This document shows positions 1 through 64,000 of a stretch of DNA of 64,000 nt, piece by piece. Origin of the DNA: Blastococcus sp. CCUG 61487 (GTDB lineage Bacteria > Actinomycetota > Actinomycetes > Mycobacteriales > Geodermatophilaceae); the NCBI RefSeq assembly GCF_005222955.1, contig NZ_LWUA01000112.1, forward strand, positions 1 to 64,000, written 5' to 3'. Both the position numbers and the translations under genes were made by a program. The stretch's first letter is position 1. Every line of letters starts with the position of its first letter. The notes under the pieces were generated by a model, which saw nothing but the letters and a program-made list of their open reading frames with translations, made no database searches and was not told the origin of the DNA.

Positions 1-16
1 TCGGTAAGCCCCATTA

Positions 17-35
17 GTCGTGTCAGGGACACGAC
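17..35. promoter_or_regulatory. Perfect 8-bp inverted repeat upstream of the methylase
   Basis: GTCGTGTC and GACACGAC flank the 3-nt spacer AGG, forming a perfect palindrome about 105 bp before the methylase start. It could be a dimeric repressor operator or a small hairpin ending a gene beyond the window edge. No T-tract follows, so an operator is slightly favoured. The binding protein is unknown. Confidence 0.4.
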
Positions 36-141
36 GACCCGTCCCGGCCCGCGAACCGGTAGGCAGTCGCCACCATCGGGCCCGATCGGAGACTCGGCGT
101 TTCGTAGCCACCGCGCGCGCTACGAAAGGCAGGCTGCCGAC

Positions 142-798
142 GTGCCGCGACGACGTACCTGCCTGGCCTGCAAGCGCCCCCTGGCTCACCCCGACACCGG
201 CCGGCCCCGCACGTACTGCTCACTGAGCTGCCGACAACGGCTGTACCGCAAGCGCCGCAAGCAACAGCAGCGCGAGGAGGCGAGCCTGCTGGCTCAGCTG
301 TGGGCCACCCCTGTCGCGCTACGCGCGCTGGTCTGGGCCGCGTTCCCGCACATCACCCTCGACGTCGCCGCCACCCGGGACACCGCGCTGACCGAGCTCT
401 TCATCGGGCCCGACCAGACCGACCCTCGTCTTCGGGACGCCTTGAACCCGGAGGTGGACTGGGCCGAGCTGGCCGCCGGCGGAGCCTGCTGGATGAACTG
501 CCCGTACCGGCGCGATCTGCTGCCGCGGTTCCTCGCCAAGGCGGTGGCCACCACCGCACACTGCGACGTGATCGGCCTGATTCCCTGCAAGCCGACCGAG
601 CGCTGGTGGATTACGTGGGTCCGAGACGCCGGCGCTCGCTGGGAGGCCATCCCCGGCCGGGTGGCCTTCGACCATCCCGACGGGACACCCGGCCGGTCCG
701 CTCCCATGGGTGTCGCGCTCGTGCACTGGCCGGCGCGGATCGGCGAGCTCCCTCCAGCTGGTGAGACGCGGCTGCTCGGCGTCGCGACCGACCGGTAG
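142..798 (+). CDS. Phage-type DNA N6-adenine methyltransferase-like protein with zinc-ribbon head
   Basis: The 218-residue protein starts at GTG after a purine-rich stretch (GAAAGGCAGG). Residues 7-30 hold CxxC and CSLSC pairs followed by a basic tract, as in a treble-clef or ribbon DNA-binding finger. The rest follows the phage Dam layout: WATP near 54, LDVAAT at 73-78 (SAM-site strand) and a catalytic tetrapeptide at 119-122. It ends with the W/R-rich, GRVAF-containing tail of that family. The tetrapeptide reads NCPY instead of the usual NPPY/DPPY, so activity is uncertain. It would methylate adenine in DNA, either as a phage-borne modification or as protection for the element. No restriction enzyme is adjacent. 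Family assignment is by remembered pattern, not a search. Confidence 0.7.
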   Translation: MPRRRTCLACKRPLAHPDTGRPRTYCSLSCRQRLYRKRRKQQQREEASLLAQLWATPVALRALVWAAFPHITLDVAATRDTALTELFIGPDQTDPRLRDALNPEVDWAELAAGGACWMNCPYRRDLLPRFLAKAVATTAHCDVIGLIPCKPTERWWITWVRDAGARWEAIPGRVAFDHPDGTPGRSAPMGVALVHWPARIGELPPAGETRLLGVATDR

Positions 799-947
799 AC
801 GGCCGGCGCCGCCCTCACCGCGGCCGGGGACTCACTCGTTGTCGTGAACCGGCCGCCTGCCGCTCAAGGTCGACCGCGGCCCGGCCGATGCAGTCCGTGC
901 GGTGATGAACCGCCGCCCCGCAAGGGGCCGCGCCCGCTCGGGCGCCG

Positions 948-982
948 GGGCCCTGGGCCGTCCTTGAGACGGCCCAGGGCCC
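948..982. terminator. 15-bp perfect hairpin between convergent genes
   Basis: Two perfectly complementary 15-nt arms (948-962 and 968-982) flank the loop CTTGA, and a pyrimidine-rich TTCTCCTT tail follows on the plus strand. It lies between the ends of the methylase (+) and the small HTH-like gene (-), so it probably terminates both. The rest of 799-1022 shows no convincing gene. Confidence 0.75.
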
Positions 983-1022
983 TTCTCCTTCGAGGCGCTC
1001 GCCGGGCGGCACCGGCCGACGG

Positions 1023-1340
1023 TCACCAGCCGTAGACGGCACGCAGGAGCGCGGCCATAACGGTCTCGCCCATGAAGCGCTCCCCGGCCAGGCACCGCGT
1101 CCACACCGTCTGCGAGACGCCGAACGCCCGGGCGGTGCGCCGACCGGCGCCGTGCTCCCGGACGTTCCGGTAGAGGACGACGAGCTCGTGCTGGATTCGG
1201 GCGACGTTCGCCGAGACCGCGTCGCCGCCGGCCGGCACCCGGCACGGTGCCTCGGCGACGAGACCGAAGCCGAGCGGGATGTAGTCGCGCGGGGTCAGCC
1301 GCCGGCGGCGGTCGAGGTGGTTGGCACCGGGTCGGTTCAT
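1023..1340 (-). CDS. Small HTH-like protein, probable regulator of the divergent operon
   Basis: This 105-residue basic protein has its ATG at 1340. Residues about 67-100 (ARAFGVSQTVWTRCLAGER) resemble a helix-turn-helix in which GVSQTVW would be the turn and recognition helix. I do not recognise the family. It is transcribed divergently from the E2-E1 operon, and a 13-bp inverted repeat lies in the shared 177-bp promoter region. That is the usual layout for a repressor controlling itself and its neighbour. Function is inferred from position and the weak HTH only. Confidence 0.5.
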   Translation of the reverse strand: MNRPGANHLDRRRRLTPRDYIPLGFGLVAEAPCRVPAGGDAVSANVARIQHELVVLYRNVREHGAGRRTARAFGVSQTVWTRCLAGERFMGETVMAALLRAVYGW

Positions 1341-1401
1341 GGCTGGCAGAGGTGCCGGCCCCCGGCTGACATGGCATTCGGCTAGTCACCCGGACGGGTT
1401 G

Positions 1402-1431
1402 GATGTTGCCCGGCGATGGCCGGGCAACATC
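1402..1431. promoter_or_regulatory. 13-bp inverted repeat in divergent promoter region
   Basis: GATGTTGCCCGGC and its exact complement GCCGGGCAACATC flank a 4-nt spacer, midway between the HTH-like gene and the first gene of the E2-E1 operon. Perfect symmetry and position suggest an operator for a dimeric regulator. It could also form a 5' hairpin in either leader transcript. Confidence 0.5.
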
Positions 1432-1517
1432 AGTGATCTTGATGCGCCTCTCGCGCGCGCGGGCTGCGATCGGGTTCCGCCGCTGACCACAGCGGCCGAC
1501 CTGAGAGGACCGGCGCA

Positions 1518-1889
1518 GTGACCGAGGAGAACCACAAGCCGCAGGCCCAGGGCCCCGGCAACCATGAGACGGCGGCAATGCCGGAGGGCGTCGGCACGCC
1601 CGAGTCCGCCGCGGCCAGTGGCGAGGACCACCACGAGAGCGCCGCGGCACCGCCGTCATCGAGCACGACCGAGGGCGAACCCATCGCACCCTCGGCGCCG
1701 CCGGCACCGGTCGCCCCGCAGCCTTCGGCCACCTCCCGCGAGCCCGGCCAGCGGCGCATCACCCGACACACCACCACCTCAACCACGCACACGGAGACGA
1801 CAACCGACGAGACGGTGGTGGAAACGGTCGCGATCGCCCCGCCGGTGTACGCCGCACCCTCCGGCGAGCACCCGCGGCCAGTGGGCTGA
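1518..1889 (+). CDS. Disordered acidic protein ending in glycine; candidate modifier or substrate of the E2-E1 enzyme
   Basis: The 123-residue protein starts at GTG behind a GAGAGGA site. Residues 1-75 are rich in Pro, Glu, Ala, Ser and Gly and look disordered. Residues about 78-105 are Thr-rich with alternating strand-like character (TSTTHTETTTDETVVETVAI). The last residues are HPRPVG, so the chain ends in a free glycine, the residue that E1 enzymes adenylate. Its stop overlaps the start of the E2-E1 fusion (TGATG), implying coupled translation. There is no recognisable beta-grasp fold, so a ubiquitin-like role would be of the disordered Pup kind, or it may be a tagged target. That role is inference. 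It is unlike any family I know. Confidence 0.6.
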   Translation: MTEENHKPQAQGPGNHETAAMPEGVGTPESAAASGEDHHESAAAPPSSSTTEGEPIAPSAPPAPVAPQPSATSREPGQRRITRHTTTSTTHTETTTDETVVETVAIAPPVYAAPSGEHPRPVG

Positions 1890-3781
1890 TGAGCGCCTCG
1901 ACGACGGCCAGCACCACCGCGGCCTGGTGGCTGGCCTATCCGGACGTGTGGGCGGCGGAGCAGGCCGCGCTCGGCGCGGCCGACGCCACCTGGTCTCAGG
2001 AGGACACGCACGACCCCGTGGAGCCCGACGATGGACCTGGCGCTGTGCCACTGCTGGTGCTGAACGTCGACTGGCCGCACCCCGCGGCACAGCCCGGGGA
2101 CCCGGCCACCCTTCGGCTGAGAGTCGACTTCCCGGCCGCGTACCCGTGGTTCGCCCCGCAGGTCGTGCTGCCCGAACCGCTGCCCGGGCTCTCCCGGCAC
2201 CGCCACCCGGTCACCGGCCAGCTGTGTCTGCTGGCCGACCCCGAAGACTGGCAGGCCGGCAGTACCCTCGCCGGGCTGCTGACCGGTCAGCTGCCGCGGC
2301 TGCTGGCTGCCGGCCGCGACACCGGTGCCAGGCCGGCGACCCTGGCGCTGGAAGCCGGCGCCGAAGCGGCATGGACCCGGTCGCACCTGTCGCTGGGGGC
2401 GCTCCTGGTCGACACCAACTGCGTGCCGGCACCCGAGGTGCCCGGCGGCTGGGCGGACCTGATCACCGTGAGCAGGACGATCGCTCCGGTCTCCGCGCTG
2501 ATCACGCTTCGAGGCCCGGAGCAGCAGGTGCTGTGGGAGAGCCAGGCCTTCACGCGGCACAACGCCCGCCGCATCAGCTGGGTCCGCCTGCCCGACACCC
2601 CCGCCGACGGCGTCGACGGAGCCGTGCTGTGGGCCCGGGCGACCGAGCAGCTGGCCGAGCTCGGCGGCGAGGACGAGCCGAACGCCGTCGCGGTGCTGGT
2701 GGACAGCGAGGGCCCTGGCCGGCGGCCGTGCGAGGAGTGGTTGCTGCTCACCCGCGGCGTGCCCAAGCCGCGCAGCCTGGAGGCGCTGCTTGAGCCTGCC
2801 GAACCGCCCACCCAGGACGTGTCCCCTGCTGAGGTCGGTGGTGGGCAGCTGTCCCTGTTCGACGGAGACGAGCCTGCGATGCCAGCCCACGAGGTGCCGG
2901 CGGGCACACCGCCGCGCTCGCCCCAGGTACGGGTGCGGCGCAGCTACGCCATCGACCGGGACGCTCTCACCGCCCGGCTGCCCGGTGACCCCGCCCGCCT
3001 CGCCCAGGCCACGGCGACAGTCGTCGGGGTCGGCGCCCTCGGCGGGCCCGTGGCCCTCGAGCTGGCCCGCGCCGGCGTCGGCGGACTACACCTCATCGAC
3101 GGCGACCTGCACGACCCCGCCACCGGCGCCAGGCAACTGCTGACGATCCGCGACGCCGGCAGCCCCAAGGCACTCGCCGTCGCACTCTCCCTCATCGACG
3201 TGAACCCCCACCTCCAGCTCACGACGGGGCTCCGCCCCCTGGGCGCCGACGACGGCCGCGAGCTGCCCGGGCTGACGGCCAGCACCCTGGTGATCGACTG
3301 CACCGCCAACCCCGCCGCCAACCGCTACCTCGCCGCCCACCTGGGCGTCACCGGGACCCCGCTGCTGATCGCCTCGGCAACCGCCGGCGCCTGGGGAGGT
3401 GCCATCACGGCGCTGCCCGCCGCCGGCGGCGGCTGCTGGGAGTGCCTGCAGCTGCATCGCGGCGCCCGCACAGTGCCGTGGCCGCCCGCCCGCCCCGACG
3501 CCCAGCTCACCCCCGTCGGCTGCTCCCACCCGACCTACGAAGGCGCCTGGACCGACAGCCTCGGCCACGTCGCCCTGCAGACCGCCCGCACCGCCATAGC
3601 GCTGCTCACCGCACCCGCCGGCGCGACAGCGGCGGCGTCCGGGAACCCCTACGGGGACCTGCAGGTGGTCACCCTCTACCGGCGCGGCCGCCCGGTGCAT
3701 CCCCGCTGGCAGACACGCCAACTGACAGTGCACCCGGCCTGTCCCCTCCATCAGGCTCGTCGCCGCCGGGGATCGCAGTGA
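1889..3781 (+). CDS. E2-E1 fusion (ubiquitin-conjugating plus ThiF/E1-type), Cap2-like
   Basis: This 630-residue enzyme has the domain order of the CBASS protein Cap2. Residues 55-135 form an E2 domain: YPWFAPQVV strand, His104/His106, then GQLCLL with putative catalytic Cys113, and a Trp eight residues later. A linker of about 200 residues follows. From about 375 there is a ThiF-like Rossmann domain with GVGALGG (380-386), a DGD acidic motif near 405, GSPK and an IDCTANP motif. CWEC (Zn-type) comes next, then GCSHPTY with candidate E1 catalytic Cys545. As I recall, Enterobacter Cap2 uses C109 and C548, so both the spacing and the motifs agree. It should adenylate a C-terminal Gly and pass it via E1 and E2 thioesters to a target. 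No cyclase, JAB peptidase or effector is adjacent. Confidence 0.88.
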   Translation: MSASTTASTTAAWWLAYPDVWAAEQAALGAADATWSQEDTHDPVEPDDGPGAVPLLVLNVDWPHPAAQPGDPATLRLRVDFPAAYPWFAPQVVLPEPLPGLSRHRHPVTGQLCLLADPEDWQAGSTLAGLLTGQLPRLLAAGRDTGARPATLALEAGAEAAWTRSHLSLGALLVDTNCVPAPEVPGGWADLITVSRTIAPVSALITLRGPEQQVLWESQAFTRHNARRISWVRLPDTPADGVDGAVLWARATEQLAELGGEDEPNAVAVLVDSEGPGRRPCEEWLLLTRGVPKPRSLEALLEPAEPPTQDVSPAEVGGGQLSLFDGDEPAMPAHEVPAGTPPRSPQVRVRRSYAIDRDALTARLPGDPARLAQATATVVGVGALGGPVALELARAGVGGLHLIDGDLHDPATGARQLLTIRDAGSPKALAVALSLIDVNPHLQLTTGLRPLGADDGRELPGLTASTLVIDCTANPAANRYLAAHLGVTGTPLLIASATAGAWGGAITALPAAGGGCWECLQLHRGARTVPWPPARPDAQLTPVGCSHPTYEGAWTDSLGHVALQTARTAIALLTAPAGATAAASGNPYGDLQVVTLYRRGRPVHPRWQTRQLTVHPACPLHQARRRRGSQ

Positions 3782-4146
3782 CCGACCGGGCGGCGGAGTT
3801 GTGTGACGTCCTGCAGCTCTGCCTGACCTTCGCCACCTCCGGGTCCCCGGTGCAGCAGGCAGCGGTCGTCCGTGACGGACGGGCCGCGCTCGACGAGCTC
3901 CGGCAGCTGCTCGCCTCCCGGCAGTGGCCGCGGGTCGTCCGCGGCGGCCTGCCGCCCGGCCCGTACTTCCTGCAACTCGACGACCGGGCACTCACCGGCC
4001 TGCTCGCTGACACGCAGGACGCGTACGGCGAGCTCCAGGAACGCCTGCACACCGCCGAGGCACGACTGCGCGACTGCCAGGACCGCTTGCAGTCCGCTCT
4101 GTCCGCTTCCTCCGACGACACCGACCGGCCCGAGGAGACCCCGTGA
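3778..4146 (+). CDS. Helical protein of the E2-E1 operon, unrecognised
   Basis: The 122-residue protein begins at a GTG overlapping the fusion's stop (GTGA), so translation is probably coupled. Residues 1-45 look helical (DRAAELCDVLQLCL), a Gly/Pro segment around 55-65 follows, and residues about 78-112 have heptad-like spacing (LLADTQDAYGELQERLHTAE) typical of a short coiled coil. The tail is acidic. No catalytic motif is visible. It may be a partner or adaptor of the conjugating enzyme, judged from operon position alone. Confidence 0.6.
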   Translation: MTDRAAELCDVLQLCLTFATSGSPVQQAAVVRDGRAALDELRQLLASRQWPRVVRGGLPPGPYFLQLDDRALTGLLADTQDAYGELQERLHTAEARLRDCQDRLQSALSASSDDTDRPEETP

Positions 4147-4511
4147 CCGAGCCACCCCACGACCAGGCCGGACACGAACGGCCGGACGTCAACGACAACG
4201 AAGCGGGAGAGCCGCAGGTGGTCATCCGGCTCCGCATCCCCGGCCCGGTGCCACCGAAGGCAGCCCCGCCCGGTGCGACCACCATGCGAGTGGTGACCGA
4301 GGGCGCCGTCTACGAGTTCCACGCCGGATCGATGACGGCAGTACGGCTGCGCCGCGACGGCAGTCACCTCCGCCGGGACGGTGAACCCCTGGCCCTGCTC
4401 AGCTGGCCGGCACCGGTCGTCGGGCGCGGCATGGAGCTGCAGCTGCTTGTGCGGGAGGACGGCATCCCCACGACCAGGTTCACCAGCACCGTGAGGCGGG
4501 TCGAGCGTTGA
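4143..4511 (+). CDS. Beta-rich protein of the E2-E1 operon, unrecognised
   Basis: The 122-residue protein starts at GTG and overlaps the previous stop (GTGA). The first 25 residues are polar and acidic. The rest alternates hydrophobic strands and turns (VVIRLRIPG, MRVVTEGAVYEF, ALLSWPAP, MELQLLVRED), suggesting a small beta barrel or sandwich. It ends in VRRVER with no terminal glycine, so it is not an obvious ubiquitin-like modifier unless processed. A divergent beta-grasp fold cannot be excluded by eye. The tight coupling says it works with the E2-E1 enzyme. Confidence 0.6.
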   Translation: MTEPPHDQAGHERPDVNDNEAGEPQVVIRLRIPGPVPPKAAPPGATTMRVVTEGAVYEFHAGSMTAVRLRRDGSHLRRDGEPLALLSWPAPVVGRGMELQLLVREDGIPTTRFTSTVRRVER

Positions 4512-4539
4512 GCAGGCACCCGACCTGCCCGCGGTCGCC

Positions 4540-5088
4540 GTGATCAACGAACCCGAGGCGCGCCCGCCCGCCGCGGAGCACCGCTGGCGCTGGCAGAGGC
4601 ACACCGAAGGTGCGATCGAGTGGGTCGCACCTGCTCCGGGACAGCTGGGTGTCGACGGCGGCACGGTCACCGTGAGTCCGCCCAGCGCCCATCCGGGCCG
4701 CTGCCCGTCATGCGGACGGGACACAGGCTTCCGCGTCGCGTTCCTCGTGCTGCCCGTGTGCTCACCGTTCGGCCCGGTCGGTGAGGGCTGCTCACGCGCC
4801 CATGCGACCGAGACCATCGCAGCGAGGTGGTCGAGCTGGGCAGACGTCGTCGCCGCGCACACCGAAGCGGCCGCCAAGCTCCGCGATCAGCCGGAGGTGT
4901 CGGAGTGGGACGAGCGGACCGCTGCCTACCTCGAGCACCGCGGTCAGTACGCCGCCTTCCTGGCCAGCGCGCCCACTGACGCCGCACGCCGCCTCGCCCT
5001 TCGACTGTGGAGCGGTGACCCGCCCCGCCTCAGCGTCGCCGACACCGCCACGATCGTCGCCGGCATCCTGGCCGAACCACCCGGATAG
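4540..5088 (+). CDS. Cys-containing protein of the E2-E1 operon, unrecognised
   Basis: The 182-residue protein is 28 nt after the previous stop, with a GTG start; no in-frame ATG or GTG lies closer to the preceding gene. Residues 56-85 contain CPSCGRD, PVCSPF and GCSRAH, a spacing that could bind zinc. A helical C-terminal half (residues 95-180, Ala/Asp/Glu-rich) follows. A zinc finger at the end of a ubiquitin-like operon invites comparison with E3 or deconjugase partners, but no RING or JAB signature is present. It is the last gene of the operon, followed by a hairpin. Confidence 0.6.
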   Translation: MINEPEARPPAAEHRWRWQRHTEGAIEWVAPAPGQLGVDGGTVTVSPPSAHPGRCPSCGRDTGFRVAFLVLPVCSPFGPVGEGCSRAHATETIAARWSSWADVVAAHTEAAAKLRDQPEVSEWDERTAAYLEHRGQYAAFLASAPTDAARRLALRLWSGDPPRLSVADTATIVAGILAEPPG

Positions 5089-5119
5089 GACGCGCAGTTC
5101 AGCGGCGGGACGCGGCACG

Positions 5120-5140
5120 GAACAGGGCTGATGCCTGTTC
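5120..5140. terminator. Hairpin between E2-E1 operon and transposase-like gene
   Basis: GAACAGG and CCTGTTC flank a 7-nt loop in the 66-bp gap between two convergent transcription units. It has no strong T-run and may act in both directions. Confidence 0.5.
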
Positions 5141-5154
5141 TGGACAGTTGCCGA

Positions 5155-6645
5155 TCAGGCGGAGTGCAGCGACCTGCCCCGACTGCTCGCGGGCGTGGCC
5201 ACGCCTACCTGTGCCGCCCGGTGAGCCACGACGGCGTTGGACAGCAACGCGAAGCACACCGCGTCGAGCAGCTGACGCCGCCACCCCAAGCTCATCGCCC
5301 TGTTCACCAGCAGCGACCGCTTGAACGCGCTGTTGAACGCCTCGGAGTCGTTGCGGATCCCGTAGAGCCGGGCGAAGTCCTCCTCGCCCTCGGCGATCAG
5401 CCGCACGTTCTCGGCGCGGCGGGCATCGGGGTCGCCGGGCTCACCGTGCGGGGTGATCCAGGCGTCGAAGTCCCCCCGGGCGCACGGCACCACGAAGGCG
5501 GCGGAGAAGTGGTAGTTGCCGTTGCCGCGGCGGGGACGCTTCACCTGCCGGCGGGTGAGCCGGTGTGCCACGACCGGATCGCCGGTGTCGCCAAGCGTGA
5601 CCTCCACGATCGCGCCGTCGACGGCGGCGAGGGCGTGGGTGCACGCGCCGTCGTCGGTGTCGTGCTCCCAGCTGCCCAGCGGGTAGCTCTTGACGGCCTT
5701 GAGCCCTCCACGCTCGGCCTTCTCCGCGTCGCTGAGCGGTGCCGCGGCGACCTTGTTGACCACGACCAGCCCGTGCCGGGTCATCAGCTTCTCCAGGTGC
5801 ACGCCGCGCAGCGCGCCGTCGTAGACCACGGCCTGCACGCCGGCGCCGGCGACGCGGTGCACATCACCGATGAGCAGGACCGCGGCCTCGGCCTCCCGAC
5901 CGGGCCGCTCGGCCCGCCCTACCGCGAGCACGACCCGCTGAAAGGCGGCATCGCCGCGGGCGTAGACGACGACCAGGTTGGTGCCGTGCACCGGGCCGGT
6001 GTGCCCGTGCCACTCGGCACTGTCGGGGTCGTAGCGGCGGGTCGGTGTGTCCACCAACTCGCCGGTGCCCTTGTCGCGGTAGCGGCGCACGCGCTCCCCC
6101 GTCTCCGGGTCCTCGATCCACACCACGGGCGGCGGCTTGTACAGCGAGCGGACGACCGTGCCGTCGCCGTAGACCGTTCGGGAGCGGGCCGGATGGTTCA
6201 GCGAACCCGGGCCCTTCGGATCCAGCAGCCCCAACGAGCGGGCCTGCGCCACCGAGCCGGCGATGAACAGCCGGTGCATCTCGGCCAGCGCCACATCGGT
6301 GGTGAGGTGGGTGTTGCGGGCGTACTGCCAGGCGGCCCAGGTCGGCGCCCGGTCCCCCGGCGGCGCCCACAGCTCGTCGGGCAGTTCGTCCCGCATGGCG
6401 GCAGCCTCGGCCTGCATCAGCGGCCACAGGCCGCCGGTGCGCAGCTCGGCGTCCAGCTTCGCGCCCGAACGGGTCATCCGGGCCAACACGCCGAAGGCGA
6501 TCAGCAGGTAGCCGGGGTACACGGGTCGGCGCCCCACCGGCGGATCCGCCGGAATGAGTGTGCCCAGCTCGTAGATCAGGCGGTGCCGCATGACCGCCCG
6601 CACCTGCTCCACGGTCGAGGGCACAGCGCTGCGCGGGCGGCTCAT
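5155..6645 (-). CDS. DDE transposase-like protein
   Basis: This 496-residue protein has an RNase H-like arrangement of acidic residues. The first Asp is in VYGDGTVV and the second in VVYDGALRG. A Glu sits in NDSEAFNSAFK, followed by a helical Trp/Arg-rich C-terminus (SLGWRRQLLDAVCFALL), as in IS4/IS1182-like DDE transposases. The ATG overlaps the stop of the upstream recombinase-fold gene (ATGA), so the two are co-translated and probably act together. I see no terminal inverted repeats at 5.1 or 7.9 kb, so mobility as a classical insertion sequence is unproven. Confidence 0.65.
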   Translation of the reverse strand: MSRPRSAVPSTVEQVRAVMRHRLIYELGTLIPADPPVGRRPVYPGYLLIAFGVLARMTRSGAKLDAELRTGGLWPLMQAEAAAMRDELPDELWAPPGDRAPTWAAWQYARNTHLTTDVALAEMHRLFIAGSVAQARSLGLLDPKGPGSLNHPARSRTVYGDGTVVRSLYKPPPVVWIEDPETGERVRRYRDKGTGELVDTPTRRYDPDSAEWHGHTGPVHGTNLVVVYARGDAAFQRVVLAVGRAERPGREAEAAVLLIGDVHRVAGAGVQAVVYDGALRGVHLEKLMTRHGLVVVNKVAAAPLSDAEKAERGGLKAVKSYPLGSWEHDTDDGACTHALAAVDGAIVEVTLGDTGDPVVAHRLTRRQVKRPRRGNGNYHFSAAFVVPCARGDFDAWITPHGEPGDPDARRAENVRLIAEGEEDFARLYGIRNDSEAFNSAFKRSLLVNRAMSLGWRRQLLDAVCFALLSNAVVAHRAAQVGVATPASSRGRSLHSA

Positions 6646-7589
6646 CGCGCCTCCCGCCAGGCCAGCGCGATGTCCTCCGCGGCGGAGTCCAGGCTGCGCG
6701 CCCCCAGCCGCAGGGCCACCTCCTCGACCGGCGCACCGGCATCGAACAGCTCACGGCCCGCCCAGTGGCGCAGCGACGCCGGGCGTACATCCGGCTCCGC
6801 GCTCAACCCGGCCAGGTCCAGCACGGTGCCGAGCGCATTGCAGACGCTCGCCTGCCCGACGTGCCCACCGGGCCTCGCCGCCCCGCGGTAGGCCAGAAGC
6901 GTGTCCGGGGTGGCACCGGCCGCATGCAGTGCGTCCAGGTGACGCACCAGCACTGCCCGGCCCCATGCGGTCAGCTCCCCGGTGCGCGGGTCGTGGCGGC
7001 GGGTACCGGGCAGCTGCACCGCCTCGGGTCGGCGTGGGTGGTCCAGGTCGCGGATCCGCAGCGCGCTGATCTCGCTGGACACAGCGGTGGTCTCCCCCAG
7101 CGCCCAGCAGACCGCCAGCCGCAGCGTCTTCGCTCCCACGCCCATCCGGCTCGACATGCGGCACAGCGCCGCCTCGTCAGCGGTCAGCGGCCGTGCGGCG
7201 AGCACGCCGCGGGGGGGCAGGACCAAGTCCAGCGTGGGATCCCCGTCGTACCAGCCGCGAGATCGCAGCGATCGGTACAGCATCCGCAGACAGGTGCGCC
7301 GGGCGTGCATCGTGGCCAGCTCCGGCGGCAGCCCGGCCCGCGTTGGGGCGTGCACGAACGCCGCGGCGTCCTCTGGCCGTTCCTGCCCGAACCGGTGGAC
7401 ACCGGTGCGTTCCAGTCGGCGCACGTACCGGCCGACCGTCTCGGTGGCACGCAGCATCGTCTGCTCGCTGATTACCCGCTCGTCGCGCCACTGCGCGATC
7501 ACAGCGGCCATCGCGTCGGCCAGCGGTGGCCAGGCTTTCGCCGTGGCCGTCGCCGGCGGGGTGCTCTTGGCGGCTACCCGTCGCCCCAC
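6642..7589 (-). CDS. Tyrosine-recombinase-fold protein lacking catalytic residues
   Basis: The start chosen is GTG at 7589, behind AAGGGAGA at 5-nt spacing, giving 315 residues; an open frame continues upstream to 7736 without a good site. The N-terminal half resembles a SAM-like core-binding domain. The C-terminal half follows the XerC/D pattern: SSEISALRIRDLD where GLRxSEL is usual, and RPASLRHWAGRELFDAG for box II. The box I Arg appears as Val/Ser, the LGH histidine is Ala (LGA), and the nucleophilic Tyr position holds Asp (AAEDIAL). It therefore probably binds DNA without cutting. It is coupled to the DDE protein, suggesting an accessory targeting or end-binding role. Confidence 0.6.
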   Translation of the reverse strand: MGRRVAAKSTPPATATAKAWPPLADAMAAVIAQWRDERVISEQTMLRATETVGRYVRRLERTGVHRFGQERPEDAAAFVHAPTRAGLPPELATMHARRTCLRMLYRSLRSRGWYDGDPTLDLVLPPRGVLAARPLTADEAALCRMSSRMGVGAKTLRLAVCWALGETTAVSSEISALRIRDLDHPRRPEAVQLPGTRRHDPRTGELTAWGRAVLVRHLDALHAAGATPDTLLAYRGAARPGGHVGQASVCNALGTVLDLAGLSAEPDVRPASLRHWAGRELFDAGAPVEEVALRLGARSLDSAAEDIALAWREAR

Positions 7590-7894
7590 GTCTTCTCCCT
7601 TGGTCGGGTGTGTGACGGGGGCAAGGTGCGGGCGATCGGTGCGGTTGCATTCGCCCGAACGTTCGATGACGGGCGTTCTCCAGGTCGTCGGCGGGTGATT
7701 GCGCAGCAGCCCGGAACCGCGCACAGACCTCCACATCCGGTCTCGCGCCGGTGACCGCCGGCGTCACGCCCGGACCGCCCTCGGGGCGGGCACCTCGCAG
7801 CTCATCCCCATCACGGTGACCGCGGACAACTCCACAGCGAACGACAGGACCCAGCACACACGTGCGGGCGGGACCGCGACGTCGCGCGCCGATG

Positions 7895-8068
7895 GCACCG
7901 AAGGAGGCGATGAGCAGCCATCGGGCGCGGCGGGGACGGGCTCCGGCAGAAAGGAGGTGAACAAGGCCGCAGCCACCCCAGCGACACCGAGTACGCGCCA
8001 AGACGAAGGGCAGCGCAAGGCCGACGTCCCCGGCCGGTGGCACCAAGGAGGTGATCAGCAGCCACCGG
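7895..8068 (+). repeat. Three imperfect repeats built on AAGGAGGTGATC
   Basis: Copies begin at AAGGAGG 7901, 7951 and 8045. Copies one and three share GGCACC, then AAGGAGGYGAT, then AGCAGCCA over about 30 nt; copy two is more divergent. Copy three contains AAGGAGGTGATC, a 12-nt exact complement of the 16S rRNA 3' end. Any start codon sits within 0-2 nt of the motif, too close for normal initiation, and opens only tiny frames such as MSSHR... and MISSHRTT. They could be remnants of gene starts or a leader element. Confidence 0.5.
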
Positions 8069-8142
8069 ACGACGTAGCGGCCACCAGCCGAACATCTTGA
8101 CCGACACACCGTTCGCTCAACTCCTGCGTGAAACTGAAGTGC

Positions 8143-8148
8143 TAACGT
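8143..8148 (+). promoter_or_regulatory. Candidate -10 box (TAACGT) of the XRE-HEXXH operon
   Basis: TAACGT lies 39 nt before the first gene, leaving a leader with a GAGGAGG ribosome site. GTGAAACTGAAGTGC just upstream could be an operator for the XRE protein two genes on. No clear -35 is seen. Confidence 0.35.
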
Positions 8149-8186
8149 GCATCCGCCGAGCAAAGGGCAAGCGATGAGGAGGGCCC

Positions 8187-9032
8187 GTGGGCTCCTACAA
8201 GGCAGGCGAGTGGGCACGGCGGCGCTTCGGCGCAGCGGCCACTGATCTGGGGCAGGCGATCGCCGCCGGCATGCAGGAGGCGCACCACCGGGCACTGCGG
8301 GCTCATCTCGGCGGCGAACTGAGGACCAACGACGCCTACGGCGCGGCCCTGATGGTCACCCAGCACGAGCAACTGATCGCCGCCACAGAGGGTCTGCCGG
8401 GGGTGGTCATCCGCAAGCCCACCGGGGTGGTCAGCCGGTTCCCCTACGTCGTGGTCGAGGACATGGCCGTGGTCTTGATGCCATGGCGGTTCAGCAACAC
8501 ACCCGCGAAGCGCCGGGTCGATGCCCGGATGCCCACGCCGGTGTCCGTCCTGCGCAAGTCCCTCCTCGGCCTGGGCGCCGGCGTGCCGGCGTCGACCCAA
8601 CTGGTGCTCGAGCAGAGCACGCTGGACACCGACGAGCTCGAGGCACAGCTGGCGGAGGAGCAGGAGGTCTCCGCCCAGCTGGCGAGCTTCGGCCGGGTCG
8701 TCACCGTGGCATTCGGCAGCAACCCGACCGACGGCCTCTTCGAACTCGGCTGGGGCGACGCGGAGCTGATCAGCGAGGACACCGGTCACGTCTTCTGGCA
8801 CGCCTGGGAGGCGATGCCGACCGCGGAACCCGGCACCGCCGGACTCGCGGTGCCGACTCCGACGAAGCTGCGGTCCCTCGACCCCGTCGAGGGCTCCCGC
8901 GTGGGCCGCTTCGACGCTGCGCCACTCAACGAGGACCTCGGTCTGACCGCTCGGCCCCGCACCGTCCCGGCCCCGCTGAGCGAGTCGCAGCCGGAGGTGG
9001 AGCAGGCCGGTGACGAGGACGGGCAGTCATGA
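8187..9032 (+). CDS. Unrecognised protein coupled to XRE-HEXXH protein
   Basis: The 281-residue protein has a GTG start 5 nt after GGAGG. Residues 1-50 are helical, followed by mixed alpha/beta sequence (VVIRKPTG, PYVVVEDMAVVLMPWRF) and a Glu-rich helix near 145-165. A strand region (VVTVAFGSN, FELGWGD) follows, with a Pro-rich disordered tail after 225. No catalytic motif is apparent. Its stop overlaps the start of the metallopeptidase gene (ATGA), so it is probably the partner or target of that XRE-ImmA protein, as in toxin-antitoxin-like or stress-switch pairs. The role is inferred. Confidence 0.6.
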   Translation: MGSYKAGEWARRRFGAAATDLGQAIAAGMQEAHHRALRAHLGGELRTNDAYGAALMVTQHEQLIAATEGLPGVVIRKPTGVVSRFPYVVVEDMAVVLMPWRFSNTPAKRRVDARMPTPVSVLRKSLLGLGAGVPASTQLVLEQSTLDTDELEAQLAEEQEVSAQLASFGRVVTVAFGSNPTDGLFELGWGDAELISEDTGHVFWHAWEAMPTAEPGTAGLAVPTPTKLRSLDPVEGSRVGRFDAAPLNEDLGLTARPRTVPAPLSESQPEVEQAGDEDGQS

Positions 9033-10201
9033 AGCCACCCGAGCAGCTGCGCCTGGTCGATCCGCACCCGGCCGGGACAGAGTCCGCTCGTCTGCAGGCC
9101 GTCGCTGACGCCTTCGACCCGGCACGACTGACCCAGGCACGCCGGCTGGCCGGGCTGACCAAACGGGCCGTCGCCGATGCGCTCGGAGTGTCGCCGGCCG
9201 CCGTCGGGCAGTGGGAGACCGGAACCACTCCCCGGCTGGACCACCTCGCGCGGGTCGCCGACGTGCTAGGCGTGTCCCCGGGCTTCCTGGCGGCCGGCCG
9301 GCCCTACGCCCGCCTGGACGCGGCCGCGGCTCACTTCCGCAGTCTGCGGTCCACCCCCGCCGCGCAGCGCGCGAAGGCGATCGCCTTCACCGAGCAGGTG
9401 TGGGAGCTCACCCACGCACTGGAGAAGCGGGTCCAACTGCCCCCCGTGGACCTGCCGGGCTTCTCCGGCGGAGAGGTGGACGCCGGCGCGGTGCCGGCCG
9501 ATCCCGCCGCCGCCGCCCGCCTCCTGCGCGATCACTGGGGGCTGGGTAGGGAACCGATACCGCACCTGGTGCGCACCATGGAAGCCCACGGGCTGATCGT
9601 GACCCTCGTGCCCTTCGCCGGCACGGAGACCGCGAAGGTCGACGCCTTCTCCACCTCCCAACTACCGCGGCCGGTCATCGTGCTCACACCCGACCGAGCC
9701 GACGACGTCTACCGCCACCGCTTCACCGCCGCGCACGAGCTGGGGCATCTGCTGCTGCACGCCGACACCACGCCCGGCGATCCGGTGCAGGAGAAGGAGG
9801 CCGACGCGTTCGCGGCCGAGCTGCTCACCCCCCGCGAGGCAGTGGTGCCGCGGCTGCCCACCCGGATGGACATGCACGCACTCGACGGACTCAGCCGGGA
9901 GTGGGGTGTGGCCGTGGACTCGCTGGTCTACCGCTGCCGCGAGGTCAACGTCATCTCCGACGCCGCCTACCGGCGGGCGTTCCAGCGACTCAACCAGCTC
10001 CGCCAGCTCGGCCTGTTCCGACGGGAGTCGGTCGACGGCTACCCAGGCGAGGTTCCAGTCCTGCTGCGCCGCGCTTTCCAGCTCGCCAAGGAGCACGGCC
10101 TCACCATGCGACAGCTGGCCGACGAACTTCACCTGCCCTTGCCCCGACTGCGGCTGCTACTCGGCGATGACGACCCGCGACCCGAACTCCGGCTCGTCTG
10201 A
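9029..10201 (+). CDS. XRE-family regulator with HEXXH (ImmA/IrrE) metallopeptidase domain
   Basis: The 390-residue protein carries an N-terminal XRE helix-turn-helix (residues 34-82, GVSPAAVGQWETG). A middle linker follows, then a zinc peptidase domain with HELGH at 236-240 and a downstream Glu in QEKEADAFAAELL as third ligand. This is the standard XRE-ImmA/IrrE layout, in which the peptidase cleaves a repressor or antitoxin partner on stress. It overlaps the preceding gene by ATGA and is followed 45 nt later by a TIGR04141-type gene. It may regulate this operon itself. Since no JAB peptidase accompanies the E2-E1 enzyme 4 kb away, a functional link is conceivable but unsupported. Confidence 0.85.
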   Translation: MKPPEQLRLVDPHPAGTESARLQAVADAFDPARLTQARRLAGLTKRAVADALGVSPAAVGQWETGTTPRLDHLARVADVLGVSPGFLAAGRPYARLDAAAAHFRSLRSTPAAQRAKAIAFTEQVWELTHALEKRVQLPPVDLPGFSGGEVDAGAVPADPAAAARLLRDHWGLGREPIPHLVRTMEAHGLIVTLVPFAGTETAKVDAFSTSQLPRPVIVLTPDRADDVYRHRFTAAHELGHLLLHADTTPGDPVQEKEADAFAAELLTPREAVVPRLPTRMDMHALDGLSREWGVAVDSLVYRCREVNVISDAAYRRAFQRLNQLRQLGLFRRESVDGYPGEVPVLLRRAFQLAKEHGLTMRQLADELHLPLPRLRLLLGDDDPRPELRLV

Positions 10202-10245
10202 ATCGCGCCGCTTCCTCCCACACCTTCTACGGACAGGCTGAAACC

Positions 10246-11871
10246 GTGGCCCCCAAGCAGTCCCCGGCAAATCGGACCACCCTGTACCGATTCGAGCACC
10301 TCGTCGCCCTGGAGGACGCCATCCGGGAGAAGTACCGGGAGCAGGACGATTTCACGGCCACCCCGACGAAGGTTGGGGAGCGGGAGGCCCTCCTGTTCAG
10401 CGGCACGATGAAGACGAAGAGCGACAAGGTGCAGTGGGCGAAGCCCCTTCAGGAACTGACCGGCGAAGAGCTCGCGCTGACCAACAAGACGGCCGCGGCG
10501 GTCCTGCTCATCCGGCGAGGTGAGGATGGGGCCTGGGCGCTGACCTACGGGATGGGCTTCCAGCTCCTGGACCACGACAAGATCGACGGCGCCTTCGGCC
10601 AGCGTTTCGCCCTGCGGACGGCCGATCAGGCAGCGCTCAACTCCATCACCCGCAGCACCCTGGACTACCGCGGACGGACCGACCGCCTCACCAGCCCGGG
10701 CGGCGATCACATCCGCGGGTTCGGCGTCGGGGACATCGGCGAGCTGGTTTCCAGGATCGTGGGGCGAGCTGCCATTCCGGAGCTGACCGGCGGCGAGAAG
10801 CCCGTGACCATCCGTGGTGCGGACGCACTCAACATCCCGCTGGGGCGAAAGCCCGATCATCTGCTGGGCGACCTCGACTTGCTCGAGACCATCCTGGACA
10901 AGCCGGCCAGTCCTGGCCTGGAGTCACTGGAACAGCTCGTCGCGATCAAGCACCCGGAGAGCCTGATCGAGGAACTGAACGGCCACCTGAACGCCGCGCT
11001 GGCCGGTGCTGCATCCGACGCCTTGCTGACGACCGCCTGGCCGCACGAGCGCATCAACGACAACGGGATGCCCGACTCCTTCAAGATCAAGGGGAGGGGC
11101 GGCAAGAGCGGCGACGGCGTCCCGACGATCGATGACTTCCGCGTTGTCCTGGAAGACGAGCCCGCCGCGACGAAGCTGGACCGCCTCCGCCGGCTCAAGG
11201 TGCAGCTGTACCGGGACGCGGGTGCTACCGAACCGATGAGCCAGGAGATCCCGGCGGACCGGTGGCTGGCGTTCGAGGTCCACGAGAACCACCGCCGGTT
11301 CGTCTTCCACGACGGGCGCTGGTTCCAGATGGACCAGCAGTACGCCGAGAGGCTGCACGAGCGGGTGCGGCGGATCTTCGACCGCACACCTCCCGTGCAG
11401 CTGCCGACCTGGCCGGAAGGGATGGACGAGGCCGCCTACAACAAGTACGTCGCGGAGGAACTCGGCGGCCGTCTCATGGACAAGGAGATGATCCGGACGC
11501 CGATGCACCCGCGCGGCATCGAGGTCTGCGATGTGCTGCTGCCGCATCAGGTGCTGCTCCACGTCAAGGACGCCGAGAAGTCATCCCTCGCCAGTCATCT
11601 CCTGGCTCAGGCTCTTGTGTCCACCGACGCACTGCTCAACTACGAAGAGGTGCGACGGGAGTTCGTGGATCGCGTCGTTGACAGGGGCGGATCTCCGGCA
11701 GAAGTCCCCACCCGAGGCGGCGCCGTGGTGCTCGGCATGGCAAGGAAAGGGAAGCTGTTCGACAGCGACAGCTTGTTCACCTTCACTCAGGTCACGATGG
11801 TCAGGCTCGTCGAGCTCCTGGAGCGCCAGGGAGTGGATGTGTTCATCGCCCCGATCTTCCGGGACGCGTAG
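10246..11871 (+). CDS. TIGR04141/DUF6119 sporadically distributed defence-island protein
   Basis: The 541-residue protein with a GTG start matches the TIGR04141/DUF6119 pattern. A strand rich in hydrophobics precedes the YGMGFQLLDHDKID turn. The family's FGQRFALRTADQ block and the DRLTSPGGDHIRGFGV segment follow. A long mixed domain comes next, and the C-terminus contains LLPHQVLLHVKDAEKSS. Members appear sporadically near restriction and defence genes, but the biochemical activity is not known to me. It sits at the right end of the island directly after the XRE-HEXXH gene, which suggests one operon. Confidence 0.7.
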   Translation: MAPKQSPANRTTLYRFEHLVALEDAIREKYREQDDFTATPTKVGEREALLFSGTMKTKSDKVQWAKPLQELTGEELALTNKTAAAVLLIRRGEDGAWALTYGMGFQLLDHDKIDGAFGQRFALRTADQAALNSITRSTLDYRGRTDRLTSPGGDHIRGFGVGDIGELVSRIVGRAAIPELTGGEKPVTIRGADALNIPLGRKPDHLLGDLDLLETILDKPASPGLESLEQLVAIKHPESLIEELNGHLNAALAGAASDALLTTAWPHERINDNGMPDSFKIKGRGGKSGDGVPTIDDFRVVLEDEPAATKLDRLRRLKVQLYRDAGATEPMSQEIPADRWLAFEVHENHRRFVFHDGRWFQMDQQYAERLHERVRRIFDRTPPVQLPTWPEGMDEAAYNKYVAEELGGRLMDKEMIRTPMHPRGIEVCDVLLPHQVLLHVKDAEKSSLASHLLAQALVSTDALLNYEEVRREFVDRVVDRGGSPAEVPTRGGAVVLGMARKGKLFDSDSLFTFTQVTMVRLVELLERQGVDVFIAPIFRDA

Positions 11872-11993
11872 GCGGCTCGGCTGGCCGTTCCTGAAGCGGC
11901 GTGCGCGCATTCCACCAAGCACAGCTCAGCGTCCCCGGACGTGGTGAGTGGACCGTTCGCCGACGCCTCGAAAGGGCAGGTAGAAAGGGTTTT

Positions 11994-12023
11994 CTGCATC
12001 CACCAGAGGCCCCGTGGGTGCAG
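11994..12023. terminator. Hairpin after the TIGR04141-type gene
   Basis: CTGCATCCAC and GTGGGTGCAG pair over 10 bp (one T-G) around a 10-nt loop, 122 bp beyond the stop. It is a plausible terminator for the accessory operon. The rest of 11,872-12,123 shows no gene, and the accessory/chromosome boundary probably lies in it. Confidence 0.4.
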
Positions 12024-12123
12024 AGGATTCCCAGACCACTCACCCAGAACCGCGAGCTCTGTGGCCGTCTGCGGCCCGGTGCGAGGCTACCGCCCCCTCG
12101 ACCGCCTCCCCGGCGCCGATCGG

Positions 12124-12761
12124 CTACTCGGGCCAGGCGGAGTTCCGGATCACCTCGACGAAGTCGCCGCGGACGAAGCCGGGCACGAAGTGGGCGAGCA
12201 CGTCGGCCTTCACGTTGCCGAACGTCGTCTCCGGGCGGTCCCGGATGCCTTCGGTGAACGCGGCGAGGATCCGGTTCTTGAAGTCCGGCCGCGGGTGGGC
12301 GGCGACGACGGCGGCGCGCTGTTCCTCGGAGACCGCGTCGTAGCCGATGCCGAGCACGTCGAGCTCCACCCCCCGCGTGACGAGCGCGATCTCGCCTGGC
12401 ATGTGCAGCGGGATCTCCGGCGTGGTGTGCAGCGCGATCGCCGTCCAGACCCGATCGGCGGCCTCGCCGGTGACGCCGTGGGCGTGCAGGAACCGCCGCG
12501 CCTCGTCGGCGCCGTCGATCTCGAAGCGCTGGTCGGTGCGCCGGTACCGCTCGGTCAGGCCGGGTCGTGGAACATCGCGCCCACGTAGAGCAGCTCCGGG
12601 TCGAACTGCACCCCCTGCTCCTGCCCCCGCAGCGCTCCCCACACGAACACCCGCCGCGAGTGGTCGAACAGCAGCGGCGAGGCCGCCTCGCGCACCAGGT
12701 CGGTCGCCTCCCGGGCCAGTGCGCTGTCCGGGATCTGCACGCCCGCGATCGATTCAGCCAT
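12124..12761 (-). pseudogene. HD-domain hydrolase, frameshifted
   Basis: Two frames together give one HD-superfamily protein of about 212 residues. The first part (from ATG 12761) contains LLFDHSRRVF and ends LYVGAMFHD, the metal-binding HD pair. The frame then stops two codons later, but the protein continues in the next frame as GLTERYR...ALHTTPEIPLHMPGEIA. Restoring one base after the GAC of HD (for example GACCCC for GACCC) rejoins them. Family members resemble cyanamide-hydratase-like HD proteins. It is either recently inactivated or a sequencing deletion in a C-run near 12,563. Confidence 0.75.
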
Positions 12762-12815
12762 GTCCTGCTCCACTCCCTCGTCCGGTCCGACCCCCAGGGT
12801 GGTCACCGGGAGCTC

Positions 12816-12954
12816 TCACAGCACGTCGAACGCCAGCAGCAGGACGATCGTGAGCAGTGCGGAGACGGCCAGCGAGCCGAGGCAGCCCAGCCGGCTGGAG
12901 AAGAAGACGAACACCTCGACCGGGTGCCCCGCCGCCGATCGCGGCAACCGCATC
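12816..12954 (-). pseudogene. Possible small membrane protein, frameshifted
   Basis: An ATG at 12954 opens a frame reading MRLPRSAAGHPVEVFVFF. A second frame ending at 12816 reads SSRLGCLGSLAVSALL followed by a hydrophobic tail. One extra base in GGAGGAAGAAG near 12,900 separates them. Together they would make a 45-residue single-span membrane protein of a type I recall from actinobacteria. Support is weak because the gene is so short. Confidence 0.3.
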
Positions 12955-13121
12955 CGGTCGCGCTGCGTGATCCGGACCGTACGGACCACCCGTTCAGGGG
13001 ATGCCGGAGCAGGCGGTCGGTTACGTACCGTTATCGCCGTCCGCCCCTGCCTCGTGCCCGGGCGGCCCCGTGCCCCGGCCCGGCTGACCCGTTCCCCCCG
13101 GGCCGGCCGGGCCGGCTTCTC

Positions 13122-14003
13122 TCACCGGTGCCGGCTCGGCACCCGCGCCATCACCCGCCCGGCCTGCATGCGCACCTCGAGCTTCTCCTGCGGGTTGGCC
13201 GCAGGCCCGCGCCGCGGTTCCCCGCTGTCGAGGTCGAACGCCGAGCCGTGCCACGGGCAGACCAGGCAGGTCGAACCCCGCACCTCCTCCACGGTCCCCT
13301 CCGCCAGCGGGCCGGACAGGTGCGAGCAGGCCCCGACGAAGACGTCGACCCGGGTGCCGCGCCGGACGACGGCCAGCGGGACGTCGGCGGCACCACCCGT
13401 ACCGGTGCGCCGCGCCGGCCGCCCCTCGGCGAAGTCGTCGAGCGGGCCGAGGTCCAGCCAGTCGTCGGGCAGCGCGCGGATCGCCGTCGCCGCGTGCGAG
13501 GCGCCCGACGACTGGGCGTACGACATGTGCCCGCCCACCGCCGCCGAGCCACCGGCGATCGCCAGACCGGTGTAGGACAGCACGCGCCCCAGCCCGCCGC
13601 GGTCGCGGCGGCGGGCGGCCAGCGAGCCGACGTAGAGCCCGAGCGCGACGGTGTTGGCGACGGCGTGCAGCGCGCCCAGCCGCCGGACCCCGGCCCCCTG
13701 CTCCGACCAGTCGGCGGCCCCCGTGGCGGCGGCCGGCACGGCGGCGGCCACGCCCAGGCCGATCAGCGCGGTGGCTGCGGGGCGCATCCGCGGAACGGCG
13801 TCCAGCACGCCCGCCGACACCCAGCTGCCGACCGGGACCTGCACCACGACCGGGTGCAGTGCGTGGCCCAGCCACGTGCCGTGCAGGAGGTCCTTGACCG
13901 CCGGCGGCCTGAGCGCGCCGAGCACGGCGCGGCGGGCCGGTTCGATCGCCTTGTCGAACGCCGCCACGTCCGCCACCCGATCCAGGAAACCCATGAGGCT
14001 CAT
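13122..14003 (-). CDS. DUF2231 membrane protein fused to Rieske [2Fe-2S] domain
   Basis: The 293-residue protein has about four hydrophobic segments in residues 40-185 (HALHPVVVQVPVG, ATALIGLGVAAAVPAA, VANTVALGLYVGSLAA, VLSYTGLAIAGGSAAVGGHMSY). These match DUF2231, whose conserved His could bind heme. A Rieske domain follows with CSH and CPWH ligand pairs and the GSAFDLDSGEPRRGPA loop. It probably transfers electrons at the membrane, and the partner is unknown. It is a single gene, apparently with its own promoter; the following region to 13,121 is GC-rich without a gene. Confidence 0.85.
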   Translation of the reverse strand: MSLMGFLDRVADVAAFDKAIEPARRAVLGALRPPAVKDLLHGTWLGHALHPVVVQVPVGSWVSAGVLDAVPRMRPAATALIGLGVAAAVPAAATGAADWSEQGAGVRRLGALHAVANTVALGLYVGSLAARRRDRGGLGRVLSYTGLAIAGGSAAVGGHMSYAQSSGASHAATAIRALPDDWLDLGPLDDFAEGRPARRTGTGGAADVPLAVVRRGTRVDVFVGACSHLSGPLAEGTVEEVRGSTCLVCPWHGSAFDLDSGEPRRGPAANPQEKLEVRMQAGRVMARVPSRHR

Positions 14004-14186
14004 GAGCGGCCCCCTACCCCCGGGTCGCCGCGACGACTCGCGCCGTCACGGCGCGGTCACGTCCGGGTGGTCCCGGTGGAACCGATTCCCCTTTCGTCAG
14101 CCGGAACCGGCATGCTGACCTGTGCCGACGGGTTCCACGAGGAGGAGCCCGGACCGACCCGGCCCGATGCCGCCCGAAGGAGCCCC

Positions 14187-14708
14187 GTGACCCGCCCCTC
14201 CCTGCTGCGCCGCCGCCCCTCGGCGAGCGACGCAGCAGGCGACCCGGTGGAGACCTCCGCGGCTCCCGTCTCCCGGAGCGAACGGTTCGCCGCCCGGCTC
14301 CGGCAGGACGACGTCCTCGCCCAGTTCGTCAGGTTCGTCCTGGTCGGTGGTTCGACGACGATCGTCTACGCGCTGCTGTTCATCCCCCTGGAGAGCAACG
14401 GCTACCTGACCGCCCACCTCGTCGCCACGGCCGCCTCCACCGTGCTGGCCAACGAGCTGCACCGCCGGCTCACCTTCCACGCCGAGGACCGCGTGGGCTG
14501 GTTCACCGCGCAGTGGGAGGCGGGCGGGGTCACGGTCATCGGCCTGCTGGCCACCAGCGCCACGCTCGGCTGGCTCGAGACGACCGCCGCCGGTGCGCAC
14601 GTGGCGCTGCAGATCACCGCCGTCGTCGTCGTGACGGCCACCGTGGGCCTGCTCCGCTTCCTGGCACTGCGCTGGATCTTCCGCGGCCCGGCCCCTCGCC
14701 GCGCCTGA
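14187..14708 (+). CDS. GtrA-like membrane protein
   Basis: The 173-residue protein has a GTG start behind GAAGGAG. After a 45-residue polar head, four membrane segments follow in the GtrA pattern: FVRFVLVGGSTTIVYALLF, AHLVATAASTVLANELHRRLTF, VTVIGLLATSATL and ITAVVVVTATVGLLRFLALRWIF. The FxxVGG and NRRWTF-like (HRRLTF) motifs fit. GtrA proteins are flippase-like partners in cell-surface polysaccharide or lipid-linked sugar transfer. No glycosyltransferase is immediately adjacent. Confidence 0.8.
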   Translation: MTRPSLLRRRPSASDAAGDPVETSAAPVSRSERFAARLRQDDVLAQFVRFVLVGGSTTIVYALLFIPLESNGYLTAHLVATAASTVLANELHRRLTFHAEDRVGWFTAQWEAGGVTVIGLLATSATLGWLETTAAGAHVALQITAVVVVTATVGLLRFLALRWIFRGPAPRRA

Positions 14709-14761
14709 GCCCGGCGCGCGGCGGGCCGCGCGTTCGACCCGCCGCGACCCCGCTTCGTCGC

Positions 14762-14767
14762 TAGCGT
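14762..14767 (+). promoter_or_regulatory. -10 box TAGCGT, leaderless start
   Basis: TAGCGT lies 7 nt before GTG 14775. An alternative GTG at 14766 overlaps the box itself, so 14775 is the better start for the metallophosphoesterase. Confidence 0.6.
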
Positions 14768-14774
14768 GGTCGAG

Positions 14775-16283
14775 GTGAGCGGGGCGAGCGTCCAGGAGAG
14801 CGAGCCGGACGTCGAGGCGACGTCGCCGTGGCGCCGGCGCGGCCGGGTCGCCGGGCTCTGGCTCGCGCGCATCGGGCTGGCGCTGGTCGGCGCGCTCGTC
14901 GCGGTGCTGCTCTTCGCCCGGATCTCCGCCCCCATCGGGCCGTTCGACGCCTCGCTCGCCATCCGGCCCGGATCCGGCGGCGCCGAGGTCGCCGTCCCGC
15001 CGCTGGGCTCGCTCGCCGTCGACGTCTTCGACGGTCCGCTGCGCCTGGACGTCCAGCTGCAGCGCGTCGACCAGGTCCGCGCCCAGGAGCTGGCGAACGA
15101 CCCCGTGCGCCTGGCCGGGGTGGTCGACCGCGTGACCGAGGACCTGCAGGGCGCCGTCGTGAAGCTGGTCGTGATCACCGTGCTGGTGGCGCTCGCCGGC
15201 GCGGCCCTGGTCTCGTGGCTGGTGATCCGCCGGCGCCGGGAGCCGCTCATCGCGGCCGGGCTGACCGGCATCCTGCTGCTCGGCATCGGCGGAGTCGGCG
15301 CCGCCACCTGGCGCCCGGAGGCCATGGCGACCCCTACCTACACGGGCCTGCTGGTGAACGCGAACAGCCTCATCGGCAACGCGCAGGACATCGCGGCCCG
15401 CTTCGACGCCTACCGCGCGTCGCTGGAGGATCTCGTCGCGAACGTCGGCTCGCTGTACAGCACGCTCTCGGCCTTGCCCGCGCCCGGCATCGCGGACCGG
15501 ACCGTCACCCTGCTGCACGTCTCCGACATCCACCTCAACCCCGCGGGCTTCGACCTGGTCCAGCAGGTGGTGAGCCAGTTCCAGGTCGACGGCGTGCTGG
15601 ACACCGGCGACATCACCGACTGGGGCAGCTCCCCGGAGAACACGCTGATCTCCTCCGTCGGCACCCTCGACGTGCCCTATGTGTTCATCCGCGGCAACCA
15701 CGACTCGGCCGCCACCGCCGAGCGGATCGCCGCCCAGCCCAACACGACGGTGCTGGACGACTCGGCCACCGAGATCGGCGGCCTCACCATCGTCGGCGCG
15801 CGCGATCCGCGGTTCACCCCGGACAAGTCGACAGGGGACGACGACGCGGGCCCCGAGGTGCTCGTCGCGTCGGGCGAGCGGCTGGCGGAGTTCGTGGAGA
15901 CGCTGGACGTGCTCCCCGACGTGGCGCTCGTCCACGACCCGAAGCAGGCACCGCCGCTGGACGGCGAGGTACCGCTGATCCTGGCCGGGCACACGCACAA
16001 CCGGGCCGTCTCCGAGCTCGACGGCGGCACGCTGCTCATGGTCCAGGGCTCCACCGGCGGTGCGGGCCTGCGCGCGCTGCAGGGCGAGTACCCCGAGCCG
16101 CTGACCTGCACCGTCCTCTACTTCGACGCCGAGACCGGAGACCTCCGGGCCTACGACGAGATCACCCTGGGCGGCCTCGGGGAGGCCGAGGTGATGATCG
16201 AGCGGATCGTCGTGCCGCCCGACGCGGACGAGGACGAGGACGGCGGCGAGCAGGACGGGGACGAGGACGACGGGGGCTCGTGA
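14775..16283 (+). CDS. Membrane-anchored calcineurin-like metallophosphoesterase
   Basis: The protein has about 502 residues. Membrane segments lie near residues 30-55 and 135-190. From about 240 there is a complete calcineurin-type site: HVSDIHL, DTGDITDWG, RGNHDS, LVHDP and AGHTHN. It ends in a highly acidic tail (Asp/Glu/Gly-rich, last 25 residues). It hydrolyses an unknown phosphoester; topology suggests the active site is on one face of the membrane. Start choice rests on the leaderless -10 box. The gene appears monocistronic. Confidence 0.85.
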   Translation: MSGASVQESEPDVEATSPWRRRGRVAGLWLARIGLALVGALVAVLLFARISAPIGPFDASLAIRPGSGGAEVAVPPLGSLAVDVFDGPLRLDVQLQRVDQVRAQELANDPVRLAGVVDRVTEDLQGAVVKLVVITVLVALAGAALVSWLVIRRRREPLIAAGLTGILLLGIGGVGAATWRPEAMATPTYTGLLVNANSLIGNAQDIAARFDAYRASLEDLVANVGSLYSTLSALPAPGIADRTVTLLHVSDIHLNPAGFDLVQQVVSQFQVDGVLDTGDITDWGSSPENTLISSVGTLDVPYVFIRGNHDSAATAERIAAQPNTTVLDDSATEIGGLTIVGARDPRFTPDKSTGDDDAGPEVLVASGERLAEFVETLDVLPDVALVHDPKQAPPLDGEVPLILAGHTHNRAVSELDGGTLLMVQGSTGGAGLRALQGEYPEPLTCTVLYFDAETGDLRAYDEITLGGLGEAEVMIERIVVPPDADEDEDGGEQDGDEDDGGS

Positions 16284-16329
16284 GGCCCGGCCGACCGGGC
16301 GCCTCGCTGCTCCGGCGAGCGTGCGGCCC

Positions 16330-16335
16330 TACCCT
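16330..16335 (+). promoter_or_regulatory. -10 box TACCCT, leaderless start
   Basis: TACCCT is 6 nt before the lipoprotein ATG, leaving no room for a ribosome site. Confidence 0.5.
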
Positions 16336-16341
16336 CGGGCC

Positions 16342-16677
16342 ATGTCCGTGACGACGACGTCCCGCGCCCGGCTGGCCGGCGGCCTGCTCGCTGGCGGGCT
16401 GGCGCTCGGCTCGCTGGCCGGGTGCACCGTGACCTCCGAGAACGTCTCCTGCTCCACGAGCTCGTGCACGGTGACGCTGCGCGGCGACGGCGCGGAGGCC
16501 GACATCCTGGGCACCACCCTCTCCTTCGGGGGCGTCGAGGGCGGGCGGGCGTCGCTGAGCGTCGGGTCGGCGAACGTCTCGTGCAGCGAGGGGGAGAGCG
16601 TGGCGGCCGGTCCGCTGCGGCTGGAGTGCTCCTCGGTCGGCGAGGACTCCGTGGAGCTGACCGCGTCCCTGGGCTGA
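16342..16677 (+). CDS. Small secreted lipoprotein, unknown function
   Basis: The 111-residue protein has a signal peptide with a lipobox (LGSLAGC, Cys28). The mature part is Gly/Ser/Val-rich with five further Cys. These include CSTSSC just after the anchor and CSEGES and LECSS later, which could form disulfides in a small beta domain. It is probably anchored to the outer face of the cytoplasmic membrane. No family is recognised. Confidence 0.75.
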   Translation: MSVTTTSRARLAGGLLAGGLALGSLAGCTVTSENVSCSTSSCTVTLRGDGAEADILGTTLSFGGVEGGRASLSVGSANVSCSEGESVAAGPLRLECSSVGEDSVELTASLG

Positions 16678-16755
16678 GCGGTACGGTCGGTAGCGCCCCT
16701 CCGCGGAGGGGTCCGCGAACGCCATGTATTGTTTCGTCTGCCCCCGGCAGAACGA

Positions 16756-16828
16756 GCCCTCATCGTCTAGTGGTCCAGGACGCCGCCCTTTCAAGGCGGT
16801 AGCACGGGTTCGAACCCCGTTGGGGGCA
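16756..16828 (+). tRNA. tRNA-Glu (TTC)
   Basis: This 73-nt cloverleaf has acceptor GCCCTCA pairing with TGGGGGC and discriminator A. The anticodon stem CCGCC/GGCGG closes the loop CTTTCAA with anticodon TTC. The T-loop GTTCGAA is present. No CCA is encoded. It is first of three tandem tRNAs. Confidence 0.95.
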
Positions 16829-16842
16829 CATCACCACAGCAA

Positions 16843-16916
16843 GGCCCTGTAGCGCAGTTGGTTAGCGCGCCGCCCTGTCACGGCGGAGGTCGCGGGTTCG
16901 AGTCCCGTCAGGGTCG
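16843..16916 (+). tRNA. tRNA-Asp (GTC)
   Basis: This 74-nt cloverleaf has acceptor GGCCCTG pairing with CAGGGTC and discriminator G. The anticodon loop CTGTCAC gives anticodon GTC, and the T-loop is GTTCGAG. It follows tRNA-Glu by 14 nt, so the cluster is probably co-transcribed. Confidence 0.95.
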
Positions 16917-16941
16917 CCGCCCGGTGTTCGCGCACCGGGAG

Positions 16942-17015
16942 GGGCAGGTAGCTCAGTCGGTACGAGCGCTCGCCTGAAAAGCGAGAGGTCGGCGGTTCGA
17001 CCCCGCCCCTGCCCA
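16942..17015 (+). tRNA. tRNA-Phe (GAA)
   Basis: This 74-nt cloverleaf has acceptor GGGCAGG pairing with CCTGCCC and discriminator A. The anticodon loop CTGAAAA gives anticodon GAA. A CCCGGTG/CACCGGG hairpin lies between it and tRNA-Asp and may aid processing. Confidence 0.95.
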
Positions 17016-17050
17016 CACACTCCACCCGGCCCCCGGCCGGGGCACCCCCG

Positions 17051-18106
17051 CTAGGCGCCCGCTCCGGGCTCGCCGGCCGTCGGCAGCACCAGAGCCGCGA
17101 GCTGGTCGTAGACCTCGGCGTGCACCCGCCGGACCGCCTCCCGCTGCTCCTCCCGCCACGCCCGGTCTGCCGGGCGCAGGATCGGCCGGGTGAGGGCGGC
17201 CGACACGGCCGCGGTGAGCGACACCGGGTCGAACCCGTGGACCTCGTCGTTGGCGTAGGTGACGACCTCCGACCACTGGTCGGCGAAGAACCCGCAGCTC
17301 GGTGCCACCACGCGGGTGCCGACGTCGCGGCAGACCTCCAGGTCGCGGGAGTGCGTACCGCACCGCTCCGGCAGCACCGCGGCGTGCAGCTGCTGCAGCT
17401 GTCCGGCCAGCTCGTGCGGCTCGTGGTGCACCAGCTCCAGCTCGCCCCGATCGGCCATCTCGCGGACACCCGGGTGCACCTCCCCACCGGCCGCGGCGAG
17501 CACGCGCAGCCGGCCGCCGCCGGAGACGGCCCCGGAGGCCGCGGCCCGCGCCACCGCCACCGGGTCGGGCACCGCGGCCGTGGCCGCCCCCAGCCGCACG
17601 CCCACCAGTCCCCGCTCGGCCCCGAGCTGCGGATCGGGCACGGCGAGCGACGGATGGGCCAGCACGATCGCGGTCCGGCCGTACCTGTCGGCGATCTCGT
17701 CGGCCGCCGACGGCGTCAGCGTGATCACCACCTCCGCCGTCGCCAGCACCGTGCGGAGCTCGTCGTCGTGCCCGCGCCGGGAGCTCTGCAACGGGTTCCG
17801 GAGCTGGTGCACGGTGACCACCAGCGGCACCCCGAGACGCCGCACCACCTCGGTCCAGCCCTCCAGGTCGTGGCCTTCCAGGAGTCCCTGACCGGAGTGC
17901 AGGTGCAGGACGTCGATCTCGCCGGCGTGCGCGGTCAGGTGGTCCTCGTCCAGCCACGGGCTCGGCCCCTCGGACGGCCCGACGCGGACCACGTCGGCGG
18001 GGAGGACGGCGTCGACGTACGGGTCGCCGAACGGCACGCTCGCCACGCGGATCCGGCCGGGCGCGGCGGCGGACTGCTCGCCCGGACGGGCATCGGGGTC
18101 GATCAC
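17051..18106 (-). CDS. GT4-like glycosyltransferase
   Basis: The protein has about 351 residues from GTG 18106; the frame stays open to 18139. The N-terminal half shows a Rossmann pattern with IDVLHLHSGQ and VPLVVTVHQLRNP, typical of GT-B fold family 4 enzymes. The C-terminal half has ELAGQLQQLHAAVLPERCGTHSRDLEVCRDVGTRVVAPSCG, the place where GT4 enzymes bind the nucleotide sugar with an ExGxxxLE-like motif. It probably transfers a sugar in cell-surface or small-molecule glycoside synthesis. Donor and acceptor cannot be told. It stands alone between the tRNAs and an unrelated gene. Confidence 0.7.
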   Translation of the reverse strand: MIDPDARPGEQSAAAPGRIRVASVPFGDPYVDAVLPADVVRVGPSEGPSPWLDEDHLTAHAGEIDVLHLHSGQGLLEGHDLEGWTEVVRRLGVPLVVTVHQLRNPLQSSRRGHDDELRTVLATAEVVITLTPSAADEIADRYGRTAIVLAHPSLAVPDPQLGAERGLVGVRLGAATAAVPDPVAVARAAASGAVSGGGRLRVLAAAGGEVHPGVREMADRGELELVHHEPHELAGQLQQLHAAVLPERCGTHSRDLEVCRDVGTRVVAPSCGFFADQWSEVVTYANDEVHGFDPVSLTAAVSAALTRPILRPADRAWREEQREAVRRVHAEVYDQLAALVLPTAGEPGAGA

Positions 18107-18262
18107 TGACTTCTGTCTGCTCCTCGGGCGGGCGAGCACCGGGCGGCTCGACCTGGATCGTCCCCGGCCACGGATGGCACGGGGACGGCCCCAGCACCTA
18201 CCCCGACGGCCGCTCGCAAACCCGCCGGCGACTCCAACGGGTGACCACGGGCATCCGGGGCG

Positions 18263-18976
18263 TCAACCGGCGGACGTCGCCGAGCCCGCCTGGACCTCGC
18301 TGCGCGCCTGCCGCGCCGCCGCGTAGGCCGGGGCCCGGAACCGGGCCAGGGGCCCGTCCGGCGCGAGGCCGGGCGGCGGATGGCACACCGCGTCGAAGCG
18401 CACGTCCGGATCGAGCGGCTCCGCGGGACGGCCGACGGTGAGCCGCCCGAACGTCCGCCACTCCCCCAGCCCCCGGGCTGCGGCCAGGTCGAACACCACG
18501 GGGCGCTCCCCGGCGGCCCGCACCAGCGGCCCGGCCTCGGAGGGGACGTCGTCGGCCACCGGCAGGGCGGCCAGCCGCAGCGGCCCGGCCGCCGTGCGGT
18601 ACGCCATGATCGAGGAGTGGACGGTCGCCGCGTCGACGCGCGGTACCGGCACCAGCCGGGTGAGGGCACCGCGCCCGGTGGAGGAGAGCAGCAGGTCCAC
18701 CGGCGCCGCCGAGCCCGCGCCGAGCCGGACGGCGATGCCCAGTACGTCGGGCAGCGGCGCCGGCAGCCCGGCGCCGCGCGAGAAGCGGACGACGACCTCC
18801 TCGCGGCCGGACGCATCGAGGAAGGGCACCCCCCACGCGGGGCCGCCGCCGAAGCGCTCCAGCACGCCGCGGAACACCGCACCCCGCGGGTGCATGGGCT
18901 TGCCCCGGCGCCACCGGGCCAGCGCCCCGAGCGGCACCGCCGCCATCCGGCCGGCCGTGCGCGGCAGGTCCACCAC
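18263..18976 (-). CDS. Unassigned conserved protein, possibly catalase-fold
   Basis: The 237-residue protein has a GTG start 6 nt after AGGAG. It contains HPRGAVFRGVLERFG, VVVRFSRGAG and LPDVLGIAVRLG, and a middle stretch VDLLLSSTGRGALTRLVPV. The His followed by G-V-F and R-F-S, then D-x-x-G-x-A-V-R, is reminiscent of the heme-catalase beta barrel, but the match is loose. The function is unknown. No operon partner is evident. Confidence 0.55.
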   Translation of the reverse strand: MVDLPRTAGRMAAVPLGALARWRRGKPMHPRGAVFRGVLERFGGGPAWGVPFLDASGREEVVVRFSRGAGLPAPLPDVLGIAVRLGAGSAAPVDLLLSSTGRGALTRLVPVPRVDAATVHSSIMAYRTAAGPLRLAALPVADDVPSEAGPLVRAAGERPVVFDLAAARGLGEWRTFGRLTVGRPAEPLDPDVRFDAVCHPPPGLAPDGPLARFRAPAYAAARQARSEVQAGSATSAG

Positions 18977-19235
18977 GTCGATCTCCTCTCGCCGGGACGC
19001 TCCCTACCCCGCTCCACCCCGACCACGCGACACCTCCGGCGCGGTCCGCGGCGGGGGCTGGCCGGACGCGGCACGGGCGGCTAGCGTGGGCCGACGGCGG
19101 CCCGGACCGTTGTGCACTGCTGCGCCCGGATTCGCGGAAACGCCGAGGTCGAGCGGCGAACTGTGCGGAACCCGACGGCGATCTTCGGCGGAATCTGCCC
19201 GATGCGTCGCGATGACACGGAACGGTCCGCACAAC

Positions 19236-19241
19236 TACGTT
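19236..19241 (+). promoter_or_regulatory. -10 box TACGTT, leaderless start
   Basis: TACGTT lies 6 nt before ATG 19248 of a small membrane protein. The rest of 18,977-19,235 shows no gene. Confidence 0.5.
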
Positions 19242-19247
19242 CGATCC

Positions 19248-19463
19248 ATGCTCTCGACGCTCCTGGTCATCGCCGGTGTCCTCGTGGGGCTGCTCGTGCT
19301 GCTCGCCGTGATCGTGAGCCTCAGCGCCCGGCCCGCCACAGTCGCGCGCGACTCGGCGTCGACGCGGAGCGAGACCTGGGTCGCCCAGGCCGGCCGCCCG
19401 CACCCCGATGCCTGGTCGCCGGCGACCAGCACGACGACCAACGAGATGCCCGCCGTCCGCTGA
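19248..19463 (+). CDS. Small single-span membrane protein
   Basis: The 71-residue protein has one membrane helix at residues 3-25 (LLVIAGVLVGLLVLLAVIVSL), then a polar, Ser/Thr-rich tail. The start is set by the leaderless -10 box; a longer frame extends upstream without a ribosome site. Function is unknown. It converges on the GMC operon, with a hairpin between. Confidence 0.6.
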   Translation: MLSTLLVIAGVLVGLLVLLAVIVSLSARPATVARDSASTRSETWVAQAGRPHPDAWSPATSTTTNEMPAVR

Positions 19464-19479
19464 GTCGTCCCCCCGGTCT

Positions 19480-19523
19480 CCGAGGTCCCGGTGGCTGCGG
19501 CATGCGCGCCGCCGGGACCTCGG
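19480..19523. terminator. Bidirectional hairpin between convergent genes
   Basis: CCGAGGTCCCGG (19480-19491) pairs perfectly with CCGGGACCTCGG (19512-19523). It separates the small membrane protein (+) from the GMC oxidoreductase (-). Confidence 0.65.
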
Positions 19524-19547
19524 CCCGGGCTCCGCGGCTGAGCCGGC

Positions 19548-21023
19548 TCAGGTCATGAGCTCGGCGGCGCGCTCCCCGAGCAGGATCGCCGTCGCCGCCG
19601 TCCCCCGGCTGGGCACGGTCGGCAGCACGGAGGTGTCGACGACGCGCAGCCCCGCCACGCCGCGCACCCGCAGGTGCTGGTCGACGACGGCGCCGGGGTC
19701 GGAGTCGGGCCCCATCGGCGCGGTGCCCGAGAGGTGCACCGCCGTCGTCACCCGCTCGAGGAGCCAGGCGTCGAGCACCGCGTCGTCCTCCAGGACCGCG
19801 TCGGGCAGCGCCGCCGAACGTGCCGCGACCTCCGCGAACGCCGCGCTGCCCAGCAACGCCGCCGCGGTGCGGACGCCCTCGCGGAGGCCGTGCCGGTCGT
19901 CGGCCTCGCCGAGGTGGCCGTACTCCAGCCGCGGCGGGCCGATCGGGTCGTCCGGTGCCAGGCTCAGCCGGCCGCGGCCGACCGGGTGCTGGAGCCCCAC
20001 CGAGACGGCGGGTTCGGCGTCGCCGGCGAAGGGGCGCAGCCAGGGCATGAGCTCCACCTCCCGGCGGCTCCCGGCCAGGGGGAGGTGCAGCAGCCCGTGC
20101 AGGGCCGCCGTCGCCGGGGGCAGCGCAGAATCGGGCCGATAGGGGACGTAGACCAGCGGGTGGTCGCTGAACGCCGAGCCGACGCCGGGCAGGTCGGCCA
20201 CGACTTCGATCCCCGCGGCGCGGAGGTCGCGTGCGGGCCCGAGGCCCGACACCAGGAGCAGGTAGGCCGAGCCGACGGCGCCCGCGCTCAGGACGACCTC
20301 GCCCGCGTGGACGGGCCCGTCGTCGGTCAGGACGCCGACGGCGCGGCCGTCCTCGACCAGGACCCGCCGGACGGCGACACCCCCGCGCACGGTCAGGTTG
20401 GGCAGCGCCCGCCGCGGCGCCAGGTAGGCGATCGCCGCGTTGATCCGCACCCCGCGGTCGACGTTGAACGGGATGCGGCCGTAGCCGGAGGGGGACTCAC
20501 CGTTCTTGTCCGGCTCGTCGGGGAGCCCGAGCTCGGCGCAGGCGGCGGCGAAGGCGTCGGCCAGCGGTGAGGGGCTGGGCAGCCGGCGGACCGGCACCGG
20601 CCCGTCGTCCCCGTGGTCCGGGGAGGTCCCGAAGTCGTGGTCGGTCTCCAGCCGGCGGAAGGCCGGGAGCACCGCGTCGTAGGTCCACAACGGTCCGGCC
20701 GCCCACGCGTCGAAGTCCGCCCGCCGCGCGCGCACGAAGACGGCGGCGTTCACCGCGCTCGAACCGCCGGCGATGCGGCCCCGCGGCACCCGGGCGGCCC
20801 GGCCCGGGATGACCTCGGCGGCCAGGTCCCAGTTCGCCGCGTGGCCCGGCGCGGCGGCGGCCAGGCTCGCCGGATCGAGCACCTCGGCGGGCCACTCCTC
20901 GCGGCCCAGCGGTACCGCCCCGGCCTCGAGCAGCAGCACCTCACGGCCCGCATCGGCCAGCCGGGCGGCCAGGGCGCACCCGGACGTGCCGGCGCCCACC
21001 ACGAGGACGTCGGGCCGGCTCAC
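19548..21023 (-). CDS. GMC-family FAD-dependent alcohol dehydrogenase
   Basis: The 491-residue protein has a GTG start 3 nt after the upstream stop. It has the FAD-binding dinucleotide site VVGAGTSGCALAARLADAG, the GMC signature GGSSAVNAAVFVRA, and a C-terminal His (HLSGTAPMG). The final motif VVDTSVLPTVPSRGTAATA recalls the mycofactocin-linked MftG subgroup more than choline dehydrogenases. It oxidises an unknown alcohol. It is the third gene of an operon with an AMP-ligase and a metallo-beta-lactamase-fold hydrolase. No mycofactocin maturase genes are visible here. Confidence 0.85.
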   Translation of the reverse strand: MSRPDVLVVGAGTSGCALAARLADAGREVLLLEAGAVPLGREEWPAEVLDPASLAAAAPGHAANWDLAAEVIPGRAARVPRGRIAGGSSAVNAAVFVRARRADFDAWAAGPLWTYDAVLPAFRRLETDHDFGTSPDHGDDGPVPVRRLPSPSPLADAFAAACAELGLPDEPDKNGESPSGYGRIPFNVDRGVRINAAIAYLAPRRALPNLTVRGGVAVRRVLVEDGRAVGVLTDDGPVHAGEVVLSAGAVGSAYLLLVSGLGPARDLRAAGIEVVADLPGVGSAFSDHPLVYVPYRPDSALPPATAALHGLLHLPLAGSRREVELMPWLRPFAGDAEPAVSVGLQHPVGRGRLSLAPDDPIGPPRLEYGHLGEADDRHGLREGVRTAAALLGSAAFAEVAARSAALPDAVLEDDAVLDAWLLERVTTAVHLSGTAPMGPDSDPGAVVDQHLRVRGVAGLRVVDTSVLPTVPSRGTAATAILLGERAAELMT

Positions 21024-21026
21024 CGC

Positions 21027-22364
21027 TCAGGTCCCGTCGAGGCCCAGCACGCCGGGCAGGTCGAGCCGGCGCACCTTGCCGGTGGAGGTGCGCGGCAGCT
21101 GGTCGAGGCGGTGCAGCGCCTTGGGCCGCTTGGCCGCCCCGAGCCGCTCCCGCGCCCAGGTGGACAGCTCCAAGGGGTCGGCCTCGCCGACGTAGGCGCC
21201 CACGACCAGCTGCCCCCACTCGGGGTCCGGCACCCCGAAGACGGCGCTCTCCACGACGCCGGGGTGCGCGTCGAGCACCGCCTCCACCTCGGCCGGGTAG
21301 ACGTTCACCCCACCGGAGATCACCAGGTCCTCGCGGCGGCCGTCCAGCCAGACCACGCCGTCGTCGTCGACCCGGCCCAGGTCGCCCACGGTGACCAGGT
21401 CCCCGCGCCAGGCCGCGGCCGTCTTCTCCGGCGCCCGCCAGTACTCGAAGCGGGCCCAGCGCGGCACCGCGCACCACAGCTGCCCGCGTGCGTCGGTCTC
21501 CAGCCGCCGGCCGGGTCGCGCGCGGCCCACGCTGCCGGGGCGGGCCAGCCAGTCCTCCGGCGAGCAGACGGTGAACTGCGCCTCGGTCGAGCCGTAGAAC
21601 TCCCAGACGCTGCCCTCCGGGAGGGCGGCGAGCACGGCCCGCTTCAGCGGCTCGGGGCAGGGGGCCCCGGCGTGCACGAGCCGCCGGAACGACGACCAGT
21701 CGACCGGCGGGCCGTGGCCGAGCAGCCGTTGCAGGTGGGTCGGCACGCAGAAGGTGGTGGTGGGCCGCAGGGTCCCGATGGCCTCCGCGGCGCGGGCGAC
21801 GTCGAACGGGCCCGGCAGCGCCACCTCTCCCCCGGCCAGCAGGGTGTGGATCGCGAAGCGCAGCGGCGCGCTGTGGTGCAGCGGGGAGAGCACGAGGTGC
21901 CGGTCGTGCGGGCCGAAGCCCCACAGGTCGATCTCCTCGGCCGCGAGCGCGCGGGCGTCGTCGTCGGCCAGGACGCCGGACCACACGCCCTTGCGCCGTC
22001 CCGTCGTCCCCGACGTGTAGTGCATCGGCCGGGCGAGCGGCACGTCGGCGAGGTCGGCCTCGTCGGTGCCGGTGAGCAGCCGGGCGGGGTCGTCGGCGAC
22101 GTCCAGGGCGGGGTCGGCGTCCTCGGCCAGCGCCGCCCGCTCCGCGGCCGGCAGGCCCGGATCGAGGACGACGGGCACGATGCCGGTGCGCAGCGCACCG
22201 AGGACGACGGCCAGCAGCGCCGGCGACGCCGCCGCGGAGACCAGCAGCCGGTCCCCGCGACGCACGCCCGCGGCGGCCAGCGCCGCCGCCGCCCGCCGCT
22301 GGTCCCGCTCGCTCTCCGCGCTGCGGACGACCGGCACCTGGCCGGAGCTCACGGCTCGACTCAC
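21027..22364 (-). CDS. AMP-dependent acyl-CoA synthetase/ligase
   Basis: The 445-residue protein is shorter than most acyl-CoA synthetases because the N-terminal part is compact. It has the P-loop YTSGTTGRRKG, the aromatic motif VWEFYGSTEAQ, DLGRVDDDG with the hinge DGRREDLVISGG, and a catalytic Lys in RTSTGKVRR. It would activate a carboxylic acid to acyl-AMP and then acyl-CoA. Its GTG start overlaps the stop of the hydrolase gene upstream (GTGA). In this operon it may act on the acid formed after oxidation by the GMC enzyme, which is inference. Confidence 0.85.
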   Translation of the reverse strand: MSRAVSSGQVPVVRSAESERDQRRAAAALAAAGVRRGDRLLVSAAASPALLAVVLGALRTGIVPVVLDPGLPAAERAALAEDADPALDVADDPARLLTGTDEADLADVPLARPMHYTSGTTGRRKGVWSGVLADDDARALAAEEIDLWGFGPHDRHLVLSPLHHSAPLRFAIHTLLAGGEVALPGPFDVARAAEAIGTLRPTTTFCVPTHLQRLLGHGPPVDWSSFRRLVHAGAPCPEPLKRAVLAALPEGSVWEFYGSTEAQFTVCSPEDWLARPGSVGRARPGRRLETDARGQLWCAVPRWARFEYWRAPEKTAAAWRGDLVTVGDLGRVDDDGVVWLDGRREDLVISGGVNVYPAEVEAVLDAHPGVVESAVFGVPDPEWGQLVVGAYVGEADPLELSTWARERLGAAKRPKALHRLDQLPRTSTGKVRRLDLPGVLGLDGT

Positions 22365-23230
22365 GCCGGGCGCACCGTGCCGTCCGGCGCCTGCTCGACA
22401 CGGCCCTCGGCGCGCAGCTTGTCCAGGGTCGCCCTGGTCGACTGCGCGGCCGCGAACCAGACATTGCGCGGCACCTCGGCGTAGATGCTCGCGACCAGCT
22501 CGTCGACGGTCGTCGCGCCGTCCTGCAGCGCCGCGAGCACCTGGCCCTCGCGGTAGGCCCGGTGGGCGACGTAGTAGTCGAGGACGGCGCCGGGGTCCTC
22601 GGTCAGCTCCGGCCCGTGGCCGCAGTAGAGCGCGCTGGGGCCGAGGTCGCGCACCCGCCGCAGCGACTCCAGGTAGGCGACGACGTCTCCCTCGGGATGA
22701 GTGACCACCGACGTCCCGCGGCCGAGCACGTGGTCGCCGACGAGGACGGCGCCGGACTCGATGCGGAAGGCCAGGTGGTCGTCGCAGTGCCCCGGGGTCG
22801 GGACGACGTCGACCGTGGTGCCGGCCAGCCGCAGCCGGTCGCCCCCGGCCAGGACCCGCCCCTCCGGCCCGGCGACCTCGGGACGGCCGGCCATCACCTG
22901 GGCGCCGAAGCGGGCCGACCAGGGCAGGGCCGCCTCGGCGTGGTCGCCGTGGTGGTGGGTGACCAGCACCGCGGCGCACCGGGCGCCCCGGGCGGCCAGC
23001 GCCTCCTCGACCGCGGCGAGGTGCGCGGGGTCGTCGGGTCCGGGATCGACGAGCACGGCCTGTCCGCTGCCCGGTGCGCCCACGAGGTAGGTGTTCGTAC
23101 CGTCCAGGGTCATCCCCGAGGGGTTCGGCGCGAGGACGCGCGTGACCAGCGGCTCCAGGTCGGCGGTGCGCGGCAGCGTGCCCGGTGCGGGCAGCTGCCA
23201 GGTGGCGCGCGGATCTGCCGGTGCGTTCAT
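22361..23230 (-). CDS. Metallo-beta-lactamase-fold hydrolase (LACTB2-like)
   Basis: The 289-residue protein has THHHGDH, a GHCDDH third-metal region and GDHVLG. A C-terminal helical cap (residues about 230-285) ends in a winged-helix-like segment (DELVASIYAEVP...LDKLRAEGRV), as in LACTB2/hydroxyacylglutathione-hydrolase relatives. It is the first gene of a three-gene operon with a ligase and a GMC oxidoreductase, started from a leaderless promoter. Substrate is unknown: thioester, lactone or RNA are all possible in this family. Confidence 0.85.
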   Translation of the reverse strand: MNAPADPRATWQLPAPGTLPRTADLEPLVTRVLAPNPSGMTLDGTNTYLVGAPGSGQAVLVDPGPDDPAHLAAVEEALAARGARCAAVLVTHHHGDHAEAALPWSARFGAQVMAGRPEVAGPEGRVLAGGDRLRLAGTTVDVVPTPGHCDDHLAFRIESGAVLVGDHVLGRGTSVVTHPEGDVVAYLESLRRVRDLGPSALYCGHGPELTEDPGAVLDYYVAHRAYREGQVLAALQDGATTVDELVASIYAEVPRNVWFAAAQSTRATLDKLRAEGRVEQAPDGTVRPA

Positions 23231-23237
23231 CCTCGGC

Positions 23238-23243
23238 ACGCTA
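23238..23243 (-). promoter_or_regulatory. -10 box TAGCGT, leaderless start of hydrolase operon
   Basis: On the minus strand TAGCGT is 7 nt before ATG 23230. Confidence 0.55.
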
Positions 23244-23283
23244 GCCCGACGGCCCGTCCGGCCGGGATCAGGGGCACTGCGGC

Positions 23284-23308
23284 CCGCCACCCATCCCCGA
23301 GGTGGCGG
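23284..23308. terminator. Hairpin after M23 peptidase
   Basis: CCGCCACC and GGTGGCGG pair around a 9-nt loop, between the peptidase stop and the hydrolase promoter. Both flanking genes are on the minus strand. Confidence 0.5.
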
Positions 23309-23312
23309 ACCG

Positions 23313-23368
23313 CAGTCGTCTGCGGCAACCAGTCGTCTCCGGCAACCGGTCGTCTCCGGCCAGTCGTC
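23313..23368. repeat. 17-bp direct repeats
   Basis: CAGTCGTCTSCGGCAAC occurs twice in tandem (23313-23329 and 23330-23346), followed by partial copies CGGTCGTCTCCGGC and CAGTCGTC. The array abuts the 3' end of the M23 peptidase gene. It may be slippage-derived. Confidence 0.6.
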
Positions 23369-23369
23369 C

Positions 23370-24713
23370 TCAGCACACGGTGCCGAGATCGACCCCGCGT
23401 GCCCGCAGCCACGGCACCGGGTTGCTGTGGCCGCTGTACATGAGGCCGCGCGGGTGGACCTCGAAGTGCAGGTGCGGCCCGGTGGACTGCCCGCGGTTGC
23501 CCACCTCGGCGATCACCTCGCCGGCACGGACCCGGTCGCCGGCCCGCACGAAGTAGGTGTTCACGTGGCCGTACACGGTGACGTAGCCGTCGTCCCCGAG
23601 GATCCAGATCGCCAGGCCGAACCCGCTGGCGGCGCCCGCCCGCTGCACCACGCCGGAGTGGGCGGAGTACACGGGAGTTCCGATCGGGGCGGCGATGTCC
23701 ACCCCGCCGTGCAGCGATCCCCAGCGCGGTCCGAAGCAGCTGGACACCCGGCCCGACGTCGGCCGCACGTAGGGGCCCCCGCCGGCCGACGAGCCGCCCC
23801 CGCCGGTCGACGAGCCGGAGCCGGAGGAGTTCCGCGCGGCCGCAGCGGCCGCGGCCGCCTCGGCCGCGGCGCGCTCGGCCGCCGCCCGTGCCGCCGCCTC
23901 CTCCGCTGCCTTCTGCTGCTGCCAGGCCAGGTGCGCGTCGCGGGCGCCCTGGAGCTGCAGCAGCTGGATCTGCGCGCCCTGCAGCTGTTCCTCGTAGGCC
24001 GACTTCTGCGCCTCGATCTCGGCGTAGGCGCCCTGCTGCGCGGCCAGCTGCGCGTCGGCCTGCGCCTTGGCCGTCGCCGCCGCCTCTTCCGCGGCGGCCA
24101 TCTCGTCGCGCGCGGCGCGGGCCGCCGACTCGGCGTTGGCCTGGGCGATGCGGGCGACCTCCATCTCGGCCAGCACCTCGACCTTGTTGGCGCCGACGTA
24201 GTCGAGCAGCGCCGCGCGCTGCAGGAGTTCCCCCGGCCCGTTCGCGTCCAGGAGCGCCGCGGAGCTGCTCAGCGCGGTGCCCTGCATGTAGCTGTCCCGC
24301 GAGAAGGAGGCGATGCGGACCTGGGCCGCGGCCACGCCCTGCGCCGCCAGCTCCAGCTGCGCGGCGGCCTCCTCGGCCCGGCCCTGCGCCTCCAGCAGCG
24401 CCTCCTCGGCGGCGAGGTAGGCGGTGCCCGCGGCCTCGGCCTGCACGCCCACCCGCTCCAGCTCGGCCTCGGCGGCGGCCACCAGCCCGGCGATGCGTCC
24501 GACCTCGGCCGCGGCGGCCGCCTGCTGCGACTTGGCGGCGTCGAGCTGGCTGTCGGTGGGGTTCGGCGGCGGGGGCGGCAGGGCGAGGGCGGGCGAGGCG
24601 GTGGCGACCAGGGTGGCGCCGGCGAGGACGGCGACCAGCGCGGCCCGCACCGGACGGGCTCGGCGGTCACCGGAGCGCGCGGACGCCGGTCCTGACGGGC
24701 GGCGCTGGAACAT
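23370..24713 (-). CDS. Secreted coiled-coil M23 peptidase (cell-wall hydrolase)
   Basis: The 447-residue protein has a signal peptide near residues 18-45 (cleavage after ASPALA). An Ala/Glu/Gln-rich coiled coil runs over 55-300, like EnvC or the N-terminus of RipA. A Ser/Gly linker follows, then an M23 domain from about 330 with HGGVDIA and GPHLHFEVH as zinc ligands. Such proteins cut or activate cutting of peptidoglycan cross-links during division. GTCACN-type direct repeats in the promoter may bind the cell-wall regulator MtrA. Confidence 0.88.
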   Translation of the reverse strand: MFQRRPSGPASARSGDRRARPVRAALVAVLAGATLVATASPALALPPPPPNPTDSQLDAAKSQQAAAAAEVGRIAGLVAAAEAELERVGVQAEAAGTAYLAAEEALLEAQGRAEEAAAQLELAAQGVAAAQVRIASFSRDSYMQGTALSSSAALLDANGPGELLQRAALLDYVGANKVEVLAEMEVARIAQANAESAARAARDEMAAAEEAAATAKAQADAQLAAQQGAYAEIEAQKSAYEEQLQGAQIQLLQLQGARDAHLAWQQQKAAEEAAARAAAERAAAEAAAAAAAARNSSGSGSSTGGGGSSAGGGPYVRPTSGRVSSCFGPRWGSLHGGVDIAAPIGTPVYSAHSGVVQRAGAASGFGLAIWILGDDGYVTVYGHVNTYFVRAGDRVRAGEVIAEVGNRGQSTGPHLHFEVHPRGLMYSGHSNPVPWLRARGVDLGTVC

Positions 24714-24766
24714 GACGAGCTCCCGGGGAAGGGGACGGGCGAGGCGTGCCCGGCGAGGTTCGCACC

Positions 24767-24785
24767 GTCACCGTTCGTCACAAAG
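24767..24785. promoter_or_regulatory. Candidate MtrA-like direct repeat
   Basis: GTCACCGTT and GTCACAAAG are spaced by one base, with another GTCACCGTC at 24828. M. tuberculosis MtrA binds direct repeats of GTCACAgcg-like units before cell-division and wall genes. The peptidase gene starts 54 bp away on the minus strand. This is a weak motif match only. Confidence 0.3.
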
Positions 24786-24893
24786 GCAACACGCGCAACA
24801 TTCGCCGCGCCGTGACGAGAACGTTCAGTCACCGTCTCAACACGATCGGTATGTCGACTTCGACGTCCCGCCGACCGTTGCCGCGGGCCGATC

Positions 24894-24899
24894 TACGCT
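24894..24899 (+). promoter_or_regulatory. -10 box TACGCT, leaderless start
   Basis: TACGCT lies 8 nt before GTG 24908, favouring this start over ATG 24851 for the dehydrogenase. Confidence 0.5.
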
Positions 24900-24907
24900 C
24901 TGCAGCC

Positions 24908-25972
24908 GTGGACATCCTCGATTCGGGCCACGAGCAGGTCGTGTTCTGCAGCGATCGGGAGTCCGGCCTCCGCGCGGTGATCGCGGTGCACTCCACCGCC
25001 CTCGGTCCTGCCCTGGGTGGCACGCGCTTCTACCCCTACACGTCCGAAGCGGACGCGGTCGCCGACGCGCTGCGCCTGTCGCGGGCGATGACCTACAAGA
25101 ACAGCCTCGCCGGGCTGGACCTCGGCGGCGGCAAGGCCGTGATCATCGGCGATCCGCGTACGGACCGGACCGAGGCGCGGCTGCGGGCCTACGGGCGCTT
25201 CGTCGAGGCGCTCGGCGGCCGGTACCTCACCGCTTCCGACGTCGGCACCACCAACGCCGACCTCGACGTGGTGGCGCGGGAGACCCGGTTCGCACACGGC
25301 CGGTCGGAGGCCCGGGGTGGGTGCGGCGACTCCTCGGTGCTCACCGCCTACGGCGTGTTCCTCGGCATGCAGGCCGCGGCGCTGCACTGCTGGGGCACCC
25401 GGTCGCTGGCCGGCCGCACCGTCGCCGTGGCCGGAGTGGGCAAGGTCGGTTCGCACCTCGTCGGGCACCTCGCCGAGGACGGCGCCGAGATCCTGGTCGC
25501 CGACGTGGACCCGGCCGCCGTCGAGCGCGTGCGCGCCCGCCACCCGCAGGTGACGGTGGTGCCCGACACCGCGACGCTGGTCCGCACCCCGCACGACGTC
25601 TACTCCCCCAACGCCCTGGGTGGGGCGCTCGACCCGGAGACGGTCGCGGTGCTGCCGTCGCGGATCGTCTGCGGCGGCGCGAACAACCAACTGGCCACCC
25701 CGGAGGTGGCCGAGCAACTGCGCGGGCGCGGCATCCTCTACGCCCCGGACTACCTGGTGAACGCCGGGGGCGTCATGCAGGTCGAGGACGAGCGGCACGG
25801 CTTCTCGTTCCCGCGCGCGAAGGCCAGGGCCGAGGGCATCGTCGACGTCGCCCTGCGGGTCTTCGCACTCGCCGACGCCGAGGGCGTGTCGCCCGCGGTG
25901 GCCGCCGATCGGCTGGCCGAGGAGCGCATCAGGTCGGTGGGCCGGCTCGCGACCATCCGGCTCCCCGGCTGA
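24908..25972 (+). CDS. vdh: Leucine/valine-type amino acid dehydrogenase
   Basis: The 354-residue protein starts at [16 protein letters not shown], which aligns with the N-terminus of Streptomyces valine dehydrogenase and Bacillus leucine dehydrogenase. It shows the family blocks [33 protein letters not shown] (catalytic Lys), [10 protein letters not shown] and the NAD site [11 protein letters not shown]. It oxidatively deaminates branched-chain amino acids to 2-oxo acids with NAD, feeding catabolism or branched-chain precursor supply. An upstream ATG (24851) is possible but lacks a ribosome site. It is divergent from the M23 peptidase gene. Confidence 0.85.
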
Positions 25973-26072
25973 ACGCCCCGCCCCGCTCGGGGGAGGGACG
26001 TGTGCTCGACGCCGATCCGTGACGTAAGGTTGGCCAAGACATAGTCACTCAGTCGGGGTCGCCACGCGGGCC

Positions 26073-26092
26073 GTCCAGCCCGGGGGCTGGAC
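26073..26092 (+). promoter_or_regulatory. 5' leader hairpin before DUF3073 gene
   Basis: GTCCAGCC and GGCTGGAC flank the loop CGGG about 30 nt before the ATG. It may stabilise the leader or end readthrough from the dehydrogenase gene. Confidence 0.35.
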
Positions 26093-26123
26093 CTCCGCAC
26101 TCCGTAGCGAGGGGGTCGAGCCG

Positions 26124-26339
26124 ATGGGGCGCGGCCGAGCGAAGGCCAAGCAGACACGCGTGGCCCGTGAGCTCAAGTACAGCTCACCCAACACCGATCT
26201 CTCTGCCCTGCAGAGGGAGCTCGCAGGTTCCACGCCGTCCTACGCCCCTGCGCGGGCCACGGACGACGAGGACCAGGACGAGTACCGCGACCGCTGGAAC
26301 GACGGCGACGCTGACGACGACTGGGCCGCCAGCCGCTGA
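26124..26339 (+). CDS. DUF3073 family protein
   Basis: The 71-residue protein matches the actinobacterial DUF3073 family. A basic head MGRGRAKAKQTRVARELKYSS is followed by a short NTDLSALQREL helix and an acidic Asp-rich tail ending DDDWAASR. The strongly split charge suggests RNA or protein binding, but its function is unknown. It is commonly next to purine genes in actinobacteria, as here, where it converges on purM. Confidence 0.85.
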   Translation: MGRGRAKAKQTRVARELKYSSPNTDLSALQRELAGSTPSYAPARATDDEDQDEYRDRWNDGDADDDWAASR

Positions 26340-26365
26340 CGCGGCACACCGGACACGTCACGCAC

Positions 26366-26403
26366 CGACGACACCGCGCCCCCTCGGGGACGCGGTGTCG
26401 TCG
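26366..26403. terminator. Strong bidirectional hairpin
   Basis: CGACGACACCGCG and CGCGGTGTCGTCG form a 13-bp perfect stem between DUF3073 (+) and purM (-). An inner CCCC/GGGG pairing extends it. Confidence 0.8.
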
Positions 26404-26448
26404 CGTGCCGCTCGAGCACGGTCCGGCAGCCGGCGTCCCTGACGCCGT

Positions 26449-27510
26449 TCAGCGGTAGGAGCCCTCGAGGCGGGCGGTGGCGCCGTCGCCCTCGACGGCG
26501 CGGATGCTGCCGACGACCCACGCCGGCACGTCCGCGGCGGTGAGCTGGGCGACCACCGTGTCGGCCACCTCGGGCGCCACGGCGGCCACCATGCCGACGC
26601 CGCAGTTGAACGCGCGCTCGGACTCCTCGCGCGGCACGCCGTGCTCCTCCATGAGGCGGACGGCGGCCGGCAGCGCCCACGTCCCGCGGTCGAGGACGGC
26701 CTCGAGGCCGGGCGGGACGACCCGGGCGGTGTTGCCGGCCAGCCCACCACCGGTGATGTGGGCGAACGCGTGCACCGCCTCGACACCGTGCCGCTCGACC
26801 AGGGCCAGGCAGTCCCTGGCGTAGATCCGGGTCGGCTCGAGCAGCTCCTCGCCCAACGGCCGGGCGAGGCCGGCGGGCGTGCCGGCCAGGTCGAGACCCG
26901 CGGCGCTGACCACCCGGCGCACCAGCGAGTAGCCGTTGGAGTGGAAGCCCGAGGACGCCATCGCGACGACGACGTCGCCGTCCCGCACCCGCTCCGGACC
27001 GAGGACGGCGTCGGCCTCGACCACGCCCACGGCGGTGGCGGCGAGGTCGTACTCGTCGGGCTCCATGAGGTCGCCGTGCTCGGCGGTCTCCCCGCCGACC
27101 AGGGCGGCGCCGGCCTGGGTGCAGCCGGCGGCGATGCCGGTCACGATGGCGGCGATCCGCTCGGGGACGACCTTGCCGCAGGCCACGTAGTCCTGGAGGA
27201 ACAGCGGCTCGGCACCGCAGGCGACCAGGTCGTCCACCACCATGGCGACGAGGTCGATGCCGACGGTGTCGTGCCGGTCGAGCTGCCGGGCGAGCGCGAT
27301 CTTCGTGCCGACGCCGTCGGTCGAGGAGGCCAGCAGCGGCTTGCGGTACTTCTGGGTGTCGAGGGCGAACAGGCCCGCGAAGCCGCCGAGCCCGCCGACC
27401 ACCTCGGGCCGGTTCGTCCGCTCGACCGCCGCCCGCATGAGGGTGACGGCGCGCTCCCCGGCGTCGATGTCGACCCCGGAGTCGGCGTAGGTGAAGCGCT
27501 CGGTCGTCAC
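26449..27510 (-). CDS. purM: Phosphoribosylformylglycinamidine cyclo-ligase (AIR synthetase)
   Basis: The 353-residue protein catalyses ATP-dependent ring closure of FGAM to AIR, the fifth purine step. It shows YADSGVDIDAGERAV, LASSTDGVGTK, GIDLVAMVVDDL, GGETAEH, SSGFHSNGYSLVR and AHITGGGLAGN, all standard AIR-synthetase blocks. Length is normal. The GTG start overlaps the purF stop (GTGA), so purF-purM is one coupled unit. Confidence 0.97.
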   Translation of the reverse strand: MTTERFTYADSGVDIDAGERAVTLMRAAVERTNRPEVVGGLGGFAGLFALDTQKYRKPLLASSTDGVGTKIALARQLDRHDTVGIDLVAMVVDDLVACGAEPLFLQDYVACGKVVPERIAAIVTGIAAGCTQAGAALVGGETAEHGDLMEPDEYDLAATAVGVVEADAVLGPERVRDGDVVVAMASSGFHSNGYSLVRRVVSAAGLDLAGTPAGLARPLGEELLEPTRIYARDCLALVERHGVEAVHAFAHITGGGLAGNTARVVPPGLEAVLDRGTWALPAAVRLMEEHGVPREESERAFNCGVGMVAAVAPEVADTVVAQLTAADVPAWVVGSIRAVEGDGATARLEGSYR

Positions 27511-29045
27511 GGCCGCGTGAGCGCGTCCTCGGCGCCCCCCGGCACCGTCGCGCTGCCGGCCTGCTGGCCGGTCCACCCGGTCATGGCCCGCTGGCCGAGG
27601 CCCTCGAGGACGTGCTTGCCGAGCACCTCCGGCTCTTCCAGCGGGATCGGGTACTCACCGGTGAAGCACGCGGTGCACAGCCGGCTCGCCGGCTGCTCGG
27701 TGGCCGCGATCAGCCCCTGCTCGGAGACGTAGCCCAGCGAGTCGGCGTTGATCGAGGCGCGCACCCCGTCGACGTCGAGACCGTTCGCGACCAGCTCGGC
27801 CCGGCTGGCGAAGTCGATCCCGTAGAAGCACGGCCACTTGACCGGCGGTGAGGCGATCCGGACGTGCACCTCGAGCGCGCCGGCCTCCCGCAGCATCCGC
27901 ACCAGCGCCCGCTGGGTGTTGCCGCGGACGATCGAGTCGTCGACCACGACCAGCCGCTTGCCGCGGATGACGTCGCGCAGCGGGTTCAGCTTGAGCCGGA
28001 TGCCGAGCTGGCGGATGGTCTGGCTCGGCTGGATGAAGGTGCGGCCGACGTAGGAGTTCTTGACCAGGCCCAGCCCGTACGGGATGCCGCTCGCCTCGGC
28101 GTACCCGACGGCGGCCGGGGTGCCGGACTCGGGCACCGGGATGACCAGGTCGGCCTCGACCGGGTGCTCCTTGGCCAGCCGGCGGCCGATCTCGACGCGG
28201 GCCGCGTGCACGCTGCGGCCGGAGATCGTGGTGTCGGGGCGGGCGAGGTAGACGTACTCGAAGACGCAGCCCTTGGGCTCCGCCGGGGCGAAGTGCTGGC
28301 TGCGCAGGCCGTTCTCGTCGATGGCGATCAGCTCGCCCGGCTCCACCTCGCGGACGACGGAGGCACCGACGATGTCCAGCGCCGCGGTCTCGCTCGCCAC
28401 GACCCAGCCGCGCTCCAGCCGGCCGAGCACCAGCGGGCGGACGCCCTGCGGGTCGCGCGCCGCGTACAGCGTGTCCTCGTCCATGAAGGTCAGGCTGAAG
28501 GCGCCGCGCAGCTGCGGCAGCACCTCCATCGCGGCGGCCTCGACGGAGACGTCGGGCCGGGCGGCGATCAGCGCGGTGACCAGATCGGAGTCGTTGGTCG
28601 CCAGGAAGGCACCCGGAACGCCGGCGTCGGCGGCCTGCACGGCCAGCTCGGCGGTGTTCACCAGGTTCCCGTTGTGGCACAGCGCGAGGCCGGTGCCGGC
28701 CTCGGTGGTGCGGAAGGTGGGCTGCGCGTTCTCCCACGTCGAGGCGCCGGTCGTGGAGTAGCGGGTGTGCCCGACGGCGATGTGGCCGCGCAGGCTGCCC
28801 AGGGTGGCCTCGTCGAACACCTGGCTGACCAGCCCGAGGTCCTTGTAGACGACGACCGAGGCGCCGTCGGAGACCGCGATGCCGGCCGCCTCCTGGCCCC
28901 GGTGCTGCAGCGCGTACAGGCCGAAGTAGGTCAGCTTCGAGACCTCCTCCCCGGGCGCCCAGACACCGAAGACGCCGCAGGCGTCCTGAGGGCCGGGGAA
29001 CTGGGGGTCGAGGTCGTGCGTCAGGAGACCGTCACCACGAGGCAC
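27507..29045 (-). CDS. purF: Amidophosphoribosyltransferase
   Basis: The 512-residue protein makes phosphoribosylamine from PRPP and glutamine, the committed purine step. A propeptide of about 22 residues precedes catalytic Cys23 (DACGVFG). The PRPP site VVVDDSIVRGNT is intact. Late Cys residues (KWPCFYG, CTACFTGEYP) suggest the iron-sulfur, Bacillus-type enzyme. The GTG start at 29045 is 6 nt after a TAGGCT -10 box, so the transcript is leaderless. purM follows with overlapping codons. Confidence 0.97.
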   Translation of the reverse strand: MPRGDGLLTHDLDPQFPGPQDACGVFGVWAPGEEVSKLTYFGLYALQHRGQEAAGIAVSDGASVVVYKDLGLVSQVFDEATLGSLRGHIAVGHTRYSTTGASTWENAQPTFRTTEAGTGLALCHNGNLVNTAELAVQAADAGVPGAFLATNDSDLVTALIAARPDVSVEAAAMEVLPQLRGAFSLTFMDEDTLYAARDPQGVRPLVLGRLERGWVVASETAALDIVGASVVREVEPGELIAIDENGLRSQHFAPAEPKGCVFEYVYLARPDTTISGRSVHAARVEIGRRLAKEHPVEADLVIPVPESGTPAAVGYAEASGIPYGLGLVKNSYVGRTFIQPSQTIRQLGIRLKLNPLRDVIRGKRLVVVDDSIVRGNTQRALVRMLREAGALEVHVRIASPPVKWPCFYGIDFASRAELVANGLDVDGVRASINADSLGYVSEQGLIAATEQPASRLCTACFTGEYPIPLEEPEVLGKHVLEGLGQRAMTGWTGQQAGSATVPGGAEDALTRP

Positions 29046-29051
29046 GGGTCG

Positions 29052-29057
29052 AGCCTA
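29052..29057 (-). promoter_or_regulatory. -10 box TAGGCT, leaderless start of purF-purM
   Basis: TAGGCT (minus strand) is 6 nt before GTG 29045. No purine riboswitch-like structure fits between promoter and gene. Confidence 0.6.
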
Positions 29058-29205
29058 CCGGGGTCCGCCGCCCTGCCCAGTGCCGATCGGGTGTGCCGCG
29101 TCACCTCTGCGGGGTGTCGTCCCTGCTCGGCGGCGCGTCACGCGGGAACGGATCGGCGTGGGACGGCGTTGTCGAACGGTCCCCACGAGCCCCGGAGGTC
29201 CGCCC

Positions 29206-29859
29206 GTGCCCTCGCCCACCGCCCCGCTCACCGCTGCCCTGCCGCCCGCGACCGCGCAGGCCGAGCGCCTCGTCGCGCTCGGCGTGCACGACCTCGCCGG
29301 GCTGTCCGCCGACGACCTCCGCGCCGCGGCCGGCTCGCTCGCCCCGGGCGATCTGCTCGCCCTCCGTCCCGACCTGGCGCCGGCCTCGGCGCTGGCGCCG
29401 CTGCTCGAGCTCGACGGCAGGCCGGGCTTCGTCGTCGCCGACATGACCGACGTCGACGCGTTCGCCCCGATCGAGGGCGTCGCGCTGCCCTCCTCCCCGG
29501 TCTACGCGGTCAGCGGACTGGACCGCGGCGACGAGATGCTGAACTGGAGCCCGGACGAGGCGCTGCCCGCGATCACCGCGGCCGGCCGCACACCGCTGGT
29601 GCTCACCGAGGGGATCCACTGGCTGCTGCAGTGCCCCGACGTCCTGGAGCGCAACGTCTGCTTCATGACGATCGGCTCCCGCCTGGTGAAGGCGAACGGC
29701 CGGCTGGACGCGCGGACGCCGGCGCTGTGGATCAGCAACGGCACCGGCCGGGACGGCCGCGAGCGCCGGGGCGCGCCCAAGGTCGGCTGGTGCTGGGCCG
29801 GCAACCGGCACACCTGGCTGGGCTTCGCGTCGACCTCCGGCCGGGCCCCGCTGCCCTGA
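29206..29859 (+). CDS. DUF5701 family protein
   Basis: The 217-residue protein starts at GTG, 7 nt after GGAGG. The N-terminal third is helical (ATAQAERLVALGVHDLAGLSADDL). The rest has the conserved blocks DRGDEMLNWSPDEAL, LTEGIHWLLQCPDVLERNVCFMTIGSR and APKVGWCWAGNRHTWLGFAS, typical of DUF5701. No catalytic mechanism is known to me. It is divergent from purF and converges on the mycothiol operon. Confidence 0.75.
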   Translation: MPSPTAPLTAALPPATAQAERLVALGVHDLAGLSADDLRAAAGSLAPGDLLALRPDLAPASALAPLLELDGRPGFVVADMTDVDAFAPIEGVALPSSPVYAVSGLDRGDEMLNWSPDEALPAITAAGRTPLVLTEGIHWLLQCPDVLERNVCFMTIGSRLVKANGRLDARTPALWISNGTGRDGRERRGAPKVGWCWAGNRHTWLGFASTSGRAPLP

Positions 29860-29871
29860 CCCCAGGCGGCT

Positions 29872-30483
29872 TCAGTCGTCCATGCTGCGCAGTTCCGCGG
29901 CGATCGTGGTGTCGTCACCGTGACCTGTCCGCACCACGGTGTCCCCGTGCAGGCTGAACAGCTGTGACCTGATCGAGGCGAGGATCGTCGGGTGGTCGCT
30001 GAACGACCGCCCGGTGGCTCCGGGCCCGCCGTTGAACAGCGTGTCGCCGGTGAACACGGTGGTCAGGTCGGGGGCGTGCAGGCAGGTGCTGCCCGGGGAG
30101 TGCCCGGGCGTGTGCAGCGCGACGAGCTCGGTGCCGGCGACGGCGAACCGCGTCCCGGGCGCCAGCTCCCGGTCCGGTTCGGCGTCCGGATGCGTCATGT
30201 CCCAGAGCATCCGGTCCGCGCTGTGGAACCAGATCGGCGCGCCGGTCGCCTCGCGCAGCGCGGGCGCGGCGGTGATGTGGTCGTTGTGCCCGTGGGTGAG
30301 CACGATCGCGGTGACCCGCCGCCCGCCGATCGCCTCGACGATTGGGGCGGCGTCGTGCGGGGCGTCGATGACGAGCACCTCGTCGTCGTCCCCGACCAGC
30401 CAGACGTTGTTCTCGACGTCGAAGTCCTGCCCGTCCAGGGAGAACACACCCGGGACGACGACCTTGTCGATGCGGGGAGCCAT
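29872..30483 (-). CDS. Metallo-beta-lactamase-fold hydrolase paired with mycothiol dehydrogenase
   Basis: The 203-residue protein has THGHNDH (metal site), HTPGHSPGS, FTGDTLF and a final RTGHGDDTT. Its ATG overlaps the stop of mscR (TGATG). The same pair (Rv2259/Rv2260) occurs in M. tuberculosis. By analogy with glyoxalase-II-like enzymes it probably hydrolyses the S-formylmycothiol made by MscR, releasing formate and mycothiol; that reaction is inferred from context. Confidence 0.85.
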   Translation of the reverse strand: MAPRIDKVVVPGVFSLDGQDFDVENNVWLVGDDDEVLVIDAPHDAAPIVEAIGGRRVTAIVLTHGHNDHITAAPALREATGAPIWFHSADRMLWDMTHPDAEPDRELAPGTRFAVAGTELVALHTPGHSPGSTCLHAPDLTTVFTGDTLFNGGPGATGRSFSDHPTILASIRSQLFSLHGDTVVRTGHGDDTTIAAELRSMDD

Positions 30484-31568
30484 CAGAGCACCACCACGCT
30501 GCGCAGCACGTCGCCGCGGTGCATCTTCTCGAAGGCTTGCTCGACGTCGTCGAGGCCGATCGTCTCGGTCACGAAGTCGTCCAGCGGGAACCGGCCCTGC
30601 AGGTAGAGGTCGACGAGCATCGGGAAATCGCGGCTGGGCAGGCAGTCGCCGTACCAGGAGGACTTCACCGCGCCGCCGCGGCCGAAGACCTCGGTGGCGG
30701 GGAGGGTGATCTCCATGCCCGGCGTCGGCACGCCGACCATGACGACCCGGCCGGCGAGGTCGCGGGCGTAGAAGGCCTGCTCGAACACGGCGGGGTGGCC
30801 GACGGCGTCGATCGCGACGTCCACTCCGAACCCGCCGGTGAGCGCCTTGATCGCCTCGACCGGATCGGTCTGCTTCGAGTTCACCGTGTGAGTGGCCCCG
30901 AAGCCCCTCGCCCACTCCAGCTTCCGGTCGTCGATGTCGACGGCGATGATCGTCGTCGCTCCGGCGAGCTTCGCACCGGCGACGGCGGCATCGCCCACGC
31001 CGCCGCAGCCGAACACCGCCACGCTCTCCCCGCGCTGGACGGCGCCGGTGTTGATCGCCGCACCGACCCCGGCCATGACCCCGCAGCCGAGCAGGCCGGC
31101 CGCGGTCGGCGGTGCGGCCGGGTCGACCTTGGTGCACTGCCCGGAGTGCACGAGCGTCTTCTCGACGAAGGCGCCGATGCCGAGGGCGGGCGACAGCTCC
31201 GTGCCGTCGGCGAGCGTCATCCGCTGCGCGGCGTTGTGGGTGTCGAAGCAGTACTTCGGCTCGCCCTTCAGGCAGGCGCGGCACTGTCCGCAGACGGCGC
31301 GCCAGTTGAGCACGACGTAGTCGCCGACCGCGACGTTCGTGACGCCCTCGCCGACGGCCGAGACCACACCTGCCGCCTCGTGGCCGAGCAGGAACGGGAA
31401 GTCGTCGTTGATGCCGCCCTCGCGGTAGTGCAGGTCGGTGTGGCAGACCCCGCACGCCTGGACGTCGACGACCGCCTCCCCCGGCCCGGGATCGGGTACC
31501 AGGATCGTCTCGATCGTGACCGGCTCACCCTTGCCGCGGGCGACGACACCGCGCACCTCGTAGGCCAT
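30483..31568 (-). CDS. mscR: S-(hydroxymethyl)mycothiol dehydrogenase / S-nitrosomycothiol reductase
   Basis: The 361-residue zinc medium-chain dehydrogenase has the catalytic Cys/His pair in [10 protein letters not shown] and LLGHEAAG. Structural-zinc Cys residues are in [15 protein letters not shown], and the NAD site is [19 protein letters not shown]. Length, the long MSH-enzyme lobe and the adjacent hydrolase fit the mycothiol-dependent formaldehyde dehydrogenase. It detoxifies formaldehyde and nitrosothiols. Transcription starts from a leaderless TAGGCT promoter. Confidence 0.9.
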
Positions 31569-31574
31569 GCGCCG

Positions 31575-31580
31575 AGCCTA
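31575..31580 (-). promoter_or_regulatory. -10 box TAGGCT, leaderless start of mscR
   Basis: TAGGCT (minus strand) is 6 nt before ATG 31568. Confidence 0.6.
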
Positions 31581-31592
31581 GGGCCGGTCTGC

Positions 31593-32372
31593 CTATCGGC
31601 GCTCCTCGCGCATCCGCTCCCGGATCCGCGGATCGGGCAGCGCGCCGGCCACGCAGTGCCCGATGAGCCCGTCCCGGTCGTACATCCAGGTGGTGCCGAA
31701 CGCCACGCCGTCGGCACCGAGGTGACCGGCGCTCTCCAGGCCGATCCACTCCCCGCGCGGGTCGCGCGCCAGGTACATCGTCACGTCGGTGTTGATGAAC
31801 GCCAGCCCGTCGGGCCCGGAGTTCGACAGCGGGTTGGTGAAGTCGGCCATGAGGGACGCGCGCAGCAGCGGCGTCAGGGGTTCGCCGGCCACGAAGTCGG
31901 CGGTCTCGCGCAGCCAGACGCGCCCCGGGCCGGGCGCACCCCACTCGTTGATCCGCCGGACCTCCCAGGTCATCGGGCCGGTGGGACCGCCCTCGATCGA
32001 CTCGGGCGCCGGCACGTCCCAGGGCTCCGGCGTCCACGGCCCGGAGTCCGGGTGCTCGGAGCGGCGGAGCAGCACGGCCGAGCCGCGCAGCACCTCGATG
32101 TCGCCGGCGCGCACGCTGACGTCGACAGCACGCAGCCGGCGGCCGTCCCGGGTGCGCCGGGTCTCCACCAGCAGCGGGACCATGGGCACCGCGCGGACCA
32201 TGTCCACGGTCATCCTGGAGAGCTGGAACTCCGGGTCGGCGCCGTCGTGCTGCACGCCCCAGCCGATCAGCCCGCCCATGTGGTGGCCGTTGAGCATCTC
32301 GTCGGACCAGGGGCTGGCGGCCACCGGGGACGGGACCAGGAACTCGCCGTCGCGCGTGAACGACGCCTGCAT
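31593..32372 (-). CDS. Acyl-CoA thioesterase-like protein (double hotdog)
   Basis: The 259-residue protein starts at ATG 4 nt after GGAGG. Two hotdog-like halves are visible. The first has WSDEMLNGHHMGGLIGWGVQ and LLVETRRTRDGRRLRAVDV; the second has ASLMADFTNPLSNSG and FINTDVTMYLAR, as in TesB/DUF4442-like thioesterases. It should hydrolyse an acyl-CoA; the substrate is unknown. It is near the purL gene but has its own ribosome site. Confidence 0.65.
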   Translation of the reverse strand: MQASFTRDGEFLVPSPVAASPWSDEMLNGHHMGGLIGWGVQHDGADPEFQLSRMTVDMVRAVPMVPLLVETRRTRDGRRLRAVDVSVRAGDIEVLRGSAVLLRRSEHPDSGPWTPEPWDVPAPESIEGGPTGPMTWEVRRINEWGAPGPGRVWLRETADFVAGEPLTPLLRASLMADFTNPLSNSGPDGLAFINTDVTMYLARDPRGEWIGLESAGHLGADGVAFGTTWMYDRDGLIGHCVAGALPDPRIRERMREERR

Positions 32373-32434
32373 GACACCTCCGCGGAACGCCGGCGGCCGG
32401 TTCCGCACGGTGTGCCGAGCATGCCCGACGGGGT

Positions 32435-32823
32435 TCAGGGGCGACCGAGGGGGCGCAGCGGGAGGACCTCGCCCAGGTCCGCCCGGTTGCCGCTGGCGCT
32501 GACCAGGCCGTCGGCGAGCGCCTGCTCCCAGGCCAGCGCGCCCGTGACCAGGCGCAGCCAGGTGGCGGCGTCGGTCTCCACCACGTTGGGCGGCGTGCCG
32601 CGGGTGTGCCGGGGCCCCTCGATGCACTGGACGGCGACGTGCGGCGGCACCCGCACCTCGACCGACCGGCCCGGGACCTGCTGGGCGAGCCAGCGGGCGC
32701 TCGTCCTCACCGCGGTGCCGACGACGGCGCGCGGTGGCTGCTCGGCCGCGCCGTCCAGCCAGGCGCGCACCGGCTCGACTGCGGCGCGCAGGTCCTCGGC
32801 CGGGATCGGCGCGGCCCCGGCCA

Positions 32824-32824
<1 letters not shown>
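32435..32824 (-). CDS. Sterol-carrier-like small protein coupled to purL
   Basis: The 129-residue protein has ATG overlapping the purL stop (TGATG). It contains [38 protein letters not shown] and [16 protein letters not shown]. These are the SCP2-like fold signatures of the actinobacterial sterol carrier family protein that regularly follows purL. Ligand and reason for purine linkage are unknown. Confidence 0.75.
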
Positions 32825-35132
<2,308 letters not shown>

Positions 35133-35136
<4 letters not shown>

Positions 35137-35804
35137 GCGTTCACGACCGCCTTCAGGACACTGGTGAAGAAGCCGAGGCCGTCGGTGCTGGGGCCGGTGA
35201 GCTCCTCGACGGCGTGCTCCGGGTGCGGCATGAGGCCGACGACTCGGCCGTTCTCGCTGGTGACGCCGGCGATGTCGCGGCTGGACCCGTTGGGGTTGCC
35301 GCCCACGTAGCGGAAGGCGACCCGGCCGTCGCCCTCGAGCCGGTCGAGGTCGGCGTCGGCGGCGACGTAGCGCCCCTCGCCGTTCTTCACCGGGATGAGG
35401 ATCTGCTGCCCCTGCTCGTAGGCGCTGGTCCAGGCGGTGTCGGCACGCTCGACGCGGAGCCACTGGTCGCGGTTGCGGAAGTGCAGGTGGCTGTTGCGGG
35501 TCAGCGCGCCCGGCAGCAGGCCTGCCTCGCAGAGCACCTGGAAGCCGTTGCAGATGCCGAGCACGGGCAGGCCCCGCCCCGCGGCCGCGACGACGTCCTG
35601 CATGAGCGGCGAGCGGGCGGCGATGGCACCGGCCCGCAGGTAGTCGCCGTAGGAGAACCCGCCGGGGAGGACCACGGCGTCGACGTCCTTCAGGTCGTGG
35701 TCGCCGTGCCAGAGGGAGACGGGCTCACCGCCGGCGAGCCGCACCGCGCGGGCGGCGTCGACGTCGTCCAGGGAGCCCGGGAAGGTGATGACACCGATGC
35801 GCAC
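35133..35804 (-). CDS. purQ: FGAM synthase glutaminase subunit
   Basis: The 223-residue class I amidotransferase has nucleophile Cys85 in LGICNGFQ and catalytic His/Glu in MPHPEH. It supplies ammonia to PurL. An ATG start follows purS by 8 nt, and its stop overlaps purL (GTGA). Normal length. Confidence 0.97.
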
Positions 35805-35812
35805 GGTTCGCT

Positions 35813-36052
35813 TCAGTCCTTGGGGAGATGCAGTTCGACGTCCTCGATCACCGGGTTCGCGAGCAGCGTCTCGGCGATCTGCTTGAGCTCGGCCTCGTCG
35901 GGTGTGCCGTCGACCTCGAGCACGAAGTGCTTGCCCTGGCGGACGCTGCGCACGCTGTCGTGGCCGAGCCGGCCGAGCGCGCCGAGGACCGCCTGACCCT
36001 GGGGGTCGGAGATCTCCGGCTTCAGGACGACGTCGACGACCACCCGGGACAC
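35813..36052 (-). CDS. purS: FGAM synthase PurS subunit
   Basis: The 79-residue protein is the small structural subunit that bridges PurL and PurQ. It shows [23 protein letters not shown] and [13 protein letters not shown], the standard PurS blocks. The GTG start sits 7 nt after TAGTCT, so the purS-purQ-purL transcript is probably leaderless. A longer frame upstream lacks a ribosome site. Confidence 0.93.
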
Positions 36053-36059
36053 GCTGACG

Positions 36060-36065
36060 AGACTA
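36060..36065 (-). promoter_or_regulatory. -10 box TAGTCT, leaderless start of purS-purQ-purL
   Basis: TAGTCT (minus strand) lies 7 nt before GTG 36052. Confidence 0.6.
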
Positions 36066-36186
36066 CCCGGAACTTTTTTCTTCCCTCCGGGCCTCGCGTT
36101 GTGCACACTGAGCCGCCTCCTCCCCGACGGGGGTGTTGAGCGGGCGAACGGCCTGGTCAGCTGCGCGCCCCGCCGAGGAGTTCGAA

Positions 36187-38358
36187 GTGCGTTCGCTGAC
36201 GGTCGTCGCTGCCGCCGCGCTGGTCCTTCTGCCCGCAGCCCCCGCATGGGCGGCGAACGCCGCTCCCGTGGCCGTCGACGACGCCGTCGACGTCAGGAGC
36301 AGCATCGTCGACGCCGGCCCCGTGCCCATCGACGCGCTCGCCAACGACAGCGACCCCGATGGCGACCCGCTCACCTACACCGCTGTGACGCCTCCGGCGC
36401 GGGGGACCGCCACCCTCGAGGGCGGGCGACTCATGTACCGCTTCCCCTATCGCGCCGAGGGCACGGACACGTTCACCTACACGGTCACCGACGGACAGGG
36501 CAACACCGCGACCGGCACCGTCACCGTCGCCCTCTGGGTGGACCCGGGCACGCCACGCACCCCCGCGATCACCATCCCGGCGCCGGGGTCGGCGACGATG
36601 ACCTGGACGGCGGCCCCGGGCGCGGTCCAGTACCGGATCTACCGGGACGGCGTGGTCGTGGACACCACCTCCGCGCTCACCTGGACCGACTCCGGGCTGC
36701 TCGACGGCACCGCCTACCGGTACGCGATCGCGGGGCTCAACGGCGGCGGCTTCGAGGGGCTCCCGCAGTGGCTCACCCGGAACCAGCGGCTGTTGACGCC
36801 GTCGGACCTGAGGGTGCTCCCGGTCGACGATCCGGCCGCGGTGTCGCTCGTCTGGCAGCGCCACGGCAGCTCCGGGCCCTGGCGCGTGTACCGGGACGGC
36901 GCCCTGGTGGCCACGACCAACGACCCCAGGTGGGTGGACCGGGGTCTGGTGACCGGCCGCGAGTACGGCTACCAGGTCCAACTGGTCGACCGGCCCACGC
37001 CCTTCGACTACGACGTCAGCCCGGACAGCGCCCTGACCGACGTCGTCCGGGCCACCCCCGCACCGCTCAGCCCCATAGCGCGGCTCTACCTGCTGCACCT
37101 GGTGCGCGGCAGCGGCGCCGGCGAGAGCGACCTCGGCGCGGTGACGGTTCCGGAGCGCGCCGTCCCGGGAGGACGCCAGCAGGACCACGTCAACGGCCTC
37201 ATCGCGCAGCGGGACGGCGGCCCAGCCGTTGCCGTCCTCTACGACTTCGCCACCACCTACGTGGCGGCCGGCGGCGTCTCGAGCGAGCTCGGCTACCCGA
37301 TCGCCCCCCTCGAGTGCGGACTGCGGGACGGCGGCTGCGCGCAGTCCTTCGAGGGCGGTGGCCTCTGGGCGTGGCAGATCGCGGATCCCCGGATCGTCCT
37401 GGACGAGGTGCATATCGCCTGGGCCAGGCACTCGCGGGAGAGCGGCCGGCTCGGTTACCCGACGGACGACGTGATCTGCGGCCTGCGCGCCGATGGCTGC
37501 TTCCAGGAGTTCCAGGGCGGGTCCATCTACTCGTCCCCCGCCACCGGAACGCACTCGGTCTTCACGCCGTACGAGGAGGTCTGGGCCCGGCACGGCTGGG
37601 AGGAGGGCCGGCTCGGCTACCCGACCAAGGACGAGGAGTGCGGCCCCGTCGGCGCCTGCTACCAGCAGTTCCAGGGCGGCATCCTGTTCTGGACGCCGGC
37701 CACCGGAGTGCGCGCGGTGTTCACGCCCTACAACGACTTCTGGGGCAACCGCGGCGGCGGCATCACCGGCCGCCTGGGCGCACCGACGACGGACGAGATC
37801 TGCACGCCAGGCCGCGGCTGCCACCAGAACTTCCAGGGCGGCACCATCCACTGGTCGCCGGCCACCGGCATGCACGCCGTCTTCACCCCCTACGGCCAGG
37901 TCTGGGCCCGGCACGGTGGAGACGCCGGCCGGTTGGGGTATCCGACCTCGAACGAGATCTGCACGCCTGGCCGCGGCTGCCACCAGAACTTCCAGGGCGG
38001 CACCATCCACTGGTCCCCGGTCGGCGGCATGCACGCCGTCTTCACCCCCTACGGCCAGGTCTGGGCCCGGCACGGCGGGGACGCCGGCCGGTTCGGCTAC
38101 CCGCTGACCGAGGAGATCTGCACGGCGAGCGGTTGCCGCCAGGAGTTCCAGGGCGCCTCCGTCTACTGGTCGCCGGCCGGTGGGATCCACGCCGTCTTCG
38201 GCGGCCTCCGCGACACCTGGCTGCGGTACGGCGGGCCGATGGGCCGGCTGGGCTACCCACTCGGTGGCGAGGGTTTCTGGGCGGGCGCCTACCGGCAGAA
38301 CTTCCAGGGCGGCACGATCGCGATCACCGGCTGGGGACCGCAGATCACCTACCGGTGA
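36187..38358 (+). CDS. Secreted multidomain protein with cadherin-like, Fn3-like and LGFP repeats
   Basis: The 723-residue protein has a GTG start 7 nt after GAGGAG and a signal peptide ending APAWA. Residues about 25-120 form a cadherin-like tandem domain (VAVDDAVDV, NDSDPDGDPLTYT, TFTYTVTDGQGN). Two Fn3-like modules follow (VQYRIYRDG, GPWRVYRDG). From about 345 to the end there are about eight LGFP repeats with LGYP, CxxxxCxQxFQGG and HAVFTPYxxVWARHG cores. LGFP repeats occur in mycolate-transferase tails and wall proteins, so it is probably exported and wall- or glycan-binding. Two adjacent repeats are nearly identical at DNA level. Confidence 0.85.
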   Translation: MRSLTVVAAAALVLLPAAPAWAANAAPVAVDDAVDVRSSIVDAGPVPIDALANDSDPDGDPLTYTAVTPPARGTATLEGGRLMYRFPYRAEGTDTFTYTVTDGQGNTATGTVTVALWVDPGTPRTPAITIPAPGSATMTWTAAPGAVQYRIYRDGVVVDTTSALTWTDSGLLDGTAYRYAIAGLNGGGFEGLPQWLTRNQRLLTPSDLRVLPVDDPAAVSLVWQRHGSSGPWRVYRDGALVATTNDPRWVDRGLVTGREYGYQVQLVDRPTPFDYDVSPDSALTDVVRATPAPLSPIARLYLLHLVRGSGAGESDLGAVTVPERAVPGGRQQDHVNGLIAQRDGGPAVAVLYDFATTYVAAGGVSSELGYPIAPLECGLRDGGCAQSFEGGGLWAWQIADPRIVLDEVHIAWARHSRESGRLGYPTDDVICGLRADGCFQEFQGGSIYSSPATGTHSVFTPYEEVWARHGWEEGRLGYPTKDEECGPVGACYQQFQGGILFWTPATGVRAVFTPYNDFWGNRGGGITGRLGAPTTDEICTPGRGCHQNFQGGTIHWSPATGMHAVFTPYGQVWARHGGDAGRLGYPTSNEICTPGRGCHQNFQGGTIHWSPVGGMHAVFTPYGQVWARHGGDAGRFGYPLTEEICTASGCRQEFQGASVYWSPAGGIHAVFGGLRDTWLRYGGPMGRLGYPLGGEGFWAGAYRQNFQGGTIAITGWGPQITYR
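37795..38112 (+). repeat. 159-bp near-identical tandem duplication inside LGFP gene
   Basis: The copies beginning GAGATCTGCACGCC at 37795 and 37954 differ at only a few bases over about 150 bp, much closer than the other LGFP units. The period equals 53 codons. This indicates a recent in-frame duplication. Confidence 0.75.
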
Positions 38359-38371
38359 GGCATCCGAGCGG

Positions 38372-39112
38372 TCACTGCCGCCAGGTGTAGGTGCAGTCGG
38401 CCGCCGCCGTCCGGCCCGCCGGGTCGGTGAGCACGGCGCTCACCCGGTACGTGCCCGGCTGCTCGTAGGTGTGCGAGAAGATCGCGCCCAGGCGGCTGCT
38501 GGTGTCGGTGTAGATGTCGCCGTCGCCGTAGTCGATCGTCACCTCGTAGGGCGTCGGCGCGGTGATCTCGTGGGGGAAGCGTGGCGAGGCGCCGGCCCCC
38601 TCGGGGCAGGTCAGTGTCATCGAGAGCCCGGCCGCCGAGGCCGTCGCGGCCGAGCCGGGGGCCGGCGGCGGGGCGGGAGAGCCGGTCGTCGGCGCTGCAG
38701 CGGTCGGAGCGGCACCCGGAGCCGGGGTGGTCGGCGTGACCGCCTGCACCTCCGCCGAGGTGTCGGCCGGCGTCGAGTTCCCTCCCTGTCCCGCGATGAT
38801 CGTCCCGACGGCGGCGCCCGCGAGCGCCAGGGCACCGACGATCACGCCGATCTTCTGGTTCCGCTTCCGCCGTCGCGAGCGGGCCGCATAGCTCTCCGCG
38901 GCGGAACGCTGGGGACGCGCCGGCTTGCGGTTCGCCGGCCGCGCACCTGCACCGCGCTTCGCGTCCGGTTCCGACGGGGCCGTCGTCCCGGAGATCTCGA
39001 CGGTCTCGCCCGACGACGGGTTCCTGGCCGCCGCGGGCTTCTTCCTGGCCTTGGGCTGCGATCCGTGCGGCCGCGACTTCCGCTGCGGCTGCTTCCGTCC
39101 CCGTCCGCTCAC
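38372..39112 (-). CDS. Membrane-anchored PKD-domain protein
   Basis: The 246-residue protein has a GTG start. Residues 1-85 are very basic and Pro/Ala-rich, followed by one membrane helix (IGVIVGALALAGAAVGTIIAG, about 88-108). A Thr/Pro/Ala linker follows, then a C-terminal PKD fold (YEVTIDYGDGD, FSHTYEQPGTYRVSAVLTDPAGR). The charge pattern puts the N-terminus in the cytosol and the PKD domain outside. It may be a wall or surface adhesion protein, like the LGFP protein that converges on it. Confidence 0.7.
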   Translation of the reverse strand: MSGRGRKQPQRKSRPHGSQPKARKKPAAARNPSSGETVEISGTTAPSEPDAKRGAGARPANRKPARPQRSAAESYAARSRRRKRNQKIGVIVGALALAGAAVGTIIAGQGGNSTPADTSAEVQAVTPTTPAPGAAPTAAAPTTGSPAPPPAPGSAATASAAGLSMTLTCPEGAGASPRFPHEITAPTPYEVTIDYGDGDIYTDTSSRLGAIFSHTYEQPGTYRVSAVLTDPAGRTAAADCTYTWRQ

Positions 39113-39202
39113 CTGTCCGCTCCTCGACCGCGCGCGCTCCCGTGGCTGCGATCGGCGCAGTCTGCAGTCAGGCCCGCGGAGACGGAACCCCTTCGGCCGC
39201 GG

Positions 39203-40069
39203 TCAGCCGAACGCGGTACCGGTGAGCGTCTCGTAGGCGGTGACGTAGCGCTCGCGGGTGGCTGCGACGACGTCGGCCGGCAGCTCCGGCGGCGGCGAGA
39301 CGCGGTCCCAGCCGGACGACGTCAGCCAGTCCCGCACGAACTGCTTGTCGTAGGAGGGCTGCACGTCACCGGGCGACCAGGTGGCCGCCGGCCAGAAGCG
39401 GGACGAGTCGGGGGTGAGCACCTCGTCGCCGAGCACCAGCTCGTCCCCGGAGAGGCCGAACTCGAACTTGGTGTCGGCCAGGATGATCCCGGCGGCCTCG
39501 GCGATCTCGGCCGCCCGCGCGTAGAGCGCCAGGGTCAGCTCGCGCAGCTGGATCGCCCGCTCCTCCCCGACGGCGGTGACGACGGCGGAGAAGTCGATCG
39601 CCTCGTCGTGCTCGCCGACGGCGGCCTTCGTCGACGGCGTGAAGACCGGCTCGGGCAGCCGCGACCCCTCGACCAGGCCGGGGGGCAGCGGCACGTCGCA
39701 GATCGAGCCGGTGCGCCGGTACTCCACGGTTCCCGACCCCGACAGGTAGCCGCGGGCCACGCACTCGACGGGCAGCATCTCCAGCCGGCGCACCAGCATC
39801 GCCCGGCCCTCGACGGCCGGGGGCACGTCGGTGGCCGACACCAGGTGGTGCGACGCCCCGAACCGGGCCAGCACCGGCGCCAGCTGGTCGAACCACCACA
39901 CCGAGAGCCGGGTGAGCACCTTCCCCTTGTCGGGGATCGGGGTGGGCAGCACGTGGTCGTACGCCGAGATGCGGTCGGAGGCGACGAGCAGCAGCCGGTC
40001 GGGGGCGGCCGGGGTGGAGGCGTCGTAGATCTCCCGCACCTTGCCGCGGGCGACGAGCGGGAGGTCCAT
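39203..40069 (-). CDS. purC: SAICAR synthetase
   Basis: The 288-residue protein catalyses ATP-dependent joining of CAIR and aspartate. It shows ARGKVREIYD, SDRISAYDHVLPTPIPDKG, ECVARGYLSGSG, DTKFEFGL and DEVLTPDSSRFWP. Length is usual. Its ATG overlaps the purB stop (TGATG), so purB and purC are translationally coupled. Confidence 0.96.
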   Translation of the reverse strand: MDLPLVARGKVREIYDASTPAAPDRLLLVASDRISAYDHVLPTPIPDKGKVLTRLSVWWFDQLAPVLARFGASHHLVSATDVPPAVEGRAMLVRRLEMLPVECVARGYLSGSGTVEYRRTGSICDVPLPPGLVEGSRLPEPVFTPSTKAAVGEHDEAIDFSAVVTAVGEERAIQLRELTLALYARAAEIAEAAGIILADTKFEFGLSGDELVLGDEVLTPDSSRFWPAATWSPGDVQPSYDKQFVRDWLTSSGWDRVSPPPELPADVVAATRERYVTAYETLTGTAFG

Positions 40070-41376
40070 CAGCTCAGCGCCGCGAGCCGGTCGAACAGCG
40101 GCCCGAGGTTGGTGACGTAGCGCTCCGGCCGGCAGATCTCGTCCAGCCGCGCCTCGTCGAGCGTCACGCCGTCGGTCGCCGCCCGGGCGCGCAGCGTCTC
40201 GCGGAACGGGACACCCGAGTTCCAGGTCTCCATCGCCGCCCCCTGCACCAGCGCGTAGGCGTCCTCGCGGGAGAGCCCGCCCTCGACCAGCTCCAGCAGC
40301 ACCGACGAGGTGTAGATCAGCCCGCCGGTCGACTCGAGGTTGGCCCGCATCCGGTCGGCGTCGACGACCAGGTTCTCGACCAGCCCGGTGGTCAGGTGCA
40401 GCAGGTAGTCGGTGGTGATCGCGGCGTCGGGCAGGAAGACCCGCTCGGTCGACGAGTGCGAGATGTCCCGCTCGTGCCACAGCGGGATGCCCTCCATCAC
40501 CGGCACGATCGCCGCCCGCACCACCCGCGCGAGGCCCGCGATGCGCTCGGAGCGGATCGGGTTCTTCTTGTGCGGCATCGCGCTCGAGCCCTTCTGGCCC
40601 GACCCGAACGCCTCGGACAGCTCGCGCACCTCGGTCCGCTGCCCGTGCCGGACCTCCAGCGCGATCGCCTCGCAGACGGTGGCGATCACGGCCAGGGCCG
40701 AGACCCACTCCGAGATCGAGTCGCGGATGACCACCTGGGTCGACGCGTCGGCAGGCTTCAGCCCCAGCGCGTCGGCGACCGCCACCTCGACCGACGGGTC
40801 GATGAGGGAGTACGTGCCGACGGCGCCGGAGATGGCGACGACGCCGACCCGCTCGCGGGCGGCCTTCAGCCGGTCCCGCGACCGGGCCATCGCGAAGGCG
40901 AGGTCGGCGACCCGGTGCCCCCACACGACCGGCTCGGCGTGCACGCCGTGGGTGCGGCCGACCCGGATCGTCTCCCGGTGCGCCAGCCCGTGGTCGCGCA
41001 GCGCGGCGACCAGCCGGTCGGCCTTGGCCAGCAGCACGTCGGTGGCGTCGGTGAGCTGGACGGCGAGCGCGGTGTCGAGCAGGTCCGACGACGTCATGCC
41101 GTGGTGCACGTAGGCGGCGGCCGAGCGGGGCTCGGTGTTGTCCGCCCACGCGGTGAGGAACGCGATGACGTCGTGCTGCGTCGTCTCCTCGATCTCCGCG
41201 ACCCGCTCCGGGGTCGGCGGAGGCGCGTTGCGGACGGGCTCCACGACGTCGGCGGGCACCCGTCCGGCGGCGGCGTGCGCCTCGAGCACGAGCGTCTCCA
41301 CGCGGCACCACAGGTCGTACTTGTGCTGGTCGCTCCAGACCCGCCCCATCTCGGGGAGCGTGTAGCGCTCGATCAT
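40069..41376 (-). CDS. purB: Adenylosuccinate lyase
   Basis: The 435-residue lyase acts twice in purine synthesis, on SAICAR and adenylosuccinate. It shows THGVHAEPVVWGHR, the catalytic serine loop GSSAMPHKKNP and the late ERDISHSSTERVFLPD segment. The ATG follows GAGGTGGGCCGG. It is separated by about 50 nt from purD and overlaps purC. Confidence 0.96.
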   Translation of the reverse strand: MIERYTLPEMGRVWSDQHKYDLWCRVETLVLEAHAAAGRVPADVVEPVRNAPPPTPERVAEIEETTQHDVIAFLTAWADNTEPRSAAAYVHHGMTSSDLLDTALAVQLTDATDVLLAKADRLVAALRDHGLAHRETIRVGRTHGVHAEPVVWGHRVADLAFAMARSRDRLKAARERVGVVAISGAVGTYSLIDPSVEVAVADALGLKPADASTQVVIRDSISEWVSALAVIATVCEAIALEVRHGQRTEVRELSEAFGSGQKGSSAMPHKKNPIRSERIAGLARVVRAAIVPVMEGIPLWHERDISHSSTERVFLPDAAITTDYLLHLTTGLVENLVVDADRMRANLESTGGLIYTSSVLLELVEGGLSREDAYALVQGAAMETWNSGVPFRETLRARAATDGVTLDEARLDEICRPERYVTNLGPLFDRLAALS

Positions 41377-41426
41377 CCGGCCCACCTCGTCGCCATCGGC
41401 ACGCCCCCTAGTCTTCCGCAGGCCGG

Positions 41427-42698
41427 TCAGCCCGGGAGGATCCGCCCCTCGACGGCGGCCAGCGCGATGTCGGTCCGCCAGTGGCACCCCTCCAGCCGGA
41501 CGGCGGCGACCCGCTCGTAGGCGGCCTGGCGGGCGGCGGCCAGGTCGGGCCCGACCGCGGTCACCGCGAGCACCCGTCCCCCGGCGCAGACGACCGTGCC
41601 GTCGTCGCCGAGCGCCGTCCCGGCGTGCAGGACCCCCTCGCCGTCGGCGCCGGTCACGAGGTCGCCGGTGCGGGGCGCCTCCGGGTACCCGTGCGCCGCG
41701 ACGACGACGGTGACCGCCGCACCCGGCCGCCATTCCAGCGGCGGGTGGTCGGCCAGCGTGCCGGTGGCCGCGGCGTGCAGCAGCCCGGCGAGCGGCGTCT
41801 CCAGCAGGGGCAGCACGACCTCGGTCTCGGGATCGCCGAAGCGGGCGTTGAACTCGACCACCCGCACGCCGCGCGAGGTGAGCGCCAGCCCGGCGTACAG
41901 CAGCCCGCTGAACGGCTCGCCGCGGCGGGCCATCTCGTCGACGGTGGGCTGCAGGACGGTCGCCAGCACCTCGTCGACCAGCCCGGCGGGCGCCCACGGC
42001 AGCGGCGCGTAGGCGCCCATGCCGCCGGTGTTCGGTCCGCCGTCGCCGTCGTCCCGGCGCTTGAAGTCCTGCGCGGGGATCAGCGGCAGCACCGTCGTCC
42101 CGTCGGTGACGGCGAACAGCGAGACCTCCGGGCCGTCCAGGTACTCCTCGACGAGGACCGCTCCGCCGGCGTCCAGGACCGCCCGCCCGTGGGCCACCGC
42201 GGCGTCGCGGTCCGGCGTCACCAGCACGCCCTTGCCGGCGGCCAGGCCGTCGTCCTTGACGACGTAGGGCGCCCCGCCGGTGAGCGCGGCCACCTCGTCG
42301 AGCGCCGTCTCCAGTTCGGCCGGACCGCCGACCGGCCACGCCCGCGCCGTGGGCACGCCCGCGGCCTCCATGACGTGCTTGGCGAAGGCCTTGCTGCCCT
42401 CGAGCTGCGCCGCCTGGGCCGAGGGGCCGAAGCAGGCGATGCCGGCGTCCCGGACGGCGTCGGCGGCGCCGGCCACCAAGGGCACCTCGGGGCCGACGAC
42501 GACCAGGTCGGCCCGCCAGGCCCGGGCCAGGCCCGCGATCGCGTCCGGGTCGCGGACGTCGAGCGGGAAGGACTCCGCGAGCGTCCGCGTGCCGGCGTTC
42601 CCCGGCGCGCACGCCAGCGCCGACACGGCGGGGTCGGAGGTCAGAGCCACGCACAGGGCGTGCTCCCGGGCACCGGAGCCGATCACGAGCACGCGCAC
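41427..42698 (-). CDS. purD: GAR synthetase (phosphoribosylamine-glycine ligase)
   Basis: The 423-residue ATP-grasp ligase makes glycinamide ribonucleotide. It shows [45 protein letters not shown] and [15 protein letters not shown]. The GTG start at 42698 lies 8 nt after TAGATT, making the purD-purB-purC transcript leaderless. An open frame upstream to 42785 is not expected to be translated. Confidence 0.96.
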
Positions 42699-42706
42699 GT
42701 GGCGGA

Positions 42707-42712
42707 AATCTA
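42707..42712 (-). promoter_or_regulatory. -10 box TAGATT, leaderless start of purD operon
   Basis: TAGATT (minus strand) is 8 nt before GTG 42698. Confidence 0.6.
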
Positions 42713-42904
42713 CCGGCGAGACCAGCGGGACGGGCGGGAGAACTTGGATCCGGCGCGACACGGCCGGCAACCAGATCTCAACCATGTGAGCTGGCTCACT
42801 AGGGGCGTGCGCCGTGCCTGGTCAACGCCGAGTGCATCGGACCGTGCGCAACACGTTCGCTCCAGTTCACCGCCTGGCCACCCGATTGAGGTGTTGTGGG
42901 ATCC

Positions 42905-43969
42905 ATGCGCGCGACCGAGTCGCTGGCCATGCCGCCCGTGACCCGCCTTCCCCGTCCTGCCGTCATCGGGCACCGCGGTGCCCCCGCCTACCGTCCCGAG
43001 CACACGGCGGCCAGCTTCGAGCTGGCGATCGACCAGGGCGCCGACCTCATCGAGCCCGACGTCGTCGTCACCCGCGACGGCGTCCTCGTCGTCCGGCACG
43101 AGAGCGACCTGTCGCTGTCGACCGACGTCGCCGAGCGCGCCGAGTTCGCCGACCGCCGCACCACGCGGCTGGTCCGGGGCGAGCAGGTGACCAGCTGGTT
43201 CACCGAGGACTTCGCCCTCGACGAGCTGCGCACGCTGCGCTCCGTCGAGCGGATGCCCGAGCTGCGGCCGCTGAACACCGCCTACGACGGGCAGTACGGG
43301 ATCCTCACCCTCGCCGAGGTCATCGAGCTGGCCCGCCGCCGCTCCACCCCCGAGCACCACGTCCAGGTGCTCGTGGAGCTCAAGAACGTCGTCTGGCCGA
43401 GCGGTTCCGGGCCGACCCTCGCGGCGCTGGCCGCCGACGAGCTGCGGAGGCTCGGCGTCGCACACGCGGCCGGCCCGGTGATCGTGCAGTCGTTCGACAC
43501 CGCGCTGCTCCGGGAGCTCCGCGATCGGCTGGGCGAGCACGGGCCGCGGCTGGTCCAGCTCGTCAGCGACTTCGAGCACGGCGACCGGATGGTCACCCGG
43601 GCGGGGCTGCGCGAGATCTCCACCTACGCCCAGGGCATCGGCCCGGGCCGGAAGCGGATCCTGGCCGCCGCCGCCTCCGACGGCAGCTGCCCGCTCGTCG
43701 TCGAGGCCCACCGGGCCGCGCTGTCGGTGTTCTGCTGGACGCTGCGCGCGGAGAACGCCTTCCTGCCCGCGCACCTCCGCAACGGCGACGAGGCCGGCGG
43801 GGCCGGCGACGTCGTGGCCCACGCGCAGGAGCTGCTCGACCTGGGCCTCGACGGCATCATCACCGACTCCCCCGACCAGGTCGTGACGGCGCTGCGGAGC
43901 CGGCTGCCCGTGCCCGCGGCCGACCGGCTCACCGCGGCCGCTTCGGCTGCTCACGCAGGGCGCGGCTGA
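42905..43969 (+). CDS. Glycerophosphodiester phosphodiesterase
   Basis: The protein has about 354 residues from ATG 42905 (GTG 42896 is also possible). It has the GDPD signature GHRGAPAYRPEHT, IEPDVVVTRDGVLVVRHE and a C-terminal DGIITDSPDQV. It hydrolyses glycerophosphodiesters to glycerol-3-phosphate and an alcohol. There is no signal peptide, so it is probably cytosolic. It is divergent from purD and its end overlaps the end of rsgA. Confidence 0.88.
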   Translation: MRATESLAMPPVTRLPRPAVIGHRGAPAYRPEHTAASFELAIDQGADLIEPDVVVTRDGVLVVRHESDLSLSTDVAERAEFADRRTTRLVRGEQVTSWFTEDFALDELRTLRSVERMPELRPLNTAYDGQYGILTLAEVIELARRRSTPEHHVQVLVELKNVVWPSGSGPTLAALAADELRRLGVAHAAGPVIVQSFDTALLRELRDRLGEHGPRLVQLVSDFEHGDRMVTRAGLREISTYAQGIGPGRKRILAAAASDGSCPLVVEAHRAALSVFCWTLRAENAFLPAHLRNGDEAGGAGDVVAHAQELLDLGLDGIITDSPDQVVTALRSRLPVPAADRLTAAASAAHAGRG

Positions 43970-44954
43970 ACGACCGGAGCCGGGCCTTCTCCTGCGCCCG
44001 CAGGCGGGCGTCCACGCGGAGCCGCTGGTGGTGCGCCTCGGCCTGCAGCTTGCGCCAGCCCAAGAACCGGGCGGGGTCGAGCCGCCCGTCGTCGATGGCG
44101 GCGGCCACCGCGCACCCCGGCTCGGAGCGGTGCCCGCAGTCGCGGAACCGGCAGTGCTCGGCCAGCTCGGCGATGTCGCCGTAGATCGTCGCCACCCCGG
44201 CCGCGTCCTCGTAGAGCGCCAGCTCCCGCATGCCCGGGGTGTCGACCAGCAGCGCTCCGCCGGGCAGCAGGTGGAGCTCGCGAGCGGTGGTGGTGTGCCG
44301 GCCACGGCCGTCCGCGCGGATGCCGCGGCTGCTCGCCACCGGCCCACCGGCCAGGGCGTTGAGCAGGCTGGACTTGCCGACGCCGGAGGGGCCCACCATC
44401 GCCGCGGTCCGGGCGGGCGGGAGCAGCGCGCGCACCGCGTCGAGCCCCTCTCCCGTGAGCGCGCTCACCGGCACGGTGTCCACGCCGAGGGCGTCCTCCC
44501 GCACCGACTCGACCGCGGCGGCGACGTCGTCGCACAGGTCGGCCTTGGTGAGCACGACGACCGGCGTCGCCCCGCTGTTCCATGCCACGGCCAGGTACCG
44601 CTCGACCCGGCGCGCACGGGGATCGGCGGTCAGCGCGTCGACGACGAACACCAGGTCGAGGTTCGCCGCGACCACCTGCGCCGACGAGGTGCGCCCCGCC
44701 GCCGTCCGGACGAACGCGCTGGTCCGGGGCAGCAGGGCCACGGCGAGCTCGCCGCGCAGCGCCACCCAGTCGCCCACCGCCGGCCCGGTCGGCTCGTCGG
44801 CGTAGAGGGCCTGGGCGGGGATTGCGTGGGTCTCGCCGGCGCCGCCGAGGACCGTCAGCCGGCCGCGGTCGACGCGGGCCACCCGGGCGGGCGTGCACCC
44901 GGCGGGGAGCTGGCCGTCCCGGGCCGCCGTCCAGCCCAGCGCGAGGAGATCCAC
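43929..44954 (-). CDS. rsgA: Ribosome small-subunit GTPase RsgA
   Basis: The 341-residue protein has an OB-fold-like N-terminus and a circularly permuted GTPase: TKAD (G4) comes before GPSGVGKSS (G1), and DTPGMREL (G3) follows. The C-terminal zinc knuckle (CRFRDCGHRSEPGC) is complete. It acts in late 30S maturation. The GTG at 44954 gives family length. Its last 41 bases overlap the GDPD gene on the opposite strand. It lies 43 bp after purA. Confidence 0.93.
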   Translation of the reverse strand: MDLLALGWTAARDGQLPAGCTPARVARVDRGRLTVLGGAGETHAIPAQALYADEPTGPAVGDWVALRGELAVALLPRTSAFVRTAAGRTSSAQVVAANLDLVFVVDALTADPRARRVERYLAVAWNSGATPVVVLTKADLCDDVAAAVESVREDALGVDTVPVSALTGEGLDAVRALLPPARTAAMVGPSGVGKSSLLNALAGGPVASSRGIRADGRGRHTTTARELHLLPGGALLVDTPGMRELALYEDAAGVATIYGDIAELAEHCRFRDCGHRSEPGCAVAAAIDDGRLDPARFLGWRKLQAEAHHQRLRVDARLRAQEKARLRSFSRALREQPKRPR

Positions 44955-44997
44955 GCCGGGAATGGTGGCGCGCGACGGCCGCGCCGTCGCGCGATTT

Positions 44998-47034
<2,037 letters not shown>

Positions 47035-47116
47035 ACCGGGGTCGGGCAGACTGGGTCACCCGACCTCAGGAGAACACGCTGCCGTCGTCCCACCGCCCCA
47101 CCGGAGCGCGCCGGTG

Positions 47117-48172
47117 ATGGTCGACCGCCTGCCCGGGACGAGGCGGCCCGCGACACCCCCTCCCGGAACCACCTGGGGGCGGTGGATCCTCGCGCGGCCG
47201 AGCCTCCCGGCCGTGCTCACCCTCGTCCTCCTGCTGGGCTTCTTCGCGCTGCAGGCCCCCGATCTGCTGTCCAGCGCCGGGATCGCCGGCGTGCTCGAGG
47301 TGGCCGCGATGCTCGGCATCGGCGGCGTCGCCGTGGCCCTGCTCCTGGTGGCCGGCCAGTTCGACCTCTCCGTGGGGATGCTCGCCCTGGCGTCGTCCGC
47401 GACCACCGCGCTGCTCGTCGACCAGGCCGGCTGGGGGATCTGGCCCGCGCTGGCCGCCTCGCTCGCCGGCGCGCTGCTCGTGGGCCTGGTCAACGGCGTG
47501 CTGGTGGTCAACACCGGCCTGCCCAGCTTCCTCGTGACGCTCGCGACGGTGCTCATCCTGCAGGGGACCACGCTGGTGGTGCTGCAGAACCTGGCCGGCT
47601 CCGCCCGGATCGGGGGGCTCGAGGACGCATCGGGATGGGCGTCGGCGACCACGGTGTTCGACTCGACGGCCCGCGTCGGCGACGGGGAGTTCCGGGTCTC
47701 GCTGCTGTGGTGGCTGGGGGTCACCGCCGTCGCCACCTGGGCGCTGTGGCGGACCAAGTTCGGCAACGCCGTCTTCGCCACCGGAGGCGCCCGAACCGCG
47801 GCCCGAGAGCTGGGGGTGCCCGTGCGACGGACCACCGTGGGCCTGTTCTGCCTCAGCGCGACGGCCGGCTGGCTCATCGGCACGCTCGGGCTGGTCCGGT
47901 TCGGCGGGATCGAGGCGAACGGCGAGGGGCTGATCATCGGCATCGAGTTCGTCGTGGTCGCCGTCCTGGGCGGCAGCCTGCTCGTCGGGGGGTACGGCTC
48001 GGCCTTCGGCGCGGCCGTCGGCGCGCTGCTGTACGGCGTCCTGCGGGAAGGCATCGATCGGGCCGGCTGGGACCCGCCCTGGTTCCAGGCGCTGCTCGGT
48101 GTGCTGCTGCTGGTCGCGGTGCTGGCCAACGGCGTGGTGGCCAGCCGGCTCAGGGGGGTGCCCCGCTCGTGA
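47117..48172 (+). CDS. Sugar-type ABC transporter permease (RbsC/FrcC-like)
   Basis: The 351-residue protein has eight to ten membrane helices in the BPD_transp_2 pattern. AGQFDLSVGMLALASS matches the EAA-like loop of ribose-class permeases, and ATGGARTAARELGVPVRRT is the conserved cytoplasmic loop (usually GGN..AA..SGI). It would form the pore of a pentose- or fructose-class importer with the ATPase encoded next. No substrate-binding protein gene is present. Confidence 0.85.
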   Translation: MVDRLPGTRRPATPPPGTTWGRWILARPSLPAVLTLVLLLGFFALQAPDLLSSAGIAGVLEVAAMLGIGGVAVALLLVAGQFDLSVGMLALASSATTALLVDQAGWGIWPALAASLAGALLVGLVNGVLVVNTGLPSFLVTLATVLILQGTTLVVLQNLAGSARIGGLEDASGWASATTVFDSTARVGDGEFRVSLLWWLGVTAVATWALWRTKFGNAVFATGGARTAARELGVPVRRTTVGLFCLSATAGWLIGTLGLVRFGGIEANGEGLIIGIEFVVVAVLGGSLLVGGYGSAFGAAVGALLYGVLREGIDRAGWDPPWFQALLGVLLLVAVLANGVVASRLRGVPRS

Positions 48173-48990
48173 GCACCGATCTCCCCGCGGCCGACCCACC
48201 GTCCGGCCTCGAACTGCGCGGCGTCACCGTCCGCCACGGCAGCGTGCCGGCGCTGTCCCGGGTGAGCGCGACGTTCCCGGGCGGGCAGATCTCCTGCGTG
48301 CTGGGCGAGAACGGCTCGGGGAAGTCGACGCTCGTGTCGTTGCTGTCGGGGCTGGTGCGGCACGACGACGGCGAGCTGCTCGTCGGCGGCAGCGCGATGC
48401 GCTTCCGCTCCCCGCGCCAGGCACGCGCTGCCGGCATCGCGACGGTGTGGGAGGACCTCGCCGTGGCCCCGCTGCTCTCCGTCTGGCGGAACTTCTTCCT
48501 CGGCGCCGAACCCACCCGCGGGCGGTGGCCGGCCCGCCGGCTGGATCTCGACACCGCCCGCGAGGTCACGGCCCGCGCGATGGCCCGGGTCGGCGTCACC
48601 GCCCTGGACCCGGACCAGCCGGCCAGCCGACTGCAGGCCGGCGAGCGGCAGAGCCTCGCCGTGGCCCGCGCCCTGCACTTCGGCGCCCGGGCACTGGTGA
48701 TCGACGAGCCGACGACGGCGGTGACCGTCGCCCGGCAGACGATGTTCGGGCAGGCCATCCTCGCCGCCCGGGCGCAGGGGCTGGCGGTCGTCGTCGTCAC
48801 CAACAACCCGCGCTACGCCCACCTGATCGGCGACCGCTTCCTGCTGCTGGCCAACGGCCAGGTGGCCGGCAACCTGACGCGCGAGGACGTCGATGCCGAC
48901 ATGCTGACGGCGCTGATGGCCGGCGGGGACCAGCTCAGCGTGCTCACCGAGACGCTGACGGCACTGCACCCCGAGCTCGGCGAGCGCTGA
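48169..48990 (+). CDS. ABC transporter ATPase with degenerate catalytic motifs
   Basis: The 273-residue protein has a GTG start overlapping the permease stop (GTGA). Walker A GENGSGKS (47-54) and Walker B ALVIDEP (Asp179, Glu180) are intact. The Q-loop region reads TVWED where sugar-type ATPases have TVYQD. The signature reads LQAGE instead of LSGGE/Q, and the H-loop reads TNNP instead of THNP. It may hydrolyse ATP poorly or be regulatory. Only one ATPase domain is present, as in Frc-type systems. Confidence 0.85.
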   Translation: MSTDLPAADPPSGLELRGVTVRHGSVPALSRVSATFPGGQISCVLGENGSGKSTLVSLLSGLVRHDDGELLVGGSAMRFRSPRQARAAGIATVWEDLAVAPLLSVWRNFFLGAEPTRGRWPARRLDLDTAREVTARAMARVGVTALDPDQPASRLQAGERQSLAVARALHFGARALVIDEPTTAVTVARQTMFGQAILAARAQGLAVVVVTNNPRYAHLIGDRFLLLANGQVAGNLTREDVDADMLTALMAGGDQLSVLTETLTALHPELGER

Positions 48991-48995
48991 CGCAC

Positions 48996-49035
48996 GCGAG
49001 AGACCCTCCTCCCCGTGGGGAAGAGGGCCTCTCGC
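48996..49035 (+). terminator. Hairpin after ABC operon
   Basis: GCGAGAG and CTCTCGC form the base. The stem continues through CCCTC/GAGGG and CCCC/GGGG with one mismatch, a few bases after the ATPase stop. Confidence 0.75.
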
Positions 49036-49078
49036 GGGTCCTGGCCCCGCGCCGGTCCTGCCGGATCGCGGGGCCGGA

Positions 49079-49222
49079 TCAGGTGAAGACGTTCACCCCG
49101 CCCGGGCCGACCAGCAGCCCGACGACGATGAGGACGATGCCCCAGAGCAGTTCCTTGCGGATGATGGCGAGGACGCCTGCCACCACGAGGACGACGGCGA
49201 GAATCCAGAGCACGAGCTCCAT
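49079..49222 (-). CDS. GPGG-tail small membrane protein
   Basis: The 47-residue protein has two short membrane helices (LVLWILAVVLVVAGVLAII, LLWGIVLIVVGLLV) and ends GPGGVNVFT, the hallmark of the actinobacterial GPGG-motif small membrane proteins. Function unknown. An upstream in-frame GTG would add 15 unlikely residues. Confidence 0.8.
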   Translation of the reverse strand: MELVLWILAVVLVVAGVLAIIRKELLWGIVLIVVGLLVGPGGVNVFT

Positions 49223-49403
49223 GCGATGTCTCCGTTCGTGCGGGCGCCGTGGGGCGGCGCCGGGCACGGAGAGTAGTGACCATCACGATCAACTACGAAA
49301 CGTCGAGCACCTTTTCGCAGGTCAGAGCGCCGTCAGCACTCCGGACTATCTGTGACCCACCGTAACGCTTCCTGCTCCCTGCTCGTCCGCGGACGAGCAG
49401 GGA

Positions 49404-49826
49404 TCAGGGGGCGAGGGTAGGGTCGCTGTCGCGCAGCAGCTGGATGCACCGCTCGTGCTCGTCCTGCTCGCCGATGGCCTCGGCGGCCTTCGCCAGGACG
49501 ATGACGCAGCGCAGGAAGCCGCGGTTCGGCTCGTGCGACCACGGCACCGGGCCGAAGCCCTTCCAGCCGTTGCGGCGCAGCGCGTCCAGTCCGCGGTGGT
49601 AGCCGGTGCGGGCGTAGGCGTAGGCCTCGATCGTGTCGCGGAGCTGCCGCTCGGTCCGGCCCAGCGCCTCCTCCGCCAGCGCCGCCCACGCCGCGCTGAC
49701 GGTGGGGTGGCGGGAGGCCACCTCGGCCGCCGGGGTGCCCTCGGCCAGCTCGGCGTCGGCCTCCGGGTTCGCCGGCAGCAGGGTCGGGTCGGGCTCGCCG
49801 AGCAGGTTCCCGTGGGAGTGGCTCAT
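49404..49826 (-). CDS. DUF3151 family protein
   Basis: The 140-residue protein matches DUF3151: GEPDPTLLPANPEA, ASRHPTVSAAWAALAEEAL, AYAYARTGYHRGLDALRRNGWKGFGPVPW and EPNRGFLRC. It follows fba with no gap beyond two bases, a linkage conserved in actinobacteria, which suggests a role near glycolysis. No biochemical activity is known to me. Confidence 0.85.
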   Translation of the reverse strand: MSHSHGNLLGEPDPTLLPANPEADAELAEGTPAAEVASRHPTVSAAWAALAEEALGRTERQLRDTIEAYAYARTGYHRGLDALRRNGWKGFGPVPWSHEPNRGFLRCVIVLAKAAEAIGEQDEHERCIQLLRDSDPTLAP

Positions 49827-49828
49827 CG

Positions 49829-50863
49829 TCAGGCGCCCTGCGACTGGCCGGCGGACAGCAGGTCCTCGCAGGCCTCGACGACGCGGGCGGCCATCCCGGC
49901 CTCCGCGGCCTTGAGGTAGCTGCGCGGGTCGTAGGTCTTCTTGTTGCCGACCTCGCCGTCGATCTTGAGCACGCCGTCGTAGTTGGTGAACATGTGCCCG
50001 GCCACCGGGCGGGTGAAGGCGTACTGGGTGTCGGTGTCCACGTTCATCTTGATGACGCCGTAGGAGATCGCCTCCCGGATGTCGGACTCCGACGAGCCCG
50101 AGCCGCCGTGGAACACCAGGTTGAACGGCTTGGCGTCCGCGTCCAGGCCGAACTCCGCGGCGACGACGGCCTGGCCCTCCTTGAGGATCTCCGGGCGCAG
50201 CTTGACGTTGCCGGGCTTGTAGACACCGTGCACGTTGCCGAAGGTCGCGGCCAGCAGGTAGACGCCCCGCTCGCCCAGGCCGAGCTTCTTGGCGGTGGCG
50301 ACGAAGTCACCGGGTGCGGTGTAGAGCTTCTCGTTGATCTCGTGGGCGACGCCGTCCTCCTCGCCCCCGACGACGCCGATCTCCACCTCGAGCACCAGCT
50401 TGGCCGCCGCGGACTTCTCCATGAGCTCCTCGGCGATGTCCAGGTTCTCGCCGAGCTCGATGGCCGAGCCGTCCCACATGTGCGACTGGAACAGCGGCTC
50501 CTGCCCGGCGTTCACCCGGTCCTGGGAGAGCGCGATCAGCGGGCGGACGTAGCCGTCGAGCTTGTCCTTCGGGCAGTGGTCGGTGTGCAGCGCGACGTTG
50601 ACCGGGTACTTCTCGGCGACGACGTGCGCGAACTCGGCCAGCGCCACCGCACCGGCCACCATGTCCTTCACCCGGGTGCCCGAGCCGAACTCGGCACCGC
50701 CGGTGGAGAACTGGATGATGCCGTCGCTGCCCGCGTCGGCGAAGCCGCGCAGGGCGGCGTTGATCGTCTCCGACGACGTGCAGTTGATCGCCGGATAGGC
50801 GAAACCGCCCTCCTTGGCCCGGCGGATCATGTCGGCGTAGACCTCAGGGGTCGCGATGGGCAT
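49829..50863 (-). CDS. fba: Class II fructose-1,6-bisphosphate aldolase
   Basis: The 344-residue zinc aldolase shows FAYPAINCTSSETINAALRGF, ALHTDHCPKD (zinc His), EVEIGVVGGEEDGV, FGNVHGVYKPGNV, VFHGGSGSSE and KMNVDTDTQYAF. ATG 50863 is chosen because GAGGAG lies 9 nt upstream; GTG 50872 is an alternative. It cleaves fructose-1,6-bisphosphate in glycolysis and gluconeogenesis. A palindromic motif in the promoter recurs near the glcD-like gene. Confidence 0.95.
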   Translation of the reverse strand: MPIATPEVYADMIRRAKEGGFAYPAINCTSSETINAALRGFADAGSDGIIQFSTGGAEFGSGTRVKDMVAGAVALAEFAHVVAEKYPVNVALHTDHCPKDKLDGYVRPLIALSQDRVNAGQEPLFQSHMWDGSAIELGENLDIAEELMEKSAAAKLVLEVEIGVVGGEEDGVAHEINEKLYTAPGDFVATAKKLGLGERGVYLLAATFGNVHGVYKPGNVKLRPEILKEGQAVVAAEFGLDADAKPFNLVFHGGSGSSESDIREAISYGVIKMNVDTDTQYAFTRPVAGHMFTNYDGVLKIDGEVGNKKTYDPRSYLKAAEAGMAARVVEACEDLLSAGQSQGA

Positions 50864-50901
50864 GCTCGGCACTCCTCGGGAGAACGTGTACGGCGCTGTA
50901 C

Positions 50902-50912
50902 CTGATGATCAG
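50902..50912. promoter_or_regulatory. CTGATGATCAG palindrome in fba promoter region
   Basis: Five-base arms CTGAT/ATCAG flank one base, about 40 nt before the fba start. An imperfect GTAC-GGCGCT-GTAC repeat lies beside it. Similar sites occur at 54406-54432. It may be a GntR-type operator. Confidence 0.35.
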
Positions 50913-50964
50913 TATCCCGCCGGGGGCTCCTCCGGGTGAGTCGGGGCGGGTCGCGAGCCCCGAG

Positions 50965-52319
50965 TCAGCCGGTCTCGATCCGGCTGACCACGCGGGCCGC
51001 CACCGCCACCGGGTCGTAGGTCGGTGAGAACGGCGGGGCGTAGGAGAGGTCGGAGGCGGCCAGTTCCTCGGCGGTGAGCCCCGCCCAGATGGCGGTGGCG
51101 AAGACGTCGATCCGCTTGCCGCTGCCGGGCCCGCCCACGATCTGGGCGCCGAGCAGCAGCCCGGACCCCCCCCCTCGGTGATCACCTTGACCGCGATCGG
51201 CTCGGCACCGGGGTAGTAGCCGGCCCGCGTCGTCGCCTCGATCACCTCGCTGCGGTGGTCGTAGCCGGCCTTCTCGGCCTCGGTCGTGCACAGCCCGGTG
51301 CGCGCGATCTCCAGGTCGCCGACCTTCGTCGCCGCCGTCCCCAGGACGCCGGCGAAGCGGGCCGGCCGCCCGCCGATGATCGATCCGGCCACCCGGCCCT
51401 GCTTGTTCGCGTGCGTGCCGAGCGCCACGTGGGCGGCCTCGCCGGTGATCCGGTGGAAGGTCTGCGCGCAGTCGCCCGCGGCGAAGACCTCCGGGTGCGA
51501 GCGGCTGCGCTGGGTGTGCGCGACGTCGATCCCGCCGGTGGTGCCGATCTGCAGACCGGCCTCCTCGGCCAGCGTCGCCTCGGGGCCCATGCCCAGCCCC
51601 AGGACGACGAGGTCGGCGTCGTAGCTGCCCGCGTCCGTGCGCACAGCGCGGATCGCGCCGTCGGCGTCGACCTCGATCTCGCGCACCGGCTGGTTCGGCT
51701 GCACGTCGATGCCCATGTCACCCATGGCCTTGCAGATCCGCTCGCCCATGTCGTCGTCGAGCTGGCCCATCGGCAGCGGATCGGCGAGGACGACGGTCAC
51801 CGACAGCCCGCGGCCGAGCAGCACCTCGGCCATCTCCAGGCCGATGTAGCCGCCGCCCAGGACCACCGCGCGCTTCGCCCCGGCTGCGATGGCGGCGCGG
51901 ATGTCGGCGCCGTCGGCGAGCCGGTGCACCCCGTGGACGCCGTCGGCGTCCAGTCCCGGCACCGGCGGGCGGGTCGGGCGGCCTCCGGTGGCGACGACCA
52001 GGTGGTCGTACCCGTACCGGCGGCCGTCGGAGGCGCTGACCTCCCCCGCCGCCAGGTCGATCTCCTCGGCGCGGGCGTGCGTGCGGATGACGATGCCGTC
52101 GGCCTCGAACTGCGCGACGGTTCGGGCCAGGAGGGCGTCGCGGTCGGTCACCTGCCCGCCGATCCAGTACGGGATGCCGCAGGCGGAGTAGGAGACCTCC
52201 GGGCCCTGCTCGAGGACCACGATCTCCAGGTCTCCTGCGGGGCGCAGCCGGCGCGCCTGGGCGGCAGCGGAGAGGCCCGCCGCGTCCCCGCCGATGACGA
52301 CCAGCCGATCGGTGCTCAC
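50965..52319 (-). pseudogene. CoA-disulfide reductase/NADH oxidase-like flavoprotein, frameshifted
   Basis: From GTG 52319 the protein shows the FAD site VVIGGDAAGLSAAAQA and the redox Cys47 of this subgroup (YSACGIPYWIGG). The NAD site VVLGGGYIGLEMAEVLLG and EVFAAGDCAQT follow, then the dimerisation domain. At a run of nine C (51166-51174) the frame changes: the correct continuation (SGLLLGAQIVGGPGSGKRIDV) is in another frame and ends at 50965. One missing base (10 to 9) would explain it. The whole would be about 451 residues and would reduce CoA disulfide or peroxide with NAD(P)H. It could be a sequencing indel or a slippery, phase-variable tract. Confidence 0.8.
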
Positions 52320-52447
52320 GGGGCCACCCTGTCATCCGGCGCCACGGATCTGCAGCTCAGCGTGGCTCCGGAAGCCGCCGCGCAGCACCCGGAGCCGCCG
52401 CACACGGCGGCTCTCGCGTCGACGAGGTGGCTTCGGCGCGATGGTCC

Positions 52448-52453
52448 TAGGGT
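52448..52453 (+). promoter_or_regulatory. -10 box TAGGGT before leader ORF and Nudix gene
   Basis: TAGGGT is 7 nt before ATG 52461 of a nine-codon frame, matching the leaderless spacing seen elsewhere in this window. Confidence 0.5.
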
Positions 52454-52460
52454 TCGCCGC

Positions 52461-52490
52461 ATGTCCGGCGTCTTCGGGGAACGCGCGTGA
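52461..52490 (+). CDS. Nine-codon leader peptide overlapping the Nudix start
   Basis: The frame reads MSGVFGERA and stops at TGA, which overlaps the GTG of the Nudix gene (GTGA). Together with the -10 box 7 nt upstream it would be a leaderless mini-gene that feeds ribosomes into the main gene by termination-reinitiation. The peptide itself has no evident function. No experimental support is visible. Confidence 0.4.
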   Translation: MSGVFGERA

Positions 52491-52966
52491 AGCGGATGAC
52501 GGCGATGGCTCCGTGGCATCCGGACTGCTACCAGCGGGCGGTCGGGTTCGTCACCGATCCGGCCGGGCGGCTGCTCGTCTTCGACCACCTCGACGTGGAC
52601 GCGGGCACGCAGGTGCCGGCCGGTGGCATCCACGTAGGAGAGTCCGCGGAGGACGCCGTCGTCCGCGAGGTCGCGGAGGAGTCCGGGCTCGAGCGGGTCG
52701 TCGTCGTCCGCAAGCTCGGGGAGGCGTGGAACCGGTCGGAGACCGGGAACATGCCCGCCGGGCTCGAGGAGCACGTCCTGCACGCCTTCCACCTCCGGTT
52801 GGTGGACCCGCCGGCCGAGGAGCGGTGGGAGTGGGAGGAGCGCTCGGGTGGCGACGTCGTCGAACACCGCTTCGCGTTCCGCTGGGTGCCCCTCGACGAG
52901 GCGGCGCGGGTGCTGTGGCCGGCGCAGGCCATGTGGCTGAACGCGGTCCGGCTCAGCTGCCGGTGA
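52487..52966 (+). CDS. Nudix hydrolase
   Basis: The 159-residue protein carries a complete Nudix box: G, five residues, Glu, seven residues, REVAEESGL (IHVGESAEDAVVREVAEESG). The preceding GRLLVFDHL and QVPAGG fit the fold. It hydrolyses a nucleoside diphosphate linked to another group; the substrate is unknown. GTG overlaps the stop of a nine-codon leader; ATG 52505 is an alternative start. Its 3' end overlaps the opposite glcD-like gene by 14 bp. Confidence 0.85.
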   Translation: MKRMTAMAPWHPDCYQRAVGFVTDPAGRLLVFDHLDVDAGTQVPAGGIHVGESAEDAVVREVAEESGLERVVVVRKLGEAWNRSETGNMPAGLEEHVLHAFHLRLVDPPAEERWEWEERSGGDVVEHRFAFRWVPLDEAARVLWPAQAMWLNAVRLSCR

Positions 52967-54407
52967 GCTCGGAGACCGCCGCCAGGTCGCGCACGGACGC
53001 CCGGCGGAAGACCTTGCCGGGGTTGAGCAGCCCCTGCGGGTCGAGGGCGTCCTTGATCGCCCGGTGCACGTCCAGGGACACCGGTCCGATCTCGCGCTCC
53101 AGCCAGTCGACCTTGATGGAGCCGACGCCGTGCTCGCCGGTGATCGTGCCGCCCATGGCCAGGCCGAGTTCCAGGATGTCGTCGAACGCCGCGTAGGCGC
53201 GCTCCCGCTCGTCCGGATTCTCCGCGTCGAACGAGATGCACGGGTGCATGTTGCCGTCGCCCGCGTGCCCGGTGACGCCGATGACGACGGCCCGCTCGCG
53301 CGCGATCGCATCGCAGCCGTCGAGGAACTCCGCGATGCGCGAGCGCGGGACCGCGACGTCGTCGACGAGCATGCCGCTGCGCAGCGCGGCCAGCGCCGGC
53401 AGCGCCACCCGGCGGGCCTGGAGCAGCAGGTCGCCCTCGGCCGCGTCGTCGGTGCTGTGCACGAAGTCCGCCCCCGCCTCGCGGCAGATCTGGGTCAGGG
53501 CCTCGATCTCGGCCGCGGCGGCCTCGCCTCCGGCGTCGGACTGCGCGACCAGCAGTGAGTGGGCGCCTCGGTCGAGCTCTGCATTGAGCAGCTCGTCGGC
53601 GGCACAGATGCAGGTGTTGTCCATGACCTCCAGCAGGCTCGGGATCAGCCCCGACGTCACCACCCGCTCGACCACCTGCCCGGTCTGCGCCGTCGTCGCG
53701 AAGGAGGCGGCGAGGGTGACCGGGCGCTGCGGGGCGGGGCGCAGGGCGAGGGTCGCCTCGGTGATGACGCCGAGCGTGCCCTCCGACCCGACGAACAGCC
53801 GGGCCAGGTCGTAGCCGGCGACACCCTTGACAGTGCGCCGTCCGGTGCGCAGCACGCGCCCGTCGGCGAGGACTACCTCGAGACCCAGCACGTAGTCGGT
53901 GGTGACGCCGTACTTCACGCAGCACAGGCCGCCGGAGTTCGTGGAGAGGTTGCCGCCGATGGTGCACCAGTCATAGCTGGACGGGTCCGGCGGATAGAAG
54001 AGGCCGTGGCCGGCGACGACGTCGCGCAGCGTCTTGTTGACCACGCCTGGCTGGACGACGGCGAGCCGGTCCTCCGGAGACACCTCGAGGACGGCGTCCA
54101 TGCGGGTCATGACCAGGGTGATCGCGCCGTCGATCGCGTTGGACGCGCCCGCCAGGCCGGAGCCGGCACCGCGCGGCACGACCGGGACCCCGTGGCGGGA
54201 GGCCACCTGCATCACCGCGACGACCTCGGCGGTGTTCCGCGGGAGCACGACGGCGGCCGGGGTGCCCGCGGGCGCCATCATCGCGGCGTCCCGGGCGTAG
54301 CCGGCGGTGACGTCCGGGTCGGTGAGGACGCCGTCCGCACCGAGCGCGGCCTGCAGGTCGGCGAGCCAGGCAGTGGTCACCGTCACACCGTACGACGCCT
54401 GCCCCAT
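52953..54407 (-). CDS. FAD-linked 2-hydroxy-acid oxidase (GlcD/D-lactate dehydrogenase type)
   Basis: The 484-residue protein has the PCMH FAD-binding domain (VVPRGAGSGLAGASNAIDGAITLVMTRM, YPPDPSSYDWCTIGGNLSTNSGG, FVGSEGTLGVITEATLALRP). The FAD-oxidase C domain follows, ending HAGDGNMHPCISF and GGTITGEHGVGSIK. It oxidises glycolate, D-lactate or a related acid. There is no Fe-S (GlcF-like) fusion or neighbour. Repeated CTGAT-type palindromes precede the gene. Confidence 0.88.
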   Translation of the reverse strand: MGQASYGVTVTTAWLADLQAALGADGVLTDPDVTAGYARDAAMMAPAGTPAAVVLPRNTAEVVAVMQVASRHGVPVVPRGAGSGLAGASNAIDGAITLVMTRMDAVLEVSPEDRLAVVQPGVVNKTLRDVVAGHGLFYPPDPSSYDWCTIGGNLSTNSGGLCCVKYGVTTDYVLGLEVVLADGRVLRTGRRTVKGVAGYDLARLFVGSEGTLGVITEATLALRPAPQRPVTLAASFATTAQTGQVVERVVTSGLIPSLLEVMDNTCICAADELLNAELDRGAHSLLVAQSDAGGEAAAAEIEALTQICREAGADFVHSTDDAAEGDLLLQARRVALPALAALRSGMLVDDVAVPRSRIAEFLDGCDAIARERAVVIGVTGHAGDGNMHPCISFDAENPDERERAYAAFDDILELGLAMGGTITGEHGVGSIKVDWLEREIGPVSLDVHRAIKDALDPQGLLNPGKVFRRASVRDLAAVSELTGS

Positions 54408-54432
54408 GATGATCAGCCAACCTGATCGTCAG
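54406..54432. promoter_or_regulatory. Pair of CTGATnnTCAG palindromes before glcD-like gene
   Basis: ATGATGATCAG (54406-54416) and CTGATCGTCAG (54422-54432) are five bases apart, the first overlapping the start codon; CTGATCGTCAC follows at 54485. The spacing suggests binding of two dimers, for example of a GntR/FCD regulator responsive to a hydroxy acid. Confidence 0.4.
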
Positions 54433-54469
54433 GCGTCCTCCCTCGCGGTCGACCACGAGGGAAGACGCC
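54432..54469 (-). terminator. Hairpin between pyrE and glcD-like gene
   Basis: GGCGTCcTCCCTCG and CGAGGGAaGACGCC pair with one mismatch around a 10-nt loop just after pyrE, partly overlapping the palindrome pair. Confidence 0.6.
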
Positions 54470-54502
54470 GGATGACCAGGTCACCTGATCGTCACGGCGC
54501 TC

Positions 54503-55060
54503 TCAGGCGAGCCCGAGGTCGGCGAGTTCGTAGGCGGCGCGGTACTCGAAGCCGGCCGCCTGCACCGCCGCACGCGCACCCCTGTCGACGATCACCGCCA
54601 CCGCGATGACCTCCGCGCCCGCCTCCTGCAGCGCCTCCGCCGCGGTGAGCGGGCTGCCACCGGTGGTCGAGACGTCTTCGACGACCAGGACGGCGCGACC
54701 GGCGACGTCGGGGCCCTCGATCCGCCGCTGCAGGCCGTGCGCCTTGCCCGCCTTGCGCACCACGCAGGCGTCGAGGAAGCCCTCGCCCCCGGCGGCGGCG
54801 TGCAGCATCGCGGTGGCCACCGGGTCGGCGCCCAGGGTGAGCCCACCGACGACGTCGTAGCGCAGGTCACCGGTCAGCTGTCGCATCACGCGGCCGACCA
54901 GCGGCGCACCCTCGTGGTGCAGCGTCAGCCGCCGCATGTCGATGTACCAGTCAGCTTCGCGCCCGGAAGACAGCGTCACCTTCCCGTGGACGACGGCGAG
55001 GTCGACGATCAGCTCGAGCAGCCGGTCGCGGTCGGGCAGTGCTGCGGGGGCGTTCTGCAT
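54503..55060 (-). CDS. pyrE: Orotate phosphoribosyltransferase
   Basis: The 185-residue protein joins orotate and PRPP in UMP synthesis. It shows GKVTLSSGREADWYIDMR, GGLTLGADPVATAM, RKAGKAHGLQRRIEG and the PRPP site VLVVEDVSTTGGSPLTAAEAL. Length is normal. ATG 55060 is 7 nt after TAGGGT, so leaderless; the frame open upstream is not expected to be used. Confidence 0.95.
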   Translation of the reverse strand: MQNAPAALPDRDRLLELIVDLAVVHGKVTLSSGREADWYIDMRRLTLHHEGAPLVGRVMRQLTGDLRYDVVGGLTLGADPVATAMLHAAAGGEGFLDACVVRKAGKAHGLQRRIEGPDVAGRAVLVVEDVSTTGGSPLTAAEALQEAGAEVIAVAVIVDRGARAAVQAAGFEYRAAYELADLGLA

Positions 55061-55067
55061 GCGGACG

Positions 55068-55073
55068 ACCCTA
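55068..55073 (-). promoter_or_regulatory. -10 box TAGGGT, leaderless start of pyrE
   Basis: TAGGGT (minus strand) is 7 nt before ATG 55060. Confidence 0.6.
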
Positions 55074-55093
55074 GCCAGGGTCAGGATCGGTGC

Positions 55094-55556
55094 ATGTCCG
55101 CAGCGCGCACCCGCCTGACCGCCTTCGCCGGACCGCTCGCCGCCGCCGTCCTCGGGGGCGCGGCCACCGATCCGGACAGCGCCGTTCACGGGGCTCGACA
55201 AGCCGTCCTGGTACCCACCACCGCAGACGTTCGGCATCGTCTGGACCGGGCTCTACGCGGGCCTCGGCTGGGCGGCCGGTGAGGTGCGGGCCTCGGCCGG
55301 GCAGGGGCGCCGCCGCTCGTTCGACCGCGCGTACCGGTTGAACCTGGCGCTCAACGCCGCGTGGACGCCGGTGTTCTTCCGCGCCCGCCGGCCCTGGCTC
55401 GCCGCCGCCGAGAGCGCGGCCCTCACGATCTCGACCGTCGACCTGGCCAGGCGGGCCGCCCGGGTCCGGCCGGCGACCGCCGTCGCGCTGGTGCCCTACG
55501 CCGCCTGGACGGCGTTCGCCACGGCCTTGACGGTCTCCATCGCCCGGCGCAACTGA
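55094..55556 (+). pseudogene. TspO/MBR family protein, frameshifted
   Basis: From ATG 55094 the frame reads MSAARTRLTAFAGPLAAA and GGAATDPDSA. The TspO core LDKPSWYPPPQTFGIVWTGLYAGLG and the later NLALNAAWTPVFF then appear in another frame, which runs to 55556. Restoring two bases (GCCTGGTTC in place of GCCGTTC) near 55,180 rejoins the halves into a normal protein of about 154 residues. TspO proteins bind porphyrins or cholesterol-like ligands in membranes. Either true decay or an indel error. Confidence 0.75.
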
Positions 55557-55568
55557 TCCCGACGGACC

Positions 55569-55629
55569 GGGGCCGCCGTCCGACCGGATCCGGACGGGCG
55601 GGGCCGCCGTCCGACCGGAGCCGGACGGC
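55569..55629. terminator. Duplicated hairpin terminator
   Basis: A 20-nt unit beginning GGGGCCGCCGTCC repeats with a 31-bp period (55569 and 55600). Each copy forms a CCGTCCG/CGGACGG hairpin. It lies between convergent tspO (+) and the fasciclin gene (-). Confidence 0.65.
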
Positions 55630-55649
55630 GGCCGGACGGCGGCCGGAGC

Positions 55650-56309
55650 TCACATCCCGGCGGGCTTGAGCACCTGGTCGAGGACGTAGACGGTGGCGTT
55701 GGCGGTCTGCACGTTCCCGCAGATCACCGAGGCCTCCATGCCGACGACGGTGCCGTCCATGGCGATGCTGAACTCCTCACCGGAGCCCTCGATGGTGACC
55801 TCGTCGCCGTTGAGCGTCTCGTGCGTGCCGGCCAGCTCGTCCGGGCCCAGGCGGCCCGGGATCACGTGGTGGGTGAGCACCGCGGTCAGCATGTCGGTGT
55901 CGGCCAGCAGCGCGCTGAGTGCGTCCTCCGGCACCGCCTCGAAGGCCGGGTTGGCCGGCGCCAGGACGGTGATGTCGTCGGTGGTGTTCAGGGTGTCACC
56001 GAGCCCGGCGGCGGTCACGGCCTGCACCAGCGTGGACAGCAACGGGTTGTTGCTGGCGGCCGTCGCGACCGGGTCGTCGGCCATGCCCTGGACGCTGCCC
56101 TCGCCCTCCGTGGGTACCTGGGCGCACGCCGGGCCGAAGGGCTCGTCGGAGGCCATCGGCATGGCCTCCTCCGACGCCTCGCTGGAGCTGGTGGCGGCGC
56201 TGGTGCTCTCGGACGAGGCGTCGTCGTCGGAGCCGCAGGCGCTCAGCGTGATCGCGAGGGTGGAGGCAGCGGTCACGAGGAGGCTGCGGGTGAGCAGGTT
56301 GCGCTTCAC
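55650..56309 (-). CDS. Fasciclin-domain lipoprotein
   Basis: The 219-residue protein has GTG 8 nt after AGGAG. A lipobox LSAC (Cys25) precedes a Ser/Glu/Ala linker. A FAS1 domain follows from about 75 (NPLLSTLVQAVTAAGL, ITVLAPANPAFEAVP, LTHHVIPGRL, NATVYVLDQVLKP), resembling MPT70/MPT83. It is probably an exported, membrane-anchored adhesion or wall protein. The sulfite-oxidase-like gene lies just upstream on the same strand. Confidence 0.88.
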   Translation of the reverse strand: MKRNLLTRSLLVTAASTLAITLSACGSDDDASSESTSAATSSSEASEEAMPMASDEPFGPACAQVPTEGEGSVQGMADDPVATAASNNPLLSTLVQAVTAAGLGDTLNTTDDITVLAPANPAFEAVPEDALSALLADTDMLTAVLTHHVIPGRLGPDELAGTHETLNGDEVTIEGSGEEFSIAMDGTVVGMEASVICGNVQTANATVYVLDQVLKPAGM

Positions 56310-56395
56310 GGTGGTGCTCCTGTCCTGTCCGTGCGACGACGTCGTCGCAGTCGGGTGGTGCGCCGGCCCGCGGGAGCGGGCCGGAGTTCGGGAGG

Positions 56396-58072
56396 TCAGC
56401 CGGCGAGCACCTGGATGGAGTGCCAGCCGCTGGCGCCGTCCGGGAAGGGCGAGGCGCGGGTCTCGGTCTGCACCTCGCCGTCGGCGCCGGTGGCGCGGAC
56501 CGTGATCGAGTGCCGGCCGGGTGCGAAGTCGTAGGGCAGCACCCACTGGCGCCACAGGTCGGCGTCGACCTGCGGGGACAGCTCGGCCTCGACCCACTCC
56601 TCCTCGTCGACCCGCACCTCGACCCGCGCGATCCCCCGGGTCTGCGCCCAGGCGACGCCGGCGATCGCGTGGCGGCCGGCCGGGATCTCGCGGAGCGGCT
56701 TAGGGGTGTCGATCCGGGAGGCGATCTTGATCGGCCCCTCGGCCGCCCACTCGCGCTCGGTCCAGTAGGCGTCGACGGCGGCGAAGGTGGTGGCCTCGAT
56801 GCGGACCAGCCACTTGCAGGCCGACACGTAGCCGTAGAGGCCGGGGATGAGCATCCGCACCGGGAAGCCGTGCACGACCGGGAGCGGCTCGCCGTTCATG
56901 CCGAAGGCGAGCATCGCGTCCTCGACCTCGAGGACCTGGCGGGTGGGCGCACCGATCGTCATGCCGTCCACCGACCGGCAGAGCAACTGGTCGCTGCCGG
57001 AGCGGAGGCCGTTCTCCCGGAGCAGGGTGACCAGCGGGACGCCCATCCACCGGGCGGTCCCGGCGAGGACGCCGCCCACCTCGTTCGACACGCAGGTGAG
57101 GGTGATGTCGCGCTCGATGACGTCGTCGCGCTCGAAGAGGTCGTCGAGCGTGTACGTGCGCGGGGTGTCGAACATCCCCGTCAGCTCGAGCCGGTAGTCC
57201 GCCGGCCGGATCCGCGGGGCGACGAGGGCGGTGTCCACCCGGTAGAAGTCGCCGTTCCTGGTGAACAGCGGGGTGAGACCGTCGATCCGACCGGAGAGGT
57301 CGGCTCCGGGCGGCAGCGGGGCGGCGGGGGAGGCGGGCGTGGGCAACCGCAGTCCGGCCCGCACACCGGCGACGTCGAAGCGCCGCTGCAGCAGCCGGCC
57401 TCCGCCGCCGGTGGCCGCGGCGACGCCGAGCGCGATCCCGCCGGTGAGGAAGAAGCGCCGCCGGTCCAGCCCCGCGCCCTTGCGGTCACCGGAGCCGAGC
57501 ACCTGGCGCAGCCGGTCGAGGAGCTGTCCGTCCGCGTCGTCGTCGGTGGTGCGCGCCCCGGTCGACCGCTCCCTCGCCGCCCTCCCGGCGCTGGACAGCG
57601 GGGCGAGCAGCGCCAGGAGCGTGACGATCCCCGCGAGCGCCCCGACCAGGGAGGGCAGCGCGTCGAGCGGCTCGCCGGCGGGCCGGGTGAGCGCCGCGAG
57701 CACACCGACGGCGCCGAAGACGGCGACACCGAGGACCCCGAGCCGGCGGCTGCGCAGCCCGACCACACCGACCAGCAGCGCGTACAGCGCGATGACCACC
57801 AGCGTCCCGGCGATCAGCGCGATCTTGTCGTTCTCGCCGAAGGTGCGGATGGCGAAGGACTTGACCGGCTCGGGCGTGAGCGTGATCGCGGCGTCGCCGA
57901 CCGCGATGACGGGCGAGGAGGCGGGGCCCACGAGCCCCGCGACCAGCTCCGCCACCCCGAGGGCGACGGCCGCGGCCAGCAGGCCGGCCAGAGCGGCCAA
58001 CCCGCGGCGCTCGACCGCACGACCGGTCCCGGGAGGCGGGGCAGCCGACGGTGCCCGCTCGGAGGTCGTCAC
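56396..58072 (-). CDS. Membrane-anchored molybdopterin oxidoreductase (sulfite oxidase-like)
   Basis: The 558-residue protein has four to five membrane helices in residues 25-165. A charged loop with an RRRFFLTGG twin-arginine-like element (near 205) follows, then a sulfite-oxidase-type molybdopterin domain: DITLTCVSNEVGG with the Mo-ligand Cys, GVPLVTLL and HGFPVRMLIPGLYGYVSACKWL. A C-terminal Mo-co dimerisation domain (GVAWAQTRGIARVEVRVD) completes it. It probably works on the outer membrane face on an unknown oxyanion or oxide. Start is GTG. There is no heme subunit nearby. Confidence 0.85.
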   Translation of the reverse strand: MTTSERAPSAAPPPGTGRAVERRGLAALAGLLAAAVALGVAELVAGLVGPASSPVIAVGDAAITLTPEPVKSFAIRTFGENDKIALIAGTLVVIALYALLVGVVGLRSRRLGVLGVAVFGAVGVLAALTRPAGEPLDALPSLVGALAGIVTLLALLAPLSSAGRAARERSTGARTTDDDADGQLLDRLRQVLGSGDRKGAGLDRRRFFLTGGIALGVAAATGGGGRLLQRRFDVAGVRAGLRLPTPASPAAPLPPGADLSGRIDGLTPLFTRNGDFYRVDTALVAPRIRPADYRLELTGMFDTPRTYTLDDLFERDDVIERDITLTCVSNEVGGVLAGTARWMGVPLVTLLRENGLRSGSDQLLCRSVDGMTIGAPTRQVLEVEDAMLAFGMNGEPLPVVHGFPVRMLIPGLYGYVSACKWLVRIEATTFAAVDAYWTEREWAAEGPIKIASRIDTPKPLREIPAGRHAIAGVAWAQTRGIARVEVRVDEEEWVEAELSPQVDADLWRQWVLPYDFAPGRHSITVRATGADGEVQTETRASPFPDGASGWHSIQVLAG

Positions 58073-58184
58073 ACAGGGTCTTCGGCCTCGACCGTCGATC
58101 CGGATTCACCCGGAGGACGATTTTCTGGGGCGCAACCGGTCGCGGCCCCGGCGGACGCCGGCGGTCGCCTGTCAGGCTGGCGGG

Positions 58185-58646
58185 GTGACCACCCCCGCCG
58201 CCGGTTCCCCGTCCGCGCCGTCGATGCCGACCTCGGTCCGCGTCGGCGTCATCGCGATGTCGGTGCTCGCCGCCCTGCTGCTGCTGAACTCGATCCTGCT
58301 CTGGCTGGGATTCGACGCCGCCGTCGACCGCATCGTCGAGGACGTCGACGACATCACCCGGGACGAAGCCCGGACGTTCGTGATCCTGGCGCTGGTGCCC
58401 TACCTCGTGCTCGGCCTCCTGCTGGCGGCCGCGGCGGCCTTCCTGTCCCGCCGGCAGCCCTGGGCCCGCTGGGCCGGCGTCGTCGCCACCGCCCTGCTGA
58501 CGGCGCTCACCCTGGTCAACATGGTGGCCGCGGGCGGGATCACCGTGGCGTCGCTGCTGCTGCTGGTTCTCTCGGTCGCGGCGCTGACCAGCCTGCTGGC
58601 CCGCACCACGCGCGAGTGGGTGCCGGGCGGCCGACCGGCCGGCTGA
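58185..58646 (+). CDS. Small multi-pass membrane protein
   Basis: The 153-residue protein starts at GTG, 6 nt after a CAGGCT near-box. Three to four helices are visible (VIAMSVLAALLLLNSILLWLGF, VILALVPYLVLGLLLAAAAAFL, VVATALLTALTLVNMVAA, VASLLLLVLSVAALTSLLA). An acidic loop (VDRIVEDVDDITRDEA) follows helix one. Function unknown; its topology is similar to the protein encoded convergently next to it. Confidence 0.65.
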   Translation: MTTPAAGSPSAPSMPTSVRVGVIAMSVLAALLLLNSILLWLGFDAAVDRIVEDVDDITRDEARTFVILALVPYLVLGLLLAAAAAFLSRRQPWARWAGVVATALLTALTLVNMVAAGGITVASLLLLVLSVAALTSLLARTTREWVPGGRPAG

Positions 58647-58659
58647 GCGAGCGGACCGG

Positions 58660-59349
58660 TCAGCGCAGCTGGCCGGTGGTCCGCGCCCAGCTCATGTAGC
58701 GGTACCAGTCGTTGCTCGGCTTGAGGGCCAGCAGCACGATGCCGGCCACCAGCGCCAGCAGCTGGAAGCCGCTCAGGGCGGCGAGGAAGTCGGTGCCGCC
58801 CGCGGTGTCGCCGCCGAGGGTGCTCAGCCCGGCGACCACGTTCAGGCCGCCCAGCACCCACAGCACGATCCGCGCCCAGTTCCGCCCCTTCCACGCCCAC
58901 CAGATGAACAGGGCGTGCAGGACGACGAGGACCAGCCCGATGACCGCGCCCACGAAGATCGCGGTGCGCAGGACCTCCTCGGTGATGTCCGGGTCGCTGG
59001 TGCTGCGCGCCGCCTCCCGGACCAGCTCGTCGAGATCGGCGAAGGACACGAGCGACACGACCAGGCCGAGCACGAAGTTCACGACGAACGCGCCGATGCC
59101 GGCGCGGACCGTGAGCGGCTGCTCCGGCGAACCGGCGGGCGGCTGGCCGTACCCGGCCGGAACGGGCGCGGCGTAGGGGTTCGGCGACGCCCCCCAGCCC
59201 TGCGGGGGTGGGCCGCCGTAGCCGCCCGGGGGCGGTCCCCAGCCCTGCGGTGGCGCGGGCGGCGCGTTCCAGTCCTGCGGCGGCGGTGGCGGACCGCTCC
59301 GGCCGCCGCCGTCGGGCTCGCCGTCGTGGCCGCCCTGCCCTGCCGTCAT
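58660..59349 (-). CDS. Proline-rich multi-pass membrane protein
   Basis: The 229-residue protein has an ATG 6 nt after GGGAGG. Residues 1-80 are Pro/Gly/Gln-rich with PPxGWG-type repeats, followed by four helices (FVVNFVLGLVVSLVSF, AIFVGAVIGLVLVVLHALFIWWAW, IVLWVLGGLNVVAGL, LALVAGIVLLAL). An acidic loop DLDELVREAARSTSDPD separates helices one and two. Function unknown; Pro-rich cytosolic heads often recruit partners. Confidence 0.65.
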   Translation of the reverse strand: MTAGQGGHDGEPDGGGRSGPPPPPQDWNAPPAPPQGWGPPPGGYGGPPPQGWGASPNPYAAPVPAGYGQPPAGSPEQPLTVRAGIGAFVVNFVLGLVVSLVSFADLDELVREAARSTSDPDITEEVLRTAIFVGAVIGLVLVVLHALFIWWAWKGRNWARIVLWVLGGLNVVAGLSTLGGDTAGGTDFLAALSGFQLLALVAGIVLLALKPSNDWYRYMSWARTTGQLR

Positions 59350-59432
59350 GCCAGCCTCCCGGTACCGGTTGACGACGATCATGGACGAAACCGTCCGGCG
59401 GGACCACCGGCCCCGCCGGACGGACGTCCCTC

Positions 59433-62024
<2,592 letters not shown>

Positions 62025-62109
62025 CGTCGCGGCGTCCGTCCTCTCGTGTGGGTGCGCAGGTCGCTGGACCGATCGACCATGCGGGATCGAGTGGTGCAAC
62101 GAGCGAGGA

Positions 62110-62130
62110 GTTGAGTCTGTTCCGCTCAAC
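62110..62130. promoter_or_regulatory. HAIR operator (HspR site) of clpB
   Basis: TTGAG and CTCAA are separated by exactly nine bases, matching the HspR-associated inverted repeat CTTGAGT-N7-ACTCAAG with mismatches at the ends. In Streptomyces HspR represses clpB and dnaK. The hspR gene is not in the window. Confidence 0.7.
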
Positions 62131-62218
62131 CTCCCTGAGTCCAGCCGTCGCATCCGTCCGGCCTCGCCAGAGCTACACCGCGAGCGTGCGAGGGGTGAGA
62201 GGACGGGGTCCTGGTGCC

Positions 62219-62224
62219 TAGACT
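62219..62224 (+). promoter_or_regulatory. -10 box TAGACT, leaderless start of ohrR-like gene
   Basis: TAGACT lies 6 nt before ATG 62231. Confidence 0.55.
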
Positions 62225-62230
62225 CGCGCC

Positions 62231-62686
62231 ATGTCCGCCCTGCCGGCGCCGAGCGTGGCGCTCGACGACCAGCTGTGCTTCGCGCTCTACGCCGCCTCGC
62301 GCGCCGTGACGGCCCGCTACCGGCCCCTGCTCGACGCGATCGGACTGACCTATCCGCAGTACCTGGTCATGATGCTGCTCTGGGAAGAGGACCACCAGAC
62401 CGTCGGGCAGCTCGGTTCCCGCCTGTCGCTGGACAGCGGCACGCTCTCCCCGTTGCTCAAGCGGCTCACCGCCGCCGGCCTGGTGACCCGGCACCGCCGG
62501 GTGGAGGACGAGCGCTCGGTGTCCGTCGCGCTGACCGACGCCGGCCGGGCTCTCGAGCAGAAGGCGTACCGCGTCTCCGAGCAGATGATCGGCGCCGTCG
62601 GGTTCGACACCGACGAGATCGTCGACCTCCGGCGCCGGCTGAAGACGCTGGTCGACCGGGTGAACGGCGGCGAGGCGGTCTGCTGA
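62231..62686 (+). CDS. ohrR: MarR-family organic-peroxide sensor (OhrR-like)
   Basis: The 151-residue winged-helix protein has the peroxide-sensing Cys16 in [14 protein letters not shown] and the following Tyr/Leu residues of OhrR ([15 protein letters not shown]). The wing sequence [17 protein letters not shown] is present. Oxidation of the Cys releases DNA and induces an Ohr/OsmC peroxidase, which is the next gene. It is leaderless and divergent from clpB. Confidence 0.88.
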
Positions 62687-62779
62687 GGACGGTTGCCCGC
62701 ACCCGGGCGGGGTAGGGCGGCAGCGCCACTGCCCGCGGGAGCAGACCAGCCGCTCCCGCCCGTCCGGAGGAGACAACCG

Positions 62780-63223
62780 ATGGCCACTCGCACCGCCCGC
62801 ACGTCCTGGAAGGGCACCCTGCAGGAGGGCTCGGGCACGACTGAGCTCGCCAGCTCCGGGCTGGGCACGTTCGACGTCTCCTGGCCCAAGCGGACCTCCG
62901 ACGCCGCCGACGGCAGCACCAGCCCCGAGGAGCTGATCGCCGCGGCGCACGCCTCGTGCTTCGCGATGGCCTTCTCCGGCGGGATCGCCAAGGCCGGAGG
63001 GACGCCGCAGAGCCTCGAGGTGACCGCCGACGTCGGCTTCGGCCCGGACAAGGAGCGCGGCGGCTTCCACATCACCGGGATCACGCTGACCGTCCGGGGT
63101 CGCGTCGACGGCATGGACGCGGCCGCGTTCGAGCAGGCGGCGCAGGAGGCCAAGGCCGGCTGCCCGGTGAGCAAGGCGCTCACCGGCACCGAGATCACCC
63201 TCGACGCCGCGCTGGAGAGCTGA
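62780..63223 (+). CDS. osmC: OsmC/Ohr-family peroxiredoxin
   Basis: The 147-residue protein has the two redox Cys of the family, Cys60 in AAAHASCFAMA and Cys128 in AGCPVSKAL, and Arg/Glu around WKGTLQEG. It reduces organic hydroperoxides. A GGAGGAG site precedes the ATG. It follows ohrR by 94 nt, so the pair probably forms a peroxide-response unit. The TSPEELIAAAHASCF block fits OsmC more than Ohr. Confidence 0.9.
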   Translation: MATRTARTSWKGTLQEGSGTTELASSGLGTFDVSWPKRTSDAADGSTSPEELIAAAHASCFAMAFSGGIAKAGGTPQSLEVTADVGFGPDKERGGFHITGITLTVRGRVDGMDAAAFEQAAQEAKAGCPVSKALTGTEITLDAALES

Positions 63224-63262
63224 GTCGCACGTCCTGCGTACCGGATCTCGTCCCGCGGCAGC

Positions 63263-64000
63263 TCATCCCGCGGCGCGACGCTCCGCCGGCACCGACGTCG
63301 TCTCGGTCCGGAGCCGCTCGTCACCGCTCTGGGTGCTCAGCGCGATCTCGCGGATGAAGTAGATCGCCACCACCGCGACGACCGCGATCACCGCGGAGAT
63401 CAGGAAGATCCGCCCGGTCGCATCGCCGTAGGCCGCCCGGATGAGCTCCTGGATGACGGGCGGCGCGTCGGCCAGGTTCTCGAGACCGACGTCGCCGGAG
63501 CCGGCCGCCTGGGCGGCCGGCTCCGGCAGCGCCCGCAGGTCCGCCCGGATCAGGTCACCCACGCGGGCCGACAGCACCGCGCCCAGCACCGAGACGCCGA
63601 CGGTGCCGCCGAGGCTCCGGAAGAACGCCACCGCCGAACTCGCCGCCCCCAGGTCGCGAGCCGCCACCGTGTTCTGCACGGCGAGCACGAGGTTCTGCAT
63701 CGTCATGCCGATGCCGACGCCCAGCAGGAACAGGAAGCAGCAGAGCAGCACGATGTTCGTCCGGTGGTCGACCATCGACAGCAGCCCGAACGCGACCGCG
63801 GTCAGGACGGATCCGGCGGTGAGGAAGTGCTTCCAGCGGCCGGTGCGGGTGATCAGGAGGCCCGATCCGGTCGAGGAGAGCAGCATGCCCCCGACCATCG
63901 GGACGGCGAGCAGCCCGGCCGCCGTCGGCGAGTAGCCGCGCGAGATCTGCAGGTACTGGCCGAGGAAGACGGTGGACCCGAACATCGCGACACCGATGGC
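63263..64000 (-). CDS. MFS multidrug exporter (EmrB/QacA type), partial
   Basis: The C-terminal 245 residues or so of a drug:H+ antiporter lie in the window, and the gene runs off the right edge. Helices VFLGQYLQISRGYSPTAAGLLAVPMVGGMLL and IVLLCCFLFLLGVGIGMTMQNLVLAVQ match the EmrB/QacA 14-helix family. ASSAVAFFRSLGGTVGVSVLGAVLS is its conserved antiporter segment, and a last helix and a polar tail follow. It would export a toxic compound. Its end converges on the OsmC gene. Confidence 0.85.
   Translation of the reverse strand, partial: AIGVAMFGSTVFLGQYLQISRGYSPTAAGLLAVPMVGGMLLSSTGSGLLITRTGRWKHFLTAGSVLTAVAFGLLSMVDHRTNIVLLCCFLFLLGVGIGMTMQNLVLAVQNTVAARDLGAASSAVAFFRSLGGTVGVSVLGAVLSARVGDLIRADLRALPEPAAQAAGSGDVGLENLADAPPVIQELIRAAYGDATGRIFLISAVIAVVAVVAIYFIREIALSTQSGDERLRTETTSVPAERRAAG

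Follow-up and report, generated by a model that had tools for sequence, protein, structure and literature searches.

What does a DDE transposase gene gain from a neighbouring tyrosine recombinase that has lost its catalytic residues, and is such a pair mobile? The question is raised by two overlapping genes in the window, which here means the whole stretch of 64,000 nucleotides of Blastococcus sp. CCUG 61487 DNA that was analysed. An earlier note on this DNA had described a DDE transposase-like gene coupled through ATGA to a gene with a XerC/D-like fold pattern, and had proposed an unusual mobile or domesticated system. The reading favoured here, with a probability of about 0.7, is that the two genes form the transposition module of a family of cut-and-paste transposons that insert in one orientation at the 5′ ends of tRNA genes. 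The features of the pair are as follows.

6642-7589, minus strand: YRa, a tyrosine-recombinase-fold protein without the catalytic set, 315 aa from a GTG start
5155-6645, minus strand: DDEa, a transposase with D161, D276, E435 and a Y(2)R(3)E(6)K motif, 496 aa, with a Tn5-like predicted fold
6642-6645, minus strand: ATGA overlap of the YRa and DDEa genes

The two proteins and their active sites

On the minus strand, YRa comes first and DDEa second, and the ATGA coupling is as previously described. The longest ORF of YRa extends to 7736, and the GTG start at 7589 is suggested by the homologs, which start with MARR... or MPRR.... When named genome contigs were scanned with a profile, centred on Actinomycetota and using one peptide pattern, at least 28 loci were returned, all in Actinomycetota records (one with a Bifidobacterium breve bin label). 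A YR-type ORF lies beside the DDE ORF in 19 of the 28, and the remaining nine have a DDE gene that is truncated or broken or that meets a contig edge; the earlier note had allowed for the two being consistently separate genes in relatives, which the 19 loci with both ORFs rule out. At least six plasmid records had a match, as did one viral contig in IMG/VR, while a scan of phage records gave no match, and the DDE profile matched 27/396 genomes of the phylum and 13/397 of the order, the window's own included. Within the limits of these scans, the pair appears to be part of transposons found in Actinomycetota, in plasmids and in one viral contig.

The XerC/D-like fold of YRa holds up well. Its PF00589 match in the Pfam search (E=0.003) fell under the Pfam cut-off, and single-sequence searches against solved structures gave no match for either protein of the pair, but the family profile matched XerD with E=3e-10, and the predicted structure (mean pLDDT 88) matched XerA with a Foldseek E of 1.6e-9 and a Z of 18.4, placing YRa within the fold of active tyrosine recombinases. 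The model also resembles Cre and lambda Int in structure comparison and, more weakly, SroF (9rd5, Z 13.3) and YopR/MrpR (8bj6, Z 10.6, rmsd 15.7), and PHROGs assigned "integrase" to 3/4 YR proteins.

The R-H-R-H-Y set of active tyrosine recombinases is missing from this family. The window YRa has V in place of the box I Arg, A in place of the LGH His and D in place of the Tyr, the three losses already noticed from the sequence; the HxxR His is also lost (A), and the second Arg is retained. Catalytic positions were assigned by eye on a profile alignment to XerD across 33 YRa rows (window's included) and 11 rows of a second type, YRb, some of them near-copies. The HxxR His is found in 0/44 rows, and so is the nucleophile Tyr (0/33 YRa, 0/11 YRb) at the position that we take to be its own, set nine residues past the LGH His because the XerD alignment stops before it. 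The box I Arg is kept in 7/33 YRa and 0/11 YRb rows, the second Arg in 16/33 and 9/11, and the LGH His in 4/33 and 2/11, and all seven YRa rows with the box I Arg are without the second Arg. Homologs with an intact R-H-R-Y set, which would be expected if an active integrase had decayed locally, are thus absent from all 44 rows, and local decay is rejected, the Tyr being missing in 33/33 YRa and 11/11 YRb rows. As far as these alignments reach, loss of the catalytic set is a family-wide trait.

The DDE protein keeps D, D and E, as had been claimed: D161, D276 and E435 are invariant in 18/18 rows of one alignment, and the triad is complete in 16/16 DDEa rows of a separate comparison of DDEa and DDEb. 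Among the 13 DDEb rows, the first D is present in 10, the second D in 13 and the E in 12, the exceptions being an ORF whose start lies past the first D and a gene, apparently frame-shifted, that is split into two overlapping ORFs. The triad is spaced by 114 residues (D161 to D276) and 158 residues (D276 to E435), and the Y(2)R(3)E(6)K motif of the window protein corresponds to Y428-R431-E435-K442, with a Lys that varies in other members (e.g. L098). Pfam returned no family match for the window DDEa, PHROGs no match for four DDE proteins, and Foldseek no PDB match for the DDEa model (pLDDT 85, pTM 0.84) at E<=0.001; the likeness to Tn5 transposase (Z 15.6 over 287 residues, rmsd 4.5) comes from a second-look structure comparison, in which ISCth4 (Z 10.9) and piggyBac (Z 9.4) ranked lower and TnsB chains matched in the catalytic core alone (Z ~7). 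Some copies, for example those of G100 and L091, have interrupted DDE genes.

Element ends and target duplications

Element ends directly beside the pair, at GGGAC near 5107, were considered and dropped, since GGGAC is too common at the given GC content. The nearest kin of the window locus is in genome G020, and the following parts of the element lie in the window.

1-12004, unstranded: part of the element within the window, continuing on contig C212 by synteny with G020
11987-12004, minus strand: left terminal inverted repeat GGTGGATGCAGAAAACCC (minus-strand reading), a 15/18 match to the right end, C212:11218
12005-12012, minus strand: left target duplication GGGCCTCT, equal to nt 1-8 of tRNA-Lys(TTT), with the other copy at C212:11219-11226
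142-798, plus strand: cargo, Dam-like N6-adenine methyltransferase, common to the window (G000) and G020 copies
1518-5088, plus strand: cargo, E1-E2 (ThiF) ubiquitin-like conjugation gene (1889-3781) with small neighbours
8187-11871, plus strand: cargo, a gene at 8187-9032, an RmrA-type HTH+ImmA/IrrE gene at 9029-10201 and a TIGR04141/DUF6119 gene at 10246-11871

The start of C212 holds the window's second pair (DDEb 2-2179, YRb 2363-3571), followed by methyltransferases and McrBC-like genes up to tRNA-Lys(TTT) at C212:11219; an AAA ATPase on C212 (best match AAA_5, weaker AAA_22) adjoins the McrBC protein. The ends of C212 and of C112, the window contig, both diverge from G020 at the presumed junction, and therefore something sits between the two contigs. 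The right ends of the window element (C212:11218) and of the G020 element (L179:8593) are directly 5′ of tRNA-Lys(TTT), the left ends are at window position 12004 and at L047:4015, and GGGCCTCT, exactly 8 bp, is present at all four junctions. The whole G020 element, 20,579 bp long, lies on a single contig; its backbone is the same as that of the window copy, its cargo is different, and window positions 1018-4536 have no counterpart in it. The tRNA-Lys site is unoccupied in G021 and G009, in which the same core gene faces tRNA-Lys over 237 and 212 bp, respectively. The site is occupied by ~4.1 kb of other DNA in G022, and in G007 the tRNA-Lys gene is preceded by ~100 bp similar to the right end of the element, perhaps a remnant. 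Both the tRNA-gene targets and the second, diverged pair just past the contig end lay beyond the view of the earlier note.

Other elements of the family have also been delimited. In the mycobacterial plasmids pMK12478 and pMAC109a, the flanks of the insertion are continuous in related plasmids, L101 representing the empty site. The pMK12478 insertion comprises 44,135 bp (139483-144951 + 1-38666), with the ends GGGACCTGACGAAAA... and ...TTTTAGTCAGGTATCCAAAGACGTCCC and with YR-DDE at its right end, and the duplication CGTCCCACC at both ends measures 9 bp by end symmetry, or 10 bp counting a C common with the end. ARAGORN found no tRNA gene at this insertion site, and the insertion shows that non-tRNA targets are possible. 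The same element, with 100% identity over the 9,127 bp compared, is found in G600, where tRNA-Arg(CCT) directly follows its right end; the contig concerned, of 110 kb, is presumably chromosomal. Both G600 junctions have CCGCCCCCG, which equals tRNA positions -2 to +7 and counts as 9 or 10 bp; we infer that these left and right junctions, which lie on two contigs, are joined as one element, and a second left end in G600 has a different flank. The mycobacterial copy has apparently moved recently.

In G007 and G063, the elements lie at tRNA-Thr(TGT), with a repeat containing GCCGGCGT, a common terminal repeat ATGGGAACAA and an empty site in G021; the identical stretch in G007 is 20 bp long, and its 8-bp duplication is delimited by repeat symmetry. 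G003 has a left end alone, with the flank GCCGACGT. The G100 element, of 5,887 bp, has GGGCCTCT at both ends, which agree at 14 of their first 18 positions, and encodes YR, DDE (frame interrupted) and one small ORF. In L083, a right end is followed by GCCCCCGT and then by left-end-like sequence, an arrangement that looks like tandem elements sharing 8 bp.

Searches for such ends elsewhere were less productive. Of 18 loci searched for the mycobacterial end motif, the three plasmid loci matched it with 0-1 mismatches, all others showing 6 or more. A left-end search with the 9-nt tRNA start plus GGG in 19 loci gave L063 as the sole convincing case, and an 8-nt search in 16 loci added L091 at 7/8; apart from the copies described above, a left end with its duplication was recognised in 2/16 of the loci searched in this way, and the ends of the G055 (L048) element were not found in the left-end search. 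The check for common DNA ends and target duplications that the earlier note had recommended has thus produced inverted repeats, duplications of 8-10 bp and empty sites.

Association with tRNA genes and the two-pair form

The link with tRNA genes was counted in 50 unique DDEa rows that have 300 bp or more of sequence past the gene, comprising 11 two-pair rows and 39 single-pair rows, among which L192, the window itself, is misclassed since its locus is short. In 24/39 single-pair rows, the distance from the DDE stop to the start of a same-strand tRNA gene is 100-300 bp, against a background of 0.486% for random positions in the same loci; in 25/39 the tRNA gene starts within 1 kb. The other 15 single-pair rows have no tRNA at 100-300 bp (in L080 it lies at 560 bp), and 0/11 two-pair rows have a tRNA directly after DDEa. 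The target tRNAs include Arg, Lys, Thr, Phe, Ala and Gly. L206 was assigned the next tRNA (Met), its ORF running into the adjacent tRNA-Thr. Target identity clusters weakly on the YR and DDE trees, and the 16-row tree cannot separate the two.

A 32-nt right-end matrix built from 19 training ends scored 22-31 in L077, L083, L058, L060 and L095, the site in L077 preceding a tRNA-Arg-like start, and found nothing above 5 in L089, L094, L053, L070-L073 and L048. A matrix built from 16 ends missed both ends of the element in the window, where chance sites reached 17.0 at best across the 64 kb; two-pair elements therefore have other ends. The right ends contain repeated TTTTC motifs, and 19 out of 26 right ends have a TANNNT at a distance of 45-75 bp ahead of the tRNA, one of these 26 rows not representing the element's own tRNA (2,000 single-base shuffles: mean 3.6, maximum 11). 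An outward -10-like box near the right end, recognised by its match to the consensus, may drive the rebuilt tRNA.

The second, diverged pair is present in several loci, in the order DDEb-YRb. The two-pair form is compact, DDEb-YRb-YRa-DDEa, in L071, L072 and L073, divergent in L070 and L048, and split by cargo, YRa-DDEa-cargo-DDEb-YRb, in L047 and L049-L051. In the mycobacterial modules, a divergent HTH gene adjoins the pair.

Mechanism, alternatives and known systems

In the proposed mechanism, the DDE protein would bind the end repeats, excise the element and join it at staggered target positions, and the intact triad, the target duplications and the fold point to this protein as the catalyst. 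The dead recombinase, predicted to be unable to cut, would bind DNA and select the target by recognising the tRNA gene, much as TnsD/TniQ do in Tn7-like elements; this role is suggested because it is the sole other constant gene seen and has a DNA-binding fold and no cutting residues. Tyrosine recombinases as a class often read tRNA genes. The target duplication would rebuild the tRNA after insertion, and two-pair elements (YRa-DDEa plus DDEb-YRb) may use a heteromeric machine, perhaps with one pair per end. The balance tips slightly towards a retired tyrosine recombinase as the address reader of an unrelated DDE transposase, which it would direct to the first nucleotides of tRNA genes, the fuller form uniting both dead recombinases with both intact DDE proteins in one heteromeric machine, a homing system of an origin independent of Tn7/TniQ.

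The main alternative, which is somewhat unlikely, keeps the same transposon but has the DDE protein read the tRNA gene, while the dead recombinase occupies the ends or its own promoter as an architectural factor or repressor. MrpR provides a precedent for a dead-recombinase repressor, as described in parts of PMC10516654, and its structure 8bj6 matches the YR model (Z 10.6, rmsd 15.7); the TTTTC repeats at the right ends could be protein sites, and target specificity varies among IS4-family elements according to passages of PMC2266710. Against it, the divergent HTH gene of the mycobacterial modules is a likelier repressor, and PMC2266710 leaves tRNA-gene homing unmentioned for the IS4 family (0 occurrences of "tRNA").

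It is very improbable that the pair travels as cargo, without a part of its own, in tRNA islands placed by another, active integrase, even though integrase-type elements commonly integrate at tRNA genes (also parts of PMC6563490) and the G007 repeat of 20 bp exceeds 8-10 bp. The other direct repeats are short duplications beside inverted repeats, and the 20 bp of G007 can be explained as 8 bp plus similarity of flank and end. The DDE stop lies 100-300 bp from the tRNA in 24/39 rows, and the elements have a 32-nt end motif in common. Insertion by an unrelated integrase was rejected, as no other recombinase gene was recognised among the genes scanned in the G020, G100 and pMK12478 elements, the plasmid gene table being incomplete. 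An immobile, domesticated locus, such as a defence or genome-rearrangement module, is the least probable reading of all, since its defence-type neighbours (E1-E2, RmrA-type, McrBC) and the interrupted DDE genes of some copies (G100, L091) are set against a backbone that is the same in G000 and G020 with different cargo, the identity over 9.1 kb between the copy in plasmids and the one beside a tRNA gene of another genome, and the target duplications and empty sites. The mobile half of the proposal in the earlier note is thus supported at the sequence level, by the ends, inverted repeats, duplications, empty sites and apparently recently moved copy.

Among known systems, Tn7-like elements that use TnsD/TniQ at tRNA genes (e.g. 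type I-B2 and I-D CAST relatives) are alike in being DDE transposons that home to tRNA genes. Tn7-like target duplications are 5 bp, whereas here they are 8-10 bp, with insertion at or <=3 nt from the first tRNA nucleotide; moreover, a Tn5-like DDE protein is accompanied here by a dead tyrosine recombinase, with no TniQ among the proteins scanned. TnsD mediates tRNA targeting in Tn7-like elements, as stated in parts of PMC11406308.

The IS4 family (IS50/Tn5, IS10/Tn10) is alike in predicted fold, DDE triad, the Y(2)R(3)E(6)K of the window protein and a duplication of about one helical turn. Passages of PMC2266710 give, for this family, Y(2)R(3)E(6)K around the catalytic Glu, a triad spacing of D(60-110)D(100-150)E and duplications of 8-13 bp (about one helical turn); the duplications here, of 8 bp and in mycobacteria 9 (possibly 10) bp, fall within this range, whereas the window spacings of 114 and 158 are slightly outside. 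IS4 elements are described there as short and of a single ORF; in contrast, the present modules have two or four genes, in mapped elements of 5.9-44 kb with large cargo, GGG/GGT ends and tRNA homing, and the window DDE is without a Pfam match.

MrpR/YopR and SroF, the latter known here by its structure title alone, are regulators with a recombinase fold. MrpR, a prophage repressor, has lost recombinase function and binds DNA (PMC10516654, in part), whereas the YR genes occur together with DDE genes and transposon ends. Integrase-type genomic islands likewise have the tRNA gene rebuilt at one end, but mostly use the 3′ part of the gene, according to sections of PMC6563490, whereas here it is the 5′ end with a short target duplication.

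No description of such a system was found in the open-licence literature, among the matches listed, which does not prove its absence; the element family is apparently undescribed. The element can be classed with the targeted DDE transposons, and what is new is its partner protein, which was not seen in this role elsewhere, Tn7-like TnsD homing being the closest found. If true, this would add a further protein solution for tRNA homing besides active integrases, TnsD/TniQ and guide RNA, and would suggest how a recombinase can lose its chemistry yet retain target recognition in a new partnership. It would also offer a compact insertion system for study, with a Tn5-like enzyme and a possible separate specificity subunit. 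Because of their defence-type cargo and the seemingly recent mycobacterial move, these elements would help to explain island formation in Actinomycetota.

Possible further insertions at tRNA-Lys and elsewhere

Directly beyond the left target duplication of the window's element, right-end-like sequence occupies window 12013-12039 (minus strand ...GGGAATCCTCTGCACCCACG preceding GGGCCTCT), which suggests that this tRNA-Lys received another insertion, either earlier or in tandem. Genome G007 has no element at its tRNA-Lys; about 100 bp lying 5' of this gene (L186 ~14784-14882) are similar to the right end of the element in G020, the nearest kin at the locus, and are perhaps a remnant of a lost element copy. 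At another locus, L083 (9589-9630), a right end is followed by 8 bp (GCCCCCGT) and then by left-end-like sequence, and the elements there are apparently in tandem, with one target duplication in common.

The sequence diverges from that of G020 at both contig ends (window 1-12 and L052 1-232), which makes an insertion between C112 and C212, the two contigs over which the window's element extends, probable.

Repeats near the recombinase-transposase pair

Two inverted repeats lie near the pair, at window 7889-7924 and 8034-8068:

one repeat: arms CCGATGGC...GCCATCGG
the other repeat: arms CCGGTGGC...GCCACCGG

The arms of both repeats covary, and each contains an AAGGAGG Shine-Dalgarno-like core; G020 has a similar unit (L047 ~8103-8153). 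Upstream of YRa, the dead tyrosine-recombinase-fold gene, in G007, a unit of ~17 bp is present in many tandem copies (L051 13981-14668), and this unit is also found at the contig start in genome G003.

Neighbour genes and further copies

In the mycobacterial modules (L096 4151-6811, L098 4116-6808), an HTH (XRE) gene diverges from YR and is adjoined by a variable gene trio, and this HTH gene has a ~50% identical relative at L095 4173-4496, close to the copy on the S. mirabilis plasmid. A different trio adjoins the Streptomyces plasmid copy (L095 11309-15574); its annotations are tyrosine recombinase for two genes and DUF6262 protein for the third, and it is presumably Tn554-like.

A typical element is present at tRNA-Arg in L078, which is labelled as a Bifidobacterium breve MAG, a bin label that may be wrong. 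Genome G600 may hold a second copy of the mycobacterial element, as suggested by another of its left ends, which is flanked by different sequence (L253, G600:C148).
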